DNA from: Pectinatus brassicae | GTDB lineage: Bacteria > Bacillota > Negativicutes > Selenomonadales > Selenomonadaceae | Reading direction: 5' to 3' | Assembly: GCF_014201835.1 (NCBI RefSeq) | Contig: NZ_JACHFH010000014.1 | Location: forward strand, 1 to 64,000 | Length of the DNA stretch: 64,000 nucleotides | In this document: positions 1 to 64,000 of the stretch, in pieces | How positions within the stretch are numbered: the first letter of the stretch is position 1 | Layout: each line of letters begins with the position of its first letter | Notes under the pieces: model-generated | What the model was told of the DNA's origin: nothing | The model's input: only the letters and a program-made list of their open reading frames with translations | The model's database searches: none | Translations under genes and position numbers: made by a program

Positions 1-1
1 T

Positions 2-34
2 GAAGGATTAAGAATTTTAAACACAGCAGTGTAA
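2..34 (+). CDS. tnpB: TnpB (RNA-guided nuclease / IS605 accessory protein), C-terminal end only
   Basis: Only ten residues and the stop are in the window (EGLRILNTAV). The segment matches the usual C-terminal tail of TnpB proteins, where a NEGLRIL-like string follows the final Asp-containing RuvC motif. TnpB is an RNA-guided DNA nuclease that helps retain IS200/IS605 elements. The call rests on this short tail plus the omega-RNA-like sequence immediately downstream. Activity cannot be judged because the RuvC domain is off the edge. Confidence 0.6.
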   Translation, partial: EGLRILNTAV

Positions 35-153
35 TAACATATATAAGAACCGTAGGAACTACGGGGATAGCCTGTGGAGATAATGTAAGACGTGAATTTT
101 GCGCAACTATCTGTGAAACAGGAACCCCGCGACTTTAGTCGTGGGAGGTTCAG
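35..153 (+). ncRNA. omega-RNA (reRNA) scaffold of the tnpB element
   Basis: TnpB guide RNAs are transcribed from the 3' part of tnpB to the element's right end, and the guide is the flanking DNA just outside. Here the region between the tnpB stop and the right-end hairpin has no ORF and contains paired segments (for example CCGTAGGAACTACGG at 51-65, and the 126-145 hairpin). The bases right after 153 would be the guide. They fall in the gene next door. RNA boundaries are inferred from family knowledge. Confidence 0.55.
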
Positions 154-183
154 AAGGGCTATGATGATTACTTTTCCGCTTAC

Positions 184-591
184 ATGGATGCAGATACAAT
201 GATTATGAACAGTCCGTTAAAGGGATTGGCTCAGGGAATTATAAAGATGGCTAAGCCATTAGCCGTAAATAATTTAAAAAATGAAATAAATACTTATATA
301 AAAACTGGTAAGTGGGCAAATGAGGAGCAGCCAAAAATAAGTTCGCCAGAACAGCCGTTAATACAAAATGCATCAATAAATGAAAAAATAGGTTTAAAAA
401 ATATTAAATTTAAGAATGTTGAATATGTAAAAGAAAATGGTGATACTGCCAATATCGGTCTAAGAATAGCAATGCCTGATGCCAAAAAAGAGATGACAAT
501 AGATTTATTAATGAAAAAGTCGGAATCTGGTAATTGGCAGATAGTGCAGATAACTAATGTAAAAGATTATGTAAATAAAATTATTAAATAG
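184..591 (+). CDS. Conserved hypothetical protein (DUF2939-like C-terminal part), probably 5'-truncated by the insertion element
   Basis: The 135-residue product starts at the first ATG, but the same frame is open back to 139 and reads KGYDDYFSAY straight out of the element's right end. That looks like the inside of a protein, not a 5' leader. There is no good ribosome site before the ATG at 184. The rest resembles the C-terminal part of small DUF2939-type exported proteins: an amphipathic helix, then alternating polar beta segments ending NVKDYVNKIIK. No signal peptide is present, as expected if the N-terminus was lost. It lies 20 bp before mutM. Family assignment is tentative. Confidence 0.55.
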   Translation: MDADTMIMNSPLKGLAQGIIKMAKPLAVNNLKNEINTYIKTGKWANEEQPKISSPEQPLIQNASINEKIGLKNIKFKNVEYVKENGDTANIGLRIAMPDAKKEMTIDLLMKKSESGNWQIVQITNVKDYVNKIIK

Positions 592-611
592 TAAAAGGGA
601 ATTGAATAGAT

Positions 612-1439
612 ATGCCGGAAATGCCTGAAGTAGAAACAATAAGAAAAACAATAAATAATAAAATTGCCGGACGCACTATAAAAAACATTGATATATTACT
701 GCCACGGCTTATTAAATATCCTGAGCCGAAAAAATACAAAAAAATGCTTATTGGACAAAAGATAATTGCTATGCAAAGACGTGGTAAATATCTTATAATG
801 AAAATGTCTAATGCAGCTCAAGCTGTTTTTCACTTGCGCATGACAGGCAGGCTTTGTTATAGTAGTAATGATATAAATGAAGATAAATACAAAAGAGTTA
901 TTTTCGAACTTGATAATGGTGATAAATTTATTTATGCTGACACCAGAACACTGGGAACACTTCATTGTATAAATAAAGATGAAATCAGTAAAATAAAAGG
1001 GTTATATGAATTAGGACCGGAGCCGTTATCAACTGAATTTACCTTAGAATATTTAGAAAAAAAGCTAAAAAATAATAACAGCAAAATCAAATCATTTTTA
1101 TTAAATCAAAAAAATATTGCTGGTTTAGGTAATATTTATGTTGATGAGGCTTTATTTATAGCTGGTATATATCCGGAAATTAAAGCAAATATGGTGCCTG
1201 CTGATAAATTTATTAAATTATACAATGCGGTTAATAAAGTTATTGCTGATGGCATTCGTGATGGGGGGACTACTTTTCGCGATTATGTCGATGGCGATGG
1301 CAAAAAGGGTCAGCATCAAAATAATTTATTTGTATATGGCCGGGAAAAAGAAAAATGTCGTAAATGTGGTACAATAATAGAAAAAATTAAAGTGGCTGGA
1401 CGAGGAACATGTTTTTGTCCTAAATGTCAAAAGTCATAA
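612..1439 (+). CDS. mutM: Formamidopyrimidine-DNA glycosylase (Fpg/MutM)
   Basis: Bifunctional DNA glycosylase/AP lyase that removes oxidised purines such as 8-oxoguanine. The start is fixed by the N-terminal MPEMPEVETI: Pro2, free after Met removal, is the catalytic nucleophile and Glu3 the general acid. The middle carries GLGNIYVDE (helix-two-turn-helix) and the C-terminus a zinc finger with CRKCG and CPKC pairs ending at residue 273 of 275. Length is normal. It begins the run mutM-coaE-transglycosylase, each gene close behind the last, so the three are probably co-transcribed. Confidence 0.95.
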   Translation: MPEMPEVETIRKTINNKIAGRTIKNIDILLPRLIKYPEPKKYKKMLIGQKIIAMQRRGKYLIMKMSNAAQAVFHLRMTGRLCYSSNDINEDKYKRVIFELDNGDKFIYADTRTLGTLHCINKDEISKIKGLYELGPEPLSTEFTLEYLEKKLKNNNSKIKSFLLNQKNIAGLGNIYVDEALFIAGIYPEIKANMVPADKFIKLYNAVNKVIADGIRDGGTTFRDYVDGDGKKGQHQNNLFVYGREKEKCRKCGTIIEKIKVAGRGTCFCPKCQKS

Positions 1440-1454
1440 GATTAAGGATACAGG

Positions 1455-2069
1455 ATGTATAAGATAGGACTTACAGGCGGCATAGCCTGCGGAAAAACAA
1501 CTATAGGTAAATTTTTACGTGAAGCAGGGGCAGTAATTATTGATGCTGATGCTATTGCCCATGCATTGGCTTTGCCGGGAAAAGCTTTATGGCAGGCTTA
1601 TTATGAGCACTTTGGACAAAAAATATTATTAAGTGATAATACACTTAATCGGCGAATGATTGGCAATATTGTATTTAATGATAGTAAAGAAAAGGCCTGG
1701 ATAAATGAAATAAGCCATCCGTTGATTTGGCAGGAAATAGAGCAGCAATTAAAAAATTTACAGCAGCAGGGGGAAAAAATAGTGGTAATAGACGTACCAT
1801 TATTATTTGAAACCGGCTGGGATAAAAATGTTGATGAAAAATGGGTAGTGTATATAGATAAAAAAACACAGATTAAGCGGTTGCGGCAGAGAAATAATTA
1901 TACTTATGTTGAAGCCCGTCAGCGTATAAGATCACAGATGTCATTACAGCAAAAAATGCAAATGGCTGATCGGGTAATTGATACAGGAAATGTACTGGCT
2001 GTAAACAGAAAAAATACACAAAGATTATGGCGTTCATTAAAAAAACGCTTGGGGTTTTATAATGAATAA
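1455..2069 (+). CDS. coaE: Dephospho-CoA kinase
   Basis: Catalyses the last step of coenzyme A synthesis, phosphorylating dephospho-CoA at the ribose 3'-hydroxyl. The N-terminal P-loop GGIACGKTT (residues 8-16), the DADAIAHAL segment that follows and VIDVPLLFETG near residue 115 are family signatures. At 204 residues it is of usual length. It sits 15 bp after mutM, a pairing common in Firmicutes, and its last codons overlap the next gene by 8 bp, which implies translational coupling. Confidence 0.95.
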   Translation: MYKIGLTGGIACGKTTIGKFLREAGAVIIDADAIAHALALPGKALWQAYYEHFGQKILLSDNTLNRRMIGNIVFNDSKEKAWINEISHPLIWQEIEQQLKNLQQQGEKIVVIDVPLLFETGWDKNVDEKWVVYIDKKTQIKRLRQRNNYTYVEARQRIRSQMSLQQKMQMADRVIDTGNVLAVNRKNTQRLWRSLKKRLGFYNE

Positions 2070-2688
2070 TAATGTAGAGTCTTCAGTAAGCTATGTGCGG
2101 CCTGTAATGCAGGGATTTATTATTCTCATGCTGTTTTTAGCAGTTATTTTTGCAGGAATATATGCTGGATTGCAGACTAAGGTAATAGAATCTATTGAAA
2201 AAAAATATTTATACCCTTATCCTTATGCGCAAATAGTCGATAAATATGCTCAAAAATATAATATGGATAATACTTTAGTAGCGGGAATAATTTTAGCTGA
2301 AAGTAAATTCGTTCCCAAAGCCAAATCACATCGCGGCGCTATTGGGCTAATGCAGATAATGCCGGAAACAGGTCAATGGATAGCGAAAAATATCAATGAT
2401 AAATCATATAATGATGCTAAGCTCTATGATCCAGAGACGAATATTCATTATGGTGTATGGTATTTATCCTTTTTAATGAAAGAATTTAATTCTAATGAAA
2501 TATTAGCAATTGCTGCTTATAATGCCGGTCATGGGCAGATTGAACATTGGCAGGACATATATCATTGGGACAGCAGTTTTAATGACTATAAAAAAATCCC
2601 CTATGAGGAAACACGTACTTATGTGCAAAAAGTACTAAAAAATAAGAGCTCTTACAAAAAATTATATGAAAAAGAGCCAAAAGAATAA
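2062..2688 (+). CDS. Membrane-anchored lytic transglycosylase, SLT domain
   Basis: Cleaves the MurNAc-GlcNAc bond of peptidoglycan, leaving 1,6-anhydro ends. Residues about 14-36 form one membrane-spanning segment (N-in, C-out). The catalytic SLT domain follows, with the general acid Glu80 in ILAESKF, the GLMQIMPET motif and the AYNAG motif. The 208-residue length fits the small single-domain transglycosylases that follow coaE in many Firmicutes. It overlaps coaE by 8 bp and the pyr promoter begins two bases after its stop. Confidence 0.9.
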   Translation: MNNNVESSVSYVRPVMQGFIILMLFLAVIFAGIYAGLQTKVIESIEKKYLYPYPYAQIVDKYAQKYNMDNTLVAGIILAESKFVPKAKSHRGAIGLMQIMPETGQWIAKNINDKSYNDAKLYDPETNIHYGVWYLSFLMKEFNSNEILAIAAYNAGHGQIEHWQDIYHWDSSFNDYKKIPYEETRTYVQKVLKNKSSYKKLYEKEPKE

Positions 2689-2689
2689 T

Positions 2690-2719
2690 TTGACAATTAA
2701 AGTCTATATGTGCTATTAT
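2690..2719 (+). promoter_or_regulatory. Promoter of the pyr operon
   Basis: TTGACA at 2690-2695, an 18-bp spacer, then TATTAT at 2714-2719. The -35 starts two bases after the transglycosylase stop codon, so transcription would begin near 2726 and produce a leader of about 135 nt ahead of pyrB. Confidence 0.75.
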
Positions 2720-2737
2720 TTTAGCAACATAATATGA

Positions 2738-2769
2738 CCCTTTAATAAAATCCAGCGAGGTTGAAAGGG
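2738..2769 (+). promoter_or_regulatory. PyrR-binding anti-antiterminator in the pyr leader
   Basis: CCCTTT (2738-2743) pairs with AAAGGG (2764-2769) around a purine-rich loop TCCAGCGAGGTTG (2751-2763). This matches the PyrR recognition loop of Bacillus-type pyr leaders (TCCAGAGAGGCTG-like). With UMP bound, PyrR stabilises this hairpin and lets the downstream terminator form. No pyrR gene lies in the window, so the regulator would be encoded elsewhere. Confidence 0.8.
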
Positions 2770-2799
2770 AGTTTAAGAGACTTTTTACGGGATAGCTAT

Positions 2800-2836
2800 G
2801 CTTTCTTATGCCTTGCGCATGAGAAAGCTTTTTTTG
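2800..2836 (+). terminator. Attenuator terminator of the pyr leader
   Basis: Twelve-bp stem GCTTTCTTATGC (2800-2811) with GCATGAGAAAGC (2817-2828), one G-U pair, loop CTTGC, then seven T. It sits between the PyrR site and the pyrB start, the standard order for PyrR attenuation. Confidence 0.85.
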
Positions 2837-2862
2837 TATATAAAAAAAGAGGAGCGAATAAG

Positions 2863-3822
2863 TTGGAAAATAAGAATGTTTCGTTGCGAGGAAAAAATAT
2901 TTTAGGATTAGAATATTTTACACCAGATGAGATTGAACTTGTATTACAAACGGCTAAGGAAATGAAAAATATCATTCATCGTGATATTAAAAAAGTTCCG
3001 GCATTACGTGGCAAAGCCATCGTAAACTTATTTTATGAGCCAAGCACCAGAACACGTACTTCCTTTGAATTAGCAGGAAAATACCTTGGTGCTGATGTAA
3101 TAAATATAACAGCCAGCTCCAGCAGTATTGTTAAAGGTGAAAGCCTGCGCGATACACTTCTAACCGTTGAGGATATGGGAGTAGATGCCATTGTAATGCG
3201 CCATAAAGCTGAGGGTGCACCGGAATATGCGTCCAATGTTGTATCACCGGTAATAGTTAATGCTGGTGACGGTGCTCATGCTCATCCTTCGCAGGGATTG
3301 CTTAACTTATTTACGATCCAACAGTATAAAGGTAATTTTACAGGTTTAAAATGTGCGATTATCGGTGATGTTTTGCACAGCCGTGTAGCACGCAGCGATA
3401 TCTGGGGAATGCGAAAAATGGGTATCGAAGTACATTTGGCTGGCCCGCGTACACTTATACCGCGATACCTTTATGAAGAAAAAGGTATTTTCATACATGA
3501 CCGTATTGAAGATGCTATTGAAAATACTGATGTAATAAATGTACTAAGAATACAGATGGAAAGACAAAAATCAGGCTTATTCCCATCGACAAGAGAATAT
3601 GCACGCATATTCGGACTTAATGATAAACGACTGGCTCTGGCTAAAAAAGATGTATTGGTAATGCATCCAGGTCCGATGAATAAAGGCTGGGAAATTTCTC
3701 CAAGTGTTGCTTACAGCGCTAATTCAGCTATACAGGAACAGGTTAAAAATGGCGTAGCTGTACGAATGGCTCTTTTAACACTTATTTTGACAGGAGGAAA
3801 AAATAATGAAATTATTGATTAA
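2863..3822 (+). CDS. pyrB: Aspartate carbamoyltransferase catalytic chain
   Basis: Condenses carbamoyl phosphate and aspartate, the first committed step of pyrimidine synthesis. Start chosen at TTG 2863 because AGAGGAG lies 8 bases upstream; the frame is open further back to 2761, but that stretch is the attenuator leader. Motifs: PSTRTRTSFE (carbamoyl phosphate binding), HAHPSQGLLNL and HPGPMNKGWEI. At 319 residues it is near the usual 305-315. No pyrI regulatory subunit follows. It overlaps pyrC by 17 bp. Confidence 0.95.
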   Translation: MENKNVSLRGKNILGLEYFTPDEIELVLQTAKEMKNIIHRDIKKVPALRGKAIVNLFYEPSTRTRTSFELAGKYLGADVINITASSSSIVKGESLRDTLLTVEDMGVDAIVMRHKAEGAPEYASNVVSPVIVNAGDGAHAHPSQGLLNLFTIQQYKGNFTGLKCAIIGDVLHSRVARSDIWGMRKMGIEVHLAGPRTLIPRYLYEEKGIFIHDRIEDAIENTDVINVLRIQMERQKSGLFPSTREYARIFGLNDKRLALAKKDVLVMHPGPMNKGWEISPSVAYSANSAIQEQVKNGVAVRMALLTLILTGGKNNEIID

Positions 3823-5095
3823 AGGCGGACGGATAATTGATCCTGCCAATAAAATGGATAAAGTTGCTGATATATTAATTGAAGATGGTAAAATAAGCAA
3901 AATTCGCAAGGATATAAAAGCTGATGATGCCGAAATAATAGATGCTGCCGGAAAAATCGTAACACCAGGACTTATTGATATGCATACGCATATGCGTGAA
4001 CCTGGTCAGGAAGCCAAAGAAGATTTAGCTTCAGGTTCAAGAGCCGCAGCTGCTGGGGGCTATACTACCATAGCAACTATGCCTAATACCAAACCTGTTA
4101 TTGATAATGCTATCTTAATAAAAGGTTTACAGGAAAAAGCTAAAGAAGAAGCTGTAGTAAATATAGAAATAATTGGGGCATTAACTAAAGGACAAAAAGG
4201 TGAAGAACTGGCTGAAGTAGGCGATATGACTGAGGCTGGAGCCATTGCTTTTTCTGATGATGGTCATTATGTTGATAAAGCTAAAGTATTGCTTAATGGT
4301 CTGGATTATTTAAAAACCTTCAATAAAATAATAATTTCTCATGCTGAAGAAACATCGTTAGTAGAAGATGGCGCGATGAATGAAGGTCATAAAAGTGCGA
4401 TGCTTGGGATGAAGGGTCGTCCGTCCGTTGCCGAAGATATAGCAGTAATGCGTGATATCTTGTTAGCAGAATATGCTCAGGCACCTATCCATATTGCTCA
4501 TATCAGTACAAAAAATGCCGTTGATTTTGTCCGCCAGGCAAAAAAACGCGGTGTACAGGTGACAGCAGAAGCTACGCCGCATAATTTAACAATGACTGAA
4601 GATATGGTTAATTTGGCTGATTCTTCAACTAAAGTAAATCCACCGCTTCGTACTGATAGTGATGTAAATGCTGTACTTAATGGTCTGCTTGATGGAACAA
4701 TTGATGCGATAGTTACTGACCATGCACCGCATGCAGTTGAAGAAAAAGACCGGGAATATAAATATGCACCAAGTGGTTTTCCGGGACTCGAAACTGCACT
4801 GGGCGTGTTATTGACAGATTTATACCATACAGGTAAAGCTGATTTGCCACTTATTATTGAAAAAATGAGCAGTGCGCCGGCTAAGATATTTGGTCTTAAC
4901 AAGGGAACATTAAGTAAAGATGCTGTTGCTGATATAACGATTATTGACCCTGATTTAGAATGGACAGTGGATAAAGATAAATTTTATACAAAGGGGTCAC
5001 ATTCACCATTTGTCGGCAGAAAATTAAAAGGTAAAGCAATTTCTACAATTGTAGCTGGACGAATAATTATGCAAAATGGTATAATTATAAAATAA
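3806..5095 (+). CDS. pyrC: Dihydroorotase (class I)
   Basis: Cyclises carbamoyl aspartate to dihydroorotate. A GGAGG ribosome site inside the pyrB tail lies 7-8 bases before ATG 3806. The zinc-binding HTH of DMHTHMREPGQE (about residue 60), histidines of IISHAEE and IAHIST, and the late DHAPH motif with catalytic Asp mark it as an amidohydrolase-family dihydroorotase. Length 429 is normal for class I. A 131-bp non-coding gap follows, the only gap inside this otherwise overlapping operon. Confidence 0.95.
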   Translation: MKLLIKGGRIIDPANKMDKVADILIEDGKISKIRKDIKADDAEIIDAAGKIVTPGLIDMHTHMREPGQEAKEDLASGSRAAAAGGYTTIATMPNTKPVIDNAILIKGLQEKAKEEAVVNIEIIGALTKGQKGEELAEVGDMTEAGAIAFSDDGHYVDKAKVLLNGLDYLKTFNKIIISHAEETSLVEDGAMNEGHKSAMLGMKGRPSVAEDIAVMRDILLAEYAQAPIHIAHISTKNAVDFVRQAKKRGVQVTAEATPHNLTMTEDMVNLADSSTKVNPPLRTDSDVNAVLNGLLDGTIDAIVTDHAPHAVEEKDREYKYAPSGFPGLETALGVLLTDLYHTGKADLPLIIEKMSSAPAKIFGLNKGTLSKDAVADITIIDPDLEWTVDKDKFYTKGSHSPFVGRKLKGKAISTIVAGRIIMQNGIIIK

Positions 5096-5130
5096 AGAAG
5101 TAAAAAATATAAATACAGATATAAATTATT

Positions 5131-5202
5131 ATTCATGTACTATATGTTCTTGGTTATGGAGCAGCGAAGCTATATTTATAAAAAGAACAATAGCAAATGA
5201 AT
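5131..5202 (+). repeat. Nested inverted repeats in the pyrC-carA gap
   Basis: The 131-bp gap (5096-5226) contains no ORF. ATTCAT (5131-5136) pairs with ATGAAT (5197-5202), and inside it GTTCTT (5146-5151) pairs with AAGAAC (5183-5188), with GGAGCAGCGAAGCT in the middle. No T-run follows and no second PyrR site is visible. It could be an mRNA processing or stability element or an internal promoter region; function is unknown. Confidence 0.35.
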
Positions 5203-5226
5203 AGCTAAATCTCGGAGGTGCTCTAT

Positions 5227-6294
5227 TTGAAAGGTAAATTGATTCTGGAAGACGGCAGCGTTTTTACTGGTGAATTATTAGGCGATAGACTGGCTACAGG
5301 TGAAGTTGTTTTTAATACAGGCATGACTGGTTATCAGGAAATACTTACAGATCCATCTTATTGCTCACAAATTATAACGCTTACTTATCCGCTTATTGGC
5401 AATTATGGTACGGCTGACAAATTTAATCAAAGTCGTAAATGTTTTGCTAATGGTTTTATAATTGGGGAATTATGCGATGTTGGCAGTAATTGGCAAAAAG
5501 AAAATGAACTAAGTCAGTTTTTAAATAAAAATGAAATACCATGTCTTTATAATGTTGATACAAGAGCCCTGACTCGTCGCTTGCGCTCAGCTGGCACGAT
5601 GAAAGGTATTATTGTAGCCGAAGATACCTGTAAGGAAAAATGCGATGAATTAATGGCAGTACCTTTGGATGCCCACACTGTAGCTAAAGTAACTACACCT
5701 GAACAATATACAATGGATAATGATGGTTTTCATGTAGTGGCAATGGATTTTGGTGTAAAAAGACATATTTTGGTATCTATGCATGAACGCGGCTGTAAAG
5801 TAACAGTAGTTCCGGCAAGCAGCAGTGCGGAAGAAATCATGGCACTTAATCCTGATGGCATCTTTTTATCAAATGGCCCGGGGGATCCTAAGGATGTTCT
5901 TGATATAGTAGAAACAATCAAACAATTAATCGGCAAAAAACCTGTATTTGGTATCTGTCTTGGTCATCAGCTTATCGCTTTGGCTAGTGGAGCCGATACT
6001 TATAAATTAAAATTCGGTCATCGTGGTTCCAATCAGCCGGTAAAAGATTTACGCAGCGGCCGCGTTTATATATCATCGCAAAATCACGGTTTTGCCGTTG
6101 ACGAAAAATCGTTGGCAAAATTACCGTTTACGATAACGCATATATCCATGAACGACGAAACAATAGAAGGAATGCACCATAATGAGCTGCCTTTATTTTC
6201 AGTGCAGTATCATCCGGAAGCATCACCAGGACCAGATGATAACACCTATTTATTCGATGAATTTATTGCAATGATGAAGAAAGGGGCAAAATAA
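5227..6294 (+). CDS. carA: Carbamoyl-phosphate synthase small (glutaminase) subunit
   Basis: Hydrolyses glutamine and channels ammonia to CarB. Start set at TTG 5227 since GGAGG (5214-5218) is 8 bases upstream; a GTG at 5218 overlaps that ribosome site and is unlikely. The N-terminal half is the CPSase small-chain domain. The C-terminal half is a class I amidotransferase with nucleophile Cys in [12 protein letters not shown] and His/Glu in HPEASPGP. 355 residues, normal. carB starts 2 bp after the stop. Confidence 0.95.
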
Positions 6295-6296
6295 TC

Positions 6297-9200
6297 GTGC
6301 CAAAAAAAGAATATCTAAAAAAAGTAATGGTAATCGGTTCCGGCCCAATAATTATTGGACAGGCGGCAGAATTTGACTATGCCGGTTCACAGGCTTGCCG
6401 TGCCCTTAAAGAAGAAGGACTTGAAGTAGTACTCGTAAATAGTAATCCGGCAACAATAATGACAGATACCCATATTGCTGACCGTGTTTATATAGAACCA
6501 TTGACGGTAAAATTCCTTGAAGAAATCATCAGTAAGGAAAGACCTGATGGTTTATTGGCAACATTAGGCGGACAGGCCGGACTTAATCTGGCTGTGCAGT
6601 TACATGAAGCCGGCGTACTCAAAAAATACAATGTGGAATTATTGGGAACACCGCTCGAAGCTATTAAAAAAGCCGAAGACCGTGAATTGTTCAAGGAAAC
6701 AATGCAAAAACTTGGTGAACCAATTCCTGAAAGTACTATTGTTGAAACTGTAGAAGATGCTGTAAAATTTGCTAATGAAATCGGTTATCCGATAATTGTC
6801 AGACCAGCATATACTATGGGCGGAACTGGCGGCGGTATCGCTGATAATGAAGAAGATTTAAGAGAAACAGTTATCCGCGGCTTAAAATACAGTATGATTG
6901 GCCAGGTACTTATTGAACGCTCCGTAGCCGGCTGGAAAGAAATTGAATATGAAGTTATGCGTGATGGCAATGATAACTGCATTACTGTCTGCAACATGGA
7001 AAACTTTGACCCGGTAGGTGTTCATACCGGTGATAGTATTGTTGTAGCACCATCACAGACACTTACCGACCATGAATACCAAATGCTGCGCTCAGCTTCA
7101 TTGCGTATTATCAGAGAGCTTGGTATCGAAGGCGGTTGTAATGCCCAATATGCTCTTGATACTAAGACCAATAACTATATAGTTATTGAAGTAAATCCGC
7201 GTGTAAGCCGTTCTTCGGCACTTGCTTCTAAGGCCACCGGATATCCAATCGCTAAAGTTTCAGCGAAAATAGCTATCGGCTATACCCTTGATGAAATAAC
7301 TAATGCGGTAACAGAAAAAACAAAAGCCTGCTTTGAGCCGGCACTTGATTACTGCGTAGTTAAATTCCCACGCTGGCCGTTTGATAAATTTGTATTAGCT
7401 GACCATACACTGGGAACCCAGATGAAAGCTACCGGCGAAGTAATGTCAATTGACCGAAATTTTGAAGGGGCAATCTTAAAAGCAATACGCTCTTTGGAAA
7501 TTGGTGTACATCGTTTATCAATGGAACATATCGACCAGTGGGATAATGAAACAGTAGTAAAAAATCTTGAACTTATAAATGATGAACGTATTTTTGTTAT
7601 AGCTGAAGCGCTACGCCGTAATATTGCAACGATTGATGAGATAAATACTGTAACTAAAATCGATAAGTGGTTTATCAGAAAGATAAAAAATATAATTGAT
7701 GTTGAAAATAAATTAAAATCGCAGGAACTTACTAAAAACTTACTGACAGCTGCTAAAAATGTCGGTTTGGCTGACCGTTCAATAGCTGAACTTACCAGTA
7801 AGGATATGCTTGATATACGCTATCTGCGCAAATCAATGAAGATACATCCATGCTATAAGATGGTTGATACCTGTGCAGCGGAATTTGAAGCGGCTACACC
7901 TTATTATTATTCAACCTTCCATGCGCAGGAAGATGAAGTACAGCCTTCTGATAAAAGAAAAGTAGTAGTACTTGGTTCCGGTCCTATCCGTATCGGGCAA
8001 GGGGTAGAATTTGACTACTGTTCGGTACATTCGGTATGGGCTTTGCGTAAAATGGGCATTGAAGCGATTATTATCAATAATAATCCGGAAACAGTAAGTA
8101 CTGACTTTGATATCTCAGACAGACTTTATTTTGAGCCATTGACACCGGAAGATGTACTTAATATCATCGATAAGGAAAAACCAGAAGGTGTTATTGTCCA
8201 GTTTGGTGGTCAGACTGCAATTAATTTAGCCGGAGCATTGCAAAAAGCCGGTGTAAAAATATTAGGTACATCAGTTGATGATATCGACAGAGCTGAAGAC
8301 AGAGAACGCTTTGATGAATTGCTCGAAGCAACCCATATACCGCGTCCGCGTGGTGAAAGTGTCACCAATGTAGATGCTGCGGTCAAAGCTGGTAATGAAA
8401 TCGGCTATCCATGTGTAATCCGTCCATCTTATGTATTAGGCGGCCGAGCTATGGAAATTGTCTATAATGAAGATGAACTGCGCGATTATATGGGAAGAGC
8501 AGTAAAGGCTTCACCGGAACATCCTGTTCTTATTGACCATTATATGCAGGGACGTGAAGTTGAAGTTGATGCCATCTGTGATGGTACTGATGTAGTAATA
8601 CCGGGAATCATGGAGCATATTGAACGTGCTGGTATCCATTCCGGTGACAGTATTGCTGTATATCCGCCACAGACTTTATCAGCCCGTGTAATTTATACAA
8701 TAGTTGATTACACCAAGCGTATGGCTTTGGGACTTAATGTAAAAGGCCTTATGAATGTACAGTATGTAATTGTTGATGAAAAAGTATATGTAATTGAAGT
8801 AAATCCACGCTCAAGCCGAACAGTACCATTCTTAAGTAAAGTTACGGATATTAACATGGTAAATGTAGCAACACAGGCAGCATTGGGACATACTTTAAAA
8901 GAGATGGGCTACCATTCTGGTCTTGTTACGCCAAAACCATATGTAGCACTTAAAGCGCCGGTATTCTCCTTTGCCAAGATGCAGGATGTTGATATCTCAC
9001 TCGGACCTGAAATGAAATCAACCGGGGAAGTTATGGGGATTGATTACCATTATTCAAGAGCACTGTATAAAGCAATAACGGGTGCTGGTATGAATATACC
9101 AACCGAAGGAACGATATTGTTTACAGTGGCTAATAAAGATAAGGATGAAATGCAGCAATTAGCTAAAGCCTTCTCGGACTTAGGCTTTAAATTGGTAGCA

Positions 9201-9524
9201 ACCAAGGGAACTGCTAAATCCATTGAAAAAATGGGCATTGATGTTGATGTTGTTGGCAAGGTGCATGAAAGTAAGGGCGATATCCTGGAAATGATTAAGG
9301 CCGGTCAGATAAATATGGTAATAAATACATTAGAGCCGCGCCAGTCATCAGCTACTGATGGTTTTAAAATACGCCGCTCCACTGTTGAGCATGGCATAGC
9401 CTGCCTGACAGCACTTGATACAGCATGGCAGGTACTGCGCGTACTATCATTTATGCGTGAACGTCGTCTTGTCTATACATTAGCATTACAGGATTATGTA
9501 GGTGGCGGTGATGACCTTGCCTAA
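6297..9524 (+). CDS. carB: Carbamoyl-phosphate synthase large subunit
   Basis: Makes carbamoyl phosphate from bicarbonate, ammonia and two ATP. Starts at GTG 6297 after AAAGGGG. The 1,075 residues contain two homologous ATP-grasp halves. Each begins with a VIGSGPI/VLGSGPI dinucleotide-like segment (about residues 11 and 562) and carries EVNPR. An MGS-like allosteric domain forms the last 140 residues (TKGTAKS, NTLEP). Length and architecture are normal. Its 3' end overlaps the pyrK start. Confidence 0.97.
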
Positions 9525-10284
9525 GCATGAATTAATTGATGGCAAAGTGATAAGACATGAGCAGATAGGTTCAAATGATGTTTATCTGCTGGATATAGAT
9601 ATATTTACTGATGCTGAACAATATGCAGCCGGACAATTTGTCCAGCTGCAGGTACCGGACGGCGAAATATTATTGCGCCGCCCTATCAGTATTGCCGATG
9701 TAAATGGTACGAGAATTATCTTAATTTATCGGGCTATCGGCAAAGGGACAAAAAGACTGACCCGTGTGCAATGTGGCGATACTGTAAATATATTAGCACC
9801 ATTAGGTCATGGCTTTAATCTCGATTGTCAAAAACCATTATTAGTTGGCGGTGGACTCGGTATTGCACCATTGATTTTACTGGCTAAAAGATTTAAAGGT
9901 AAAGCCGATATATTAATGGGCTGTAAAAATGCGGCTGAAATGGATTGGCCGGTAAAAATGTATGATAATATAACGGCTGAAAATATTATTACGACTGATG
10001 ATGGCTCCATGGGATTAAAAGGTTTTACAGCACAGCATCTACCGGATGTATTGGCAAAAAAAGCTTATGATAAAATATTTGTCTGTGGGCCGGAAATCAT
10101 GATGAAAAGCGTGGCTGAAATTGCTAAACAGCATAATATCGCTTGTGAAGTGTCACTGGAAAAACGCATGGCCTGCGGTCTTGGCGCATGTTTATCCTGT
10201 ACGATAGAAACTACCAGGGGACGGCAGAAAGTCTGCAAGGATGGTCCGGTATTTGTCAGTCAGGAGGTATTTTTTAATGAGTAA
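9511..10284 (+). CDS. pyrK: Dihydroorotate dehydrogenase electron-transfer subunit (PyrK)
   Basis: Partner of class 1B PyrD; it passes electrons from dihydroorotate through FAD and a 2Fe-2S cluster to NAD. ATG 9511 is preferred (AGGTGG about 5 bases upstream); in-frame GTG 9502 is possible. FAD-binding [10 protein letters not shown] near residue 55, nucleotide-binding GGGLGIAPL, and a C-terminal cluster motif CGLGACLSC with a fourth Cys in VCKDGP are visible. It overlaps carB by 14 bp and pyrD by 8 bp. Confidence 0.93.
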
Positions 10285-11191
10285 TATATCATTAAAAACG
10301 GAAATTGCCGGTATAAAAATGAATTCACCAATAATGACAGCATCAGGAACCTTTGGCTTTGGTGAAGAATTTGCTGATTTTGTCGATTTTAATAAGCTCG
10401 GTGCCAGTGTAGTAAAGGGTACGACATTAAAACCGCGCAGCGGTAATAAAGGTGTCAGAATTACTGAAACACCAGCTGGCATGCTTAATTGTATTGGTTT
10501 GGAAAATCCTGGCGTAGAAGCATTTTTACAGGATATTCTGCCAAGAATAAAAAAATATAACTGCCCGGTAATTGTTAATATATCCGGCAATACTGTCGAA
10601 GAATACGGTGAGTTGGCAAAAATGCTTGATGTACCTGATGTGGCTGCGGTAGAGCTTAATGTATCGTGTCCTAATGTCAAAGAAGGCGGCATTGCATTTG
10701 GTGTGGAACCGGATAGTATGTCACGTGTTATTGAATCAGCCAAAAAAAATACCAATAAACCAGTGATTATAAAATTATCACCGAATGTTACTGATATTGT
10801 TATGATGGCTAAAGCAGCGGAAAAAGCCGGAGCCGATGTTATTTCACTGATAAACACACTTATGGGCATGGCGATAGATGTAAATACATGGAAACCGGTA
10901 TTAGGCAATATAACTGGTGGTTTATCAGGACCTGCTGTTAAGCCGGTAGCTTTGCGGATGGTTTGGCAGGTGCGACAGGCGGTAAAACTGCCAATAATTG
11001 GTATGGGCGGCATAATGAATGCGACTGATGCCATCGAATTTATGCTGGCTGGCGCTGATGCTGTAGCTGTAGGTACAGCTAATTTTGTTCAGCCTGATAT
11101 AATAAATAAGATATATGATGATTTAGAAAAATATCTAAAAGAAAAAAATCTGACCAATATAAAACAAATAGTGGGAAAATTGCAGGCATAA
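10277..11191 (+). CDS. pyrD: Dihydroorotate dehydrogenase, class 1B catalytic subunit
   Basis: Oxidises dihydroorotate to orotate with FMN. ATG 10277 follows AGGAGG (10262-10267). The active-site Cys lies in LNVSCPNV, and the FMN-binding segments TASGTFGFG, GNITGGLSG and GMGGI are present. 304 residues, normal for class 1B, and the adjacent pyrK confirms the NAD-linked type. A strong bidirectional terminator follows at once, so pyrE and pyrF are not part of this operon. Confidence 0.95.
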   Translation: MSNISLKTEIAGIKMNSPIMTASGTFGFGEEFADFVDFNKLGASVVKGTTLKPRSGNKGVRITETPAGMLNCIGLENPGVEAFLQDILPRIKKYNCPVIVNISGNTVEEYGELAKMLDVPDVAAVELNVSCPNVKEGGIAFGVEPDSMSRVIESAKKNTNKPVIIKLSPNVTDIVMMAKAAEKAGADVISLINTLMGMAIDVNTWKPVLGNITGGLSGPAVKPVALRMVWQVRQAVKLPIIGMGGIMNATDAIEFMLAGADAVAVGTANFVQPDIINKIYDDLEKYLKEKNLTNIKQIVGKLQA

Positions 11192-11195
11192 AAAA

Positions 11196-11228
11196 GGGGC
11201 ATCCGGAAAAACCGGATGCCCCTTTTTT
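11196..11228. terminator. Bidirectional intrinsic terminator between pyrD and uraA
   Basis: Perfect 11-bp stem GGGGCATCCGG (11196-11206) / CCGGATGCCCC (11212-11222), loop AAAAA, with six T after it on the plus strand and five A before it, so it can end both convergent transcripts. Confidence 0.92.
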
Positions 11229-11233
11229 ATATA

Positions 11234-12505
11234 TCAGTTTTCATTATCGATACTGAGTTTTTCAAAGATACCGAAACAGATACTTAATACAATAGCGCAG
11301 ACTGTTGCCAGACCCATACCTTTTAATTGAACAGGTCCGATTGTCAAAGCAGCACCGCTTAAACCGCTTACCATAGTTACGGCTGTCAGAATCATATTTT
11401 TGGATTTAGTATAATCAACTTGTTTTTCGATAAGCATGCGAATACCGGAACAGGCGATAATACCAAATAGTAAAATGCTGACTCCACCCATTACAGGGAC
11501 AGGAATAGCATGGATAATAGCGGAAACCTTACCAATAAAGGAAAAGACAATAGCAAATACGGCAGCACCACCAATAACCCAGACGCTGTATACACGGGTT
11601 ATAGCCATTACACCCATGTTTTCACCATAAGTTGTATTAGGGGTGGAGCCGACAAAACCAGAAATAATATTGGAAAGACCATCGGCAAATAAAGAGCGAT
11701 GTAGTCCGGGATCTTTTATAAGGTCACGATGAACAATACTGCCGGTAACAAACAGATGACCGATATGTTCAGCGAAAACAACGAATAATGCCGGCATTAT
11801 CATCATTATAGCGCTGGGATTGAATTTAGGTTCATAAAAAGTAGGAACGGCAAACCATGGTGCACTTTGGACGTGTGACCAGTCCACGATGCCTAAGCAA
11901 AAAGACATGATATAGCCGGCAACAACACCGATGAGTACAGGAATAATACCAATGAAACCACGGCCTAATACTGAAGCTAAAATGGTCACGAGTAAAGTAA
12001 ACATTGAAGCAATCATTGCTAAATGCGTCGGAATGGCCGGTGCAGAAGATGGATTAGGGATAAAACCGGACATATTAAGAGCAAGTGGTGCCAGTTCCAA
12101 GCCGATGACGGCAACAATTGAGCCCATAGCGGCTGGCGGCAGAATAAAATCAATCCATTTTGTGCCGGTTTTTTTAATTATAAATGATAAGATTACGAAA
12201 GATAAACCAAAAGCGATAAAGCCCCCCTGAGCATCACCATAGCTCATATTGCTGGCAGCAAGAACAGCTAATACCGGTGATATAAAAGCAAAGCTTGAGC
12301 CCAAATAAGCAGGCAGACGACCTTTACAAATAACAAGGTATAAGATAGTGCCTACACCATTCATAAATAAAGCCGTGGCCGGATTTACTTTTAATAAAAA
12401 GGGAACAAGAACGGTAGAGCCAAACATGGCAAACAAATGCTGCAAACTTAGAGGAATGCCTTGCAGTAAAGGAACTTTTTCCTCAACGTCATAGTACTTC
12501 TTCAT
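11234..12505 (-). CDS. uraA: Uracil permease (NCS2 family)
   Basis: Proton-coupled uracil uptake in the inner membrane. The 423-residue hydrophobic protein starts MKKYYDVEEKVPLLQGIPLS and continues QHLFAMFGSTVLVP, the classical UraA/PyrP opening. The family segment VFAEHIGHL and the following NTTYGENMG with the substrate-binding Glu are present. It is convergent with the pyr operon, which suits a role as the salvage branch. The upstream 236 bp hold a large hairpin (12587-12632) rather than an obvious PyrR site. Confidence 0.92.
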   Translation of the reverse strand: MKKYYDVEEKVPLLQGIPLSLQHLFAMFGSTVLVPFLLKVNPATALFMNGVGTILYLVICKGRLPAYLGSSFAFISPVLAVLAASNMSYGDAQGGFIAFGLSFVILSFIIKKTGTKWIDFILPPAAMGSIVAVIGLELAPLALNMSGFIPNPSSAPAIPTHLAMIASMFTLLVTILASVLGRGFIGIIPVLIGVVAGYIMSFCLGIVDWSHVQSAPWFAVPTFYEPKFNPSAIMMIMPALFVVFAEHIGHLFVTGSIVHRDLIKDPGLHRSLFADGLSNIISGFVGSTPNTTYGENMGVMAITRVYSVWVIGGAAVFAIVFSFIGKVSAIIHAIPVPVMGGVSILLFGIIACSGIRMLIEKQVDYTKSKNMILTAVTMVSGLSGAALTIGPVQLKGMGLATVCAIVLSICFGIFEKLSIDNEN

Positions 12506-12586
12506 AATCTACTTCCTTTATAAAAATTTTTATCAAGCAAATATATGATTTTAGGCAGATAATAAAAAAAATCAATAATGACATTA

Positions 12587-12632
12587 GAATTGCCTTGGAC
12601 TAAGTAGAATAATACTTAAGCCAAGGCAATTC
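12587..12632. repeat. 46-bp two-tier inverted repeat upstream of uraA
   Basis: GAATTGCCTTGG (12587-12598) pairs perfectly with CCAAGGCAATTC (12621-12632); inside, TAAGTA pairs with TACTTA around a 6-base loop, separated by a two-base mismatch. On the minus strand a run of eight T occurs about 17 bases beyond the stem, too far for a canonical terminator. It lies in the uraA leader and downstream of larE. Confidence 0.6.
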
Positions 12633-12741
12633 GTATATACTGGTTAAAATCAATGCTATATCAATTAATATATTTGCTCTATATATTTTGCCATAAAGAA
12701 ACAATAATAACAAGGTTATATAGGAAGATAATTATATAAAG

Positions 12742-13545
12742 TTACAATACAGCAGCATTTTGGCTGCCCATTTTATAGCCATTTATATCAAAGGTCACAA
12801 AGGTAAAGCCTAGTTCATGCAGTTTATTATATATTTGGCTGCGTAGCTCTTCATTTAATAATTTGGGATATTCTGATGGCATTATTTCAATACGGGCAAG
12901 ATTATCATGATGGCGCACACGAATTTGCCCATCAATATGCTGGCGTAAAAAAGCTTCAGCAGCATCTACTTGTTTAAGTCGTTCGGAATTAAGTTCTAAG
13001 CCGTAAGCAAGGCGGGAGGCAAGGCAGGCTTGGCTGGGTTTATTCCAAACTGGTAAATCGTATTTTTTAGCTATCTGGCGAATTTCCTGTTTATTGATAT
13101 TGGCTTCTAAAAATGGCGATTTAACCATATCATGTAATTCAGCAATGGCTCGCATGCCGGGACGATAATCGCCCTTATCGTCAATATTAGAGCCCTCAAT
13201 AATAAAGGGGAAGTCATTGTCCTTAGCCCATTGGCACATATTAGTAAAACGAAATTTCTTGCAGTAGTAGCAGCGATTTTTATCATTAGCAGCTATCTGC
13301 GGTGAAGCCAGATCATCACTGGGCATAATAATATGTTTTATGCCAATTTTTTTTGCAACAGCAATAGCATCATTTTTTTCATCTTTTTGCAATAGCGGTG
13401 AATCAGCGGTTATGGCAAGGGCATTATCACCTAAAGCAATGTAAGCGGCTTGACTTAAGACTGAGCTGTCGACACCACCGGAAAAAGCAACAACAACTTT
13501 TTTATAATTTTTTAATATATTGACTAAATTGGTAAATTTATCCAT
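12742..13545 (-). CDS. larE: ATP-dependent sacrificial sulfur transferase LarE
   Basis: PP-loop enzyme that donates sulfur to the nickel-pincer nucleotide cofactor precursor. The SGGVDSS ATP-pyrophosphatase loop is at about residues 22-28, and CYYCKKFRF carries the cysteines typical of LarE. ATG 13545 was chosen because GAGGTG lies 4 bases upstream; an ATG nine codons earlier has no ribosome site. 267 residues, normal. larA, larB and larC are not nearby, so any cofactor partners are elsewhere. Confidence 0.85.
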   Translation of the reverse strand: MDKFTNLVNILKNYKKVVVAFSGGVDSSVLSQAAYIALGDNALAITADSPLLQKDEKNDAIAVAKKIGIKHIIMPSDDLASPQIAANDKNRCYYCKKFRFTNMCQWAKDNDFPFIIEGSNIDDKGDYRPGMRAIAELHDMVKSPFLEANINKQEIRQIAKKYDLPVWNKPSQACLASRLAYGLELNSERLKQVDAAEAFLRQHIDGQIRVRHHDNLARIEIMPSEYPKLLNEELRSQIYNKLHELGFTFVTFDINGYKMGSQNAAVL

Positions 13546-13726
13546 ATAACACCTCGATAATAATAAATTCATAATTATTATTGTATAACTAAAATATGAT
13601 TATTACAATCTATTAATGTTGGCAGTAATAATAAAATTAAGAAAAAATTAACTTTTTTTTAATAAAAAATGAATTACCACTATATATAATATTAGATAAA
13701 TAATATATTGTAATAGGGGGATTTAT

Positions 13727-15433
13727 GTGGGCATAAAAGTACGATTAGCACTTAGCCTGGCAGTTATAATTTTTTTTACGGCATGTGTGGGCGGTTATGC
13801 AGTATTTTGCTTAAAAACAGTAAATAATTATTTGCAGATAGTAGCAACTGATAATCTGCCAGAAATGACGACTATGCAGGAAACAGTACAACTACTCGAA
13901 AAATACAAAGCTGATACATATAAATTATTATGGGAACGCAAAAGCGATAAGAGTTCTTCAGCGGTAAAGGAATATATAGTAAAAGATATAGAAGAAAATG
14001 GCAAAAAAATAGATAGGCATATATATTTAATGAAACGCTATGCTCATAAAAATCAAGCAGATAAGCTGGGGGATATAGAAAAAATATGGGCTGAGTATAA
14101 AAAACTCACCAAACAGGCGGTGGATAATAATTATGATGATAATAAGATGGCAGGAGAATTATCAAATACAGGGAAATTAGGTCAGGCCTATAGTAAATTA
14201 TTAACTTTAGCAGAAACTTTTAAGCAGTTGAATGAAGGCGCTGTAAATGTAACAGTACAGGCAGGCGAAAAAGAATATAAAAAAGCTGTTATGGCAGTTA
14301 TTGGCGGTATAACAATAGTATTTATAATTACTATTATTATAGGTATCATATTTGGCAAATACATAAACAAATTTATAAATATATTTTTACATACAACGGA
14401 AAAAAATTCGCAGGGAGATTTTACACTGCGTCTGCAGTATGCAGGCAGCGGTGAATTTATGCGAATAACTAATTCATATAATATCATGTTGGATAAAATT
14501 GGTAATTTAATAAAAATGATGCAGGCGACAGCATATAAGACGGCACAGACCTCACAGCAGATAGTAGATACATCGGCACATACGGCAGAGTTACTCAGGC
14601 AGGTAAACACCGCGGTAGAGTCAGTGTCAGCTTCAGTAAATGAACAGACGGCCGGTATAAGTGATACGGCAGATTTGATAAATAAAATGGCAGATGATAT
14701 GGAGATAGTAAGCAATAATACAGAGAATATAGTGATAACAGCAGATAAATCAGTGCAAACAGCGCAAATCGGTACAGTAAATATTGATAATTCCATACAG
14801 CAAATAAACTCAATAACAACAACAAATAGCAAACTAGCCCAAAAAATTATGCTGTTGGGGGAAAATTCCCAGCAGATAGGTAAAATAATTGATACGATAA
14901 CAGATATAGCCAATCAGACAGATTTATTGGCATTGAATGCAGCAATAGAAGCGGCACATGCTGGAGAACTTGGTAAGGGATTTGCTGTAGTGGCGGCAGA
15001 GGTACGCAAGTTGGCAGAACAGTCACAGCAGGCATCAAGGCAAATTGAAACTATTATAAATAATATAATTTCCGAGACGGATAATGCGATTAATATAATG
15101 CAGATAAATACGCAGGAAATAAAACAAGGTGCAGCCGGTATACATAAATCAGGTAAATCATTTGAAATCTTAGCATTGGTAAGCGATGAAATGTCAGAAA
15201 ATATTGTTAAGACAGCAAAAACTATAAGCAATTTAGCGGCATCATCACAAAATGTGCAAAAAAGTGTAGGGAGAATTAATATGGAAGTCAGTAATGTAAA
15301 TAATCAAATGGAAATAACGAAAGAAGTAGTAAATAAACAATCATTTTCGCTGGAAAAAATTATTAACTCCAGTAATTCTTTAGCGGAAATGATAGAAGAG
15401 CTTAACAGTCAGATTAATATATTTAAAGTATAA
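13727..15433 (+). CDS. Methyl-accepting chemotaxis protein
   Basis: Membrane chemoreceptor of 568 residues. A TM helix (about 7-29), an extracytoplasmic four-helix-bundle-like sensor (30-185), a second TM (about 190-210), HAMP, then the long signalling coiled coil. The hairpin tip reads [22 protein letters not shown] (given as motif, residues about 397-418), with His replacing the usual Arg in AARAGE. It starts at GTG 13727, 6 bases after GGGGGA. No CheA, CheW or flagellar genes are in the window. Its ligand is unknown. Confidence 0.9.
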
Positions 15434-15525
15434 TAGCGATATTAAAGCAGATTAGTGGGATTTTGCAGGATATAAATATATTATGGCGAAAGTATAATAA
15501 AATATGTTTATATGGAGATTTGCTT

Positions 15526-16023
15526 ATGAAGAAGAAAATATTTATATTAACGGCTGTTTTTATGCTGACGCTGCTGAGTACTGGTTTGGCACAGATGCGC
15601 TGGCAAAAAATAATTACTACTGACGCCTATCGTTATTATTTTGATAGCAGCACTATTGCTTATGGACAGATGGCAATTTTAAATCAGGAAAAAACAAGCA
15701 AAATCGATAAAAATGTAATTGTATTTTTGGCGCAAAAAGTTTATTGGAATCCGCAGGATACAATAACAATACTGCAGCAAATTAATAATAATATTGATTG
15801 GACAACGATGACATATTCCGTAGGGCAGTATAAGTATGATATAAATAATAATAATTTATGGCAGGGGGATATATCATTTTTTACCAATGATGGAAGAATG
15901 TTGGGAACAGTACATCGCAATATATGGAATGATATTGGAAAAAGCAGTGATGAGGAACGAATCTGCCAATATCTTATGAAATATGCTAAGGAAAATAATC
16001 AAAGTTTAAAAGATCATACATAA
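15526..16023 (+). CDS. Small secreted protein of unknown function
   Basis: Start taken at ATG 15526, 7 bases after GGAGAT. Residues 1-23 form a clean signal peptide ending GLAQ, with no lipobox Cys. The mature 140 residues include YRYYFDSSTIAYGQM and a later stretch on TYSVGQYKYDI, typical of short beta-rich exported proteins in Negativicutes that resemble surface-adhesin-E-type entries. It lies 92 bp after a chemoreceptor and ends at a terminator, so it may be co-transcribed with it. No function is claimed. Confidence 0.6.
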   Translation: MKKKIFILTAVFMLTLLSTGLAQMRWQKIITTDAYRYYFDSSTIAYGQMAILNQEKTSKIDKNVIVFLAQKVYWNPQDTITILQQINNNIDWTTMTYSVGQYKYDINNNNLWQGDISFFTNDGRMLGTVHRNIWNDIGKSSDEERICQYLMKYAKENNQSLKDHT

Positions 16024-16070
16024 AAAAACTAGGCCACTGCACAATAAATGTGTAGTGGCCTAGTTTTTTT
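16022..16070. terminator. Bidirectional terminator between the secreted protein and the second chemoreceptor
   Basis: 16-bp stem, 16028-16043 with 16049-16064 (one G-U pair), loop ATAAA, flanked by A7 and T7. Confidence 0.92.
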
Positions 16071-16075
16071 GAGAG

Positions 16076-18064
16076 TTAAATTTTAAATACGCCGATAGCC
16101 TGTTGTAATTCCTGAGCCATTTGAGCCAAACTCTGGCTGGCAGTGGCTATTTCATCCATAGCAGCTAATTGTTCTTCAGCTGCTGCCGATACCATTTGTG
16201 ATTCATCGGTATTAGTTTTACTTTCTCTATCAATATCTTTAGTAGCATGATTTAAATTTTCGCTGTGATCAGCAATTATTTTCAAGGACGAATGAATATT
16301 TTTAATGCCGCTGCTGCTGGTATGGATCAAGCTGGCAATTGATTTTAGATTTTCACTGACAACATTTACGCTGTCCACTCCGGATTTTACTTTTTCATTG
16401 CCGCTGGTCATTGTAGTGACAGCAGTTTGGGTGTCTTGCTGAACCCTGAGAATTTCTTCAGAGATTTCCTGAGCGGCCTGCTGGACTTCTTCAGCCAGTT
16501 TACGTACCTCTTCGGCAACAACAGCAAAGCCTTTGCCCTGTTCGCCGGCACGGGCTGCTTCAATAGCAGCATTCAAGGCTAGCAGATTGGTTTGTGAGGC
16601 TATGCTGGAAATAGTCTCAGTTATTTGACCAATTTTTTTTGATTGTTCGCCTAATTGGATGATAACATTGGTGGAATTTTGTACTGAGGTTTCAATTTCG
16701 CTCATGTTTTTAACCATAAGGTCGACATTAGCACTGCTGTCATTGGCATAATTAGCTACCTTAGAGGATTCATCGGCAACTTTGATGCTGTCACTTACAA
16801 TTTTTTCAATGGTAGTAGTCATAGCATTTACAGTCTGCGATACCTGGTCGGTGGCAGTCGTCTGTCTGCTGATGCCGCCGGCAACATTGGTAATGGAATC
16901 AGCTACCTGATTGGCAGAATCAACTGTTTGATGGGCACTGGCTGTCAATTCTTCCGAAGAAGCAGCAATATGTTCAGAATGTTCCTGTATTTTTTTAATA
17001 AGAGTTATTAATTGTTCCCGCATAGTATTAAAGCTGTTACCAAGCAGACCAATTTCATCATTGCTGATTGTTTCTATTTTTTCGGTAAAATCACCATTGG
17101 ATATTTTTTCAACATGATTGGCTAAAACAGCTATGGGGTCAGTGAATTTTTTTGCTAACAGGCCGGTTATAAAGACTACCAGCAGCAGAGCAATAATAGT
17201 TCCGATTACAAATATCCATTTTAATGTATTAAGCGGCGCATAAGCTACGGAAGTAGGGATGTTAATGCCTAAAACCCATTGGGTAGAAGGAATTTTTTCG
17301 TATATCAGTAAAAGTTCCTGCCCGTTAATGGTGTAAGTAGTTAATCCACTTTTTTGATTTGTAAAATTAGTGGCATTTAATGCAGCAGTTAATGGTTTTA
17401 TACTATCTATGGATTTTATATCTTTATTAATTATTTTTTCATCAGGATAGGCCATCAAAGTGCCTTTATTATTTATTAAGAAAGCAAAGCTGCCTTCAAA
17501 TGGCTTAATTGCATTTACCGTTTTTAGTACTGTATCGATTAATACATCTTCTGATAATACGCCGCGCAGTTGACCATTGCTGTCTTTTACTGGCATACAT
17601 ATTGGAAGGGCTATTTTTTTTGTTACGCCATCAAGATAAGGTTCGCCAAATGTAAGCTTGCCAGCAGTCACAGCATCCTTATACCAGGAACGAGTGCGGG
17701 CGTCAAAATCAGCTGGTGGTGTCCAGCCCGATCCATCAACAATAGAACCATCAGCAGCGTTGCCAAAATATAAATCACTGATGTTGTCATCAGCAGATTT
17801 AAAACCGCTGACCATAGGAAAAGTTATGGGGCTGTTTAAGGTAAGCTGATTAATAGTGGCGGAGGTTGCTGTTAAAACGGCAGCCTTGCTGGCCAGCCAG
17901 CCATCAAGCTTATTGCTGTTGGCGATAACAACTTCCTTGGCATGTGTTTCGATTTGTGTTTTTAGCATTCTTTCCGTATAAAAATATGCTACAGCAGATA
18001 TAATAATAACAATTAGTGCCATCAATACGGAAATAATCAAGGTCATTTTTCGTTTTAAATTCAT
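16076..18064 (-). CDS. Methyl-accepting chemotaxis protein with dCache-type sensor
   Basis: A 662-residue chemoreceptor. TM1 is at about 9-28, then a large periplasmic double-Cache sensor (30-280; note WYKDAV and FGEPYLD, the usual small-ligand pocket segments), TM2 about 283-305, HAMP and signalling domain. The hairpin tip has canonical [17 protein letters not shown]. dCache receptors commonly sense amino acids or other small carboxylates; the ligand here is unknown. RBS GAGGG is 7 bases before the ATG. Its leader carries a terminator-like hairpin (18086-18131). Confidence 0.93.
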
Positions 18065-18085
18065 AAATATCCCTCACTTTGGTAT

Positions 18086-18131
18086 AAAAAAAAGACTTGG
18101 CTATATACTTATACCTAGTCTTCCTTGACTA
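18086..18131 (-). promoter_or_regulatory. Terminator-like hairpin with a competing stem in the chemoreceptor leader
   Basis: On the minus strand AAGACTAGG (18122-18114) pairs with CCAAGTCTT (18100-18092), followed by eight T. Just upstream TAGTC (18131-18127) can pair instead with GACTA (18120-18116), which lies inside the first terminator arm. This is an attenuator layout between the promoter at 18165-18193 and the chemoreceptor start, but no known riboswitch core is recognisable. Confidence 0.45.
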
Positions 18132-18164
18132 ATAATATTTAGTTATTATCTATATATTATTATA

Positions 18165-18193
18165 ATTTTATGGTAATGTCTATATTCTTACAA
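18165..18193 (-). promoter_or_regulatory. Putative promoter of the dCache chemoreceptor gene
   Basis: On the minus strand TTGTAA (18193-18188), a 17-bp spacer and TAAAAT (18170-18165). It would give a leader of about 95 nt that includes the hairpin at 18086-18131. Confidence 0.45.
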
Positions 18194-18220
18194 TAATTTA
18201 ATGGATTTATCATAAAATAC

Positions 18221-18271
18221 AAAAAAATCTATAGTGAAATATAAATAAAAATAATATAAATCACTATAGAT
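18221..18271 (-). terminator. Terminator of the DUF3793-flavodoxin operon
   Basis: Minus-strand 11-bp stem ATCTATAGTGA (18271-18261) / TCACTATAGAT (18237-18227) with a 23-base AT-rich loop, followed by six more T. It lies 26 bases after the flavodoxin stop. Confidence 0.75.
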
Positions 18272-18296
18272 GATGTAAATTTGTTATGTGGGATAT

Positions 18297-18731
18297 TTAA
18301 GATTGAGCAAATAGCAACCCAAAATTTTTACAATTATGTAAATCATTTTCAGCAGGTGTATTATGTACAATAAAGCCTTTATTATCAAAGAGAATAGCGT
18401 TGGATTCGTTGACAACCTGATTTTGCCATATACGCATCCATTCACCATCGCCCCAATCATACGAACCAAATAGGGCAATTTTTTTATGAGCGAGATGGGG
18501 TAGCAATACGTTAAAAAGTGGTTCAAATTCACCACTTTCTAATTCTTCAGCTCCCATAGCCGGACAGCCAAAGGCTATTTTATTAAAATCAGCGATGCGT
18601 GAAATTGGGAAATCATTACTACTGAAAACTTCACATGCAGCTGATGTTTCATTGATACCTTCAGCTATAGCCGTGGCCATTTTTTGGGTATTGCCGGTGC
18701 CGCTCCAATAAATAATTGCTATTTTTTCCAT
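18297..18731 (-). CDS. Flavodoxin
   Basis: Small FMN electron carrier of 144 residues. The phosphate-binding loop WSGTGNTQKMA (about residues 9-19), a mid-protein GCPAMGAEELE segment and GSYDWGDGEWM (flavin isoalloxazine loop) define the short-chain flavodoxin fold. RBS CGAGGATT precedes the ATG. It lies 34 bp after the DUF3793 gene and shares its promoter with two Fur-like boxes. The likely reason is that flavodoxin replaces ferredoxin when iron is short. Confidence 0.93.
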   Translation of the reverse strand: MEKIAIIYWSGTGNTQKMATAIAEGINETSAACEVFSSNDFPISRIADFNKIAFGCPAMGAEELESGEFEPLFNVLLPHLAHKKIALFGSYDWGDGEWMRIWQNQVVNESNAILFDNKGFIVHNTPAENDLHNCKNFGLLFAQS

Positions 18732-18765
18732 AATAATCCTCGTTTCTTATAGTTGTTTTTCATAA

Positions 18766-19338
18766 TTAGACAGCCTGGCCGATTATGTCTTCCAGACTGA
18801 AGCCATTAGCAAGACATTTACAAAATCTTTGTGAGCATTGGGCATATTGAGAAAATAATTTTTCAGCAGCAGCTAAATCGGCATATACTTTCCAAGGACC
18901 GCAACATTTGAAATTCTGCCCGTTATTTTTAATAAAACCCTTAACATCGGCTAAGGGATAGCCTAAAAATATGCCAATCTCATGGGGAAAGCCTTTTTGT
19001 AAAAGCATGCGGATTTTAAGGTAACGCAGGCAGGCTAAAATGTTAGTAAAATCTTTATAGCCATAACTTTGTAGAAATTCCTGAATAGATTTTTGGCTGA
19101 GCAGCTGTCTTAGTTTATCTTTATTATAGATTAAAAGTAAGCGGTAATTAGTTGAATCAGAGACAGTGAACATATATACATTGCTGCATTTTAGACATTT
19201 GGAATATTTTTGTTTAATCTGCTGGAAATTTTTCAATTTCTGTTTATTAATGGATATCAAACTGCCGGTCTTAATACCAGCTAAAGTAGGGGCGGAGTGA
19301 AAGGCTAATAACTGTTCAAAGTGCTGAAAATAGTCCAT
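18766..19338 (-). CDS. DUF3793 family protein
   Basis: Start at ATG 19338, after GGAGG; the frame extends upstream but only through the promoter region. The opening is characteristic of DUF3793: LAFHSAPTLAGIKTGSLISI (residues about 10-29). Later LLLIYNKDKLRQLL and GIFLGYPLADVKGFI follow, and a Cys-containing GPWKVYAD segment. 190 residues, normal. In Firmicutes this family repeatedly neighbours flavodoxin and iron-transport genes, and here it heads a Fur-box operon. A role in iron limitation or haem/tetrapyrrole handling is only inferred. Confidence 0.85.
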   Translation of the reverse strand: MDYFQHFEQLLAFHSAPTLAGIKTGSLISINKQKLKNFQQIKQKYSKCLKCSNVYMFTVSDSTNYRLLLIYNKDKLRQLLSQKSIQEFLQSYGYKDFTNILACLRYLKIRMLLQKGFPHEIGIFLGYPLADVKGFIKNNGQNFKCCGPWKVYADLAAAEKLFSQYAQCSQRFCKCLANGFSLEDIIGQAV

Positions 19339-19357
19339 AAAAAGTCCTCCAAAACAA

Positions 19358-19372
19358 TGAGAATAGTTTTCA
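19358..19372 (-). promoter_or_regulatory. Fur box 1 (downstream of the -10)
   Basis: TGAGAATAGTTTTCA on the plus strand matches the 7-1-7 Fur consensus TGATAATNATTATCA at 12 of 14 positions. It covers roughly +12 to +27 of the DUF3793 promoter, a blocking position. Confidence 0.7.
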
Positions 19373-19383
19373 ATTACAATATT

Positions 19384-19412
19384 ATTATAATGGTAATGAT
19401 AATAATTTGCAA
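19384..19412 (-). promoter_or_regulatory. Promoter of the DUF3793-flavodoxin operon
   Basis: Minus strand TTGCAA (19412-19407), exact 17-bp spacer, TATAAT (19389-19384). It is one of the best sigma-A-type promoters in the window and is overlapped by a Fur-like box. Confidence 0.7.
19397..19411 (-). promoter_or_regulatory. Fur box 2 (over the -35 and spacer)
   Basis: TGATAATAATTTGCA matches the 7-1-7 Fur consensus at 12 of 14 positions and overlaps the -35 hexamer and spacer of the promoter at 19384-19412. Confidence 0.65.
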
Positions 19413-19425
19413 TAAAAATAAAAAA

Positions 19426-19481
19426 ACTTATCAACATGTTTTGTATAAAACTTGTTGATAAGTGGATAAATATGTGTATAA
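19426..19481. repeat. 38-bp dyad with a cluster of DnaA-box-like 9-mers
   Basis: 17-bp arms (19426-19442 and 19447-19463, one mismatch) around GTAT. Reading the 9-mers: TTATCAACA (19428), its inverse TGTTGATAA (19453), AGTGGATAA (19461) and TGTGTATAA (19473). The last is a full match to TTATNCACA on the minus strand, the others one base off TTATCCACA. About 200 bp of almost pure A+T follow. It may be a DnaA-binding site or simply an operator dyad. Confidence 0.4.
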
Positions 19482-19847
19482 CTTTACAAAAAGCTGTTAT
19501 TACAATAGTTAATTTATGAAATAAAAAATAAATACTGTGTATTAAATATTTCTTAACGGGATAATAATTATTAAAAAATAAAAAAAACTAAAAAAAAGTA
19601 AATATTTATAATAAAAGTTAAAAATAATAGTATATAGAAGTATTTTATATAAAAATATATAATTATAGCTAAAAATAAAGGTTTTAAAAATAGGTGATAC
19701 TTATTATAATAATAACTGTTGAAAGCAAGAACAGCTTAGTGATTGATTAAAATAATAAATCACATGCATCTGAAGGAAAGAGAAATTAATGGTAATCTTA
19801 GATGCAATAATAGCTAAAATATAATACATAAAATGGAGGAAGTTATT
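19439..19847. other. Long AT-rich intergenic region between DUF3793 and rubrerythrin
   Basis: No gene is apparent. Contents in order: remainder of the DnaA-box-like cluster, extremely A+T-rich DNA from about 19500 to 19700, a PerR-like palindrome at 19701-19715, then the presumed rubrerythrin leader. That leader has TGCATCT (19765-19771) able to pair with AGATGCA (19800-19806). The rubrerythrin ribosome site GGAGG is just before 19848. Confidence 0.6.
19701..19715 (+). promoter_or_regulatory. PerR-like operator upstream of rubrerythrin
   Basis: TTATTATAATAATAA is a perfect 7-1-7 palindrome, differing from the Per box TTATAATNATTATAA by one base in each half. A TATAAT (19704-19709) lies inside it, so binding would cover a -10. 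Rubrerythrin genes are classical PerR targets. No perR gene is in the window. Confidence 0.5.
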
Positions 19848-20393
19848 ATGAAAAAATGGGTTTGCAGTGTTTGTGGTTATGTTTATGAAGGTGAAAGTGC
19901 TCCAGCAGAATGTCCAATCTGTAAAGCTCCAGCTAGTAAATTTGTCGAACAAGCCGGCGAATTAGTATTTGCTGATGAACATCGTGTAGGTGTAGCAAAG
20001 GGTGTTGATGAACGTATTGTTGAAGGTCTTCGTCAAAACTTTACTGGTGAATGTTCTGAAGTAGGAATGTATCTAGCAATGAGTCGTGTAGCTGAACGTG
20101 AAGGATATCCGGAAATTGCTGAAGCTTATAAACGCTATGCTTTTGAAGAAGCTGAACATGCTTCTAAATTTGCTGAACTCCTTGGTGAAGTTGTTACAGA
20201 CAGCACCAAGAAAAATCTGGAAATGCGTGTAGCTGCTGAACATGGAGCTTGCCAGGGTAAGCTTGATTTAGCCAAATTGGCTAAAGAATTAAATCTTGAT
20301 GCAATCCATGATACTGTTCATGAAATGGCTAAAGATGAAGCTCGTCATGGCTGTGGTTTTAACGGTTTGCTTAAACGTTATTTTGATAAATGA
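19848..20393 (+). CDS. Rubrerythrin, reverse-domain type (N-terminal rubredoxin)
   Basis: Peroxide-scavenging non-haem iron protein. Unlike classical rubrerythrin, the rubredoxin FeS4 domain is first ([10 protein letters not shown] and CPICKAP, residues 5-35). The four-helix diiron domain follows (ExxE/ExxH ligands in [32 protein letters not shown]). This order is that of reverse rubrerythrins, NADH-linked hydrogen peroxide reductases of anaerobes. ATG 19848 follows GGAGG. 181 residues. A terminator ends it. Confidence 0.93.
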
Positions 20394-20443
20394 TTAAATT
20401 CTCCAATTTAAATAAATAAATTTTCCCTCTATGCATACAGCAT

Positions 20444-20479
20444 AAAAAATAGACATCATTAAGTGGTGTCTATTTTTTT
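20444..20479 (+). terminator. Terminator after rubrerythrin
   Basis: AAAATAGACATCA pairs with TGGTGTCTATTTT (one G-U), loop of five to six bases, followed by T-rich DNA. Confidence 0.85.
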
Positions 20480-20615
20480 AGTTAATTTTCAAGGAATTAT
20501 ATATAATAAAATAGAATATAAACACTATTGTAACCTAATATGTTGGATTTCGTTTTTAAAAGTAGTACTGAAATATCAATAATTATTTATTTTTAAGATG
20601 AAAGAGTGCATTATT

Positions 20616-21320
20616 ATGGAAATGAGTATAAAAGAAATTTTGGAAAAGGCTCTGAAAGTGGAGTTACGGGCGGTATCCGGTACAAGAAAATACTTTGAAG
20701 CTAAAATAGAAGTGATAATGAATAGCGAAATAGACTTTGTTTTGGCACAGGATAAAATTAATGAACTGCCATTTGAAAAAAATGATAGTGTATTTGTTAG
20801 GATAAATACAAAGAAGGAAGTATATACTTTTATAGAAAAATGTTCTTATATAAATGTGGGAAAACGTATTACAGTTGGCTTAAAATTTCCTACTAAGATA
20901 AACAAAGAACAACAAAGAGAATTTGTGCGTACAAATATGGAACGAGATATTATTGTGTTGCTCATAGATAAAGAAGAAAATCGTGAGATAGAGTCATTGA
21001 TAAAAAATTTTTTCATTGATTTGCATAAGGTTAAAACGGTTGATATAAGCGGTGGTGGTTTGGCTTTTTATAGTGATATATTCATGGTTCCGGGCCTAAG
21101 TATAATGATCGATATGGAATTTGCCTCACCTAAATTACGCCACTATCGCCAAAAAGCTGAGGTCATAAGATGTAAGGAAGTTAATGAAAAATACGGCAAA
21201 TATATGATTGCCGTTACTTTTACAGCAATGCCTTTTGCGGTACAGGAGAAAATTAATCATTTTGTTTTTAGACAGATGCGGGAAAATCGCAGTCAAAAGA
21301 AAAAATTTGATAATATTTAG
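20616..21320 (+). CDS. PilZ-domain protein, YcgR-like c-di-GMP effector
   Basis: The N-terminal 100 residues form a YcgR-type beta domain. The PilZ domain follows, with the c-di-GMP-binding QREFVR (RxxxR) and DISGGGLAF (DxSxxG) motifs about 45 residues apart. This architecture is that of flagellar-brake/YcgR proteins, which slow motors or affect secretion when c-di-GMP is high. Start is uncertain between ATG 20616 and ATG 20598; neither has a strong ribosome site. No flagellar genes adjoin, but two chemoreceptors lie upstream. Confidence 0.85.
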   Translation: MEMSIKEILEKALKVELRAVSGTRKYFEAKIEVIMNSEIDFVLAQDKINELPFEKNDSVFVRINTKKEVYTFIEKCSYINVGKRITVGLKFPTKINKEQQREFVRTNMERDIIVLLIDKEENREIESLIKNFFIDLHKVKTVDISGGGLAFYSDIFMVPGLSIMIDMEFASPKLRHYRQKAEVIRCKEVNEKYGKYMIAVTFTAMPFAVQEKINHFVFRQMRENRSQKKKFDNI

Positions 21321-21349
21321 GAGACAGCTTCAATAAACTGTCTCCTAAA
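21316..21349. terminator. Hairpin between the PilZ and DeoR genes
   Basis: Twelve-bp perfect stem TTTAGGAGACAG (21316-21327) / CTGTCTCCTAAA (21338-21349), loop of ten bases, beginning at the PilZ stop codon. Neither strand has a strong T-run, so it is a weak terminator or a 3'-end-protecting hairpin. Confidence 0.55.
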
Positions 21350-21352
21350 GTA

Positions 21353-22108
21353 TTAATAAATTAATTTTATATTTTTTTTCTTAAAAAATTCAACCCAGTT
21401 ATCATCAGGGCATTTATCGGTTACTACATACTGAATATCATTAAAGCCAATGGTTTTGGCAAAACCATTATTATTAAATTTGGAATGGTCAATAAGCAGA
21501 ATTGTTATTCTTGCTTGTTCGACCATTTTTCTTTTTATAATACTTTCTGCTTCATTGGATTCAGTTATACCATGCTCAAGTGAAATACCCTTACAGCCGA
21601 TTAAAGCGATATCAACACAGTAATTATCAAGTGTTTTTATAGCATCAGCGCCGGTTAAGGCATAGGAATTATTGCGTAAAACACCGCCGGAGGCAATTAC
21701 TTTGGCATTATTATTAACTAGGGTGTAGACGATTTTTATAGAATTTGTTATCCAAGTTAAATCATCTTTATTTTTTAATAATTCAACTACCTCCAAACAA
21801 GTGGTACTGGCATCAACCATTATGGAATCATTGTTATTGATGAGCAGACAGGCTTTTTCTGCGATTTTGTGTTTTTCACTTTGGTTAATATTGCTGCGAT
21901 GTACAAAGGAAATATCATCATAGGTATGTTTTTTTAGAACAGCACCGCCATAGCTGCGCTGCAATAGGCCTTTTTTTTCAAGCTTTTCCAAGTCACGGCG
22001 AACCGTTTCTTCAGTTACATCAAATGTTAAGGCTAATTCATTTACATAGACTTTATGGTTTTGCTGTATTATAGTGAGGATTTTCTCACGGCGTTCTATT
22101 CCTAGCAT
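21353..22108 (-). CDS. DeoR-family transcriptional regulator, probable repressor of the rhamnose operon
   Basis: N-terminal HTH (residues about 6-55; RREKILTIIQQ, VTEETVRRDLEKLEKKGL) and a C-terminal sugar-phosphate sensor domain (DASTTCLEV, NSIKIVYTL, GCKGIS, LIDHSKF), as in DeoR repressors that bind phosphorylated sugars. Length 251 is normal. It is divergent from rhaB across 281 bp that contain two identical 25-bp repeats bracketing the rha promoter, the likely operators. Rhamnulose-1-phosphate is a plausible inducer; this is inference. Confidence 0.88.
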   Translation of the reverse strand: MLGIERREKILTIIQQNHKVYVNELALTFDVTEETVRRDLEKLEKKGLLQRSYGGAVLKKHTYDDISFVHRSNINQSEKHKIAEKACLLINNNDSIMVDASTTCLEVVELLKNKDDLTWITNSIKIVYTLVNNNAKVIASGGVLRNNSYALTGADAIKTLDNYCVDIALIGCKGISLEHGITESNEAESIIKRKMVEQARITILLIDHSKFNNNGFAKTIGFNDIQYVVTDKCPDDNWVEFFKKKNIKLIY

Positions 22109-22199
22109 AATTATTCTCCATTTTTCTAGTATGAGATAATATCTTTATTATATAATACTATATTATTATCATCAAATAAAGATTGTTCTAGATAGAATA

Positions 22200-22224
22200 A
22201 AGAAAAAACAACATAAAAACATAA
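22200..22224 (+). promoter_or_regulatory. rha operator copy 1 (25-bp direct repeat)
   Basis: Identical, base for base, to 22281-22305 (core ACAACATAAAAACATAA). It ends seven bases before the -35 of the rha promoter. The 81-bp spacing between copies would suit a looping DeoR-family repressor. Confidence 0.65.
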
Positions 22225-22231
22225 AATAATA

Positions 22232-22260
22232 TTGACAAGTATATTTACGAATGCTATTAT
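22232..22260 (+). promoter_or_regulatory. Promoter of the rhamnose operon
   Basis: TTGACA (22232-22237), 17-bp spacer, TATTAT (22255-22260). It lies between the two 25-bp repeats, giving a leader of about 120 nt before rhaB. Confidence 0.75.
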
Positions 22261-22280
22261 TACATTAACAAAGATAAAAG

Positions 22281-22305
22281 AAGAAAAAACAACATAAAAA
22301 CATAA
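22281..22305 (+). promoter_or_regulatory. rha operator copy 2 (25-bp direct repeat)
   Basis: Second exact copy of the 22200-22224 repeat, starting about 13 bases after the expected transcription start, so bound protein would block elongation or early clearance. Confidence 0.65.
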
Positions 22306-22389
22306 TAAATTTAACATTTTAGGATGCTGGTCTTTTTTTTATTTATAAAAAAACTGAAAATTTAATATAATGTAAAGGATGTGTAATTT

Positions 22390-23835
22390 GTGACTGATTA
22401 TTATTTGGCTGTAGATATTGGTGCTTCCAGTGGACGCCATATTTTAGGCTGGCAGGAAAATGGCAAAATGCGCTTGGAAGAAATCTATCGCTTTACTAAT
22501 GAATTAGAAAATAAAAATAATCATCTTTGCTGGAATATGGAGCGATTATTTGCTGAAGTAGTAAATGGCATAAAAAAATGTAAAGAACTTAATCGTCTGC
22601 CCAAAAGTATTGGTATTGATACCTGGGGAGTTGATTTTGTCCTGCTCGATGAAAATATGCAGATGCTTGGTGATGCTGTTGGTTACCGTGATAGCCGCAC
22701 TGCTGGGATGGATGAAGAAGTCTATAAAATAATTGATGAAAAACAATTATATGCACGCAATGGCATCCAAAAAATGATTATAAATACAATATATCATTTA
22801 TATGCCTTAAAAAAACAACAGCCGGAATTATTGGCGGCAGCTAAACATTTTCTTATGATACCGGAATACTTGAATTACCGCTTAACCAATGTAATAAAAA
22901 ATGAATATACCAATGCCACAACGACCCAATTAGTAAATGCTGATACACGGGATTGGGATTGGGAATTAATCGATATGCTGGGCTTGCCGAAAAATATATT
23001 TGGTAAATTATATATGCCTAAAGAAACAGTTGGCAATTTTAGTGAAGCAATGAAAAAACAATTGGGTTTTTCCTGTGAGGTGGTATTGCCTGCTACGCAT
23101 GATACTGGTTCAGCAGTAATGGCTGTACCGTCAAATAATGAAGATGATATTTATTTGAGTTCCGGTACATGGTCATTGATGGGGATTGAAAGATTAATAC
23201 CTGATTGTACAGAAAAAAGCAGATTACATAATTTTACCAATGAGGGAGGCTATCACCATCGCTATCGTTATTTAAAAAACATAATGGGAATGTGGATGAT
23301 GCAGTCGCTGCGTAAGGAATTTAAGCATGCTTATACGTTTGAGGAATTATTTACATTGGCTTATATAGGAAGGTATTTTAAATCGACTGTTGATGTTACT
23401 GCTGATTGTTTTTTGGCACCGGCAAGCATGAGTGAGGCAATCCGTAATTACTGCCAGCAGACAAAACAGCCGGTACCGCAGACTGAAGGTGAAATACTGT
23501 TTTGTGTATATAACAGCTTGGCTAAATGTTACAGTGATGTAGTACAGGAACTTGAGGAAATGACGGGCAGTTGTCATAAAGATATACATGTTATCGGTGG
23601 TGGCTGCCAGGATAGATTTCTTAATGCGCTTACAGCATTTTATACCAAAAAAGATGTTTATGCCGGCCCGGTAGAAGCGACAGCGATAGGCAATATTGCA
23701 GCACAAATGCTCAAAGCAGGTGAATTTAGTGATTTGCCGGAAGCACGCAGGGTAATTGCTAAGTCTTTTGCAGTAAAAAAAGTAAACAATAATGAATTTT
23801 CATTTGAAGTTAATAATATTAGGAGTGTGGGATAA
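22390..23835 (+). CDS. rhaB: Rhamnulokinase
   Basis: Phosphorylates L-rhamnulose at C1. FGGY-family carbohydrate kinase: DIGASSGRH at residues 8-16 (ATP phosphate loop), [10 protein letters not shown] with the catalytic Asp, [10 protein letters not shown] and SGTWSLMG in the middle, and HVIGGGCQ in the C-terminal ATP domain. 481 residues, usual length. GTG start after AAGGATG. rhaA follows with one base between stop and start, so the two are translationally coupled. Confidence 0.95.
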
Positions 23836-23836
23836 G

Positions 23837-25096
23837 ATGGCAAAGATTGATGAAGCAAAAGAAATGTATGGGAAAATGGGAGTCGATGTTGATGCAGCTT
23901 TGGAAAAATTAAAAAAAGTACGTGTATCAATGCACTGCTGGCAGGGCGATGATGTATTAGGCTTTGATTCTACTGAACTTACTGGTGGTATATCTACTAC
24001 CGGCAATTATCCGGGACGGGCATCTAATCCGGCAGAACTTATGAGTGATATTAAAGAAGCATTATCACTTATTCCTGGTGATCATAAATTGAACTTGCAT
24101 GCATCCTATGCTATCACTAAGGAAAAAGTAGATAGGGATAAACTAGAACCAAGACATTTTAAGGATTGGGTCGATTTTGCCAAGGAAAATAACTTAGGAC
24201 TTGATTTTAACCCGACATTTTTCTCCCATCCTAAAGCAGCAGATAATCTTACATTATCTAATCCCGATAAAAGTATTCGCGATTTTTGGATTGAACATGG
24301 CAAGGCCAGCCGCAAAATAGCAGCTTATTTTGGCAAAGAATTATCAATAACAGCTTTAAATAATATCTGGGTGCCAGATGGTTATAAGGATGTACCAGCT
24401 GATAAAATTGGTCCACGCCGCCGCTTAAAAGAAGCACTTGATGAAATATTCACGGAAAATTATGATGAAAAATATATGCTTGATAGTATTGAAGGTAAAG
24501 TATTTGGTATCGGTGTAGAATCATGTACTGTAGGTTCGCATGAATTTTATATGAATTATGCTGCCAAAAATAATAAGATGTGTCTGCTTGATACAGGTCA
24601 TTATCATCCAACAGAAGTTGTATCTGATAAAATTTCCACAATGCTTCTGTTTAATGAATATTTGGCATTGCATGTAAGCCGCCCAGTTCGTTGGGACAGT
24701 GACCATGTAATTTTATTTGATGATGAACTTAAAGAAATAGGCAAGGAGCTTGTTCGTTGTGATGCCTTAAATCGTGTATTTATAGGTCTTGATTTCTTTG
24801 ATGCCAGTATTAATCGTGTAGCTGCATGGGTTATTGGTATGCGCAATATGGAAAAAGCGATATTATATGGATCGTTAATGCCACATGCAGCTTTGAGAAA
24901 AATGCAGGATAATGCTGATTTCACTGAACTTATGGTGACCTTGGAAGAATTAAAAACCTGTCCGTTTGGCAGTGTTTGGGATTATTATTGTGAAATGCAG
25001 AATGTACCACAGGGAAAAGCCTGGTTTGACGAAATAAAAAAATATGAACAAGATGTTTTAGCAAAACGCCAGAAGAAAGTATTACTGGCAGTTTAA
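23837..25096 (+). CDS. rhaA: L-rhamnose isomerase
   Basis: Interconverts L-rhamnose and L-rhamnulose with a divalent metal. Start ATG 23837, after AGGAGTGTGG. The TIM-barrel metal ligands are carried in segments such as [23 protein letters not shown] and WDSDHV. 419 residues, normal. It is the second gene of the rhaB-rhaA-rhaD-transporter-rhaM order, downstream of the DeoR-controlled promoter. Confidence 0.97.
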
Positions 25097-25115
25097 TAAA
25101 AAATGAGGGATAAAA

Positions 25116-25937
25116 TTGGCTATAACAGATAAAGAATTTATGCAGGGCTATATTCGCCTGACTGATGATGCGTTTAAAAAAGGCTGGCATGAAAGAAATG
25201 GCGGTAATTTCAGTTATCGTATAAAAAAACAGGAATTGGAAGAAATACTGCCGTCATTAAAACCAGCAGTGGAGTGGCAAGTTATAGGTGCAGCTGTGCC
25301 TAATCTGGCCGGAGAATATTTTGTAGTAAGCGGCAGCGGCAAATATATGCGCAATGTTATTTTGGCACCAGAAGATAATATCGCTGTAATAAAAATTGAC
25401 GAAAAAGGCGAGAATTACAGCATTGTATGGGGATTGGAACATGGTGGACGTCCTACCAGTGAGCTGCCTACTCATTTAATGAACCATGCTATAAAAAAAG
25501 AAATTACCAATGGGAAAAACAGGGTTATTTATCATGCTCATCCAATAAATGCAATTGCTTTAACCTTTATATTACCGCTTACTGCTAAAGCTTTTACCCA
25601 TGAATTATGGGAAATGATGACAGAAGTTCCCGTTATATTTCCCGAAGGAATCGGTGTTGTTCCCTGGATGGTACCAGGCGGCAAAGCAATAGCTGATGCC
25701 ACTGGTGAACTCATGAAAAAATATAATGCTGTTATTTGGGCGCATCATGGAGTTTTTTGTGCAGGTCAGGATTTTGATGAAGCCTTTGGTTTTATGGACA
25801 CAGTAGAAAAAGCAGCAGAGATAGCTGTAAAGGTCATATCTATGGGTGGAAAAAAACAAACCATCAGCGATAAGGGTTTTCGTGACTTAGGTCGGGAATT
25901 TAATATTGCTTTAAATGAAGAGTTTCTTGATAAATAA
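25116..25937 (+). CDS. rhaD: Rhamnulose-1-phosphate aldolase
   Basis: Zinc-dependent class II aldolase that splits rhamnulose-1-phosphate into dihydroxyacetone phosphate and L-lactaldehyde. Phosphate-binding RNGGNFSYR (residues about 28-36), zinc ligands in YHAHPINA (HxH) and WAHHG, and a catalytic Glu near residue 117 (GLEHGGRPTSELPTH region) are visible. TTG start after GAGGGAT. 273 residues, normal. A weak hairpin at 25948-25973 follows. Confidence 0.95.
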   Translation: MAITDKEFMQGYIRLTDDAFKKGWHERNGGNFSYRIKKQELEEILPSLKPAVEWQVIGAAVPNLAGEYFVVSGSGKYMRNVILAPEDNIAVIKIDEKGENYSIVWGLEHGGRPTSELPTHLMNHAIKKEITNGKNRVIYHAHPINAIALTFILPLTAKAFTHELWEMMTEVPVIFPEGIGVVPWMVPGGKAIADATGELMKKYNAVIWAHHGVFCAGQDFDEAFGFMDTVEKAAEIAVKVISMGGKKQTISDKGFRDLGREFNIALNEEFLDK

Positions 25938-25947
25938 AAAAAATATT

Positions 25948-25973
25948 TGCTGGCCGTAATAATACGGTCAGCA
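25948..25973 (+). repeat. Hairpin between rhaD and the transporter gene
   Basis: TGCTGGCCGT pairs with ACGGTCAGCA (one G-U) around AATAAT. No T-run follows, so it is more likely an mRNA-stability or processing element that adjusts rhaBAD against transporter expression than a terminator. Confidence 0.45.
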
Positions 25974-26078
25974 GATAATCGCTATAATACTAAAATAAAT
26001 ATTTACAAAAAAATCAGAAAAAATACTCATATAAAAATTTTATTAATTAAATATATATTATATAAGTGAGGGAGAAAT

Positions 26079-27362
26079 ATGGAATATACAGAACCATCAC
26101 CTTGGAAAAAAACGATATTGGCGGCGATGACAAGTTATATTGATGCAGGTTCTATAGTAGCCGGAGCTGCCGGACTAAGTTTATGGCAGTCTTATCTTGG
26201 GATGGATGGCTATCAGATGGGAGCCTTGGCAGCATTATCATCAAATGCTGGCTCGGCAGCTGTCGGGGCACTTATCGGTGGGCGAATTTGCGATAAATAC
26301 GGTCGTAAATTTGTTTATACGTATGATTTATTGATTTATATAATCGGTATGCTGTTTATTGTTTTTGGCGTTAATTATCCAATGCTTTTGACTGGTTATA
26401 TTATAGTTGGGCTTGGGGTTGGGGCTGATATTGTGGCATCATGGACACTTATTGCCGAAGAAGCCCCAGCGGAAAACAGGGCTAAGCATTGCGGTTCAGC
26501 CCAGTTTGCCTGGGCGCTTGGGCCAGCAGTTGTTTTGCTGATATCAGCATGGATTAATCAGTTTGGTATTATTGGCAATAAGATTGTATTTGCTCATTTG
26601 ATAGTGGTGGCAGCCTGGGTATGGTATCAGCGCCTTAAAATGCCGGAATCAAAAGATTGGCGCGCTGCCAAGGAAGCGGAAGAAAAACTTATTGCTGATG
26701 GAAAGGTAGAAAAAGTTTCTTATAAAACACTTTTATCGGGTATAAATTTAAGAACAGTATTATTTTTATGCGGTGTTTATTCTGTATGGAATTTATGTGC
26801 CAGCACTTGGGGCTTTTTCATGCCATATATTTATGAACATGTAGGTCATTTATCCAATAGTATGTCACAGATAATGTCTGTTGGTTCATTTGTAATATCT
26901 TTTATTGAAACATATTTTATTTTTATGCAGTTGGGTGACAAGGTAAGCCGTCGCACCTTATATATGATTATTGGTGGTATTTATGTTATTGGCTGGGGTG
27001 TATGGGTGTTGCCGCCAACCATGCTCAGTATGTGGATGTTGATTATGTTTACCGTATTTGCCGGGATTAATAATGGTTCAGGTCAGCAGGCTTTTTATCA
27101 GTTGTGGTGCTCGGAATTATTCCCCACTAAATACCGGGCTACAGCACAGGGACTTACTTTCTTTATTACACGTATAGCAGCAGCGATTTGGGGCTTTAGT
27201 GTACCGATTATCATGCAGACACTGGGCTTTAGATATGCAGCCATGCTGATGGTAGCATTTGCCTTTATCAGCTGGATTATTGGAACTATTGGCGCGCCAA
27301 ATACCAGTGGCAAAACATTAAAAGATATAGAAATAGAACGTTATGGACATTTAGTTAAATAA
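26079..27362 (+). CDS. MFS sugar transporter, probable L-rhamnose permease
   Basis: A 427-residue membrane protein with about 12 hydrophobic segments. The MFS signature GGRICDKYGRK lies in the loop after TM2 (about residues 67-77), and a sugar-porter-like segment is GLGVGADIV. RBS GTGAGGGAG precedes the ATG by 5-7 bases. Its place between rhaD and rhaM makes rhamnose the likely substrate. It is not a RhaT-type (DMT) carrier. Substrate is inferred from context only. Confidence 0.85.
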   Translation: MEYTEPSPWKKTILAAMTSYIDAGSIVAGAAGLSLWQSYLGMDGYQMGALAALSSNAGSAAVGALIGGRICDKYGRKFVYTYDLLIYIIGMLFIVFGVNYPMLLTGYIIVGLGVGADIVASWTLIAEEAPAENRAKHCGSAQFAWALGPAVVLLISAWINQFGIIGNKIVFAHLIVVAAWVWYQRLKMPESKDWRAAKEAEEKLIADGKVEKVSYKTLLSGINLRTVLFLCGVYSVWNLCASTWGFFMPYIYEHVGHLSNSMSQIMSVGSFVISFIETYFIFMQLGDKVSRRTLYMIIGGIYVIGWGVWVLPPTMLSMWMLIMFTVFAGINNGSGQQAFYQLWCSELFPTKYRATAQGLTFFITRIAAAIWGFSVPIIMQTLGFRYAAMLMVAFAFISWIIGTIGAPNTSGKTLKDIEIERYGHLVK

Positions 27363-27379
27363 TAAAGGAAGCTGATAAA

Positions 27380-27697
27380 ATGGAACGATTTGCCTGGAAA
27401 GCTATGATAAAAGATGGTAAATTACAGGAATATAAAAAGCGTCATGATAATATCTGGCCGGAAATGAAAATTGTATTAAAAGATGCCGGTATAAAAAACT
27501 ATACAATTTGGAATGTTGGCAATGAAGTTTTCGGTTATTTTGAATGTGACAAAGGTGTACAATATGCTGAAAAGTATCAGGCAAAAAGCGCAGTTGTCGA
27601 CAAATGGAATGAATATATGAAGGATGTAATGACAATGGAAATGGATACGGAAACTGGCGCTCAGCCAAAAATGCAGCAGGTATTTTTTCTAGAATAG
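27380..27697 (+). CDS. rhaM: L-rhamnose mutarotase
   Basis: Interconverts rhamnose anomers so that the isomerase receives its substrate. The 105-residue protein has the compact ferredoxin-like RhaM sequence: KRHDNIWPEMK (catalytic His about residue 22), NYTIWNVGNEVFGYFE, and a late WNEYMKDVM. It lies 17 bp after the transporter and ends at a strong terminator, closing the rha operon. Confidence 0.93.
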   Translation: MERFAWKAMIKDGKLQEYKKRHDNIWPEMKIVLKDAGIKNYTIWNVGNEVFGYFECDKGVQYAEKYQAKSAVVDKWNEYMKDVMTMEMDTETGAQPKMQQVFFLE

Positions 27698-27723
27698 ATA
27701 AAATATCCCCTTCAGTTATCCCC

Positions 27724-27762
27724 AAAAATAACCACAGTCGACATGGCTGTGGTTATTTTATT
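27724..27762 (+). terminator. Terminator of the rha operon
   Basis: 13-bp stem AAAATAACCACAG (27725-27737) / CTGTGGTTATTTT (27747-27759), nine-base loop, T-rich tail. Confidence 0.88.
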
Positions 27763-27852
27763 AGGCAGGGATATATTAGTTATGTTATAATTATATACAT
27801 ATATTTATATAATTTTGTATTTTGAAAAAATAATATAAAGGGGATGAAAAAT

Positions 27853-28725
27853 ATGATGTATGAATTAGAAAATGAGTATATAAAAATTCAAATAAATAGT
27901 TTAGGAGCAGAATTACGCTCTTTGATTTCTTTAGAAAATGGTCGGGAATATATGTGGTTGGCCGATCCGGCATATTGGAAAAGAACATCACCAATATTAT
28001 TTCCATTGGTGGGCAGATTTAAAAATAATCATTTTACATATGAGGGTAAAAATTATAATATGAGCCAGCACGGCTTTGCCAGAGATAGGCAGTTTGAATT
28101 ATTGGATTCTGGTAATAAGCATAAAATAGCATTGGTATTAAATAGTGATAGCCTGACATATGAGAATTATCCGTTTAACTTTAAGCTTATAATTGAATAT
28201 GAACTGATAGGGCGTAAAGTGCAGGTTCGTTGGCGTGTAATCAATATGGATAATAAAATAATGCATTTTTCAATTGGTGCACATCCGGCATTTATGTGTC
28301 CGATTGATGAAGCAGATATGTGTAAATTGCAATTTAATATTAAAGATAATTTGCAATATAAACTATTGGGCAAGGATTCACTGCTGCTGGATAAAGTTTA
28401 CGATTTGCCTTTGATAGAAGGAAAATGGCAGTTTACAAAAGATGTATTTGCTTATGATGCTTTAGTTTTTGAAGATTATCAGATTAAGGAAGTTGCTATG
28501 CTGGACAATAATGATAAGCCGTATCTTACAATGCATTTTGCTGCACCGGTAACAGGTATTTGGTCACCGCCTAATAAAAATGCACCATTTATCTGTATTG
28601 AACCATGGTATGGTCGTTGTGACAGTGATAATTTTTCTGGCAATCTAGGTGATAGAGAATATGGCAATAGCATAGCTGGTGGAGCTGAATTTGCTGCTCA
28701 TTATGATATTGAGATTTATAGTTAA
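27853..28725 (+). CDS. Aldose 1-epimerase family protein
   Basis: Galactose-mutarotase-fold sugar epimerase of about 290 residues. Segments GAELRSL, FPLVGRF, MSQHGFARD and the later GAHPAF hold the conserved histidines of the aldose-epimerase/YeaD-like branch; WYGRCDS is near the C-terminus. AAGGGG sits 9 bases before ATG 27853, so the earlier ATG 27844 is unlikely. It stands alone between two terminators just after the rha operon. The sugar is not determinable from sequence. Confidence 0.85.
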   Translation: MMYELENEYIKIQINSLGAELRSLISLENGREYMWLADPAYWKRTSPILFPLVGRFKNNHFTYEGKNYNMSQHGFARDRQFELLDSGNKHKIALVLNSDSLTYENYPFNFKLIIEYELIGRKVQVRWRVINMDNKIMHFSIGAHPAFMCPIDEADMCKLQFNIKDNLQYKLLGKDSLLLDKVYDLPLIEGKWQFTKDVFAYDALVFEDYQIKEVAMLDNNDKPYLTMHFAAPVTGIWSPPNKNAPFICIEPWYGRCDSDNFSGNLGDREYGNSIAGGAEFAAHYDIEIYS

Positions 28726-28760
28726 AAAAATCCCGCTGTATTAATTACAGCGGGATTTTT
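28724..28760. terminator. Bidirectional terminator between the epimerase and the OPT transporter
   Basis: AAAATCCCGCTGTA (28727-28740) pairs with TACAGCGGGATTTT around TTAAT, flanked by A7 and T5. Confidence 0.92.
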
Positions 28761-28762
28761 GA

Positions 28763-30673
28763 TTATTTGGCAGTAATATTAGTGGCCTTTTTATAAATAA
28801 AAACACACAATAAGAGATAAAGCAATAAGCCAATGTAAGTAGCTGCCGGGCTATTGCTCCAAACTGTTTGAAAATAATTGCAGCCGAAAATACGTAATAT
28901 GGCACTTAGAAGACTGCCGATAGCACCACCAGCAATAAGGCCGGAAGCAATAGTTTGTCCTTTGCTCAGGCGCAGAGAATTTATGACACTATCTTTGCTG
29001 CTGTGCGATACAAGGTAAGAGATAACACCGCCAACCAACAAAGGTGTATTTATTTCCATTGGCAGATATGCGCCTAAAGCAAATGCTAATGGTGGTACTT
29101 TCATCATCCATAATACTATAGCCATAAAAGCACCGGCTAAATATAACGGCCAATGAGCGCTACCGCCATCCATTAATGGTTGTATAATTGCAGCCATGGC
29201 ATTAGCCTGAGGAGCATGCAAAGCACCTTTGCCAACAAAACCATAGGCTTGGTTTAATAAAATGATAACACCAATAGATAATATTGCTGTCATTGTAAGA
29301 GAAACAAGCTGCCATTGCTCCATTTTACGCGGTGTAGCACCTAATAAATTAGCTACTTTTAATTCTGACATAAAATTGCCAGATACACCAAGTGATGTAC
29401 ATAAAAAAGCAGCCATCATAAGCACGGCAGTAATGCCGCCGCTGCCATGCATACCAGCCTTGCCTAATACCACAGAGGATATAATAAGCATAAAAATAGT
29501 CATGCCTGATACCGGTTCACTGCTAGTAAAGGCAATGGAGCTGATACCTACAATAGAAAATAGCATGGTAAAGGCAGTAATAATAATAAGTGCTAGGATA
29601 GTCTGTAATATAGTTTGGGCAAAATATAAATGGAAAAAAGCGGTAAAAAGTATAACGATGGCTATAGCACCACCGACAATGGCGGACATTGGTAAATCCT
29701 GCTGTGTACGCAGAAGTTTTGCCGATATTTTATTAGACGATTTAAATAATTCACTGAATACATTTTTTACGACATGCAGCATTACTTTAGACATAGATAC
29801 AAGACCAATGATGCCAGCCATAGCCAGCATGCCAATCCCAATATGACGGACGTATTCAGAGAAAACAGCAGTAATGGGAGCATTAGCTAACAATATTGTT
29901 TTGCCATCAACAAGCATTTGATGGTCACCGCCAAGGTAATAAATAATCGGAATACATACCGACCAAGAGAAAAAAGAACCAGCGGTTATTATAGCCGCAT
30001 AACGTAGACCAGTAAAATATCCAATACCAAGCAGGGCTGTTTCGGTATCAAGACTAAACATTAATTTTGTTTTAATAGCAAGCTGGGTGCCCCAGCTGGT
30101 GGCTGTTGTAGATATTACTTCCTGCCACCAACCGAAGGTATTGAGGATAAAATCGTAAATAAGAGCGATAATACTGCTGCCAATCATTAATTTGACTTTG
30201 CTTTTTTCGTTAGAGGTTAAAACTTCAGCAGCGGCCTGTCCAGCAGGAAAGGGATAGATATCAGCTCGTTCTTCACAAAAATAAGAGCGAAAAACTGCGG
30301 CAATAAGTACGCCTAAAAGACTGCCGAGTACAATGGGAACGGCCAGCTCAAAATAGCTTAGATTATCATTGCCTAATATGTAAAAAGCAGGTAAGATAAA
30401 CATGGCGCCGCCAATGCCATTGGTACCAGCACTGGCTATGGCTTGAATATGTATATTTTCCGGAAAGGCATTTTTGCGTTTCAACATAGCGGCAACACCC
30501 ATGGCCATAGCTGATACAGGGGCAAATGCATCTACGGTCTGACCAATTTTTAGACATAGATAACCAATGGCCAAGGCAAAAATTGCCGCATAGAATAGTC
30601 CCCAAAAAATAACATAGGCATTTATTTCCTGATATTCTTTATGGGGAGATAGAAATTTTTTGTTTTCTGACAT
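28763..30673 (-). CDS. OPT family transporter (oligopeptide/metal-chelate type)
   Basis: A 636-residue polytopic inner-membrane protein with about 14-16 hydrophobic segments. Features include YLCLKIGQTVDAFAPVSA near the N-terminus, GGAMFILPAFY, DIYPFPAGQAAAEVLTS and VPPLAFALGAYLP, all typical of the prokaryotic OPT/YSL branch. RBS GGAGGAG is 5-6 bases before the ATG. OPT members import peptides or metal chelates. The neighbouring feoAB and the operator-like repeats in the shared intergenic region hint at metal-related regulation, unproven. Confidence 0.88.
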   Translation of the reverse strand: MSENKKFLSPHKEYQEINAYVIFWGLFYAAIFALAIGYLCLKIGQTVDAFAPVSAMAMGVAAMLKRKNAFPENIHIQAIASAGTNGIGGAMFILPAFYILGNDNLSYFELAVPIVLGSLLGVLIAAVFRSYFCEERADIYPFPAGQAAAEVLTSNEKSKVKLMIGSSIIALIYDFILNTFGWWQEVISTTATSWGTQLAIKTKLMFSLDTETALLGIGYFTGLRYAAIITAGSFFSWSVCIPIIYYLGGDHQMLVDGKTILLANAPITAVFSEYVRHIGIGMLAMAGIIGLVSMSKVMLHVVKNVFSELFKSSNKISAKLLRTQQDLPMSAIVGGAIAIVILFTAFFHLYFAQTILQTILALIIITAFTMLFSIVGISSIAFTSSEPVSGMTIFMLIISSVVLGKAGMHGSGGITAVLMMAAFLCTSLGVSGNFMSELKVANLLGATPRKMEQWQLVSLTMTAILSIGVIILLNQAYGFVGKGALHAPQANAMAAIIQPLMDGGSAHWPLYLAGAFMAIVLWMMKVPPLAFALGAYLPMEINTPLLVGGVISYLVSHSSKDSVINSLRLSKGQTIASGLIAGGAIGSLLSAILRIFGCNYFQTVWSNSPAATYIGLLLYLLLCVFIYKKATNITAK

Positions 30674-30707
30674 AAAACTCCTCCAGTATGCAACAGATGC
30701 ACTATTA

Positions 30708-30757
30708 GTAAAGTGTACTGTTAATAAAATGTAAAGTATATATTTTATTATACTTTA
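30708..30757. promoter_or_regulatory. Operator-like repeats between the OPT gene and feoA
   Basis: GTAAAGTGTA (30708-30717), GTAAAGTATA (30731-30740) and the inverted half TATACTTTA (30749-30757). The last two form a perfect 9-bp inverted repeat with an 8-bp spacer. This is 35-85 bp upstream of the OPT start and about 200 bp from feoA; the regulator is unknown and it does not match a Fur box. Confidence 0.45.
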
Positions 30758-30957
30758 TAAATGCTAATAAAACCATAAAATTATACTATATTAACGGCAT
30801 ATAATATTTAAACGGAGATATTATGAAAAGGAGCTTTTATATTAATCTATATTGATTTTAATTATACATTCTATTATACTGATTTAATAAGATATAGACA
30901 GTGATAGCTAAGAAATTTTGTTGAAAAGATATAAAAGATAATGGAGTAGATTACTTA

Positions 30958-31191
30958 ATGATTTTATCTGACGGAAAAATTGCTCATTCCTATATTGTAC
31001 AGGATATGTATTTGGAAGAAGATATTGAGCGCCGCTTAGAAATGCTGGGAATGACAACAGGAGTAATGCTTACAATTTTAAATAAAAAACGTTGTGGAGC
31101 TATTATATTGAAAGTGCGTGGAACACGTTTTGCATTGGGGAGACAAATTGCTGCAGGCATAGAGATTGGAGAAATAAATAATGAAAAATGA
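30958..31191 (+). CDS. feoA: Ferrous iron transport protein A (FeoA)
   Basis: Small SH3-like cytoplasmic partner of FeoB, 77 residues. ERRLEMLGMTTGVML, followed by beta strands and a final LGRQIAAGIEI, matches FeoA domains, which end in a hydrophobic IxV/IxI strand. RBS GGAG is about 10 bases before the ATG. It overlaps feoB by 11 bp. I see no convincing Fur box in the 280 bp upstream. Confidence 0.9.
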   Translation: MILSDGKIAHSYIVQDMYLEEDIERRLEMLGMTTGVMLTILNKKRCGAIILKVRGTRFALGRQIAAGIEIGEINNEK

Positions 31192-33235
31192 TGTGCATGT
31201 AGCATTTATCGGCAATCCTAATTGTGGTAAAACGACCTTGTTTAATGCTTATACCGGAGCCCATTTGAAAGTTGCTAATTGGCCGGGTGTAACCGTTGAA
31301 AAAAAAGAAGGGGCATTAAAGTATCATAACAATCAATATAAATTAGTTGATTTGCCGGGAATATACAGCTTGACCTCATATACGATGGAAGAACGATTGT
31401 CGCGGCAATATATACTGGAAGATGAAGTTGATATCATTGTTGATGTAGTCGATGCTTCTTCTTTAGAGCGCAATCTGTATTTAGCCCTGCAATTAATCGA
31501 GCTGGGAAAACCGCTTATTATTGCTCTCAATATGATGGATGTAATTGAAGAACGCGGTATGGATATAGATCTGCATCGGCTGCCGGAAATGCTCGGGGTA
31601 CCGGTTATTCCGGTATGCGCCCGCCGCAAAAAAGGTCTGCAGATTCTATTACATGCAGTAGCTCATCATAAAAATCATCCGCGTAAGGACAGTATTGAAC
31701 ACCAACATGAAATAAAGGAACAAAAAAGCCGACATCGTCATAATCATCATAAGGATACTGTAGTAGTCTATAGTGATTGGTTGGAAGATAAGATTGACGC
31801 TATTGAAAATGCCTTATGGGAAAAGTATGGCAGCATAGAAAATCCACGCTGGCATGCCTTGAAGTTATTGGCCTATGATGAAGAAATAATGAATAAATAT
31901 CCTTTGGAAATACCTGAAATTATTGATAAAAGTTATGAAAAAGAAATTATAAAACAAAAATATGATTTTATTGAAGAAATAATTGAAGAAGTATTATTCA
32001 ACAAGGACAAAGAATCACAGAGCACTGACAAAATAGATACTGTTTTAACGCACCGTTACTTGGGAATGCCGGTTTTTTTAGCAATAATGGCATTTATATT
32101 TTTTCTGACATTTACTATTGGTGATTTTTTCCAAGAGTGGATAGTGCAGGGGATTGATATAACTGCCGGAGTTTTACAAAATTTACTCACAAGCATAAAT
32201 GTCAGTCCCGTGATAAATTCTTTGCTTATTGATGGGATAATTGCTGGTGTGGGCAGTATATTGGCATTTTTGCCTAATATATTTATTTTGTTTTTGGCGT
32301 TAGCCGTACTGGAAGATAGTGGATATATGTCGCGGGTAGCCTATGTAATGGACGGACTTATGGGGAAAGTAGGTTTATCAGGGCGGGCATTTATTCCGTT
32401 GTTATTGGGTTTTGGCTGTAGTGTACCAGCAATAATGGCTTCACGGGCGCTGGAAAATCCGCGGGATCGTTTAAAAACAATATTAATCACGCCATTTATG
32501 TCCTGTAGTGCGCGTCTGCCAATCTATATTCTATTTTCGGGCATGTTTTTTGGTGACATGGCAATGTATGTGGCTTTTTCATTATATGTAGTTGGTATAA
32601 TTGTAGCCATTGCTTTAGCGCTGTTATTCTCTCGTATTGATAAAAGTAAGAGCAGTAATACATTGCTTATTGAGCTGCCGGAATATAAGACACCTAATGT
32701 TCTATCAATTTTTATTTATGCCTGGGAAAAAGTAAAGTCATATTTATCTAAGGCCGGAACGACTATTTTTGTGGCATCATTATTGATGTGGTTCATTTTA
32801 CATTTTAATATGAATGGAATGGTCACTAATATTAGTGACAGCTTTGGCGCTTATATTGGCAAAGCCGCAGCACCGTTGTTATCTTTAGCTGGGCTTGATG
32901 TATGGCAGCTGGTAGTGGCATTATTGTCAGGGATAGCAGCTAAGGAAGTTGTTGTTTCAAGTGTCAGCATATTATATGGTGTGTCTGATATAAATTCGGT
33001 AATGGGCACGAGCAGCGTTGTAAAACAATTGGCTAATGTCGGTTTTACCCAGCTTAACGCTTATGTACTAATGGTTTTTTGTTTGTTATATACGCCTTGT
33101 ATAGCCAGTATAGTGACAATAAAAAAAGAGACTGGCAAAATAAGATGGGCAGTATTTTCAGTATTTTTTCAACTATTTGTAGCTTGGTTTATAGCTGTTA
33201 TATTGTATCAGTTTGGAAGATTATTACTTAGATAA
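31181..33235 (+). CDS. feoB: Ferrous iron transporter FeoB
   Basis: GTP-binding iron(II) permease, 684 residues. The N-terminal G domain has G1 GNPNCGKTT (11-19), switch VTVEKKEG, G3 DLPG and G4 NMMD. The GDI/helical linker follows, then the membrane core with two Gate motifs (GCSVPAIMASR and YTPCIASI) carrying the conserved cysteines. An unusual histidine-rich insert lies at residues 158-190, with ten His in 33 positions. A terminator follows at once. Confidence 0.96.
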   Translation: MKNDVHVAFIGNPNCGKTTLFNAYTGAHLKVANWPGVTVEKKEGALKYHNNQYKLVDLPGIYSLTSYTMEERLSRQYILEDEVDIIVDVVDASSLERNLYLALQLIELGKPLIIALNMMDVIEERGMDIDLHRLPEMLGVPVIPVCARRKKGLQILLHAVAHHKNHPRKDSIEHQHEIKEQKSRHRHNHHKDTVVVYSDWLEDKIDAIENALWEKYGSIENPRWHALKLLAYDEEIMNKYPLEIPEIIDKSYEKEIIKQKYDFIEEIIEEVLFNKDKESQSTDKIDTVLTHRYLGMPVFLAIMAFIFFLTFTIGDFFQEWIVQGIDITAGVLQNLLTSINVSPVINSLLIDGIIAGVGSILAFLPNIFILFLALAVLEDSGYMSRVAYVMDGLMGKVGLSGRAFIPLLLGFGCSVPAIMASRALENPRDRLKTILITPFMSCSARLPIYILFSGMFFGDMAMYVAFSLYVVGIIVAIALALLFSRIDKSKSSNTLLIELPEYKTPNVLSIFIYAWEKVKSYLSKAGTTIFVASLLMWFILHFNMNGMVTNISDSFGAYIGKAAAPLLSLAGLDVWQLVVALLSGIAAKEVVVSSVSILYGVSDINSVMGTSSVVKQLANVGFTQLNAYVLMVFCLLYTPCIASIVTIKKETGKIRWAVFSVFFQLFVAWFIAVILYQFGRLLLR

Positions 33236-33236
33236 T

Positions 33237-33285
33237 AAAAAAGCTGTAAACAATGTCAGAAGGCATTGTTTACAGCTTTTTTTAC
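33237..33285. terminator. Bidirectional terminator between feoB and the AEC permease
   Basis: 15-bp stem AAGCTGTAAACAATG (33241-33255) / CATTGTTTACAGCTT (33264-33278), loop TCAGAAGG, with A and T runs on the two sides. Confidence 0.93.
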
Positions 33286-34235
33286 ATAAAACTAAATAAC
33301 AGCATATATATGGGAATGGTGATAATTGATGCTACAGTGGTTAAAGAAACAATGGTGGTGGCATATTCAACATCGGCTTTATACAGACTTGAGAGAAGTA
33401 CTGTTTGTATCATTGCTGGCAGCGAAGCCATGATGATAAAATCCTTTAACATAAGTGTTGGTATGGGAAAAAATGAAGCTACAATAAAAGTAATAAGGGG
33501 TGCAATAATAAAACGACCAAATAAAACACCGTTTAAATCACGATTAAAAGAGATTTTTCTAAAATTCATTGAATATAATGTAGCCCCAATAAAAATAAGC
33601 GCTACCGGCGTGGTCATATTGCCGAGATATTTAGCCGTATCCATTATAAAAGCTGGTAATTTTATATTTAATAGGATAAAAAGGATAGCGAGTAAAAAGC
33701 CGCATATGGGGGGTGAAAATATTTTACGCAAGGTAGCAAGTGTTAAATAATCACGCCAGCAGGACTTTTTATTGGCATCAGATTGAATGAGGGCATTACC
33801 TAATGACCAGAATAGTGTAGTATTGGCAAAGAAAAATAATAAGGCATAGGGGACAGCGTCCTGACCGAATAAGGCTACTGTAACAGGGATGCCGACAAAT
33901 ATAGAATTGGAATTAGTAAAAGAAGAACAAAAGGTACCGCGGTGATTTTGGCGGATATCTAATAAGCGAACCAGTAAAAAACTGATGAGAAAGCAAATGA
34001 TCATGGCAATAAAAGGAATAGCTGCCCCGGAAATTAAATGCAGCAGTTTATCTTTGCTGAAAGTAGTAGTCAAATTATATATAAAAAAGAGCGGCAGGGA
34101 AATATAATTAACTAATTTAGGCAATAATGATTTATTGTCTGGAGTTATCCATTGTTTATAAGCCATAAAATAACCGGCAAGTCCCATTAAAAGCAGTGTA
34201 AGTACGCCGGCAATGGCATGTAAAAAAACAGTCAA
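33282..34235 (-). CDS. AEC family transporter (auxin-efflux-carrier-like)
   Basis: A 317-residue membrane protein with about ten hydrophobic segments in two inverted halves, typical of the bacterial AEC family that exports organic acids such as malate or malonate. N-terminal LLLMGLAGYFMAY, the mid-protein NSIFVGIPV motif and the C-terminal PAMIQTVLLSSLY are family-like. RBS AGGAGG is 8 bases before the ATG. It stands alone; substrate unknown. Confidence 0.87.
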   Translation of the reverse strand: MTVFLHAIAGVLTLLLMGLAGYFMAYKQWITPDNKSLLPKLVNYISLPLFFIYNLTTTFSKDKLLHLISGAAIPFIAMIICFLISFLLVRLLDIRQNHRGTFCSSFTNSNSIFVGIPVTVALFGQDAVPYALLFFFANTTLFWSLGNALIQSDANKKSCWRDYLTLATLRKIFSPPICGFLLAILFILLNIKLPAFIMDTAKYLGNMTTPVALIFIGATLYSMNFRKISFNRDLNGVLFGRFIIAPLITFIVASFFPIPTLMLKDFIIMASLPAMIQTVLLSSLYKADVEYATTIVSLTTVASIITIPIYMLLFSFM

Positions 34236-34341
34236 AATAATGACCTCCTAATATATTCACTATTATCAATGAAAAATAGTATAACATAATGGGATAGTAG
34301 CGTCTAGCTTGATTCATATATACTTTTGGCAAAGTAAATAA

Positions 34342-34383
34342 AATAATAGCTCCCACTTTAAAAAAGCGGGAGCTATTATTAAG
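34342..34383 (-). terminator. Terminator after dacF
   Basis: 17-bp stem AATAATAGCTCCC...AATAATAGCTCCCGCTT-type inverted repeat spanning 34342-34380 with one mismatch and an A/T loop; T-rich on the minus strand beyond the stem. Confidence 0.8.
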
Positions 34384-35551
34384 CTGTCCATAAGTCACTA
34401 ATATGATCAAAGATATTATAGCAAAGAGATTTGATATTAAAACCCTTAGGACTTGGGCTATCAGCAACAACAGGAATTTCTGCCACTTTTTTATTATCAT
34501 AAAAAAGATCAACAGTTCCTACTTTATCACCGGTTTTTATGGGAGCATCAACGTAGCGGGGAATATTCATTTTTATAGAGTATTCTTTGTTATCCTGACC
34601 ACTGATAATAGGATAGTTTATATCCTCAATTGGAGTAACATTGATAGTAGCGTTTTTACCATCATGAACATGAACGGTATGCATTAAATCAGTTTTACGA
34701 TAACCATCTTTTAAAGAAACTTTTTTAAAGCCGTAATCGAGCAATTCCCTGGCAGCGGTAAATCGGTCAGCAGCATCTTCTGTATGCATTACCACAGCAA
34801 TCAAGGTTACACCATTAACAGTTGCAGAAGCTGCCAGGCAGCCGCCAGCATCGTCGGTATAACCGGTTTTTATGCCGTTAGCGTAAGAATATGTCCATAA
34901 TAGATGATTAGTATTATCAAAGGTAACAGTTTTATTAGGGGAAATCCAATGAATAGCTTTTTCTTTAGTATTCACTATTTGGCGAAAATCCTTATTGCGA
35001 TAACAATAGGCAGCTATTTTAGCAATATCACGTGCCGTGGAATAATGCTGGGGATTGGGCAAGCCATTAGGATTGACAAAATGTGTATTTACAGCACCAA
35101 TTTCCTGGGCTTTTTTATTCATCAAAGCAACAAACGCGGGGACATTGCCGCTTATAGCATCGGCTATAGCTACAGCTGCATCATTGCCGGAAACAAGCAT
35201 CATGCCTTGGCGTAGTTCATCCATGCGCATAATATCGCCTTTTTCTAAATATAAGGAAGAACCATCAACGGCAGCAGCCTCATTAGAAATATGGACAATA
35301 TCATCGGGACGGGTCATTTCTAATGATAAAATAGTAGTCATCATTTTAGTCATGCTGGCTGGATATTCACGGGCATCGGCATTTTTTTCAAAGATAACCC
35401 GACCAGTAGAGGCTTCAATTAAAATGGCTGATTTAGCAGTAAGACCATATTCGGGTGGTGTATTAATATTAAAAACAGACTGGGCAGAAACCGGAACAAT
35501 ATACAAGCAGAAAAGTAATATGGTGAAACTCAAATAGCGAAAAAAACGCAC
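34379..35551 (-). CDS. dacF: D-alanyl-D-alanine carboxypeptidase (DacF/PBP5-type)
   Basis: Penicillin-binding protein that trims the terminal D-Ala from peptidoglycan pentapeptides. Signal peptide 1-23 (ending VSAQS). Class A low-molecular-mass active-site motifs: SMTK (SxxK), SGN and KTG (GIKTGYTDD), then a C-terminal beta domain (after about residue 280). GTG start with AGAGGGA upstream. 390 residues, normal. It lies 15 bp after the thioesterase gene and is probably co-transcribed. Confidence 0.93.
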   Translation of the reverse strand: MRFFRYLSFTILLFCLYIVPVSAQSVFNINTPPEYGLTAKSAILIEASTGRVIFEKNADAREYPASMTKMMTTILSLEMTRPDDIVHISNEAAAVDGSSLYLEKGDIMRMDELRQGMMLVSGNDAAVAIADAISGNVPAFVALMNKKAQEIGAVNTHFVNPNGLPNPQHYSTARDIAKIAAYCYRNKDFRQIVNTKEKAIHWISPNKTVTFDNTNHLLWTYSYANGIKTGYTDDAGGCLAASATVNGVTLIAVVMHTEDAADRFTAARELLDYGFKKVSLKDGYRKTDLMHTVHVHDGKNATINVTPIEDINYPIISGQDNKEYSIKMNIPRYVDAPIKTGDKVGTVDLFYDNKKVAEIPVVADSPSPKGFNIKSLCYNIFDHISDLWTA

Positions 35552-35566
35552 GAAAATCCCTCTTTT

Positions 35567-36010
35567 TTAATTATTATCTTGCAGCTGACCTAAAACAAAC
35601 ATAGTAGCACGGCTTTTACAATATAGATTATTCTTATCATCTTCAATAGAACATTCGACAACAATAGTTTGACGTCCATTATGAATAATTTTAGTTTTGG
35701 CGTAGATAGTTATGCCAAAAGGAACAGCCTTAAGCATATTGCTGTTAAAGTCAAGTGTTACTACTCGTTTATTTAAACTAAGACAGGCTGCGCCAATAGC
35801 AGTATCTGCCAATGACATAATGACGCCGCCATGGGCGATATTATAGACATTGGTATGGCGCTTTTCTATTTTTAGGCTTAATAATATTTTATCAGATGAA
35901 ATATTATTAATATTTATGCCTAAATCATTGGTAAATGGATTGTCGTTATAAAATGCTTTTATGGCATCTTCCAATGAACAATTATTTAAATGTGAAACGA
36001 ATTTTGTCAT
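35567..36010 (-). CDS. PaaI-type hot-dog thioesterase
   Basis: Start at ATG 36010, after GGAGAA. The 147-residue hot-dog protein has the PaaI/YdiI hallmark NIAHGGVIMSLADTAIG (residues about 55-71), where Asn, His-Gly-Gly and the later Asp make the active site, and a VTLDFNSNMLKA strand. PaaI-type thioesterases hydrolyse acyl- or phenylacetyl-CoA. Substrate is unknown; there is no catabolic cluster nearby. It precedes dacF by 15 bp. Confidence 0.88.
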   Translation of the reverse strand: MTKFVSHLNNCSLEDAIKAFYNDNPFTNDLGININNISSDKILLSLKIEKRHTNVYNIAHGGVIMSLADTAIGAACLSLNKRVVTLDFNSNMLKAVPFGITIYAKTKIIHNGRQTIVVECSIEDDKNNLYCKSRATMFVLGQLQDNN

Positions 36011-36143
36011 AGTAATTTCTCCAATGAATTTAGTTCTTGTCTGCACAAGCAAATACTAATAATATAGCAAAAATATTTTAACATTATACACCTTAAAAAT
36101 ATAAACCTCAATATAAATATAAAAAAAGTGGGATATTTTTTAT

Positions 36144-37508
36144 TTAATCAATCATTTTTAAACCGCATTTTTCCATGAGTTTTTTTGCTTCAACGTATTC
36201 GGCAATACCTTTGGCTACCATTTTCGCATCTTTCATGGCTTTTACTACAGTTGCCGGGCCATTGACAACATCACCACCGGAAAATACGCCGCTGCGCATA
36301 GTCATGCCATAAGGATTGGGACGCGTTTTTACATATCCGGCTTTATCTACTTCAATACCCTTAGTAGAACCGATTATACGACTGGCAGGACGTTGCCCGA
36401 TGGCAATTATTACTTTATTAGCAGGGATAATGGTGGACTTTTCTGTTATTATAAGATTTTTGTCTTTGCCAGGATCGTGGACAATATTACAGCGAAGTCC
36501 GGTAACAAAATATTCGCCGATTAATTCCATGGGGCTGCGTAAAGAAATTATATGTACACCTTCATCACAGGCAGCTGATACTTCTGACGGCAAGGCGGCC
36601 ATTTCTTCAGCGCGATTACGATTTATGATAGTTACCGAAGCTGCTTCGCGGCGTACGGCAGTACGGGCGGCATCAATAGCAGTATTGCCGGCACCGATTA
36701 CCACGACGTTATCACCACTATGAATAGGAACTTCAATACTGCTGATGCTGCCTTGATTAGCCAAAGAAACCATTTGGAGAAAATAAGTGGCCTGCATTAC
36801 ACCGGGCAGTTTTATTCCCGGCAGAGGCAGAGATTTAGCTAAGGCATTACCTGTTCCAATAAAGACAGCATCAAATCCATCGGCAAATAATTTATCAATA
36901 GTAAGACTTGGACCAATCATGGTATTTAATTTAAATTCTACGCCTAGATTGGCTATTTTTTTCACTTCACGACGAACTACCTGTTTGGGAAGACGAAATT
37001 CTGGAATACCGTACATCAATACACCGCCAGCTTCCTGTTGGGCATCGAATACAGTTACGGAAAAACCAATTTTGGCTAAATCCCCAGCAACGGTGAGACC
37101 AGCTGGACCAGAGCCGATAACGGCTATTTTACCAGCCTCTTTCTTTTTTATTATAGCAGCGGTTAAGGAGAGTTCTCCATCCATATCGGCAATAAAACGC
37201 TCAATTTTGCCGATTTTTATGCCCTTGCCGCGTTTATTTAAAATGCAGGCGCCTTCACATTGTTTTTCATGCGGGCAGACGCGGCCACAGACAGCCGGTA
37301 AATTACTGCGATGGGCAATAATTGTACTGGCTAGACCTAAATTGCCATTAGCCATGGCCTGAATAAAATCAGGAATTTCATTTTCAATCGGACAACCGGT
37401 ACGACAAAGAGGTTTATTGCAATTGAGACAGCGTTTTGCTTCTATAATTGCTTCGCGCAGGGTAAAGCCTGTTGGATCATATTCGATAAATCTTCCTAAA
37501 TTTTCCAA
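36144..37508 (-). CDS. NAD(P)H-dependent oxidoreductase of the GltD / homotetrameric glutamate synthase small-subunit family
   Basis: Residues 1-110 hold two cysteine clusters for 4Fe-4S centres (CLNCNKPLCRTGCP and CGRVCPHEKQCEGAC). Two Rossmann domains follow: FAD GSGPAGLTVA near 137 and NAD(P) GAGNTAIDAA near 275; FSGGDVVNG precedes the C-terminus. 454 residues, matching GltD-like proteins also annotated SudA or NfnB-like. No large GltB or NfnA subunit is adjacent. TTG start with GGGAGG about 11 bases upstream. Physiological role is uncertain. Confidence 0.85.
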   Translation of the reverse strand: MENLGRFIEYDPTGFTLREAIIEAKRCLNCNKPLCRTGCPIENEIPDFIQAMANGNLGLASTIIAHRSNLPAVCGRVCPHEKQCEGACILNKRGKGIKIGKIERFIADMDGELSLTAAIIKKKEAGKIAVIGSGPAGLTVAGDLAKIGFSVTVFDAQQEAGGVLMYGIPEFRLPKQVVRREVKKIANLGVEFKLNTMIGPSLTIDKLFADGFDAVFIGTGNALAKSLPLPGIKLPGVMQATYFLQMVSLANQGSISSIEVPIHSGDNVVVIGAGNTAIDAARTAVRREAASVTIINRNRAEEMAALPSEVSAACDEGVHIISLRSPMELIGEYFVTGLRCNIVHDPGKDKNLIITEKSTIIPANKVIIAIGQRPASRIIGSTKGIEVDKAGYVKTRPNPYGMTMRSGVFSGGDVVNGPATVVKAMKDAKMVAKGIAEYVEAKKLMEKCGLKMID

Positions 37509-37567
37509 AATACTTCAATCCTCCCTTATTTTTCCAATTGTCTTTATTATAACAGTTTTATTGTTAT

Positions 37568-39121
37568 TTATTTAGTGTTTTCTGGAAAGATAAAACTAAA
37601 TGTCGTACCTTCATCAAGTTTACTGGCTACCTTTATATCAATGTCATGGCGGGTGGCTATTTGTTGGGCAATGGCCAGACCCAAGCCGGTACCGTTTTTA
37701 TTGCGTTCATTATTGACTTTATGAAAACGGTCAAATATATGGCCTAATATGGAATCATCTATGCCGCAGCCATGATCCTTTATCTGCAGGCAGATATTAT
37801 TATCAGCAGTAAGCTGCATCTCGATAATACCATTAGCTGGCGAAAATTTAATGCCGTTATCAAGCACAATAATTATCATTTGGCGTAAACGGCCATAGTC
37901 ACCGGTAAATTCAGTAGGTGGTATAGCAATATCGTTTTTGATAGCAATTTGTTTGGCTGCGGCAAAAGGACGCATAGCGCGGGCGGCATCATTAATTAAA
38001 TCATTTAAGATAAATTTTGATTTTTCAGTTTTAAAATCAGGATTTTGCAGTTTGGATAATTCCAGCATATCATTGACCAAACGTTCTAAATAAATGGTTT
38101 CTTTGAGCATTTGCTGGTGATACTCTTTTTGTTTTTCGGGGTCTTTAATAACGCCGTTAGTAAGAGCCTCGAGTGATGCCCGTAATACGGCAACAGGTGT
38201 GCGTAATTCATGGGAAACATTAGCAGTGAATATACGGCGTGCTTTATCAATGCGGCCGCTTTCTTCAGCAGCGGCGGCCAGTCGTGTACCCATTTGTTCG
38301 AGGGAAATGGCCAGATCACCTATTTCATCAGAATGATGTATGTCTGTTTTATTAGTATAATTGCCGTCAGCAATAGCTAAGGCAGTTTGTTTCATTTTAC
38401 GCAGCGGATTGGTAAAGTAATAGGACAACAGCAGCGAGGCCGGCAGAGATAAAAACATAGCCAGTAAAGAGCTAATGCCAAGCAGTTTTATGACGTAAAA
38501 AACCGAGGTATCAAGCTGGCTGATAGGTGCATGCATAAGGACAGCACCAACATAGTTCCCTTGGGCGTCTTTAATTGGGGCAGCAGCTGTGGTAGCAGGA
38601 GTGCCTAGTACACTGCTGAAGCTGTTGGCAACAATAGTTTCACCTTTTAACGCTTTATTTATAACATCAATGCCGCCGGTAGGCAGATCATTGTATTCAA
38701 CAGGTTTATGATGTCGGTTATTGCTTATAAGAAATTGATGGTTATTGTTTATAATCCAGATATCGCACATATCCATCTTATTGAGTAATTTTATATAGTA
38801 GCCCAATGCTCGATAATAAGGCAGCTTAGGATCGATAGGGGGGGGGACAGTCATGTTCATATTCGAATTTGAATCCATCATCCCCATATGATTTTGTTGC
38901 GAATGCAGATAGGGGGGAGGGGCATTAGCCGGAATATCATCCTGTAAAAATAAGCCGATAGTATTAGCAATCGTAACAACTTTTTCTTTAAGATCATTGC
39001 GATGGAGTTCAATTGTTTGTTTATTGAAAAAGAAATAGAAGAAACTATTGATTATAAGCATAAAAATGAATAGGAGAATAGTGAAAAAAGCAAATAATTT
39101 ATAGACAATTTTAATTTTCAT
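37568..39121 (-). CDS. Sensor histidine kinase with a Met/His-rich sensor loop
   Basis: Two TM helices (about 9-32 and 211-236) flank an extracytoplasmic domain of about 175 residues. Then HAMP, HisKA with His304 (NVSHELRTPV) and HATPase_c (N, G1 DHGCGID, G2 GTGLGLA). The sensor loop contains a Met/His/Asn-rich stretch at 73-91 (HSQQNHMGMM, SNMNM) and RHHKP, resembling copper/silver-binding loops; ligand is a guess. ATG 39121 overlaps the response-regulator gene by 11 bp; a TTG 5 codons earlier is possible. Confidence 0.92.
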   Translation of the reverse strand: MKIKIVYKLFAFFTILLFIFMLIINSFFYFFFNKQTIELHRNDLKEKVVTIANTIGLFLQDDIPANAPPPYLHSQQNHMGMMDSNSNMNMTVPPPIDPKLPYYRALGYYIKLLNKMDMCDIWIINNNHQFLISNNRHHKPVEYNDLPTGGIDVINKALKGETIVANSFSSVLGTPATTAAAPIKDAQGNYVGAVLMHAPISQLDTSVFYVIKLLGISSLLAMFLSLPASLLLSYYFTNPLRKMKQTALAIADGNYTNKTDIHHSDEIGDLAISLEQMGTRLAAAAEESGRIDKARRIFTANVSHELRTPVAVLRASLEALTNGVIKDPEKQKEYHQQMLKETIYLERLVNDMLELSKLQNPDFKTEKSKFILNDLINDAARAMRPFAAAKQIAIKNDIAIPPTEFTGDYGRLRQMIIIVLDNGIKFSPANGIIEMQLTADNNICLQIKDHGCGIDDSILGHIFDRFHKVNNERNKNGTGLGLAIAQQIATRHDIDIKVASKLDEGTTFSFIFPENTK

Positions 39122-39806
39122 TTTCTGCGGCTTCAAATTTATACCCTACCCCCCAAACTGTTTTTATCATTTTTCCATAAATACTTTTGGTGTTTAATTT
39201 GGCACGCAGTCGTTTGATATGGGAATCAACTGTGCGGGTATCACCAAAATAATCATAGCCCCAAATACTGTCAAGCAGATTATCACGCGAAAATACTTTG
39301 CCGTAATTTGATGCCAGCAGCCATAATAGCTCAATTTCTTTTTTTGTAAGCGATATATCAGTATCCTTGACACTTACAGCATAACTGTTAAGGTCTACCG
39401 TCATATCATCGTATTTTAAGATATGTGTCTTGTCAGAAGACGATGTGTCTAAGCGGCGTAATACGGCACGAACTCTAGCCATTACCTCAGCTGGTGAAAA
39501 AGGTTTAACAATATAATCATCAGCACCGATATCAAGTCCCATTATGCGTTCGAAATCTTCGCCGCGTGCTGTTATCATTATTACGGGAACATTAGAAGTT
39601 TTTCTGATATCGCGGCAGACGGCAAAGCCATCTTTATGGGGCATCATAATATCAAGTAATACGATATCAAGTTTTTCTTTATTGAATATTTCAGTGGCTT
39701 CTAATCCGTCAGCAGCAAAAAAAACATTAAAATCTTCCTGCCGGGCATATTCTCCTAAAACTGTGGCAATTTGTTCATTATCTTCAGCAATCAGCATATT
39801 TTTCAT
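39111..39806 (-). CDS. OmpR-family response regulator
   Basis: Receiver domain with acidic AEDNE, phospho-acceptor Asp52 (VLLDIMMP), Thr/Ala and Lys in KPFSP. The C-terminal winged helix runs from about 130 to 225 (LTKKEIELLWLLA, RTVDSHIKRLRAKL, TVWGVGYKFE). 231 residues, normal. Operon order is regulator then kinase. Divergent from the DUF2680-like gene across 239 bp that contain an 11-bp-phased TTGTCAT pair, a likely binding site. Confidence 0.95.
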   Translation of the reverse strand: MKNMLIAEDNEQIATVLGEYARQEDFNVFFAADGLEATEIFNKEKLDIVLLDIMMPHKDGFAVCRDIRKTSNVPVIMITARGEDFERIMGLDIGADDYIVKPFSPAEVMARVRAVLRRLDTSSSDKTHILKYDDMTVDLNSYAVSVKDTDISLTKKEIELLWLLASNYGKVFSRDNLLDSIWGYDYFGDTRTVDSHIKRLRAKLNTKSIYGKMIKTVWGVGYKFEAAENEN

Positions 39807-39978
39807 AAGTATATCCTTTCTTTTATTAGATAAATTAATAAATATTTCTCGAAATTGTAATATATACCTTAGTAATGTATTTATCTTATACCTTTAATTT
39901 AACAGATTCTTTAACAAATAAATAGTAGCAAACAAATATGTTTTTTTTATGGTATGAAATAATGAGTATTTAATGGTA

Positions 39979-39996
39979 TTGTCATTATTTTGTCAT
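39979..39996 (+). promoter_or_regulatory. Tandem TTGTCAT direct repeat, candidate response-regulator box
   Basis: TTGTCAT at 39979-39985 and again at 39990-39996, start-to-start 11 bp, i.e. one helical turn, as OmpR-family dimers require. It is 50 bp before the start of the exported DUF2680-like gene and 170 bp from the response-regulator gene. Confidence 0.5.
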
Positions 39997-40045
39997 AAAT
40001 AATTGCTAATATAAATTTAGTAATTTATGGAAATGAGGTTTGGTG

Positions 40046-40363
40046 ATGGCTGGAAAAAAAATTATTATAATTTTAGCAGTGGTTTTAGGAATCGTGATGG
40101 CATCAATTACAGCATTTGCGGCAACGGCAGCTGAGGTACAGCAGGCACAAATAGTATCGCAGCTGACAAATCGCTCAGTAAATAGTGTTTTGCAGGAAAG
40201 CTACCAGACTAATAAAACCTTTGGACAAATTGCCGATGAAGCAGGGAAAAAGGATGCATTTAGAGAAGAATTAACAAGCAATAAGAAAAATATTGAACAG
40301 AAAAAAATTCTTAGCGGACAAATTTGGGGAACAAAAGCCCGGTTGCAGGTAAATGAAAACTAA
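40046..40363 (+). CDS. Small exported protein, DUF2680-like
   Basis: Start ATG 40046, 7 bases after GAGG. Residues 1-28 are a signal peptide (cleavage near AFAA). The mature 77 residues are charged and helical: SQLTNRSVNSVLQE, then KTFGQIADEAGKKDAFREEL and KNIEQKKILSG. That order (a helix, a short K-T-xG-xIA-xEAGK turn, then helix) is characteristic of DUF2680 exported proteins. Divergent from the two-component genes, it may be their target, by analogy with CpxP; that is inference. Confidence 0.65.
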   Translation: MAGKKIIIILAVVLGIVMASITAFAATAAEVQQAQIVSQLTNRSVNSVLQESYQTNKTFGQIADEAGKKDAFREELTSNKKNIEQKKILSGQIWGTKARLQVNEN

Positions 40364-40496
40364 ATAAATGATAATCATAATTATTAGTCGTTAGTTTTAA
40401 TGGTTTATAAACATATAATATTAAAAAGCGTGACAAATAGTAAGTTATGAATTATAATATAGTAAATAATTTATATATATGAGAGGGGGATCTGTC

Positions 40497-40814
40497 ATGG
40501 CAATAATTCATGCAGATAAAGAACTTTTTGATAAAATGATGGCGGAAAAGAAAACATTTTTGGTGGACTTTTTTGCAACATGGTGCGGCCCATGCAAAAT
40601 GCTGGGACGTGTATTTGAATCGATTGAGGCCAAGGGTGAAGTCGATGTCGATATTGTAAAAATCGATATCGATCAGGAAATGGAATTAGCACAAAAATAC
40701 AATGTGGAAGTTGTACCTACATTATATTTTATAGCTAAAGGTGAAGCCGTAGGTACTATGAGTGGTTTTATTCCTGAGGATGAACTTGTAAAAAAATTAA
40801 AAGAACTAAAATGA
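40497..40814 (+). CDS. trxA: Thioredoxin
   Basis: Disulfide reductase of 105 residues. The active-site WCGPC is at about residues 28-32 (FFATWCGPCKM) and cis-Pro in EVVPTLYF near 73. Start ATG 40497, about 7 bases after GAGGGGGAT; an upstream in-frame ATG has no ribosome site. The gene for its presumed reductase starts 16 bp after its stop, so the pair form an operon. Confidence 0.95.
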   Translation: MAIIHADKELFDKMMAEKKTFLVDFFATWCGPCKMLGRVFESIEAKGEVDVDIVKIDIDQEMELAQKYNVEVVPTLYFIAKGEAVGTMSGFIPEDELVKKLKELK

Positions 40815-40830
40815 AATGTTGAGTGATATT

Positions 40831-41760
40831 ATGGAAAATAATAATACTTATGATATTGTCATAATTGGTGGTGGACCTGCTGGTATGACTGCAGCCATAT
40901 ATGCCAGCAGAGCTGGCTTAAAAGCTGTGGTACTTGAAGCTGATGCCCCAGGCGGTAAATTGGTAAAGACTTTTTCTATTGAAAATTGGCCGGGGATAAA
41001 AACAGTAAATGGTGCTGATTTAGCATGGTCAATGTATGAACAGACTGTAGCGCTTTGTCCGGAATTTGTCTTTACCGAGGCTGTCGATATTATTGACAAA
41101 GGTCAATTTAAGACAGTTATCTGTAAAAATGGCAAGGAGTACCAAGGCCGTGTAGTCATAATTGCGTCAGGTACGATTGAACGCTTGATGAATATTCTTG
41201 GTGAACAGGCTTGTATTGGCAAGGGCATAAGCTTTTGTGCTGTTTGTGATTCTGCCTTTTATAAGGATAAGGAAGTTATTGTTGTTGGCGGGGGGAACTC
41301 AGCATTAGAGGAGTCAATTTACCTTACGCGTGTAGCAAAGAAAGTTACGATTATTATTCGGCGCGATGTATTTCGTGCTGATGAGTCAGTACAGCAGAAA
41401 GTATTAGCTAATGATAAAATAGAAGTTATTAGAAATAAACTGCCACAGGAAGTGCTGATAAAAGATGGTCGGGCTGCAGGCTTAAAAATAAAGGATGCCA
41501 ATACTGGCGAAATGCAGGACATTTATGCTGATGGTATTTTCCCCTATATTGGCAATGACCCTATAACGAATTTTGCCAAAAATGTTGATATTACCGATGA
41601 TAAAGGTTATATTGTCGTCGATAATAATATGGCAACTAAAGTTGCCGGCATCTATGGTGCTGGTGATGTCTGCAAAAAATTTCTCCGCCAGATAGTAACT
41701 GCTGTTAATGATGGAGCAATTGCTGTTCAGGCAGCAGAAAAATATTTAGAAACATTATAA
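40831..41760 (+). CDS. trxB: Thioredoxin reductase (NADPH/flavin type)
   Basis: Flavoprotein that reduces thioredoxin. N-terminal FAD loop IIGGGPAGMTAA, redox-active CAVC pair (SFCAVCDSAFY, about residues 133-143), the NAD(P) loop GGGNSALEES, RRDVFRA for NADP phosphate, and C-terminal GAGDVCKK for FAD. About 309 residues. ATG 40831 has GAGTG upstream; ATG 40816 is an alternative. trxA precedes directly. The CAVC spacing is canonical CxxC. Confidence 0.93.
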   Translation: MENNNTYDIVIIGGGPAGMTAAIYASRAGLKAVVLEADAPGGKLVKTFSIENWPGIKTVNGADLAWSMYEQTVALCPEFVFTEAVDIIDKGQFKTVICKNGKEYQGRVVIIASGTIERLMNILGEQACIGKGISFCAVCDSAFYKDKEVIVVGGGNSALEESIYLTRVAKKVTIIIRRDVFRADESVQQKVLANDKIEVIRNKLPQEVLIKDGRAAGLKIKDANTGEMQDIYADGIFPYIGNDPITNFAKNVDITDDKGYIVVDNNMATKVAGIYGAGDVCKKFLRQIVTAVNDGAIAVQAAEKYLETL

Positions 41761-41780
41761 AGAATGGGGTAGCTATATAT

Positions 41781-41838
41781 AAACTGCCCCCCAATAGTTA
41801 GATCTAAAAATCTAACTATTGGGGGGCAGTTTTTTTTA
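41781..41838. terminator. Very long bidirectional terminator between trxB and the MalY-like gene
   Basis: Perfect 23-bp stem, 41781-41803 with 41810-41832, loop CTAAAA, followed by a T-run. The core pairs CTGCCCCCCAATAG with CTATTGGGGGGCAG. It is one of the longest perfect hairpins in the window. Confidence 0.93.
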
Positions 41839-43020
41839 CTGATTTATATTTTTTAAGGCTTTATGCAGTCGCTTTAGGGTTTCTTCTAAGACTATAGTTG
41901 GGCAGGCAAGATTTATTCTTTCAAAGCAGTCGCCTTCTGTGCCAAAAATATAGCCTTCATCGGCAAAAATATAGGCTTTTTGCTGCATGAATTTTTCCAA
42001 TTCGTCTTTGTCCATATTAAGGGCATGGCAATCCCACCATTGCAAATAAGTGCCCTCGAGATTAATAACTTTTATCTTTGGAATATATTTTTGCAGAAAC
42101 TTTTCGCAGAAGTTTTTATTATAAACAATTAATTCAAGAAACTCATCCAGCCATTGTTCACATTCATTATAAGCAAGTTCACAGGCCTTGTAGCCCATGC
42201 TGTTCAAAATACCATAGCCGGCTTTTCTGGCAGTCTTTATGAATTTTTTACGCAGTAGGGGATTTTTTATTATTATATTTGATACCTGTAGTCCGGCAAT
42301 ATTAAAAGTTTTGCTTGGGGCTGTACAGATTATGCAATTGTCAGCTATTTGGTTATTTATAGTGGCAAAAACATGATGTTTATAATCAGGCATGATTATA
42401 TCTGAATGTATCTCATCAGATATAACTAATACATTATGGTGCAGGCAGATATCGGCAATTTTCTCCAGTTCTTCTTTAGTCCAGACACGGCCAACGGGAT
42501 TATGCGGACTGCATAATAAAAGGACTTTATTGTTGTGATCAGCGGCTTTTTTTTCAAAATCTGCAAAATCGATATAATAATGATTATCTTTGTTAATCAA
42601 TGATGTTTTTATAATTTGCCGGTTGTTTTTTTGTATGGAATTAAAAAAAGGATAATAAACAGGGGTCATAACGATAACGCCATCATGCTTTTTGGTAAAA
42701 GCGCGCACAGCATTAAACAGAGCAGGAATTACTCCTGGGGAAGGGAGAATCCAATCATTTTCAATATGCCAATTGTGACGGCGCTGCATCCAGTTGGATA
42801 CGGCAGTAAAATAATTATCTGTTGGCAGGCTGTAACCTAATGAAGCCTTATGCAAAAAATCCTGCAGGCCGGTAAGTATTTCTGGTGGAGTAGATAATTC
42901 CATATCAGCAACGGACAAGGGCACAATATTATCGGGGATATCAGGATTGGCTTTATTCATCATCAGCCATTTGCTTGACCCAGTAGCTTTTCTATCTATT
43001 TTCGCAGTAAAATCATACAT
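41836..43020 (-). CDS. MalY/PatB family PLP-dependent cystathionine beta-lyase/aminotransferase
   Basis: Fold-type I PLP enzyme of 394 residues. Substrate-loop GYSLPTDNY near 75, DEIHSDI with the PLP-contacting Asp near 198, and the Schiff-base Lys in TAPSKTFNIAGLQ near 232 define the MalY/PatB branch (C-S lyase acting on cystathionine or cysteine). RBS AAGGTTCTG is weak. It has its own promoter (43056-43084) and sits alone, divergent from ptsH. Confidence 0.92.
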   Translation of the reverse strand: MYDFTAKIDRKATGSSKWLMMNKANPDIPDNIVPLSVADMELSTPPEILTGLQDFLHKASLGYSLPTDNYFTAVSNWMQRRHNWHIENDWILPSPGVIPALFNAVRAFTKKHDGVIVMTPVYYPFFNSIQKNNRQIIKTSLINKDNHYYIDFADFEKKAADHNNKVLLLCSPHNPVGRVWTKEELEKIADICLHHNVLVISDEIHSDIIMPDYKHHVFATINNQIADNCIICTAPSKTFNIAGLQVSNIIIKNPLLRKKFIKTARKAGYGILNSMGYKACELAYNECEQWLDEFLELIVYNKNFCEKFLQKYIPKIKVINLEGTYLQWWDCHALNMDKDELEKFMQQKAYIFADEGYIFGTEGDCFERINLACPTIVLEETLKRLHKALKNINQ

Positions 43021-43055
43021 AGCAGAACCTTCTTTCGTTTCTTGTGAATAAATGA

Positions 43056-43084
43056 AATATAATTGTAGTTTACTATTTAAGCAA
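43056..43084 (-). promoter_or_regulatory. Putative promoter of the MalY-like gene
   Basis: Minus strand TTGCTT (43084-43079), 17-bp spacer, TATATT (43061-43056), giving a leader of about 28 nt. Confidence 0.55.
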
Positions 43085-43304
43085 GAAAAATGCTACTAGG
43101 GGATTAGAATATAAATAATAGCAGATAATTGCTTGCATTTATAAATAATAATAACTTAATATAACAAAAAAAATCTATGCAATGATAATTAAAAAATATA
43201 ATTCGTAAGCAAAAATAATATTAAAACAAGAAAAGTATCTGATTTTTGTTAAATAATTATATACTTTATGTAAATTTTTACTGGTAATTTTCTTGTGTAT
43301 TCGG

Positions 43305-43333
43305 TATAATTTAATAAGTGCAGCATAGCTGCA
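43305..43333 (+). promoter_or_regulatory. ptsH -10 element and 5' hairpin
   Basis: TATAAT at 43305-43310 preceded by CGG; the -35 is weak. A 6-bp GC-containing hairpin at 43319-43333 would form the extreme 5' end of the mRNA, a common stabiliser of abundant transcripts such as ptsHI. Confidence 0.45.
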
Positions 43334-43367
43334 ATAACTAAATTATTTTTTTAAAGGGGATAGACTC

Positions 43368-43631
43368 ATGGAAAAAACATTAACTATTGAAAACAAAACA
43401 GGATTACATGCTCGTCCAGCATCAATGTTTGTTCAGACTGCTAACAAATTCAAAGCAAAAATTAAATTAACTGCAAAAGGCAAAAGCGTAGATGCAAAAA
43501 GCATTCTTATGATTATGAGCCTTGGTCTTCAACAGGGTACTGATGTTACTATCAATGCTGATGGTGAAGATGCACAAGCAGCATTAGATGCATTAACAGA
43601 CCTCGTTAAATCCAAATTTGGCGAAGAATAA
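43368..43631 (+). CDS. ptsH: Phosphocarrier protein HPr
   Basis: Carries phosphate from enzyme I to sugar-specific PTS enzymes II. The 87-residue protein has the active-site His14 in GLHARPA and a regulatory-site Ser45 in AKSILMIMSLG, equivalent to Ser46 of Gram-positive HPr. AAAGGGG lies 8 bases before the ATG. ptsI follows after 45 bp. No enzyme II genes are in the window. Confidence 0.96.
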   Translation: MEKTLTIENKTGLHARPASMFVQTANKFKAKIKLTAKGKSVDAKSILMIMSLGLQQGTDVTINADGEDAQAALDALTDLVKSKFGEE

Positions 43632-43676
43632 TAATATTATTATTTAACGGTAAAAGAGCCCCAAGGAGGTCTACTA

Positions 43677-45398
43677 ATGTCAATAAAATTACGAGGCAAA
43701 GGCGTTGTTGCTGGAATTGTCGTAGCGAAAGCTATAACTCTTGAACAAGATTTAGATAAATATATTGCGTTATACGAACCCGGAACTGCTGATGAAGAAA
43801 TCAGCAAAGTAAAAAAAGCAATTAGCGAAGTTGCCGAAATACTGGCAGAAAACGTAAAAACTCTTACCGAAAAAGAAATGCCAGAACAAGCCGGCATAAT
43901 GGAAGCACATCGTGTCATGGTACAAGACCCGATGCTTCTTGATAATGCTGTTGCTAAAGCTGGCGAACTTAAATCAGCACCAAAAGCAGCCTTGGCTGCA
44001 GCTAAGGAATCAGCAGCTATTTTCGAAAATATGGATGATGCCTATTTCCGTGAACGTGCTGTTGATATCCGTGACGTAGGTAAAAGAGTAGTACGTCAAA
44101 TATTGGGGCTTAAAGGACCAGATATAGGGTCTGAACCGGTTATACTTTGTGGGCATGAAATAGAACCATCAGTTATTGCTAATGTGCCGGCAGAACTCAT
44201 AGCTGGTGTTGTATTAGGTCAGGGAAGTACAACCTGTCATGCTGTTATTATTGCCAAAGCCAGAGCAGTTCCTACTGTAGTTGGCTTAGAAGCTAACTTA
44301 AAGGATATAAAAACCGGTGATGAATTAATCCTTAATGGGGAAACTGGTGAAGTATACGTAGCACCGACTGAAGAACTTATAGAATCTTTTAATGAACGTA
44401 TCAAAGAACAGGCTGTAATGAAAAAACGTTATGCCGAGCTTACTTCCCTGCCAGCAGAAACTACTGATGGCCATAAAGTTATGCTTGTTGCTAATATCAG
44501 CACACATCTTGACGTGGAAGCTGCTGTTACTAACTTTGGTGCTGAAGGTGTTGGACTTTTCCGCTCAGAATTCTTATTCATGGGTAAAAGCGAAGCACCA
44601 GATGAAGAAACTCAGTTCCAGGCCTATAAAGATGCAGTAGAAAAATGCGATGGCAATTTATGTGTTATCCGTACTATGGATATCGGTGGTGATAAACCAT
44701 TACCATATCTTAATATTCCTAAGGAAGAAAATCCATTTTTAGGCTGGCGTGCACTTCGTATCTGCTTATCACGCCGTGATATCTTTATGCCGCAGGTAAA
44801 AGCTATTTTACGTGCAGGTGTATATGGTAAAGCTGCAATAATGCTGCCTATGGTTATCAGACTTAGTGAAATTGATAAGGTTAAACAAATCGTTGCTGAA
44901 GCTAAAGTATTATTGGCACAGGAAAATAAACCGTTTTCCGATAGTGTTCAATTAGGGATAATGGTAGAAACTCCAGCAGCTGCTGTAATGACACCAATAT
45001 TTGCCAAACATGTTGATTTCTTCAGTATCGGGACTAATGACCTTATTCAATATACTCTGGCGGTTGACCGTGTAAATAGTAATGTAAGCTATTTATATGA
45101 TCCGTTTAATCCTGGTGTATTGGCACTTATCAAACGTACCATTGATTCTGCCAATGAAAATAAAATTTGGGCTGGAATGTGCGGCGAAATGGCCAGTGAT
45201 CCAATGGCAGCTGTAATACTTATGGCTATGGGGATAACTGAACTCTCAATGAGTGCACCATCTATTCCGCGCGTTAAAGAATTGATTCGTAAAGTAAGTA
45301 TGGCTGAAGCTAAAGAAGCTATGAATAAAATCATGGAAATGGAACATGCTTCAGATATTAAAGAATACTTGCAGGAAAAATTCGGCAGCAAGAAATAA
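43677..45398 (+). CDS. ptsI: Phosphoenolpyruvate-protein phosphotransferase (enzyme I)
   Basis: Phosphorylates HPr using PEP. 573 residues in the usual order: N-terminal HPr-binding domain, swivelling phospho-His domain (His188), then the PEP-binding barrel (GLFRSEFLFM, IGTNDLIQYTLAVDR, Cys in GMCGEMA). The active-site context GSTTCHAVIIAK departs from the usual GxTxHxAI-A-R pattern, with Ser and Lys at normally conserved places. AAGGAGGT is 6 bases before the ATG. A small unknown gene follows 14 bp later. Confidence 0.95.
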   Translation: MSIKLRGKGVVAGIVVAKAITLEQDLDKYIALYEPGTADEEISKVKKAISEVAEILAENVKTLTEKEMPEQAGIMEAHRVMVQDPMLLDNAVAKAGELKSAPKAALAAAKESAAIFENMDDAYFRERAVDIRDVGKRVVRQILGLKGPDIGSEPVILCGHEIEPSVIANVPAELIAGVVLGQGSTTCHAVIIAKARAVPTVVGLEANLKDIKTGDELILNGETGEVYVAPTEELIESFNERIKEQAVMKKRYAELTSLPAETTDGHKVMLVANISTHLDVEAAVTNFGAEGVGLFRSEFLFMGKSEAPDEETQFQAYKDAVEKCDGNLCVIRTMDIGGDKPLPYLNIPKEENPFLGWRALRICLSRRDIFMPQVKAILRAGVYGKAAIMLPMVIRLSEIDKVKQIVAEAKVLLAQENKPFSDSVQLGIMVETPAAAVMTPIFAKHVDFFSIGTNDLIQYTLAVDRVNSNVSYLYDPFNPGVLALIKRTIDSANENKIWAGMCGEMASDPMAAVILMAMGITELSMSAPSIPRVKELIRKVSMAEAKEAMNKIMEMEHASDIKEYLQEKFGSKK

Positions 45399-45412
45399 AA
45401 TAGTTAAAGTAT

Positions 45413-45790
45413 ATGAATGATGAAAATACGCAAATAGCATATGGTAAAGAGCAAAATATAAAAATTGATCTAATGCAGATGATCAATGAAGGGCGCAGTC
45501 CTTATGAGATAATATTTCATATCGCCGAATATTTGGAAAAAATATCGGGAGAAGCTGGATATGCTGGCAATGTGCGTGAATGTATTAATTCTATTTATGG
45601 ACTTGGTTTATCTGATGAAAAACCATTGACTGATGAACTTGAACAGATACATAAACGTTGTAAAAAGCTGGAAATAGCCTTAGATGAAGTGGATAATGAG
45701 GAGATTAAAAAGCGCATTGGTTTTGCTGTAGAGCACCATAAAAAGTATGCTGCTTTTTTAGAGGAAAAAATAAAAAAGAATACTATATAA
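45413..45790 (+). CDS. Unknown small acidic helical protein linked to ptsHI
   Basis: I do not recognise this 125-residue protein. It is soluble and strongly charged, with probable helices at about 17-50 (LMQMINEGRSPYEIIFHIAEYLEK), 58-68 and 80-122 (coiled-coil-like, ending in KYAAFLEEKIKKN). No signal peptide or TM segment is seen. It starts 14 bp after ptsI and is followed by a terminator, so it belongs to the PTS operon. The ribosome site (TAAAG) is weak. Confidence 0.6.
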   Translation: MNDENTQIAYGKEQNIKIDLMQMINEGRSPYEIIFHIAEYLEKISGEAGYAGNVRECINSIYGLGLSDEKPLTDELEQIHKRCKKLEIALDEVDNEEIKKRIGFAVEHHKKYAAFLEEKIKKNTI

Positions 45791-45821
45791 TTATTTATAT
45801 TAATTAACTTAAATAAATGTG

Positions 45822-45853
45822 AAAAAAGGCAGATTGTTATCTGTCTTTTTTTT
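45822..45853 (+). terminator. Terminator of the ptsHI operon
   Basis: AAGGCAGAT / ATCTGTCTT stem (one G-U) around TGTT, with A6 before and T8 after. Confidence 0.88.
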
Positions 45854-45911
45854 ATGTTTTTATAGTAAGATAAAGGAAAATAGTCATAAAAAGCGTATTA
45901 TAATATTAAGA

Positions 45912-45925
45912 TCATAATATTATGA
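45912..45925 (+). promoter_or_regulatory. 14-bp palindrome upstream of the cyd promoter
   Basis: TCATAATATTATGA is perfectly palindromic and lies 40 bp before the cydA -35. It is a plausible operator, but I cannot match it to Rex, Fnr or ArcA consensus sites. Confidence 0.35.
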
Positions 45926-45965
45926 TAACAATAACAATAAATAATAATTATTACTTAATAATTCA

Positions 45966-45994
45966 TTGCATTTTTATCCAGAAAAATCTATACT
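45966..45994 (+). promoter_or_regulatory. Promoter of the cydABDC operon
   Basis: TTGCAT (45966-45971), 17-bp spacer, TATACT (45989-45994); transcription would start near 46002, giving a leader of under 40 nt before ATG 46039. Confidence 0.7.
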
Positions 45995-46038
45995 ATATGT
46001 CAGATATGATATTTTATTTAGATGGGGAGGCTGTACAA

Positions 46039-47394
46039 ATGGATGTTATTACACTATCGCGTTTGCAATTCGCGATAACAACTATCTATCATTATTTATT
46101 TATTCCACTGTCTCTGGGGTTATCTTTGCTTGTGGCAATATTGTCAACGCTGTATTTAAAAAATGGCAATGTTGTTTATAAGCAGCTGGCGAAATTATTT
46201 GGTAAATTATTTATTGTGTCTTTTGCCATGGGCGTTGTTACCGGTATTGTCCAGGAATTTCACTTTGGGATGAACTGGTCAGAATACTCAAGATTTATGG
46301 GCGATATTTTTGGGGCGCCATTAGCCTTAGAAGCTCTGACGGCATTTTTTCTGGAATCAGTATTTTTAGGTGTATGGATTTTTGGAGAAAACCGTCTGCC
46401 CAAAAATTTGCATTGTCTGTCAATCTGGCTGGTAGCTTTAGGTAGTAATCTGTCATCTTATTGGATTTTGGTTGCCAATTCTTTTATGCAGCATCCAGTA
46501 GGCTATGTTATAAGAAATGGCCGGGCTGAAATGGCAGATTTTACGGCATTATTGACTAATCCGTATGTATTTGGGCAGTTTGCCCATGTTTTTACATCGG
46601 GACTAGTTACTGCTGGTGTTTTAGTTGTAGCAGTAAGTGCCTATAAATTGCTTATAGGCCGCAATGTAAATATATATAAAACAGGTATAAAAATTGGTTC
46701 ACTATATGCGGTAATAGGTTTGTTTGCAGTTATGGGAACAGGTCATTTACATACGCAGTATATTGGGCACAACCAGCCGATGAAGCTGGCTTCGATGGAA
46801 GCCTTATGGGAAAATGAAGATCCGGCAGGTTTCACGTTATATGCTAATATTGATGTAACAAATCAAAAAAATACTAATCAGATAGAAATTCCGTATGCTT
46901 TATCATTTATGCTTAACAACAAGCCCTCTGGAGAAGTTAAAGGCATAAAAACCCTACAGGCACAAGAAGCTAAAGAATACGGTCAGTCTGATTATGTGCC
47001 TAATGTAGAGGCATTATTTTGGAGCTTCCGTATAATGCTGGCCTTGGGTGGTTTGATGCTTTTCTTAATGTTGGTAACGTTATATTTAAGTGTTACTAAT
47101 CGTCTTACAGAATATAATACCTGCTGGCTTAAAATTCTTGTAGCCAGTATAATTTTACCATTTATTGCTAACAGTACAGGCTGGTATATTGCCGAAGGTG
47201 GTCGTCAGCCATGGATGGTTGAAGGACTGCAAAAGGTATCACAGGCTGTTTCACAGAATATAACGACAACAGAAGTTTGGATATCGATGATAGGATTTAC
47301 TGTAGTATATGCATTATTAGCTGTAGCCGCAGTATTTGTTGCAGTAAAAATCATTAAAAAGGATATTACTGCTGAAGAAAGGAGCGGTTTATAA
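46039..47394 (+). CDS. cydA: Cytochrome bd ubiquinol oxidase subunit I
   Basis: Quinol-oxidising, haem-bearing subunit of the bd terminal oxidase in the inner membrane. Start ATG 46039, after GGGGAGG; the open frame upstream is the promoter region. SRLQFAITTIYHYLFIPLSLG-type opening (His is a haem ligand) and GRQPW near residue 380 are diagnostic. At 451 residues it has the short Q-loop form. The stop overlaps the cydB start by one base. Confidence 0.95.
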   Translation: MDVITLSRLQFAITTIYHYLFIPLSLGLSLLVAILSTLYLKNGNVVYKQLAKLFGKLFIVSFAMGVVTGIVQEFHFGMNWSEYSRFMGDIFGAPLALEALTAFFLESVFLGVWIFGENRLPKNLHCLSIWLVALGSNLSSYWILVANSFMQHPVGYVIRNGRAEMADFTALLTNPYVFGQFAHVFTSGLVTAGVLVVAVSAYKLLIGRNVNIYKTGIKIGSLYAVIGLFAVMGTGHLHTQYIGHNQPMKLASMEALWENEDPAGFTLYANIDVTNQKNTNQIEIPYALSFMLNNKPSGEVKGIKTLQAQEAKEYGQSDYVPNVEALFWSFRIMLALGGLMLFLMLVTLYLSVTNRLTEYNTCWLKILVASIILPFIANSTGWYIAEGGRQPWMVEGLQKVSQAVSQNITTTEVWISMIGFTVVYALLAVAAVFVAVKIIKKDITAEERSGL

Positions 47395-48404
47395 TGGAAT
47401 TACAGATTATCTGGTTTATTCTTGTAACAGTATTATTCACTGGCTTTTTCTTTTTGGAAGGTTTTGATTATGGTGTAGGCATTCTTTTGCCGTTTGTTGC
47501 TAAAAATGATTTAGAACGCCGCATGTTTATCAATAGTATCGGGCCGGTCTGGGATGGCAATGAAGTGTGGATGATAACGGCTGGTGGAGCGATGTTTGCG
47601 GCTTTTCCCCATGTATATGCCACGATGTTCAGCATGTTTTATATGGCCTTGTTTTTGATGCTGGTAGGCCTTATTGTACGCGGTGTTTCTTTTGAGTTTC
47701 GTGGTCAGCATGATAGTGATTGCTGGCGGAAATTATGGGATAATTTGATCTTTGTGGGCAGCATTTTACCAGCTTTTTTATGGGGCGTAGCTGTAGCAAA
47801 TCTGATGAAGGGTTTTATGATAAACAGTGATAAGATTTACATGGGAACTTTCTGGGATTTGCTTTCTGTATATACTTTAGTTGGCGGTATAACGTTTGTG
47901 CTGGTATTTGCTTTCCATGGTATTACTTATTTGTCATTAAAAATTGATAAAGAATCAGTTTTATTGCCGCGGCTGCGTTTAGTGGGGACATGCTTAGGGG
48001 GAACTGCTGCTATTTTTTACCTTATCTGTATGGCGATGACATATGCTGATACTGATATGTATAAATCATCGTTGTCTTTAGGCTTGATGGTATTAGCGGC
48101 TATTGTATTTGTTCTGGCGATTATTGCTCGTTATTATAATAGATGTATTTGGGCCTTTACAGGCAGCTCCTTGGCAATTATCTGTACAACAGCTGCTGTA
48201 TTCGCCGGATTATTTCCACGTATATTGATTTCCACCATGAATCCCGAGTGGAGTCTTACGGTGACAAATGCTTCATCATCACCGTATACTTTGTCGATAA
48301 TGACAGTGGCGGCATTTATCTTTGTGCCAATAGTGTTGATTTATCAGGGCTGGGTATACTGGATTTTTAGAAAGAGAGTAACAGCCAAGGACTTAAAGTA
48401 TTAA
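47394..48404 (+). CDS. cydB: Cytochrome bd ubiquinol oxidase subunit II
   Basis: Second core subunit of the bd oxidase, with about eight TM helices. The family opening is FFLEGFDYGVGILLPF (residues about 19-34), then IGPVWDGNEVWMI, a region that contacts subunit I. 336 residues, normal. It overlaps cydA in a TAATG arrangement, so the two subunits should be made in equal amounts. The oxidase lets an otherwise fermentative cell scavenge oxygen. Confidence 0.95.
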   Translation: MELQIIWFILVTVLFTGFFFLEGFDYGVGILLPFVAKNDLERRMFINSIGPVWDGNEVWMITAGGAMFAAFPHVYATMFSMFYMALFLMLVGLIVRGVSFEFRGQHDSDCWRKLWDNLIFVGSILPAFLWGVAVANLMKGFMINSDKIYMGTFWDLLSVYTLVGGITFVLVFAFHGITYLSLKIDKESVLLPRLRLVGTCLGGTAAIFYLICMAMTYADTDMYKSSLSLGLMVLAAIVFVLAIIARYYNRCIWAFTGSSLAIICTTAAVFAGLFPRILISTMNPEWSLTVTNASSSPYTLSIMTVAAFIFVPIVLIYQGWVYWIFRKRVTAKDLKY

Positions 48405-48431
48405 TAATATTAAAGATAAGGGAAATAATAG

Positions 48432-50147
48432 ATGATTGATAAAAAATTGCTGCAAGAATTACAGCCGTATCGGCGAAAAATATATATTATCACTGCAATG
48501 AATATAATGAGGGCAGTCGCTGTTATCATACGCTGTTATCTGTTAGCAGACATTATTGATAAAATGTTATTTTCACGAATAAATTTAAGAACAGCAGGGC
48601 CATTTTTGGTACTGCTGTTTTTTTCTTTTACCGTAGAAATATTATTTAGTACAGGAATACGGCTGTTAACACATAATATATCAGCAGCAATAAGAAGCAG
48701 TCTGCGCCGCCGGATTATTGACCGGCTTATTGGAAGCAGCCCGTTAGCTGCTGTATATAAGACGGACATATTGCAGCTGGCAACTAAGGGGATAGACTCC
48801 TTTGATGCTTATTACTCGCGGTTTTTACCGCAACTATTAACAACTGTATGCATACCCGTATTTATTATTATTACAGCTTTTTATAGTGACTTAATTTCGG
48901 GCATAGTATTTTTGCTGACATTGCCGCTTATTCCTTTTTTCATGATATTGATAGGAAAAAGGGCACAAGCTGAAAATAAGCAGCAATGGGAAGCATTGAC
49001 AAGGCTTAGTAATAAGTTTATGGAAATGCTTTCAGGTATAAGTGTAATAAAAATATATAATCAAATTACTGAGCAGTTAAAACAGTTGACGCAGACCGGC
49101 AATGAATTTTCTCAGGCAGTATTAAAGGTTTTGCGCATAGCATTTTTGTCGGCATTTTTCCTGGAGTTAATAGCAACTTTAAGTATTGCCGTGATTGCCG
49201 TTAATATAGGACTGAGGCTTTTGGCTGGTCATGCGGTATTTTTGCCGGCGTTTTTTATGCTGCTGTTGGCACCGGAATTTTATAAGCCATTGCGCCAGAC
49301 TGGCAGTATGTTTCATGATGCTATGGGAGCATTGACTAATGCTGCACCCGTTTATACGGCAATCAGCACTATTACTGAAAAAGCTATTATCCCTAAGTTA
49401 TCTATAGTTACAGCACCACAGATTATTTTGGAAAATATCAGTATGAGTTATAGCGAAAGTAGGGGAAAAGCACTTGATAATATAAGTATGGATTTTCCAG
49501 CAGGAAAAATAACAGCATTGGTAGGTGCAAGTGGTGCTGGCAAATCGACAGTATTATCATTGCTGTTGGGTTTTATAAAACCAACGGCAGGACGGATATT
49601 GGCTGGTGATCAGGACATAAATAATTATTCAGTAGCAAGCTGGCAGAATAATATTGCCTATATGCCGCAAAATCCCCATATATTTGCGGCCAGTCTGCGG
49701 GAAAACATTTGTCTGGGCCGCACTATAACAGAGGAACAGCTGCAATTAGTAGTAAAGCAGGCACAGTTAGCGGAATTAGTGCAAAAATTGCCGGAAGGTA
49801 TTGATACTGTTATCGGAAACGGCGGCATAGCTTTAAGTATTGGGCAGGTAAGAAGAGTGGCTTTAGCACGTGTGTTTTTAGCGGACGCACCAATACTATT
49901 GCTTGATGAACCATTGGAAGGGCTGGATGTAAAAACAGAGGCTGTTGTACAGAAGACCATGCAAAAATTAGTACAAAATAAGACGGTAATAGTAATAGCC
50001 CACCGTTTGTACTCGCTGCAAAATGCTGCAAAAATTTATGTATTAAATAATGGCTGTGTAGTCGAGCAGGGTAGTATTAAAGAACTACTGGAGAGTAAGG
50101 GTTTTTATTATAAAATGCAGCAGATAACAGGAGGTGCATTGCAGTGA
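48432..50147 (+). CDS. cydD: Thiol reductant ABC exporter subunit CydD
   Basis: Half-transporter fused TM domain plus ATPase, 571 residues; with CydC it exports cysteine/glutathione needed for cytochrome bd assembly. Walker A is GASGAGKST near residue 363. The signature motif is unusually written SIGQVRRVALAR in place of LSGGQ. Walker B is ILLLDEPLEGLD. It follows cydB by 27 bp and overlaps cydC by 4 bp. Confidence 0.92.
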   Translation: MIDKKLLQELQPYRRKIYIITAMNIMRAVAVIIRCYLLADIIDKMLFSRINLRTAGPFLVLLFFSFTVEILFSTGIRLLTHNISAAIRSSLRRRIIDRLIGSSPLAAVYKTDILQLATKGIDSFDAYYSRFLPQLLTTVCIPVFIIITAFYSDLISGIVFLLTLPLIPFFMILIGKRAQAENKQQWEALTRLSNKFMEMLSGISVIKIYNQITEQLKQLTQTGNEFSQAVLKVLRIAFLSAFFLELIATLSIAVIAVNIGLRLLAGHAVFLPAFFMLLLAPEFYKPLRQTGSMFHDAMGALTNAAPVYTAISTITEKAIIPKLSIVTAPQIILENISMSYSESRGKALDNISMDFPAGKITALVGASGAGKSTVLSLLLGFIKPTAGRILAGDQDINNYSVASWQNNIAYMPQNPHIFAASLRENICLGRTITEEQLQLVVKQAQLAELVQKLPEGIDTVIGNGGIALSIGQVRRVALARVFLADAPILLLDEPLEGLDVKTEAVVQKTMQKLVQNKTVIVIAHRLYSLQNAAKIYVLNNGCVVEQGSIKELLESKGFYYKMQQITGGALQ

Positions 50148-51826
50148 AAATAAATTTATGGACATTAGCAGCACCTGTTAAATATTATATTGCAGCGGCA
50201 ATTATAACGGGATTTTTCTGTAATTTGTCAGTAATAGGACTTATGGCAGCTGCGGCCTATCTTATAATTAATGCAGCACTGCAGGTACCGCTGTATCAAT
50301 TGTCATTGGCGATAACTGCTGTGCGGGCCTGTGGTATTTTACGGGCTGTTTTTCGTTATGCCGAACGTTATATATCACATAATGCGGCCTTTTTAATATG
50401 GCAGAGGCTGCGTTTGGCTGTTTATAAAAATATTATGATGGCATTGCCGTTTGCGCAGGAAAATATGCATGACGGCGATATATTTATGGCTGTTATTGAG
50501 TCGCTTGATGAATTGCGTGATGCGGTACTAAGATTGCTGTTGCCACCGCTTACGGCTGGGTTAATGACAATGGCTTTATTTGCCTTTATTTTGCCGTACA
50601 GCATATTGGCAGCTATTATTTTAGCGGCAGGTTTTTTAATTATTATTATAATAATTCCCTATTGTTTTTATAAACACAATAATAGCAGCAAATCATCATT
50701 ACAGGCGGAATTATGGGAATTTATTGCTGGTGCCCGTGAATTGAAATTATTTGATTATGCAGAAAAACGTCGTCAGCAGGCCTATAAAAAAATAAATGAA
50801 CGAACTATAGCCGAAAATCATTTATTTACTTTTTCTCTTTGGGCCGAAACATTGGCGCAAATTATCGCTGCGGTGGTGATTGTCAGTATACTGGCATTGT
50901 TTATTTTGGTAATGCCGCAAATAACGGCAACGCAGTCAGCTGTTTTGTTGTTGGCGATAATTGCAGCCATGGAAATAATTGTGCCGCTGGCAGCTATCGG
51001 TCAACAATTGGAGATAGCCCAAATGGCATTAAAACGACTTGATAAATTATTGCAGCCGCAAAATACGGCGCTGCCTCCGGCTCAAAAAGAATTGATTAAT
51101 ACCAATGAAATTATAGCAGCAAAAAATATAGTGTTTTCGTTTAAACAGCATCGGTTATTTAAAAATATGAATTTTGCTATCGAGAAAAATAAAAAAACAG
51201 CGCTGCTGGGGGGCAGTGGCAGCGGTAAAAGTACACTGGTAAATATTTTACTGCGGTTATTAGCTTATGAAGAGGGCACGCTTTTTTATGAGCAGCAGGC
51301 ATATTCTCAAATAACGCCTGAACAGATAAGAAATAAGATACGGGTAGCATTGCAGGACCAGTATATTTTTGCTATGACAATAAGAGAAAATTTTAAATTA
51401 CTATATCCGGCGATAAGCGACAAAGAGATCTACGCAGCGCTGGAAAAGGCTGAATTAGCGGACTTTATAATGAACAGCCCAGCCCAACTAGATCTCTATA
51501 CAGGCAGCAGGGGCTGTTATTTATCAGGCGGCCAAAGTAAAAGATTGTCAATTGCCCTAGCCTTAGCGGCTAAAAGTGATATGCTTATATTAGACGAACC
51601 GACAGCAGGACTTGATGCATTGACGGCACATGAGATTATGGAAACAATCATGAACTTAACAGATAAAACGGTGCTGATAATAACACATGACTTAAGTGCA
51701 GTGGAAAAATTTGATAAAATAATAATATTACAGGCAGGCGAAATAATTGAAGAGGGGACGCCGGCAGACTTAATTAAACGGCAGGGGCACTTGGTGGATA
51801 TGCTCAATTACCGCAGTATTATATAA
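50144..51826 (+). CDS. cydC: Thiol reductant ABC exporter subunit CydC
   Basis: Partner of CydD. TM domain of about 310 residues (VRACGILRAVFRYAERY is a CydC hallmark), then ATPase with Walker A GGSGSGKST near 355, signature LSGGQSKRLSIALAL and Walker B MLILDEPTAGLD. 560 residues. GTG start overlaps the cydD stop (GTGA) after GGAGGTG. Unlike CydD, its signature motif is canonical, so the heterodimer may have one weak ATP site. Confidence 0.92.
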   Translation: MKINLWTLAAPVKYYIAAAIITGFFCNLSVIGLMAAAAYLIINAALQVPLYQLSLAITAVRACGILRAVFRYAERYISHNAAFLIWQRLRLAVYKNIMMALPFAQENMHDGDIFMAVIESLDELRDAVLRLLLPPLTAGLMTMALFAFILPYSILAAIILAAGFLIIIIIIPYCFYKHNNSSKSSLQAELWEFIAGARELKLFDYAEKRRQQAYKKINERTIAENHLFTFSLWAETLAQIIAAVVIVSILALFILVMPQITATQSAVLLLAIIAAMEIIVPLAAIGQQLEIAQMALKRLDKLLQPQNTALPPAQKELINTNEIIAAKNIVFSFKQHRLFKNMNFAIEKNKKTALLGGSGSGKSTLVNILLRLLAYEEGTLFYEQQAYSQITPEQIRNKIRVALQDQYIFAMTIRENFKLLYPAISDKEIYAALEKAELADFIMNSPAQLDLYTGSRGCYLSGGQSKRLSIALALAAKSDMLILDEPTAGLDALTAHEIMETIMNLTDKTVLIITHDLSAVEKFDKIIILQAGEIIEEGTPADLIKRQGHLVDMLNYRSII

Positions 51827-51899
51827 AGTGGCTTGACCAGAAAAACAACGGATACTATAATAGGCACGAAGGTATTATGCTTAAGAATGGAGAATATTT

Positions 51900-52442
51900 A
51901 TGCCACAAAATAAAATAAAAGTATTAACGAGCATGTCGATGCTTGCAGCATTATCATTAGTCATGGTAGCAATAATTAATTTTCCGCTGATACCAGCAGC
52001 GCCCTACCTCAAGTATGATCCAGCCGATATTCCTATTTTGATTGGAACTTTTTTATTCGGAACGACAGCTGGCCTGATGCTTACAGCTATAACAGTAATT
52101 TTGCAGGGATTGCTTATAAGTACGGATGGCGGGCCTATCGGTATTATTATGCATTTTATGGCAACAGGTAGTTTTGTATTGGTGGCGGGACTTATCTATC
52201 ATCGCAGCCGTACTAAACGGGCCGCGCAGACAGCATTGTTTTGCGGCAGCATAACGATGACAGTAGTTATGATAGCTTTTAATCTGCTGCTGACACCGTT
52301 GTTTTTAGGTGCACCCTTGACGAAAGTAATTGAAATGCTCTTGCCAATTATTATTCCGTTTAATTTGGTTAAGGCAGGGATTAATTCTATTTTGACATGG
52401 TTCGTTTATAAGCCTGTTAGTAAATTTGTGCATAAGTTATAA
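51900..52442 (+). CDS. ECF transporter S component, RibU-like (probable riboflavin)
   Basis: A 180-residue protein with about six TM helices. N-terminal LTSMSMLAALSLVMVAIINFPL and the KYDPADIPILIGTFLFG segment are typical of the RibU-type S component that binds riboflavin and docks on a shared ECF ATPase module. No FMN riboswitch is visible in the 73-bp upstream gap, so it is probably read from the cyd promoter. That could supply flavin alongside the oxidase. Substrate assignment is by resemblance only. Confidence 0.75.
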   Translation: MPQNKIKVLTSMSMLAALSLVMVAIINFPLIPAAPYLKYDPADIPILIGTFLFGTTAGLMLTAITVILQGLLISTDGGPIGIIMHFMATGSFVLVAGLIYHRSRTKRAAQTALFCGSITMTVVMIAFNLLLTPLFLGAPLTKVIEMLLPIIIPFNLVKAGINSILTWFVYKPVSKFVHKL

Positions 52443-52448
52443 AATTGA

Positions 52449-52482
52449 CCGTATTTTGTTTAACATGAAATACGGTTTTTTA
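52449..52482 (+). terminator. Terminator after the ECF S-component gene
   Basis: CCGTATTT (52449-52456) pairs with AAATACGG (52468-52475), followed by TTTTTTATTTT. Confidence 0.88.
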
Positions 52483-52501
52483 TTTTGTAATAGGATAAAT
52501 T

Positions 52502-52529
52502 AAAAAAAGGGACAGCTGTCCTTTTTTTT
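52502..52529. terminator. Palindromic A7-GGGACAGCTGTCC-T8 element between ribU-like and deoC
   Basis: A near-perfect palindrome with 15-bp arms around AG|CT, flanked by A and T runs. As RNA it could form a short-loop terminator in either direction, 20 bases after the previous terminator. It could equally be a protein-binding site. Confidence 0.5.
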
Positions 52530-52615
52530 ATAAAATGATTTATTTAATATAAAGATGTTGTTTGGAAAAAATAAAATTTTCTTTAAATTCAAAAATAGAA
52601 AGTAGGACAAACAAA

Positions 52616-53272
52616 ATGAAAATGGATGAAATATTAAAACATGTTGATCATACCTTATTAAAGGCTGATGCGGCATGGACAGAAATTGAGCAGTTATGTG
52701 ATGAGGCTGTTGAATATAAAACGGCATCAGTTTGTATTCCTCCTTCATATGTTCAAAGAGTCAAAGAGAAATATGGTGATAAGTTAACAATATGTACCGT
52801 TATCGGCTTTCCTTTGGGCTATGCCTGTACAGGAGCAAAAATTGCTGAAGCAAAACAGGCTATAGACGATGGAGCTGTTGAAATTGATATGGTAATTAAC
52901 TTAGGTGACGTTAAAAATAATGATTACGAAAAAATTACAGCAGAAATAAAAGCTATTAAGAAAAATATCGGTGAAAAAATTCTTAAAGTTATTATTGAAA
53001 CATGTTATTTAGAGGAGCAAGAGAAAATAAAATTATGCCAATGTGTAACAGAGGGGAATGCCGACTATATTAAGACTTCTACGGGATTTGGCTCAGCTGG
53101 AGCCAAAATAGAAGATATTAAATTATTTAAACAGTATATTGGTGAAAACGTAAAAATAAAAGCAGCTGGTGGCATTCACAGCAAGGAAGAATTTACGGCA
53201 TTTTTGCAGGCGGGATGTACTCGTATTGGTGCCAGCAGTGCTGTTAAATTAATTAAACCGCTGTATAAATAA
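52616..53272 (+). CDS. deoC: Deoxyribose-phosphate aldolase
   Basis: Splits 2-deoxyribose-5-phosphate into glyceraldehyde-3-phosphate and acetaldehyde. Start ATG 52616, with TAGGA 9 bases upstream; the longer open frame has no ribosome site. DHTLLKADA near the N-terminus, the two active-site lysines in LKVIIET and KTSTGF, and AAGGI are diagnostic of class I DeoC. 218 residues. First gene of the nucleoside salvage run; nupC follows in 21 bp. Confidence 0.95.
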   Translation: MKMDEILKHVDHTLLKADAAWTEIEQLCDEAVEYKTASVCIPPSYVQRVKEKYGDKLTICTVIGFPLGYACTGAKIAEAKQAIDDGAVEIDMVINLGDVKNNDYEKITAEIKAIKKNIGEKILKVIIETCYLEEQEKIKLCQCVTEGNADYIKTSTGFGSAGAKIEDIKLFKQYIGENVKIKAAGGIHSKEEFTAFLQAGCTRIGASSAVKLIKPLYK

Positions 53273-53293
53273 TAGCCATAGGGGGGATAATAA

Positions 53294-54508
53294 ATGTTTT
53301 TCTTTATTGATTGTTTGGGGATTATGGTATTTTTACTTATAGCAGTATTATTTTCTAAGCAGAGGAAGCAAATTGATTGGCGGTCGGTTGGTATGCTGAT
53401 TATACTAAATATTTTTATAGCGTGGTTTTTGACAACATTTTCTATTGGTCGTGAAGTAGTAAAAGCGGCAGCTGCTGGTTTTACTTGGCTGCTATCTGTT
53501 GCCTATACCGGAATAGGCTTTGCTTTTTCGGATTGGGTAAAAGTACCGCAAATGGACTTTTTTACATCAGCCTTATTGCCAATTTTATTGGTGGTACCAT
53601 TGTTTGATTTACTTACCTATATTGGCTTTTTACCATTTATAATCAAATGGATAGGAAAAATATTAGCTATTATCAGCAGACAGCCTAAATTTGAATCATT
53701 TTTTGCAATTGAGATGATGTTTTTAGGAAATACGGAGGCTTTAGCTGTATCCAAACATCAGCTGCAGGCGATGAAGGGACAACGTAATTTAACATTGGCA
53801 ATGATGTCAATGAGCTGCGTTACAGCATCATTAATTGGTGTGTATACAACGATGATGCCGGCAGAATTTATTTTAACAGCTATACCACTTAATGTAATAA
53901 ATGCGCTGTTAGTAACGAGTATTTTGAATCCAGTTATTATAGAGTCTAAAGAAGATATAGTAGCATCAATAGGCAGTAATGAAGAAAATGGTACTAAGGG
54001 TAAAAAAGAGCCATTATTTTCATTTTTGGGCAATTCCATTATTGGGGCCGGACGATTGATATTGATAATTGCAGCTAATGTTATTGCTTTTGTAGCATTA
54101 GCTGCATTAATAGATAAAGTATTAGGATCAATTTATCCGCAGCTCAGTTTGGAACATATATTAGGTATTATTATGTATCCGTTTGCTTGGCTATTGGGAT
54201 TAGATACCCATGAGGCCTTTGCTTTTGCCCAGTATATGGGAACTAAAATAGTTACGAATGAATTTGTGGTAATGCTTAATGTTGGACCGCATTTATCTGA
54301 ATATAGCCGTCATTTACAGGGGACTTTAACAATATTTATTACATCATTTGCTAACTTTTCAACCATCGGTATGATTATTGGCTGTTTTAAATCATTAGTT
54401 ATTACAGAAAAAAACGAGCTGATTTCTTCTAATGTAAGTTATTTACTGCTTTCGGGAATATTAGTATCTTTATTATCGGCAGGAATTGGCGGTTTGTTTA
54501 TATGGTAA
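53294..54508 (+). CDS. nupC: Concentrative nucleoside transporter (NupC family)
   Basis: Proton- or sodium-coupled nucleoside importer of 404 residues. CNT-family segments are FGWLLSV-like TM regions, then FESFFAIEMMFLGNTEALAV (nucleoside-binding Glu in NTEA) and the later GLDTHEAFAFAQYMGTKIVTNEFVV. The short form lacking extra N-terminal helices is typical of bacteria. GGGGGGAT is 6 bases before the ATG. It follows deoC directly. Confidence 0.92.
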   Translation: MFFFIDCLGIMVFLLIAVLFSKQRKQIDWRSVGMLIILNIFIAWFLTTFSIGREVVKAAAAGFTWLLSVAYTGIGFAFSDWVKVPQMDFFTSALLPILLVVPLFDLLTYIGFLPFIIKWIGKILAIISRQPKFESFFAIEMMFLGNTEALAVSKHQLQAMKGQRNLTLAMMSMSCVTASLIGVYTTMMPAEFILTAIPLNVINALLVTSILNPVIIESKEDIVASIGSNEENGTKGKKEPLFSFLGNSIIGAGRLILIIAANVIAFVALAALIDKVLGSIYPQLSLEHILGIIMYPFAWLLGLDTHEAFAFAQYMGTKIVTNEFVVMLNVGPHLSEYSRHLQGTLTIFITSFANFSTIGMIIGCFKSLVITEKNELISSNVSYLLLSGILVSLLSAGIGGLFIW

Positions 54509-54520
54509 ATAAAAACAACA

Positions 54521-54546
54521 AACAGCTTATAGTTATAAGCTGTTTT
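54521..54546. terminator. Terminator shared by nupC and the Crp/Fnr gene
   Basis: AACAGCTTAT (54521-54530) pairs with ATAAGCTGTT around AGTT, with T-rich DNA on both outer sides. The stem covers the stop codon of the convergent regulator gene. Confidence 0.75.
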
Positions 54547-55198
54547 GCAGAAAAATTTGTAAATTAGCGAATTGTATTGATGTAATATATATTTTGCCAT
54601 GAAACAATGATAAGCAGTCTGCTGCTTTAAATTTAGCCAGACAGCGATTAACTGTTTTGACACTGGTACCAAGCTCGTCAGCAATCTGCTGGCGTCGTTT
54701 ATTTAAATAAAAGAAGCCGTTATCTTGTGGTGCTTGATAGTGACGCAATAGGTAGTGCAGTAATTTTTCTTTGCTGGACATAAATTTTATTGTGCCATTT
54801 TCATTAGAAGTAGGATACATTTTTTTGGCGACGAGATGCGCCATTAATACAGCAAAAGATGAATCATGTTCTAACCATAATAGGAAGGTATTATTATCCA
54901 TATAAAGAACAGAACAAGTGGTAAGTGCCTGCACAGTGGCAGCATAATTTTTTTGTACGGCTAAGCATTCAACTTCACCAATAAAACTGGGAGATTTGCA
55001 TTGAGCAAAGGTAAAACGCTGACCGTTAATGAACTCATTGCTGACAGTTACTGTTCCATCGAGCAGGAGGTATACACGATTGGCAGTATAACCTTTTATG
55101 ACAATATCTTCGCCGGCAGCAATATGTTTTTCTATCATTTTAGTACGTAAAAATTGCGGAATTGTAGGAATCGCATCCAGATCGCTGATAATAGCCAT
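54533..55198 (-). CDS. Crp/Fnr-family regulator, YeiL-like
   Basis: N-terminal cyclic-nucleotide-binding fold ([32 protein letters not shown]), dimer helix, and C-terminal HTH ([23 protein letters not shown]). No Cys cluster for an Fe-S Fnr. YeiL of enterobacteria is the nearest I recall, and it also neighbours nucleoside genes. It splits the salvage cluster and is divergent from deoD. Odd: AAAGGAG abuts the ATG at 55198 with no spacer, so initiation may be at another codon. Confidence 0.85.
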
Positions 55199-55336
55199 CT
55201 CCTTTATTGGGGTCAGATATACTTAATATTAACAAATAGCATAAGTAAAAACAACAAGACATGTGTCCTTTTCATTTTTGCTATTAATGTTGTATTATTA
55301 AAGAGAAATATTAATTTTAAGAAAGAGGGAATTATT

Positions 55337-56044
55337 ATGAGTTTACATATCGAAGCAAAAGTGGGAGATATAGCTGAAAGTATTTTATTGCCGGGAGATC
55401 CATTGCGAGCTAAGTATATTGCTGAGAATTTTTTGCAGGATGCTAAATGCTATAATAGCATTCGCAACATATTTGGCTATACAGGTACTTATAAAGGGAA
55501 AAAAGTTTCAGTACAGGGAACTGGTATGGGAATTCCTTCTATATCAATATATGTAAATGAACTTATTAATGAATATGGTGTAAAAAAATTATTTCGTGTA
55601 GGAACCTGCGGGGCAATGCGTGAGGATGTACATGTGCGCGATGTCGTTATTGCTCAAGGAACAACGACAGATTCCGGTATAATAAAAAGCATTTTTGGCA
55701 GCAGCATAAATTATGCTCCTTTAGCTGATTTTGAGCTGTTACACAAAGCTTATGAAATATCTAAGCAAAGTGATATGGCTGTTAAAATTGGCAATGTGAT
55801 ATCAGAAGATCGTTTTTATAATGATGAAATCGATAGAAAAAAATTAACTGATTATGGAATTTTAGCCGTAGAAATGGAAGCGGCTGCTTTATATACATTG
55901 GCAGCTCGTTATAATGTGCAGGCGTTAGCTATATTTACAGTCAGCAATCATTTGCTTACTGGTGAAGAAACAACTGCTAAGGCACGTGAAACTTCGTTTA
56001 ACGATATGATAAAAATTGCTCTTGATACAGCAATAGCAGATTAA
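55337..56044 (+). CDS. deoD: Purine nucleoside phosphorylase, DeoD type
   Basis: Phosphorolyses purine (deoxy)nucleosides to free base and (deoxy)ribose-1-phosphate. Start ATG 55337, after AGAGGG; the longer frame runs through the intergenic region. Phosphate-binding [12 protein letters not shown] (residues about 17-28), [16 protein letters not shown] and VEMEAAALY, plus the late Asp-containing TVSNH, define the hexameric DeoD family. 235 residues, normal. Confidence 0.96.
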
Positions 56045-56062
56045 TACATGGAGTAGATATAT

Positions 56063-57325
56063 TTGGCAAGCAAAAATTTATTAAAAAAGGAAATAATAGC
56101 AGGTATAACGGCATTTTTTGCTATATCCTATATTATTATAGTCAATCCTTTGATTTTAGCAGATTCCGGTATTCCTATGCAATTGAGTATTTTCGCTACA
56201 ATATTTATTTCAATTATTGGCTGTCTGGCCGTAGGCTGTTGGGCAGATGCGCCGATTGTATTAGCACCGGGGATGGGGGTTAATGCCTTTTTTACTTATA
56301 CTATTGTAAAAAATATGGGATTTTCCTGGCAGCAAGGATTGACAGTATCATTATTCGCCGGAATAGTATTCGCACTGATTGCCTGCACGCATTTATCGGA
56401 CAGGCTGCTGCAGGTTATCCCAGCATCATTAAAATATGGTATTACTGCGGGTATTGGATTATTTCTGGTAGAAATTGGTTTGGAAAAAGGCAGCTTGATA
56501 GAAACTGGACACAATACTATTATTGAGCTGGCATCATTGCAAAATCCGGCAGCGTTATTGACAATTTTAGGTTTGATTTTAAGTCTTGTTTTATATTTGC
56601 GTAAAATTGATGGCGGTTTTTTTATAGCGATTGTAGCTATTAGTTTTATTGGTTACTACTGGAATATTACGGATAAGACAGTGCTGAATATAAGTATTGC
56701 TAACATTAGTGATTATCGGCAATTATTATTTCAGCCTGATTTTACGGTAATGGGAGAAGCTAAGTTTTGGCTGGCGGTATTTTCTATGAGCATGATATTG
56801 ATTTTTGATACGATAGGAATATTAGAAGGCATATTGCCTAATAAAGATAGACTGAAAAAAGCTTTTGCTGTTTTATCATTAGTGACAATTATTTCCAGTT
56901 TGCTGGGTACCTGTCCGACAGTAGCAGCAGCAGAAAGCGCTGCGGGAATTGCCGCAGGTGCCCGCCGGGGCATTATGGCTATTACAGCCGGCTGTTTATT
57001 TGCCATAGCGTTATTTTTTATTCCATTGCTGTCCTATGTATCAGCATCAGCAATTGCACCAGTTATCATAATTACTGGCGCAATGATGATGCAGCAATTG
57101 CAGTATGTGGAGTTTAATGATTTTACAGAATGGTTTCCCGTTTTTTTGTTAGTTGTAATGATACCGCTTTCTGGCAGTATTTCTACCGGTTTGGCTTTCG
57201 GCTTTATCGTTTATCCATTTATGAAAATTTGTATAGGTAAGGCTAAAACAATAAATCCCATAGTATATGGTTTAGGAATATTGTTTTTTATAGATTTATT
57301 TTTTAGTGCTTATAAAATATTTTAA
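56063..57325 (+). CDS. NCS2 purine permease (AzgA-type)
   Basis: A 420-residue membrane protein of the AzgA branch (adenine/guanine/hypoxanthine). N-terminal GITAFFAISYIIIVNPLILA, APGMGVNAFFTYT and the later FDTIGILEGILP and AAAESAAGIAAGARRG are characteristic. TTG start with TGGAG about 10 bases upstream. Set between deoD and deoB, it would import or export the bases released by phosphorolysis. Direction and base specificity are inferred. Confidence 0.92.
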   Translation: MASKNLLKKEIIAGITAFFAISYIIIVNPLILADSGIPMQLSIFATIFISIIGCLAVGCWADAPIVLAPGMGVNAFFTYTIVKNMGFSWQQGLTVSLFAGIVFALIACTHLSDRLLQVIPASLKYGITAGIGLFLVEIGLEKGSLIETGHNTIIELASLQNPAALLTILGLILSLVLYLRKIDGGFFIAIVAISFIGYYWNITDKTVLNISIANISDYRQLLFQPDFTVMGEAKFWLAVFSMSMILIFDTIGILEGILPNKDRLKKAFAVLSLVTIISSLLGTCPTVAAAESAAGIAAGARRGIMAITAGCLFAIALFFIPLLSYVSASAIAPVIIITGAMMMQQLQYVEFNDFTEWFPVFLLVVMIPLSGSISTGLAFGFIVYPFMKICIGKAKTINPIVYGLGILFFIDLFFSAYKIF

Positions 57326-57342
57326 AGATAGGGAGAGTTATT

Positions 57343-58512
57343 ATGGCTATAAAAAGGGTTTATACGATTGTGCTGGACAGCTATGGTATTGGTGCCCAGC
57401 CTGATGCGGCTGAATTTGGCGATAATGATTGCAATACATTGCGCTCTATTGTATCGTCGCCGCTATATGATACACCTAATATGAAAAAAATCGGGCTTTT
57501 TAATATTGATGATGTTGATTATAAAACAAGTGAAGCACAGCCTACAGGCAGCTTTGCTCGTTTACAGGAAAGATCGCGTGGTAAAGATACAACAACAGGG
57601 CATTGGGAAATTGCTGGTATTGTTTCCGAGCATCCATTACCGACTTATCCCCAAGGTTTTCCCCAGTCTGTGATTAACGAACTCGAACAGGCCTTTAATC
57701 GGAAGATACTTTGCAATAAGACTTATTCTGGTACACAGGTAATTGAAGATTATGGACAAGAGCATATGAAAACTGGTTCACTTATTGTTTATACATCAGC
57801 AGATAGTGTCTTACAGATTGCTGCCCATGAAGATATTGTACCGGTAGAGCAATTATATGAATATTGCCGAATGGCACGAAAAATAATGTCTGGCGAACAT
57901 GCTGTGGGCAGGATTATTGCTCGTCCATTTGTTGGGACATATCCTGATTTTAAACGTACAGCGCGCCGTCATGACTTTTCGTTGCAGCCGCCAGCAGAAA
58001 CAATGCTCGATGTCTTGCATAAAAATAATTTAGCGACTATTGGTGTTGGTAAGATTTCTGATATTTTTGCTGCTTGTGGTATTAGTAAACATATAGGAAT
58101 AACCGGTAATGAAGATGGTATGGATAAAACCATTGCTACATTAGATGATGATTTTACCGGATTGTGTTTCGTTAATCTAGTTGATTTTGATATGCAATAT
58201 GGTCATCGTCGTGATGTTGACGGCTATGCCCAAGCGGCAACTGTTTTTGATAAACAGCTTGGTGAGTTTATGGCTAAAATGAATGATGATGATATATTGA
58301 TGATTACGGCCGATCATGGCTGTGATCCTAAGGCACCAGGGACAGATCACACCAGAGAATATACACCATTGCTTATTTGGGGTAAACAGATTAAGGCTGG
58401 TGTAAATTTAGGAACACGGAACAGCTTTGCTGATATAGCAGCTACAGTAATAGACATTTTTGATTTGGATTTAGCAACACAAGGTAAAAGTTTTCTTGAA
58501 AAAATAATGTAA
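57343..58512 (+). CDS. deoB: Phosphopentomutase
   Basis: Converts (deoxy)ribose-1-phosphate to the 5-phosphate, feeding deoC. Alkaline-phosphatase-fold enzyme with VLDSYGIGAQPDA at residues 11-23, catalytic Thr in GKDTTTGHWEIAG, and metal ligands in DFDMQYGHR and TADHGCDP-DHTREY. 389 residues, usual length. GGGAGAG is 6 bases before the ATG, 17 bp after the permease stop. Confidence 0.96.
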   Translation: MAIKRVYTIVLDSYGIGAQPDAAEFGDNDCNTLRSIVSSPLYDTPNMKKIGLFNIDDVDYKTSEAQPTGSFARLQERSRGKDTTTGHWEIAGIVSEHPLPTYPQGFPQSVINELEQAFNRKILCNKTYSGTQVIEDYGQEHMKTGSLIVYTSADSVLQIAAHEDIVPVEQLYEYCRMARKIMSGEHAVGRIIARPFVGTYPDFKRTARRHDFSLQPPAETMLDVLHKNNLATIGVGKISDIFAACGISKHIGITGNEDGMDKTIATLDDDFTGLCFVNLVDFDMQYGHRRDVDGYAQAATVFDKQLGEFMAKMNDDDILMITADHGCDPKAPGTDHTREYTPLLIWGKQIKAGVNLGTRNSFADIAATVIDIFDLDLATQGKSFLEKIM

Positions 58513-58596
58513 GTAATTAATTGCTGCTATGGACTAATTATAACCATAGCAGCTAATAGCAATGATGTTTTAAATATTAATAAATGAGGCGAAATT

Positions 58597-59919
58597 ATGC
58601 GAATATTTGATATTATTAACAAAAAGAAGCATGGCAAAGTTTTAACAGATACTGAAATAAAATATGTTGTCGATGGTTTTGTGCAGGGGGAAATTGCTGA
58701 TTATCAAATGGCAGCAATGCTTATGGCAATTTGGTTTAAGGGTATGAATGATCATGAACTTGCTGTACTTACACAGGCAATGGCAAAGTCAGGTGATATG
58801 ATTGATTTATCAGCAATTGCAGGAAAAAAAGTCGATAAACATAGTACTGGCGGTGTTGGCGATAAAACAACACTTATTATTGCGCCGATAGTTGCAGCCT
58901 GCGGGGGGAAAGTAGCTAAGATGTCCGGCCGTGGTTTGGGTCATACTGGTGGAACAATTGACAAGATGGAAGCAATTCCTGGCATGAAAACCGCTTTGGA
59001 TAAGGAAGAATTTTTTGCTATTGTTAATAAATTAGGTGCGGCTGTAATTGGACAGACAGGAAATTTAGCACCAGCTGATAAAAAAATATATGCACTGCGT
59101 GATGTTACGGCAACAGTTGACAGTATACCACTTATAGCATCATCTATTATGAGTAAAAAATTGGCAGCAGGCAGTGACTGTATTTTACTGGATGTAAAAA
59201 CTGGTAGCGGTGCTTTTATGAAAACGTTGGATGATTCGATAGAATTAGCGCAAAAAATGGTAAATATAGGTGAAAATTCCGGCAAGAAGACAGTAGCAAT
59301 GATTACTGATATGGATGTACCATTGGGACATGCTATTGGTAATTCCTTGGAAATAATTGAAGTAGTAAAGACATTACAGGGACAAGGTCCGCAAGACCTT
59401 ACCGAGGTTTGTCTGCAATTAGCGGCTAATATGCTGTATCTTATAGATAAAGGTAGTCTGGAGCATTGTCGGAAAATAGCGGAAAATTCCATTAAGGATG
59501 GCAGTGCCTTTAAGCGTTTTGTGGCGATGGTAGAGGCACAAGGCGGGGATACAACGGTCTTACTTGATACTGATAAATTTGTTTCAGCACCATATAAACA
59601 GGCTGTTATTGCTCAAAATGATGGGTACATAGTTAAAATGGATGCTGAAGAGTGTGGTGTTGTGTCGATGATATTAGGGGCAGGTCGTGAAACTAAGGAC
59701 AGTATCATTGATTTTTCAGCGGGTATCATTATCAATAAAAAATATGGCGATTTTGTCAAGAAAGGCGATGAATTAGCTATATTATATACATCTAAGCAGG
59801 CCGCTTTGCCAGAGGCACAACGTTTGTATAATGAAGCAATAGTAATTGGCAAAGAAAAACCAGTTGATATACCATTAGTTTTTGCCCGTGTAGAAAAAGA
59901 TAAAGTAGAAAAATTTTAA
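58597..59919 (+). CDS. pdp: Pyrimidine-nucleoside phosphorylase
   Basis: Phosphorolyses uridine, thymidine and deoxyuridine. The family motif KVDKHSTGGVGDKTT (residues about 80-94), SGRGLGHTGGTIDK and KKLAAGSD are clear. The C-terminal domain carries DGYIVKMDAEECG. At 440 residues it fits Firmicute Pdp rather than longer archaeal AMP phosphorylases. GAGGCG precedes the ATG. It feeds deoB and deoC upstream and receives deoxyuridine/uridine from cdd downstream. Confidence 0.95.
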   Translation: MRIFDIINKKKHGKVLTDTEIKYVVDGFVQGEIADYQMAAMLMAIWFKGMNDHELAVLTQAMAKSGDMIDLSAIAGKKVDKHSTGGVGDKTTLIIAPIVAACGGKVAKMSGRGLGHTGGTIDKMEAIPGMKTALDKEEFFAIVNKLGAAVIGQTGNLAPADKKIYALRDVTATVDSIPLIASSIMSKKLAAGSDCILLDVKTGSGAFMKTLDDSIELAQKMVNIGENSGKKTVAMITDMDVPLGHAIGNSLEIIEVVKTLQGQGPQDLTEVCLQLAANMLYLIDKGSLEHCRKIAENSIKDGSAFKRFVAMVEAQGGDTTVLLDTDKFVSAPYKQAVIAQNDGYIVKMDAEECGVVSMILGAGRETKDSIIDFSAGIIINKKYGDFVKKGDELAILYTSKQAALPEAQRLYNEAIVIGKEKPVDIPLVFARVEKDKVEKF

Positions 59920-59935
59920 GGGGATAAATGCTGAT

Positions 59936-60325
59936 ATGTTAGAAGAAAAATTACTGGAAGCAGCTAAGAACGCCAGATTGTTATCGTATAGCCCTTATTC
60001 AAAATTTAAAGTTGGTGCAGCTGTTTTAACTAAAAATGGTAAAATATACAGTGGCTGCAATATTGAAAATGCTTCTTATGGAATTACTAATTGTGCTGAA
60101 CGTACAGCAATATTTAAGGCAGTATCTGAAGGGGAAAGAGATTTGACGGCATTGGTTGTTGTTGCTGATACCGAGGGACCTGTATCACCTTGTGGAGCAT
60201 GCCGTCAGGTAATAGCAGAATTTAAGATAGATACAGTCATTATGGCAAATTTGCATAATGAGATAAAAACAGTAACATGGCAGGAATTATTACCATATTC
60301 TTTTAGTGATGCAGATATGAAATAA
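59936..60325 (+). CDS. cdd: Cytidine deaminase
   Basis: Deaminates cytidine and deoxycytidine. A 129-residue homotetrameric-type enzyme with substrate-binding GAAVLTKNGKIYSGCNIENASY, zinc/catalytic CAERTAIF (Cys53, Glu55) and PCGACRQ. ATG 59936 lies 12 bases after AAGGGG, a long spacing. It closes the salvage run with a strong terminator. Confidence 0.96.
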   Translation: MLEEKLLEAAKNARLLSYSPYSKFKVGAAVLTKNGKIYSGCNIENASYGITNCAERTAIFKAVSEGERDLTALVVVADTEGPVSPCGACRQVIAEFKIDTVIMANLHNEIKTVTWQELLPYSFSDADMK

Positions 60326-60381
60326 AAAAACAGCCATTATAAAATCAATTCCTATTTGGTTTTATAATGGCTGTTTTTTAC
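60324..60381. terminator. Bidirectional terminator between cdd and the DMT permease
   Basis: 15-bp perfect stem ACAGCCATTATAAAA (60330-60344) / TTTTATAATGGCTGT (60360-60374), 15-base loop, A7 before and T6 after. Confidence 0.92.
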
Positions 60382-61274
60382 TGTGATTTTGTATGAAGGA
60401 AAAAGGATAATAATTTATTAAATTTTAAATTGTAGAGGATGATTGCTAATAATATCAATACAATGCCCCATATTTGAGATAAGTAGACAGTTTCACCTAG
60501 TACAGACATTGACATAATGATAGCAATAGGAAGCTCCGATGCGGTTAACAGCGAACCAAAACCGATACCAACATGCGGCATGCCAATCGAAAATAGAAAG
60601 GGTGGCAGGGCAACACCAAAAAAACCAAGCAGAAAACCATAAGGAGCAATTTGCAGTAATAAGGTTGAATCAATAACAATAGTAGGCGGATAGATAATGC
60701 TGATTGTTATTAACCCTCCAGTGGCAATCAAGGCACTTTTTAAAAGAGGTGGGGCATTTTTTTTTATAGAGCTGCTTAAGAAAGAGAAGATGGTATAGGA
60801 AAAAGCAGCCAGCAGTCCCCAAATAGAACCAGCCATTGATATATTTTGTGGGGAAGAAATATTAGCCGCAAACATGGAGCCAAGTAAAAGAATGATAATT
60901 GATAAGATTTTTTGCAGTGAGGGAAGATGTTTATTAAATAAATAATCAAAGACACTGCCAATCCAGACGAATTGAAATAAAAATATAATAGCAAGCGACG
61001 CATTGAGTGTTTGTAATGATTGATAATAGAATATTCCGGTTAAGCCAAAGGGAGTACCTGTTAATAGTAATTTGCTGATTTGTTTAATGTTAAGAGCATG
61101 TTTTGCTGTCAGTAAATAAAAACACCAAATTAGGATAAAACCAAATAAATATTGGCTGATGGTGACCTGTTGAACAGTAAAGCCAGCTGTATATGCGAGT
61201 TTTACAAAGGTTGATAAGATGCCGTAACAACAGCCGCCTAAGAATACTGATAATGGATAATGTCGTGAGTTCAT
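60378..61274 (-). CDS. EamA/DMT-family permease
   Basis: A 298-residue membrane protein with ten TM helices in two EamA repeats (for example FGLTGIFYYQSLQTLNAS in the first, SLLTASELPIAIIMSMSVLGE in the second). Such permeases export metabolites or import nucleosides and amino acids. RBS AAGGAGC lies 9 bases before the ATG. It stands alone, convergent with cdd. Substrate unknown. Confidence 0.88.
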   Translation of the reverse strand: MNSRHYPLSVFLGGCCYGILSTFVKLAYTAGFTVQQVTISQYLFGFILIWCFYLLTAKHALNIKQISKLLLTGTPFGLTGIFYYQSLQTLNASLAIIFLFQFVWIGSVFDYLFNKHLPSLQKILSIIILLLGSMFAANISSPQNISMAGSIWGLLAAFSYTIFSFLSSSIKKNAPPLLKSALIATGGLITISIIYPPTIVIDSTLLLQIAPYGFLLGFFGVALPPFLFSIGMPHVGIGFGSLLTASELPIAIIMSMSVLGETVYLSQIWGIVLILLAIILYNLKFNKLLSFFLHTKSQ

Positions 61275-61309
61275 TAATAAAATTGCTCCTTATATAATTA
61301 TTTGGATAA

Positions 61310-61356
61310 AATAAAACGCCACACAAATGCCAAAGGCAATTGTGTGGCGAAAATAG
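61310..61356 (-). terminator. Terminator of the repeat-protein gene
   Basis: CGCCACACAA (61317-61326) pairs with TTGTGTGGCG (61340-61349), with an inner TGCC/GGCA stem. On the minus strand GTTTTATTTT follows. Confidence 0.85.
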
Positions 61357-61420
61357 AATATTTCTAGAAAAATCCACATCCGAAAAGGTTTTAACTATAA
61401 AATTTTACATAATATATTAA

Positions 61421-62581
61421 TTATAAGCTGCTGCGCATATCTTCCTGTGATTTATATTGATTTAAAGTAGCTGTATCAGAAGCAACGGCAGAGCCATTGT
61501 AATCATTGCTGCTTCGTTCATTCAAGATGTTTTGCGAGGTAGAGTTAGTCTGTTCAACTGTTTGTCCGGCAGCAGCTAGTGTGCTGTTGTCATCAGCAGA
61601 AGCACTATGTACGCCAAATAAATTTATATCAGATTTAGTCTGGATAAATAATTCAGTTCCAGCTGGTAAGTTAATATCTTTGCCATGAACGAATAAACCG
61701 CCAACAATGCCGATTGGTCCCAATAAAGCTATTCCGGCGATACTGGCACCAGCAGCCATTGCTTCTGATTTCATTTCCTCTTTGGCTTTGTCACCCAGTA
61801 CGGTATCGACTAATGTACCATCAAAAGCCTGGGTTTTTTCAAAATCAATATCAATTTTGCCATCGCGGCCAAAATTTTTAGCAGTAGTTACTTTAGTCAC
61901 ATGTCCTTCGCCTAAAGCACCAGCGGCAAAAACAAGATTACCATTATAGACGACATTTTCAGCGACTTGATATTTTACTTCATCGCCCGCCTTCATGTTT
62001 TCAGAATTGACCGGAGTAACGAGTTTTATTTTTATTAAGGTATTGGCAGGTACTAGTGTATGACTTAACGGAATGGCTTGTTGTGAGCTGCCAAATGCTA
62101 CTTTTCCCAAATCGAGCATGCGATTGTAAAAAGTACCTTCTTTAGGTTGTCCATAAAGTGTTGTTTCTAAGTCAGATAAACGTTGGTTTATTGGCTGCAT
62201 TGATACTTTATTCATAAGAGACCATTCTACTCCGTTCATTTGAGCAATAGCAGAAGGTGCATAGTCATTATTAAAAATCTTATCATATAAATTATCAATA
62301 CGTTTTACTAAGGTTGTAGATTGGCTGCGTCCATAATAATCATGCTCCAATTTATTTATGCGGTCGATGATGGCACCTGTTTGTGGTGTTCCATAAACAG
62401 CTTTTTCTACAGAGGATAATTTGTTTTGCAGAGCATTGCCGCTGTCAGCAGCATTGGCAGTGATAGCTGTACCGGTAGTTATGGACGAGTCGGCAAGAGC
62501 TAATGAGGCATTGGAAACAGCCAGTGATATACATAAAGCAGTGGAAAGTATTCTTAATTTTTTTTTGCTTGAGATTATCAT
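61421..62581 (-). CDS. Exported protein with YGxPQxG-type repeats, unknown function
   Basis: Signal peptide 1-30 (cleavage after SLALA). The mature N-terminal half holds three related helical repeats, at about 54-75, 77-98 and 134-156, of the form LxxxExxxYGxxQxGxxxxRixxLe. The second half is beta-rich (about 178-330: NTLIKIKLVTPVNSENMKAG, GEGHVTKVT) with a glycine-rich hydrophobic patch GIALLGPIGIVGGLFV, then a low-complexity Ser/Asn/Thr tail. Such repeat proteins recur in envelope proteins of Negativicutes. GAGGAG is 8 bases before the ATG. Confidence 0.7.
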   Translation of the reverse strand: MIISSKKKLRILSTALCISLAVSNASLALADSSITTGTAITANAADSGNALQNKLSSVEKAVYGTPQTGAIIDRINKLEHDYYGRSQSTTLVKRIDNLYDKIFNNDYAPSAIAQMNGVEWSLMNKVSMQPINQRLSDLETTLYGQPKEGTFYNRMLDLGKVAFGSSQQAIPLSHTLVPANTLIKIKLVTPVNSENMKAGDEVKYQVAENVVYNGNLVFAAGALGEGHVTKVTTAKNFGRDGKIDIDFEKTQAFDGTLVDTVLGDKAKEEMKSEAMAAGASIAGIALLGPIGIVGGLFVHGKDINLPAGTELFIQTKSDINLFGVHSASADDNSTLAAAGQTVEQTNSTSQNILNERSSNDYNGSAVASDTATLNQYKSQEDMRSSL

Positions 62582-62614
62582 TATGAAGCTCCTCTCTCAT
62601 AAAAACATTTAAAA

Positions 62615-63388
62615 TTAAACCATAATAACAGGCTGTTGATTTTTAAAATATACAGGAATTAAACCGGCTTCCTTTAAAAAGCAAACAGCATCCATAAATT
62701 TATAGCCAATGGCAGATTCAACATGGGCATCAGAGCCAATGGTGGCATATTGTCCGCCCATATCATGATAACGCTTATAAATAGGCAAAAGATGTTTAGG
62801 ATTTATGTTATTGTCAAAGCGACGTGTATTTATTTCGGGGATAATATTATTATCTAAGGCACATTGCCATAGTTTGTCTATTTGCTGGGAAAATTCATCA
62901 TAATAAAGATGAACATCATTATAAGGAGCTTTGCGGCAGATATAATCAATATGACCTAAAACATTGCCGAAAGAGTGCAAGTTCATTCCTTTTATAAGTG
63001 CTTCTAAATAAATACGATAAGCTGTTTGCTTATCTTTATTTTGATAATAATCATTATAATATAAATCATAATTTTCCAGGATATGCTGGGAGATTATTAT
63101 CATATCAAAAGGCTGGTTAACGGCAAATTGCTGGCTTTGCTCAGCGGTAGTATCCTGCATGCCAATTTCTACGCCCAGTAAAACATTCTCATTATCACGA
63201 TATTTTTTATAAGCAGAGAAATATTTTTGGCAGTCGAATTCGTATATATCATCACCGGGAAAATAAAAATCAATATGATCAGTGATTGTAATGCCGATAT
63301 TTTGCTGTTTGGCAGCGGTAATAGCGGCTGTTAGCATCATATCAGAATCGGCAGAAAATGCTGTATGTATATGGCAGTCAAAAAAAAT
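62615..63388 (-). CDS. PHP-domain phosphoesterase (histidinol-phosphatase-like), ATT start proposed
   Basis: Metal-dependent PHP hydrolase. The first ATG (63340) would drop the essential N-terminal motif, yet the frame continues upstream as FFDCHIHTAFSADSDMM, carrying the HxH metal ligands. A perfect AAGGAGGT lies 8 bases before ATT 63388, so I propose ATT initiation (257 residues). Further motifs: ITDHIDF, GVEIGMQ, NVLGHIDYICR, PEINTRR and IGSDAH. No other his genes are nearby; the substrate could be histidinol phosphate or another phosphoester. Confidence 0.8.
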   Translation of the reverse strand: MFFDCHIHTAFSADSDMMLTAAITAAKQQNIGITITDHIDFYFPGDDIYEFDCQKYFSAYKKYRDNENVLLGVEIGMQDTTAEQSQQFAVNQPFDMIIISQHILENYDLYYNDYYQNKDKQTAYRIYLEALIKGMNLHSFGNVLGHIDYICRKAPYNDVHLYYDEFSQQIDKLWQCALDNNIIPEINTRRFDNNINPKHLLPIYKRYHDMGGQYATIGSDAHVESAIGYKFMDAVCFLKEAGLIPVYFKNQQPVIMV

Positions 63389-63403
63389 ATTAATTACCTC
63401 CTT

Positions 63404-63655
63404 TTAGTTGGCGGTAGCTTCAATAAGGGCTTTGGCCAGCTGGTCAGGACAGGAAGTATTTTTACTGCCGCATTTTATACCGCTGAATTTATCAATAACA
63501 GTTTTAATATCCATGCCGTCAGTTATATTGCAGATGCCTTTTAAATTACCATCACAGCCCCCGATGAAAGATACATTTTTAACAGTACTGCCATCTAATT
63601 CAAAGTTAATTTGTTTGGAGCAAGTGCCGGATGTTTTATAAGAAAAATTGTTCAT
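63404..63655 (-). CDS. TSCPD domain-containing protein
   Basis: Start ATG 63655, after GGAGAC. The 83-residue protein has SGTCSKQINFELDG, FIGGCDGNLKGI and the closing TSCPDQLAKAL that names the family (a ribonucleotide-reductase-associated C-terminal domain, here free-standing, as in the TIGR03905-type proteins). Four cysteines are conserved and may bind zinc. Its stop overlaps the ribosome site of the PHP gene, so the two are co-translated. Confidence 0.85.
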   Translation of the reverse strand: MNNFSYKTSGTCSKQINFELDGSTVKNVSFIGGCDGNLKGICNITDGMDIKTVIDKFSGIKCGSKNTSCPDQLAKALIEATAN

Positions 63656-63885
63656 TAGTAGTCTCCTTAATATACAATAATAATTAAGTACCATTATAAT
63701 CTAATAAATGATTTTTTTAAAGCCCTTGTAAATTTCTTATAAATATAGGACAATATAAATTGCAGAAATTTAATATAAATATAAGTTTATCAGATAAATT
63801 TCAACAATATGTGACATAATTATGATGGAATAAAATATATTAAGCGAAAATATTATAATATAATATTTTAAGGGAGAAGATTAGT

Positions 63886-64000
63886 TTGAAAATAGCAATG
63901 ATTGGAACAGGTTATGTAGGGCTTGTCACCGGTACATGTTTCGCTGAAACCGGCAATGATGTTATTTGTGTAGATGTAAATGCTGAAAAAATAAATAAGT
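63886..64000 (+). CDS. UDP-glucose 6-dehydrogenase, N-terminal fragment at the window edge
   Basis: TTG start at 63886, 8 bases after AGGGAGA. The 38 residues in view are an NAD-binding Rossmann start ([17 protein letters not shown], then [10 protein letters not shown]), diagnostic of the UDP-glucose/GDP-mannose dehydrogenase family, most often Ugd. It makes UDP-glucuronate for surface polysaccharide. The remainder is outside the window, so the exact member cannot be fixed. Confidence 0.8.

Follow-up and report, generated by a model that had tools for sequence, protein, structure and literature searches.

Where does translation begin when the metal-binding motif of an enzyme is encoded upstream of the first ATG of its reading frame? 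This question is raised by a gene for a PHP-domain (HisJ-family) phosphoesterase of Pectinatus brassicae, a member of a genus of beer-spoilage bacteria, which lies in a 64,000-nucleotide stretch of genomic DNA (hereafter the window).

A phosphoesterase frame with no standard start before its HxH motif

Counted from an ATT at 63388, the gene covers positions 62615..63388 of the minus strand (257 codons plus stop). Its frame reads TAA AAG GAG GTA ATT AAT, then ATT TTT TTT GAC TGC CAT ATA CAT, followed by eight further residues and ATG ATG. The HxH motif (CAT ATA CAT, 63365..63373, minus strand), which we take to provide two metal ligands of the PHP enzyme, is encoded 5′ of the first in-frame ATG (63338..63340, minus strand; residue 17), and the window frame contains no ATG, GTG or TTG between the in-frame TAA and the motif, both as the original prediction had described. 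The candidate start codon is the ATT at 63386..63388. It is preceded on the same strand by a Shine-Dalgarno (SD) sequence, AAGGAGGT, at 63396..63403, which lies 7 nt from the ATT if measured from its final T, or 8 nt counted from its last G. The pairing energy is -16.2 kcal/mol under the simple stacking model used for all SDs here, which assumes a canonical anti-SD. The spacing of 8, correctly given in the original prediction, is also the most frequent one among 156 ATG genes of the window genome (36/156).

The protein had been called a PHP phosphoesterase from the letters alone, and profile searches agree. Pfam PHP (PF02811) matches residues 4-188 (1e-21; 78.4 bits vs. a cut-off of 26.4), and the score against TIGR01856 (hisJ_fam) is above the curated threshold (94.3 vs. 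90.2 bits); the G002 orthologue, at 80.9 bits, is below it. The window protein does not reach the cut-off of NF004086, the histidinol phosphate phosphatase equivalog (PRK05588; 274.1 vs. 321 bits). The solved histidinol phosphatase 4gc3 aligns with it from residue 3, HxH included (2.3e-29), and H6 and H8 are invariant in an alignment of six sequences. Further HisJ-like paralogues are encoded in each genus genome, those of the window genome scoring 85 bits (G000:C20, below the cut-off) and a weaker 35 bits (G000:C2). Each genus genome also has at least one hisD. Beside the hisD at 2058-3329 of L113 (G000:C12), no other his gene was recognisable by eye among the listed ORFs.

The upstream neighbour is a TSCPD-domain gene (63404..63655, minus strand, with ATG 63655 taken as its start), whose product matches PF12637 (3.7e-28) and TIGR03905 (5.2e-33) and whose stop lies 15 nt before the ATT. 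A TSCPD-like ORF is found directly upstream in 5/5 genus members and in L007, and a shared transcript is probable. In the two species with tightly spaced genes (15 and 16 nt), re-initiation may contribute, but it is unlikely as a general explanation.

ATT or ATC at the aligned codon throughout the genus

The protein was sought in 60 genomes including its own (53 with a match), in 189 genomes of the family (177 with a match; 20 loci from this search, L163-L182, were added to those already read) and in five genus genomes, own included, which are all those examined for Pectinatus. An alignment-based profile search of the contigs of named species gave 51 loci. The genus loci (L002-L006) include Pectinatus cerevisiiphilus, P. 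frisingensis and P. haikarae (L003-L005; L051-L053 are the same stretches and were counted once). The aligned codon is ATT in four of the five genus genomes and ATC in the fifth. The 65 outgroup orthologues, one per genome, span 26 further genera within the family and 16 beyond it, and represent the better-scoring matches rather than all; 63 of them have ATG or TTG at this codon and the other two (L023, L025) have ATG one codon away. These counts exclude the matches in G034 (truncated at the end of its contig), G036 and G056, as well as weaker paralogue matches. All 48 named outgroup loci, partly from the same genomes, have a standard start no more than nine codons before the motif, and ATG is present in both members read (L007, L163) of the nearest genus by score (g7).

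By this comparison, the standard start at the aligned codon in the outgroups marks where initiation belongs. Because the outgroups, including the nearest genus, have a standard start, we assign the switch from ATG to ATT or ATC to the Pectinatus lineage. Proteins of the genus are 59-76% identical in pairwise comparisons and 54-70% of 4-fold sites differ; the presence of ATT or ATC in 5/5 genomes at such distances argues that the codon is neither a read error nor a sign of recent decay, and the odd codon is best seen as having outlasted much divergence. L003, L005 and L006 carry a second ATT immediately before the aligned codon (spacing 5), which leaves the exact start ambiguous in these three: translation could begin one codon earlier there, in which case all five genes could use AUU.

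The substitution pattern bears on whether translation extends 5′ of the first ATG. Across the ten species pairs, codons 2-16 were identical in 72 comparisons and differed synonymously in 49 and nonsynonymously in 29, which gives a nonsynonymous fraction of 0.19 compared to 0.37 for the remaining gene. In the eight codons before the ATT, 50/80 comparisons were nonsynonymous. The change of pattern at the ATT, from this looseness before it to constraint after it, places the coding boundary there and indicates that the codons between the ATT and the first ATG are translated.

The SD is spaced exactly 8 nt from the ATT or ATC in all five genus members, with energies of -16.2, -8.6, -14.1, -8.6 and -13.0 kcal/mol, respectively, in L002-L006. 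An SD at least as strong as that of the window was seen for 8 of the 402 genes sampled in the survey described below; the survey median was -9.9, and the SDs of L003 and L005 (-8.6) are weaker than this. Twenty-five outgroup orthologues with standard starts have SDs of -3.3 to -14.2, overlapping the genus range of -8.6 to -16.2. Because the two ranges overlap and two SDs are below the median, compensation of the weak codon by the SD is not demonstrated for the genus. Predicted RNA folds of the five start regions (70 nt, -5.5 to -10.0 kcal/mol) showed no alike structure by eye.

Other starts and other readings

One alternative was invisible from the window alone: an in-frame GTG, three codons ahead of the aligned codon, occurs in four of the five genus genomes. 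This GTG could be the ancestral Pectinatus start, turned into the GTA of the window by mutation or base error. We consider this improbable, since the GTG of the relatives is itself part of the SD (AAGGAAGTG, AAAGGGGTG, GAGAGGTG), too close for a likely start. The best SDs 5′ of the GTG in these four relatives have energies of -2.4, -2.1, -5.6 and -3.0 kcal/mol at spacings of 3, 11, 3 and 12 (spacings <3 were unscored), compared to -8.6, -14.1, -8.6 and -13.0 kcal/mol at spacing 8 for the ATT or ATC of the same genomes. Moreover, at least five outgroup orthologues (L065, L122, L163, L173 and L174) have an in-frame GTG at the same place in addition to a standard start at the aligned codon, and the residues between GTG and ATT are variable.

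Still less probable is an error in the window sequence, or decay of the gene in that genome. The original prediction had kept an error as its alternative and proposed reading the codon in close relatives, where an ATG or TTG would have spoken for a mistake; the genus-wide ATT or ATC found instead effectively excludes it. A run of eight Ts (63380..63387, minus strand) does adjoin the start codon, directly after its A, but ATT or ATC is also present in the other four genomes of the genus, which lack the homopolymer and read ATTTTATT or ATCTTATT in its place, and no stop occurs inside the gene in the five species, the frame being open in all. Nor would a miscounted run yield a standard in-frame start, as the original prediction had also argued: with 6, 7, 9 or 10 Ts the upstream frame, judged by eye, gives ATA or TAT and before long a TAA.

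A start at the internal ATG, giving a protein that lacks HxH, is hardly credible. This Met17 codon is invariant in six aligned proteins and has a moderate SD (-6.6, spacing 10) before it in three relatives. However, a start here would remove the two presumed metal ligands, its SD (-4.5 in the window genome, -4.5 to -6.6 in the other four) is weaker than that of the ATT in all five, and the codons 5′ of it are under purifying selection. A fusion to the upstream TSCPD protein, by readthrough of its stop codon or by frameshift or slippage on the T run, is equally far-fetched: the TAA of the TSCPD gene shares the phosphoesterase frame in the window, but across the five species the end of the TSCPD-like ORF lies at distances of 15, 40, 44, 41 and 16 nt, in frame in the first only. 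Because the frames differ between species, readthrough is excluded as a shared mechanism, and the T run is not conserved.

To place the ATT start in its genomic context, the window plus 400 kb was surveyed. The sample, 464 kb or 16% of the genome with infC outside it, contains 408 non-overlapping ORFs that are ≥100 codons long. This gave 146 places where an SD and a codon occur without a good standard start nearby. In 31 of them the codon lies ≤30 codons from the ORF opening and ≥8 codons before the first standard start, behind an SD of -8 or stronger. The phosphoesterase site is the strongest of these 31, and none of the others has an ATN codon (an AGG, at -8.8, is among them); two of the 146 places, inside another ORF, are slightly stronger (-16.5). 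No enrichment of ATT behind SDs was seen in the survey (9/146, with TTT at 10). The ATT start therefore looks gene-specific, and a genome-wide relaxation of start choice, which we had considered, was rejected on the same grounds, ATT behind SDs not being enriched over other codons.

Two further observations concern other parts of this DNA. A gene for a Crp/Fnr-like regulator (54533-55198, minus strand; cNMP_binding and HTH_Crp_2 domains) has an ATG that overlaps its SD (AAAGGAGATG) and an ATC 8 nt after the SD. In its orthologues in L157 and L158 an ATG lies close to the aligned N-terminus, and the true start of the window gene is uncertain. An SD-like string, GTCGTGGGAGGTTCAG, is common to the window (~137-156, plus strand) and L106 (~79-98, plus strand), in both cases upstream of ORFs near left contig ends, and is perhaps a repeated leader or gene.

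Probable initiation at AUU and its likely consequences

We estimate at about 0.9 the probability that the gene encodes a functional PHP phosphoesterase of the HisJ type whose start codon is AUU, one species having AUC at the aligned place. The identity of the codon, its conservation, the SD and its spacing are established directly, as is, through the substitution pattern, translation of the HxH stretch. As expected of a near-cognate start assisted by an SD, there is no usable standard start for the conserved N-terminus (L004 also has a TTG ten codons ahead of the motif's D), the SD is properly spaced and the arrangement is conserved between species. The best reading is that initiation at AUU or AUC would be weak and driven by the SD, and it is probably sensitive to IF3.

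In the mechanism that we propose, the SD, at its optimal spacing of 8 nt, would hold the 30S subunit, and formyl-Met initiator tRNA would be set on AUU, a near-cognate codon that mismatches the CAU anticodon at its third base. The protein should begin with Met and not Ile. The weak codon should yield much less enzyme than AUG would, and AUU initiation should be sensitive to IF3, as it is for infC. We infer the usage of the initiator tRNA, the low expression and the IF3 sensitivity from known systems.

The most familiar of these is infC, whose start is ATT in all five genus genomes (L046, L047, L042, L049 and L040), with an SD spacing of 9. In the other infC loci of the class, the aligned codon is ATT in 11, ATA in 2 and ATC in 1 (14/14 read). 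Because IF3 has both domains and infC starts at ATT, ordinary IF3 discrimination is to be expected. As in the phosphoesterase gene, the start of infC is an Ile codon behind an SD. However, infC encodes the discriminating factor itself and is autoregulated, while the PHP gene would be a target only, and, of the genera read, only Pectinatus shows the odd start of the latter. Outside infC, an AUU start is reportedly used by E. coli pcnB, the translation of which is said to be limited; pcnB encodes the poly(A) polymerase of a proteobacterium, unlike the phosphoesterase.

Other parallels come from published reports. The pncA gene of Borrelia burgdorferi (BBE22) also encodes a metabolic enzyme, from which the annotated start removes catalytic residues that AUU restores; it differs in enzyme and phylum, and its AUU has experimental support (PMC13398362). 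The cvfC1 (AUU) and ccpN (AUA) genes of Staphylococcus aureus resemble ours in having a conserved non-canonical start and an extended SD, but encode a small zinc-finger-like protein and a repressor, and their starts, which give ~10% of AUG output in poor medium, were shown by ribosome profiling and reporters (PMC13009471). Like the start described here, that of Streptomyces sigR is non-canonical genus-wide, but it is GTC, the product is a sigma factor, and repression by IF3 was shown with mutants (PMC5472188). Excess IF3 is described as inhibiting initiation at non-canonical codons (PMC2268962). By analogy to these genes and infC, output from the phosphoesterase start should be low (the S. aureus reporters gave ~10% of AUG in poor medium) and dependent on IF3.

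How rare such a start may be is suggested by a survey of 36 genome triplets, in which a single AUG-to-AUU switch is given for 61,358 reconstructed ancestral AUG starts; counts of this kind depend on annotation that seldom allows AUU (PMC5622118). Judged by the comparisons made here, the AUU/AUC start is real and genus-wide, lies in a probable metabolic gene, and adds a new gene to a rare and sparsely documented start type. Among the titles listed for Pectinatus, for histidinol phosphatase and PHP proteins, and for AUU and non-canonical starts, none concerned this start, though a report elsewhere is possible.

Third-position G is rare (137/1,270, or 11%), so that the lack of ATG in five lineages does not on its own prove that a weak codon is selected, and with five genomes such selection would be inseparable from mere tolerance. 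Fixed in the genus beside AUG orthologues, the switch provides a natural experiment on the possible selection of weak starts. We would expect gene finders that accept only ATG, GTG and TTG probably to truncate the enzyme or to set its start at the SD-embedded GTG. More tentatively, the HisJ-like phosphatase of Pectinatus may be under IF3 control, with the AUU or AUC start making its output follow free IF3 and ribosome status; if true, IF3 would regulate metabolism beyond its own gene.
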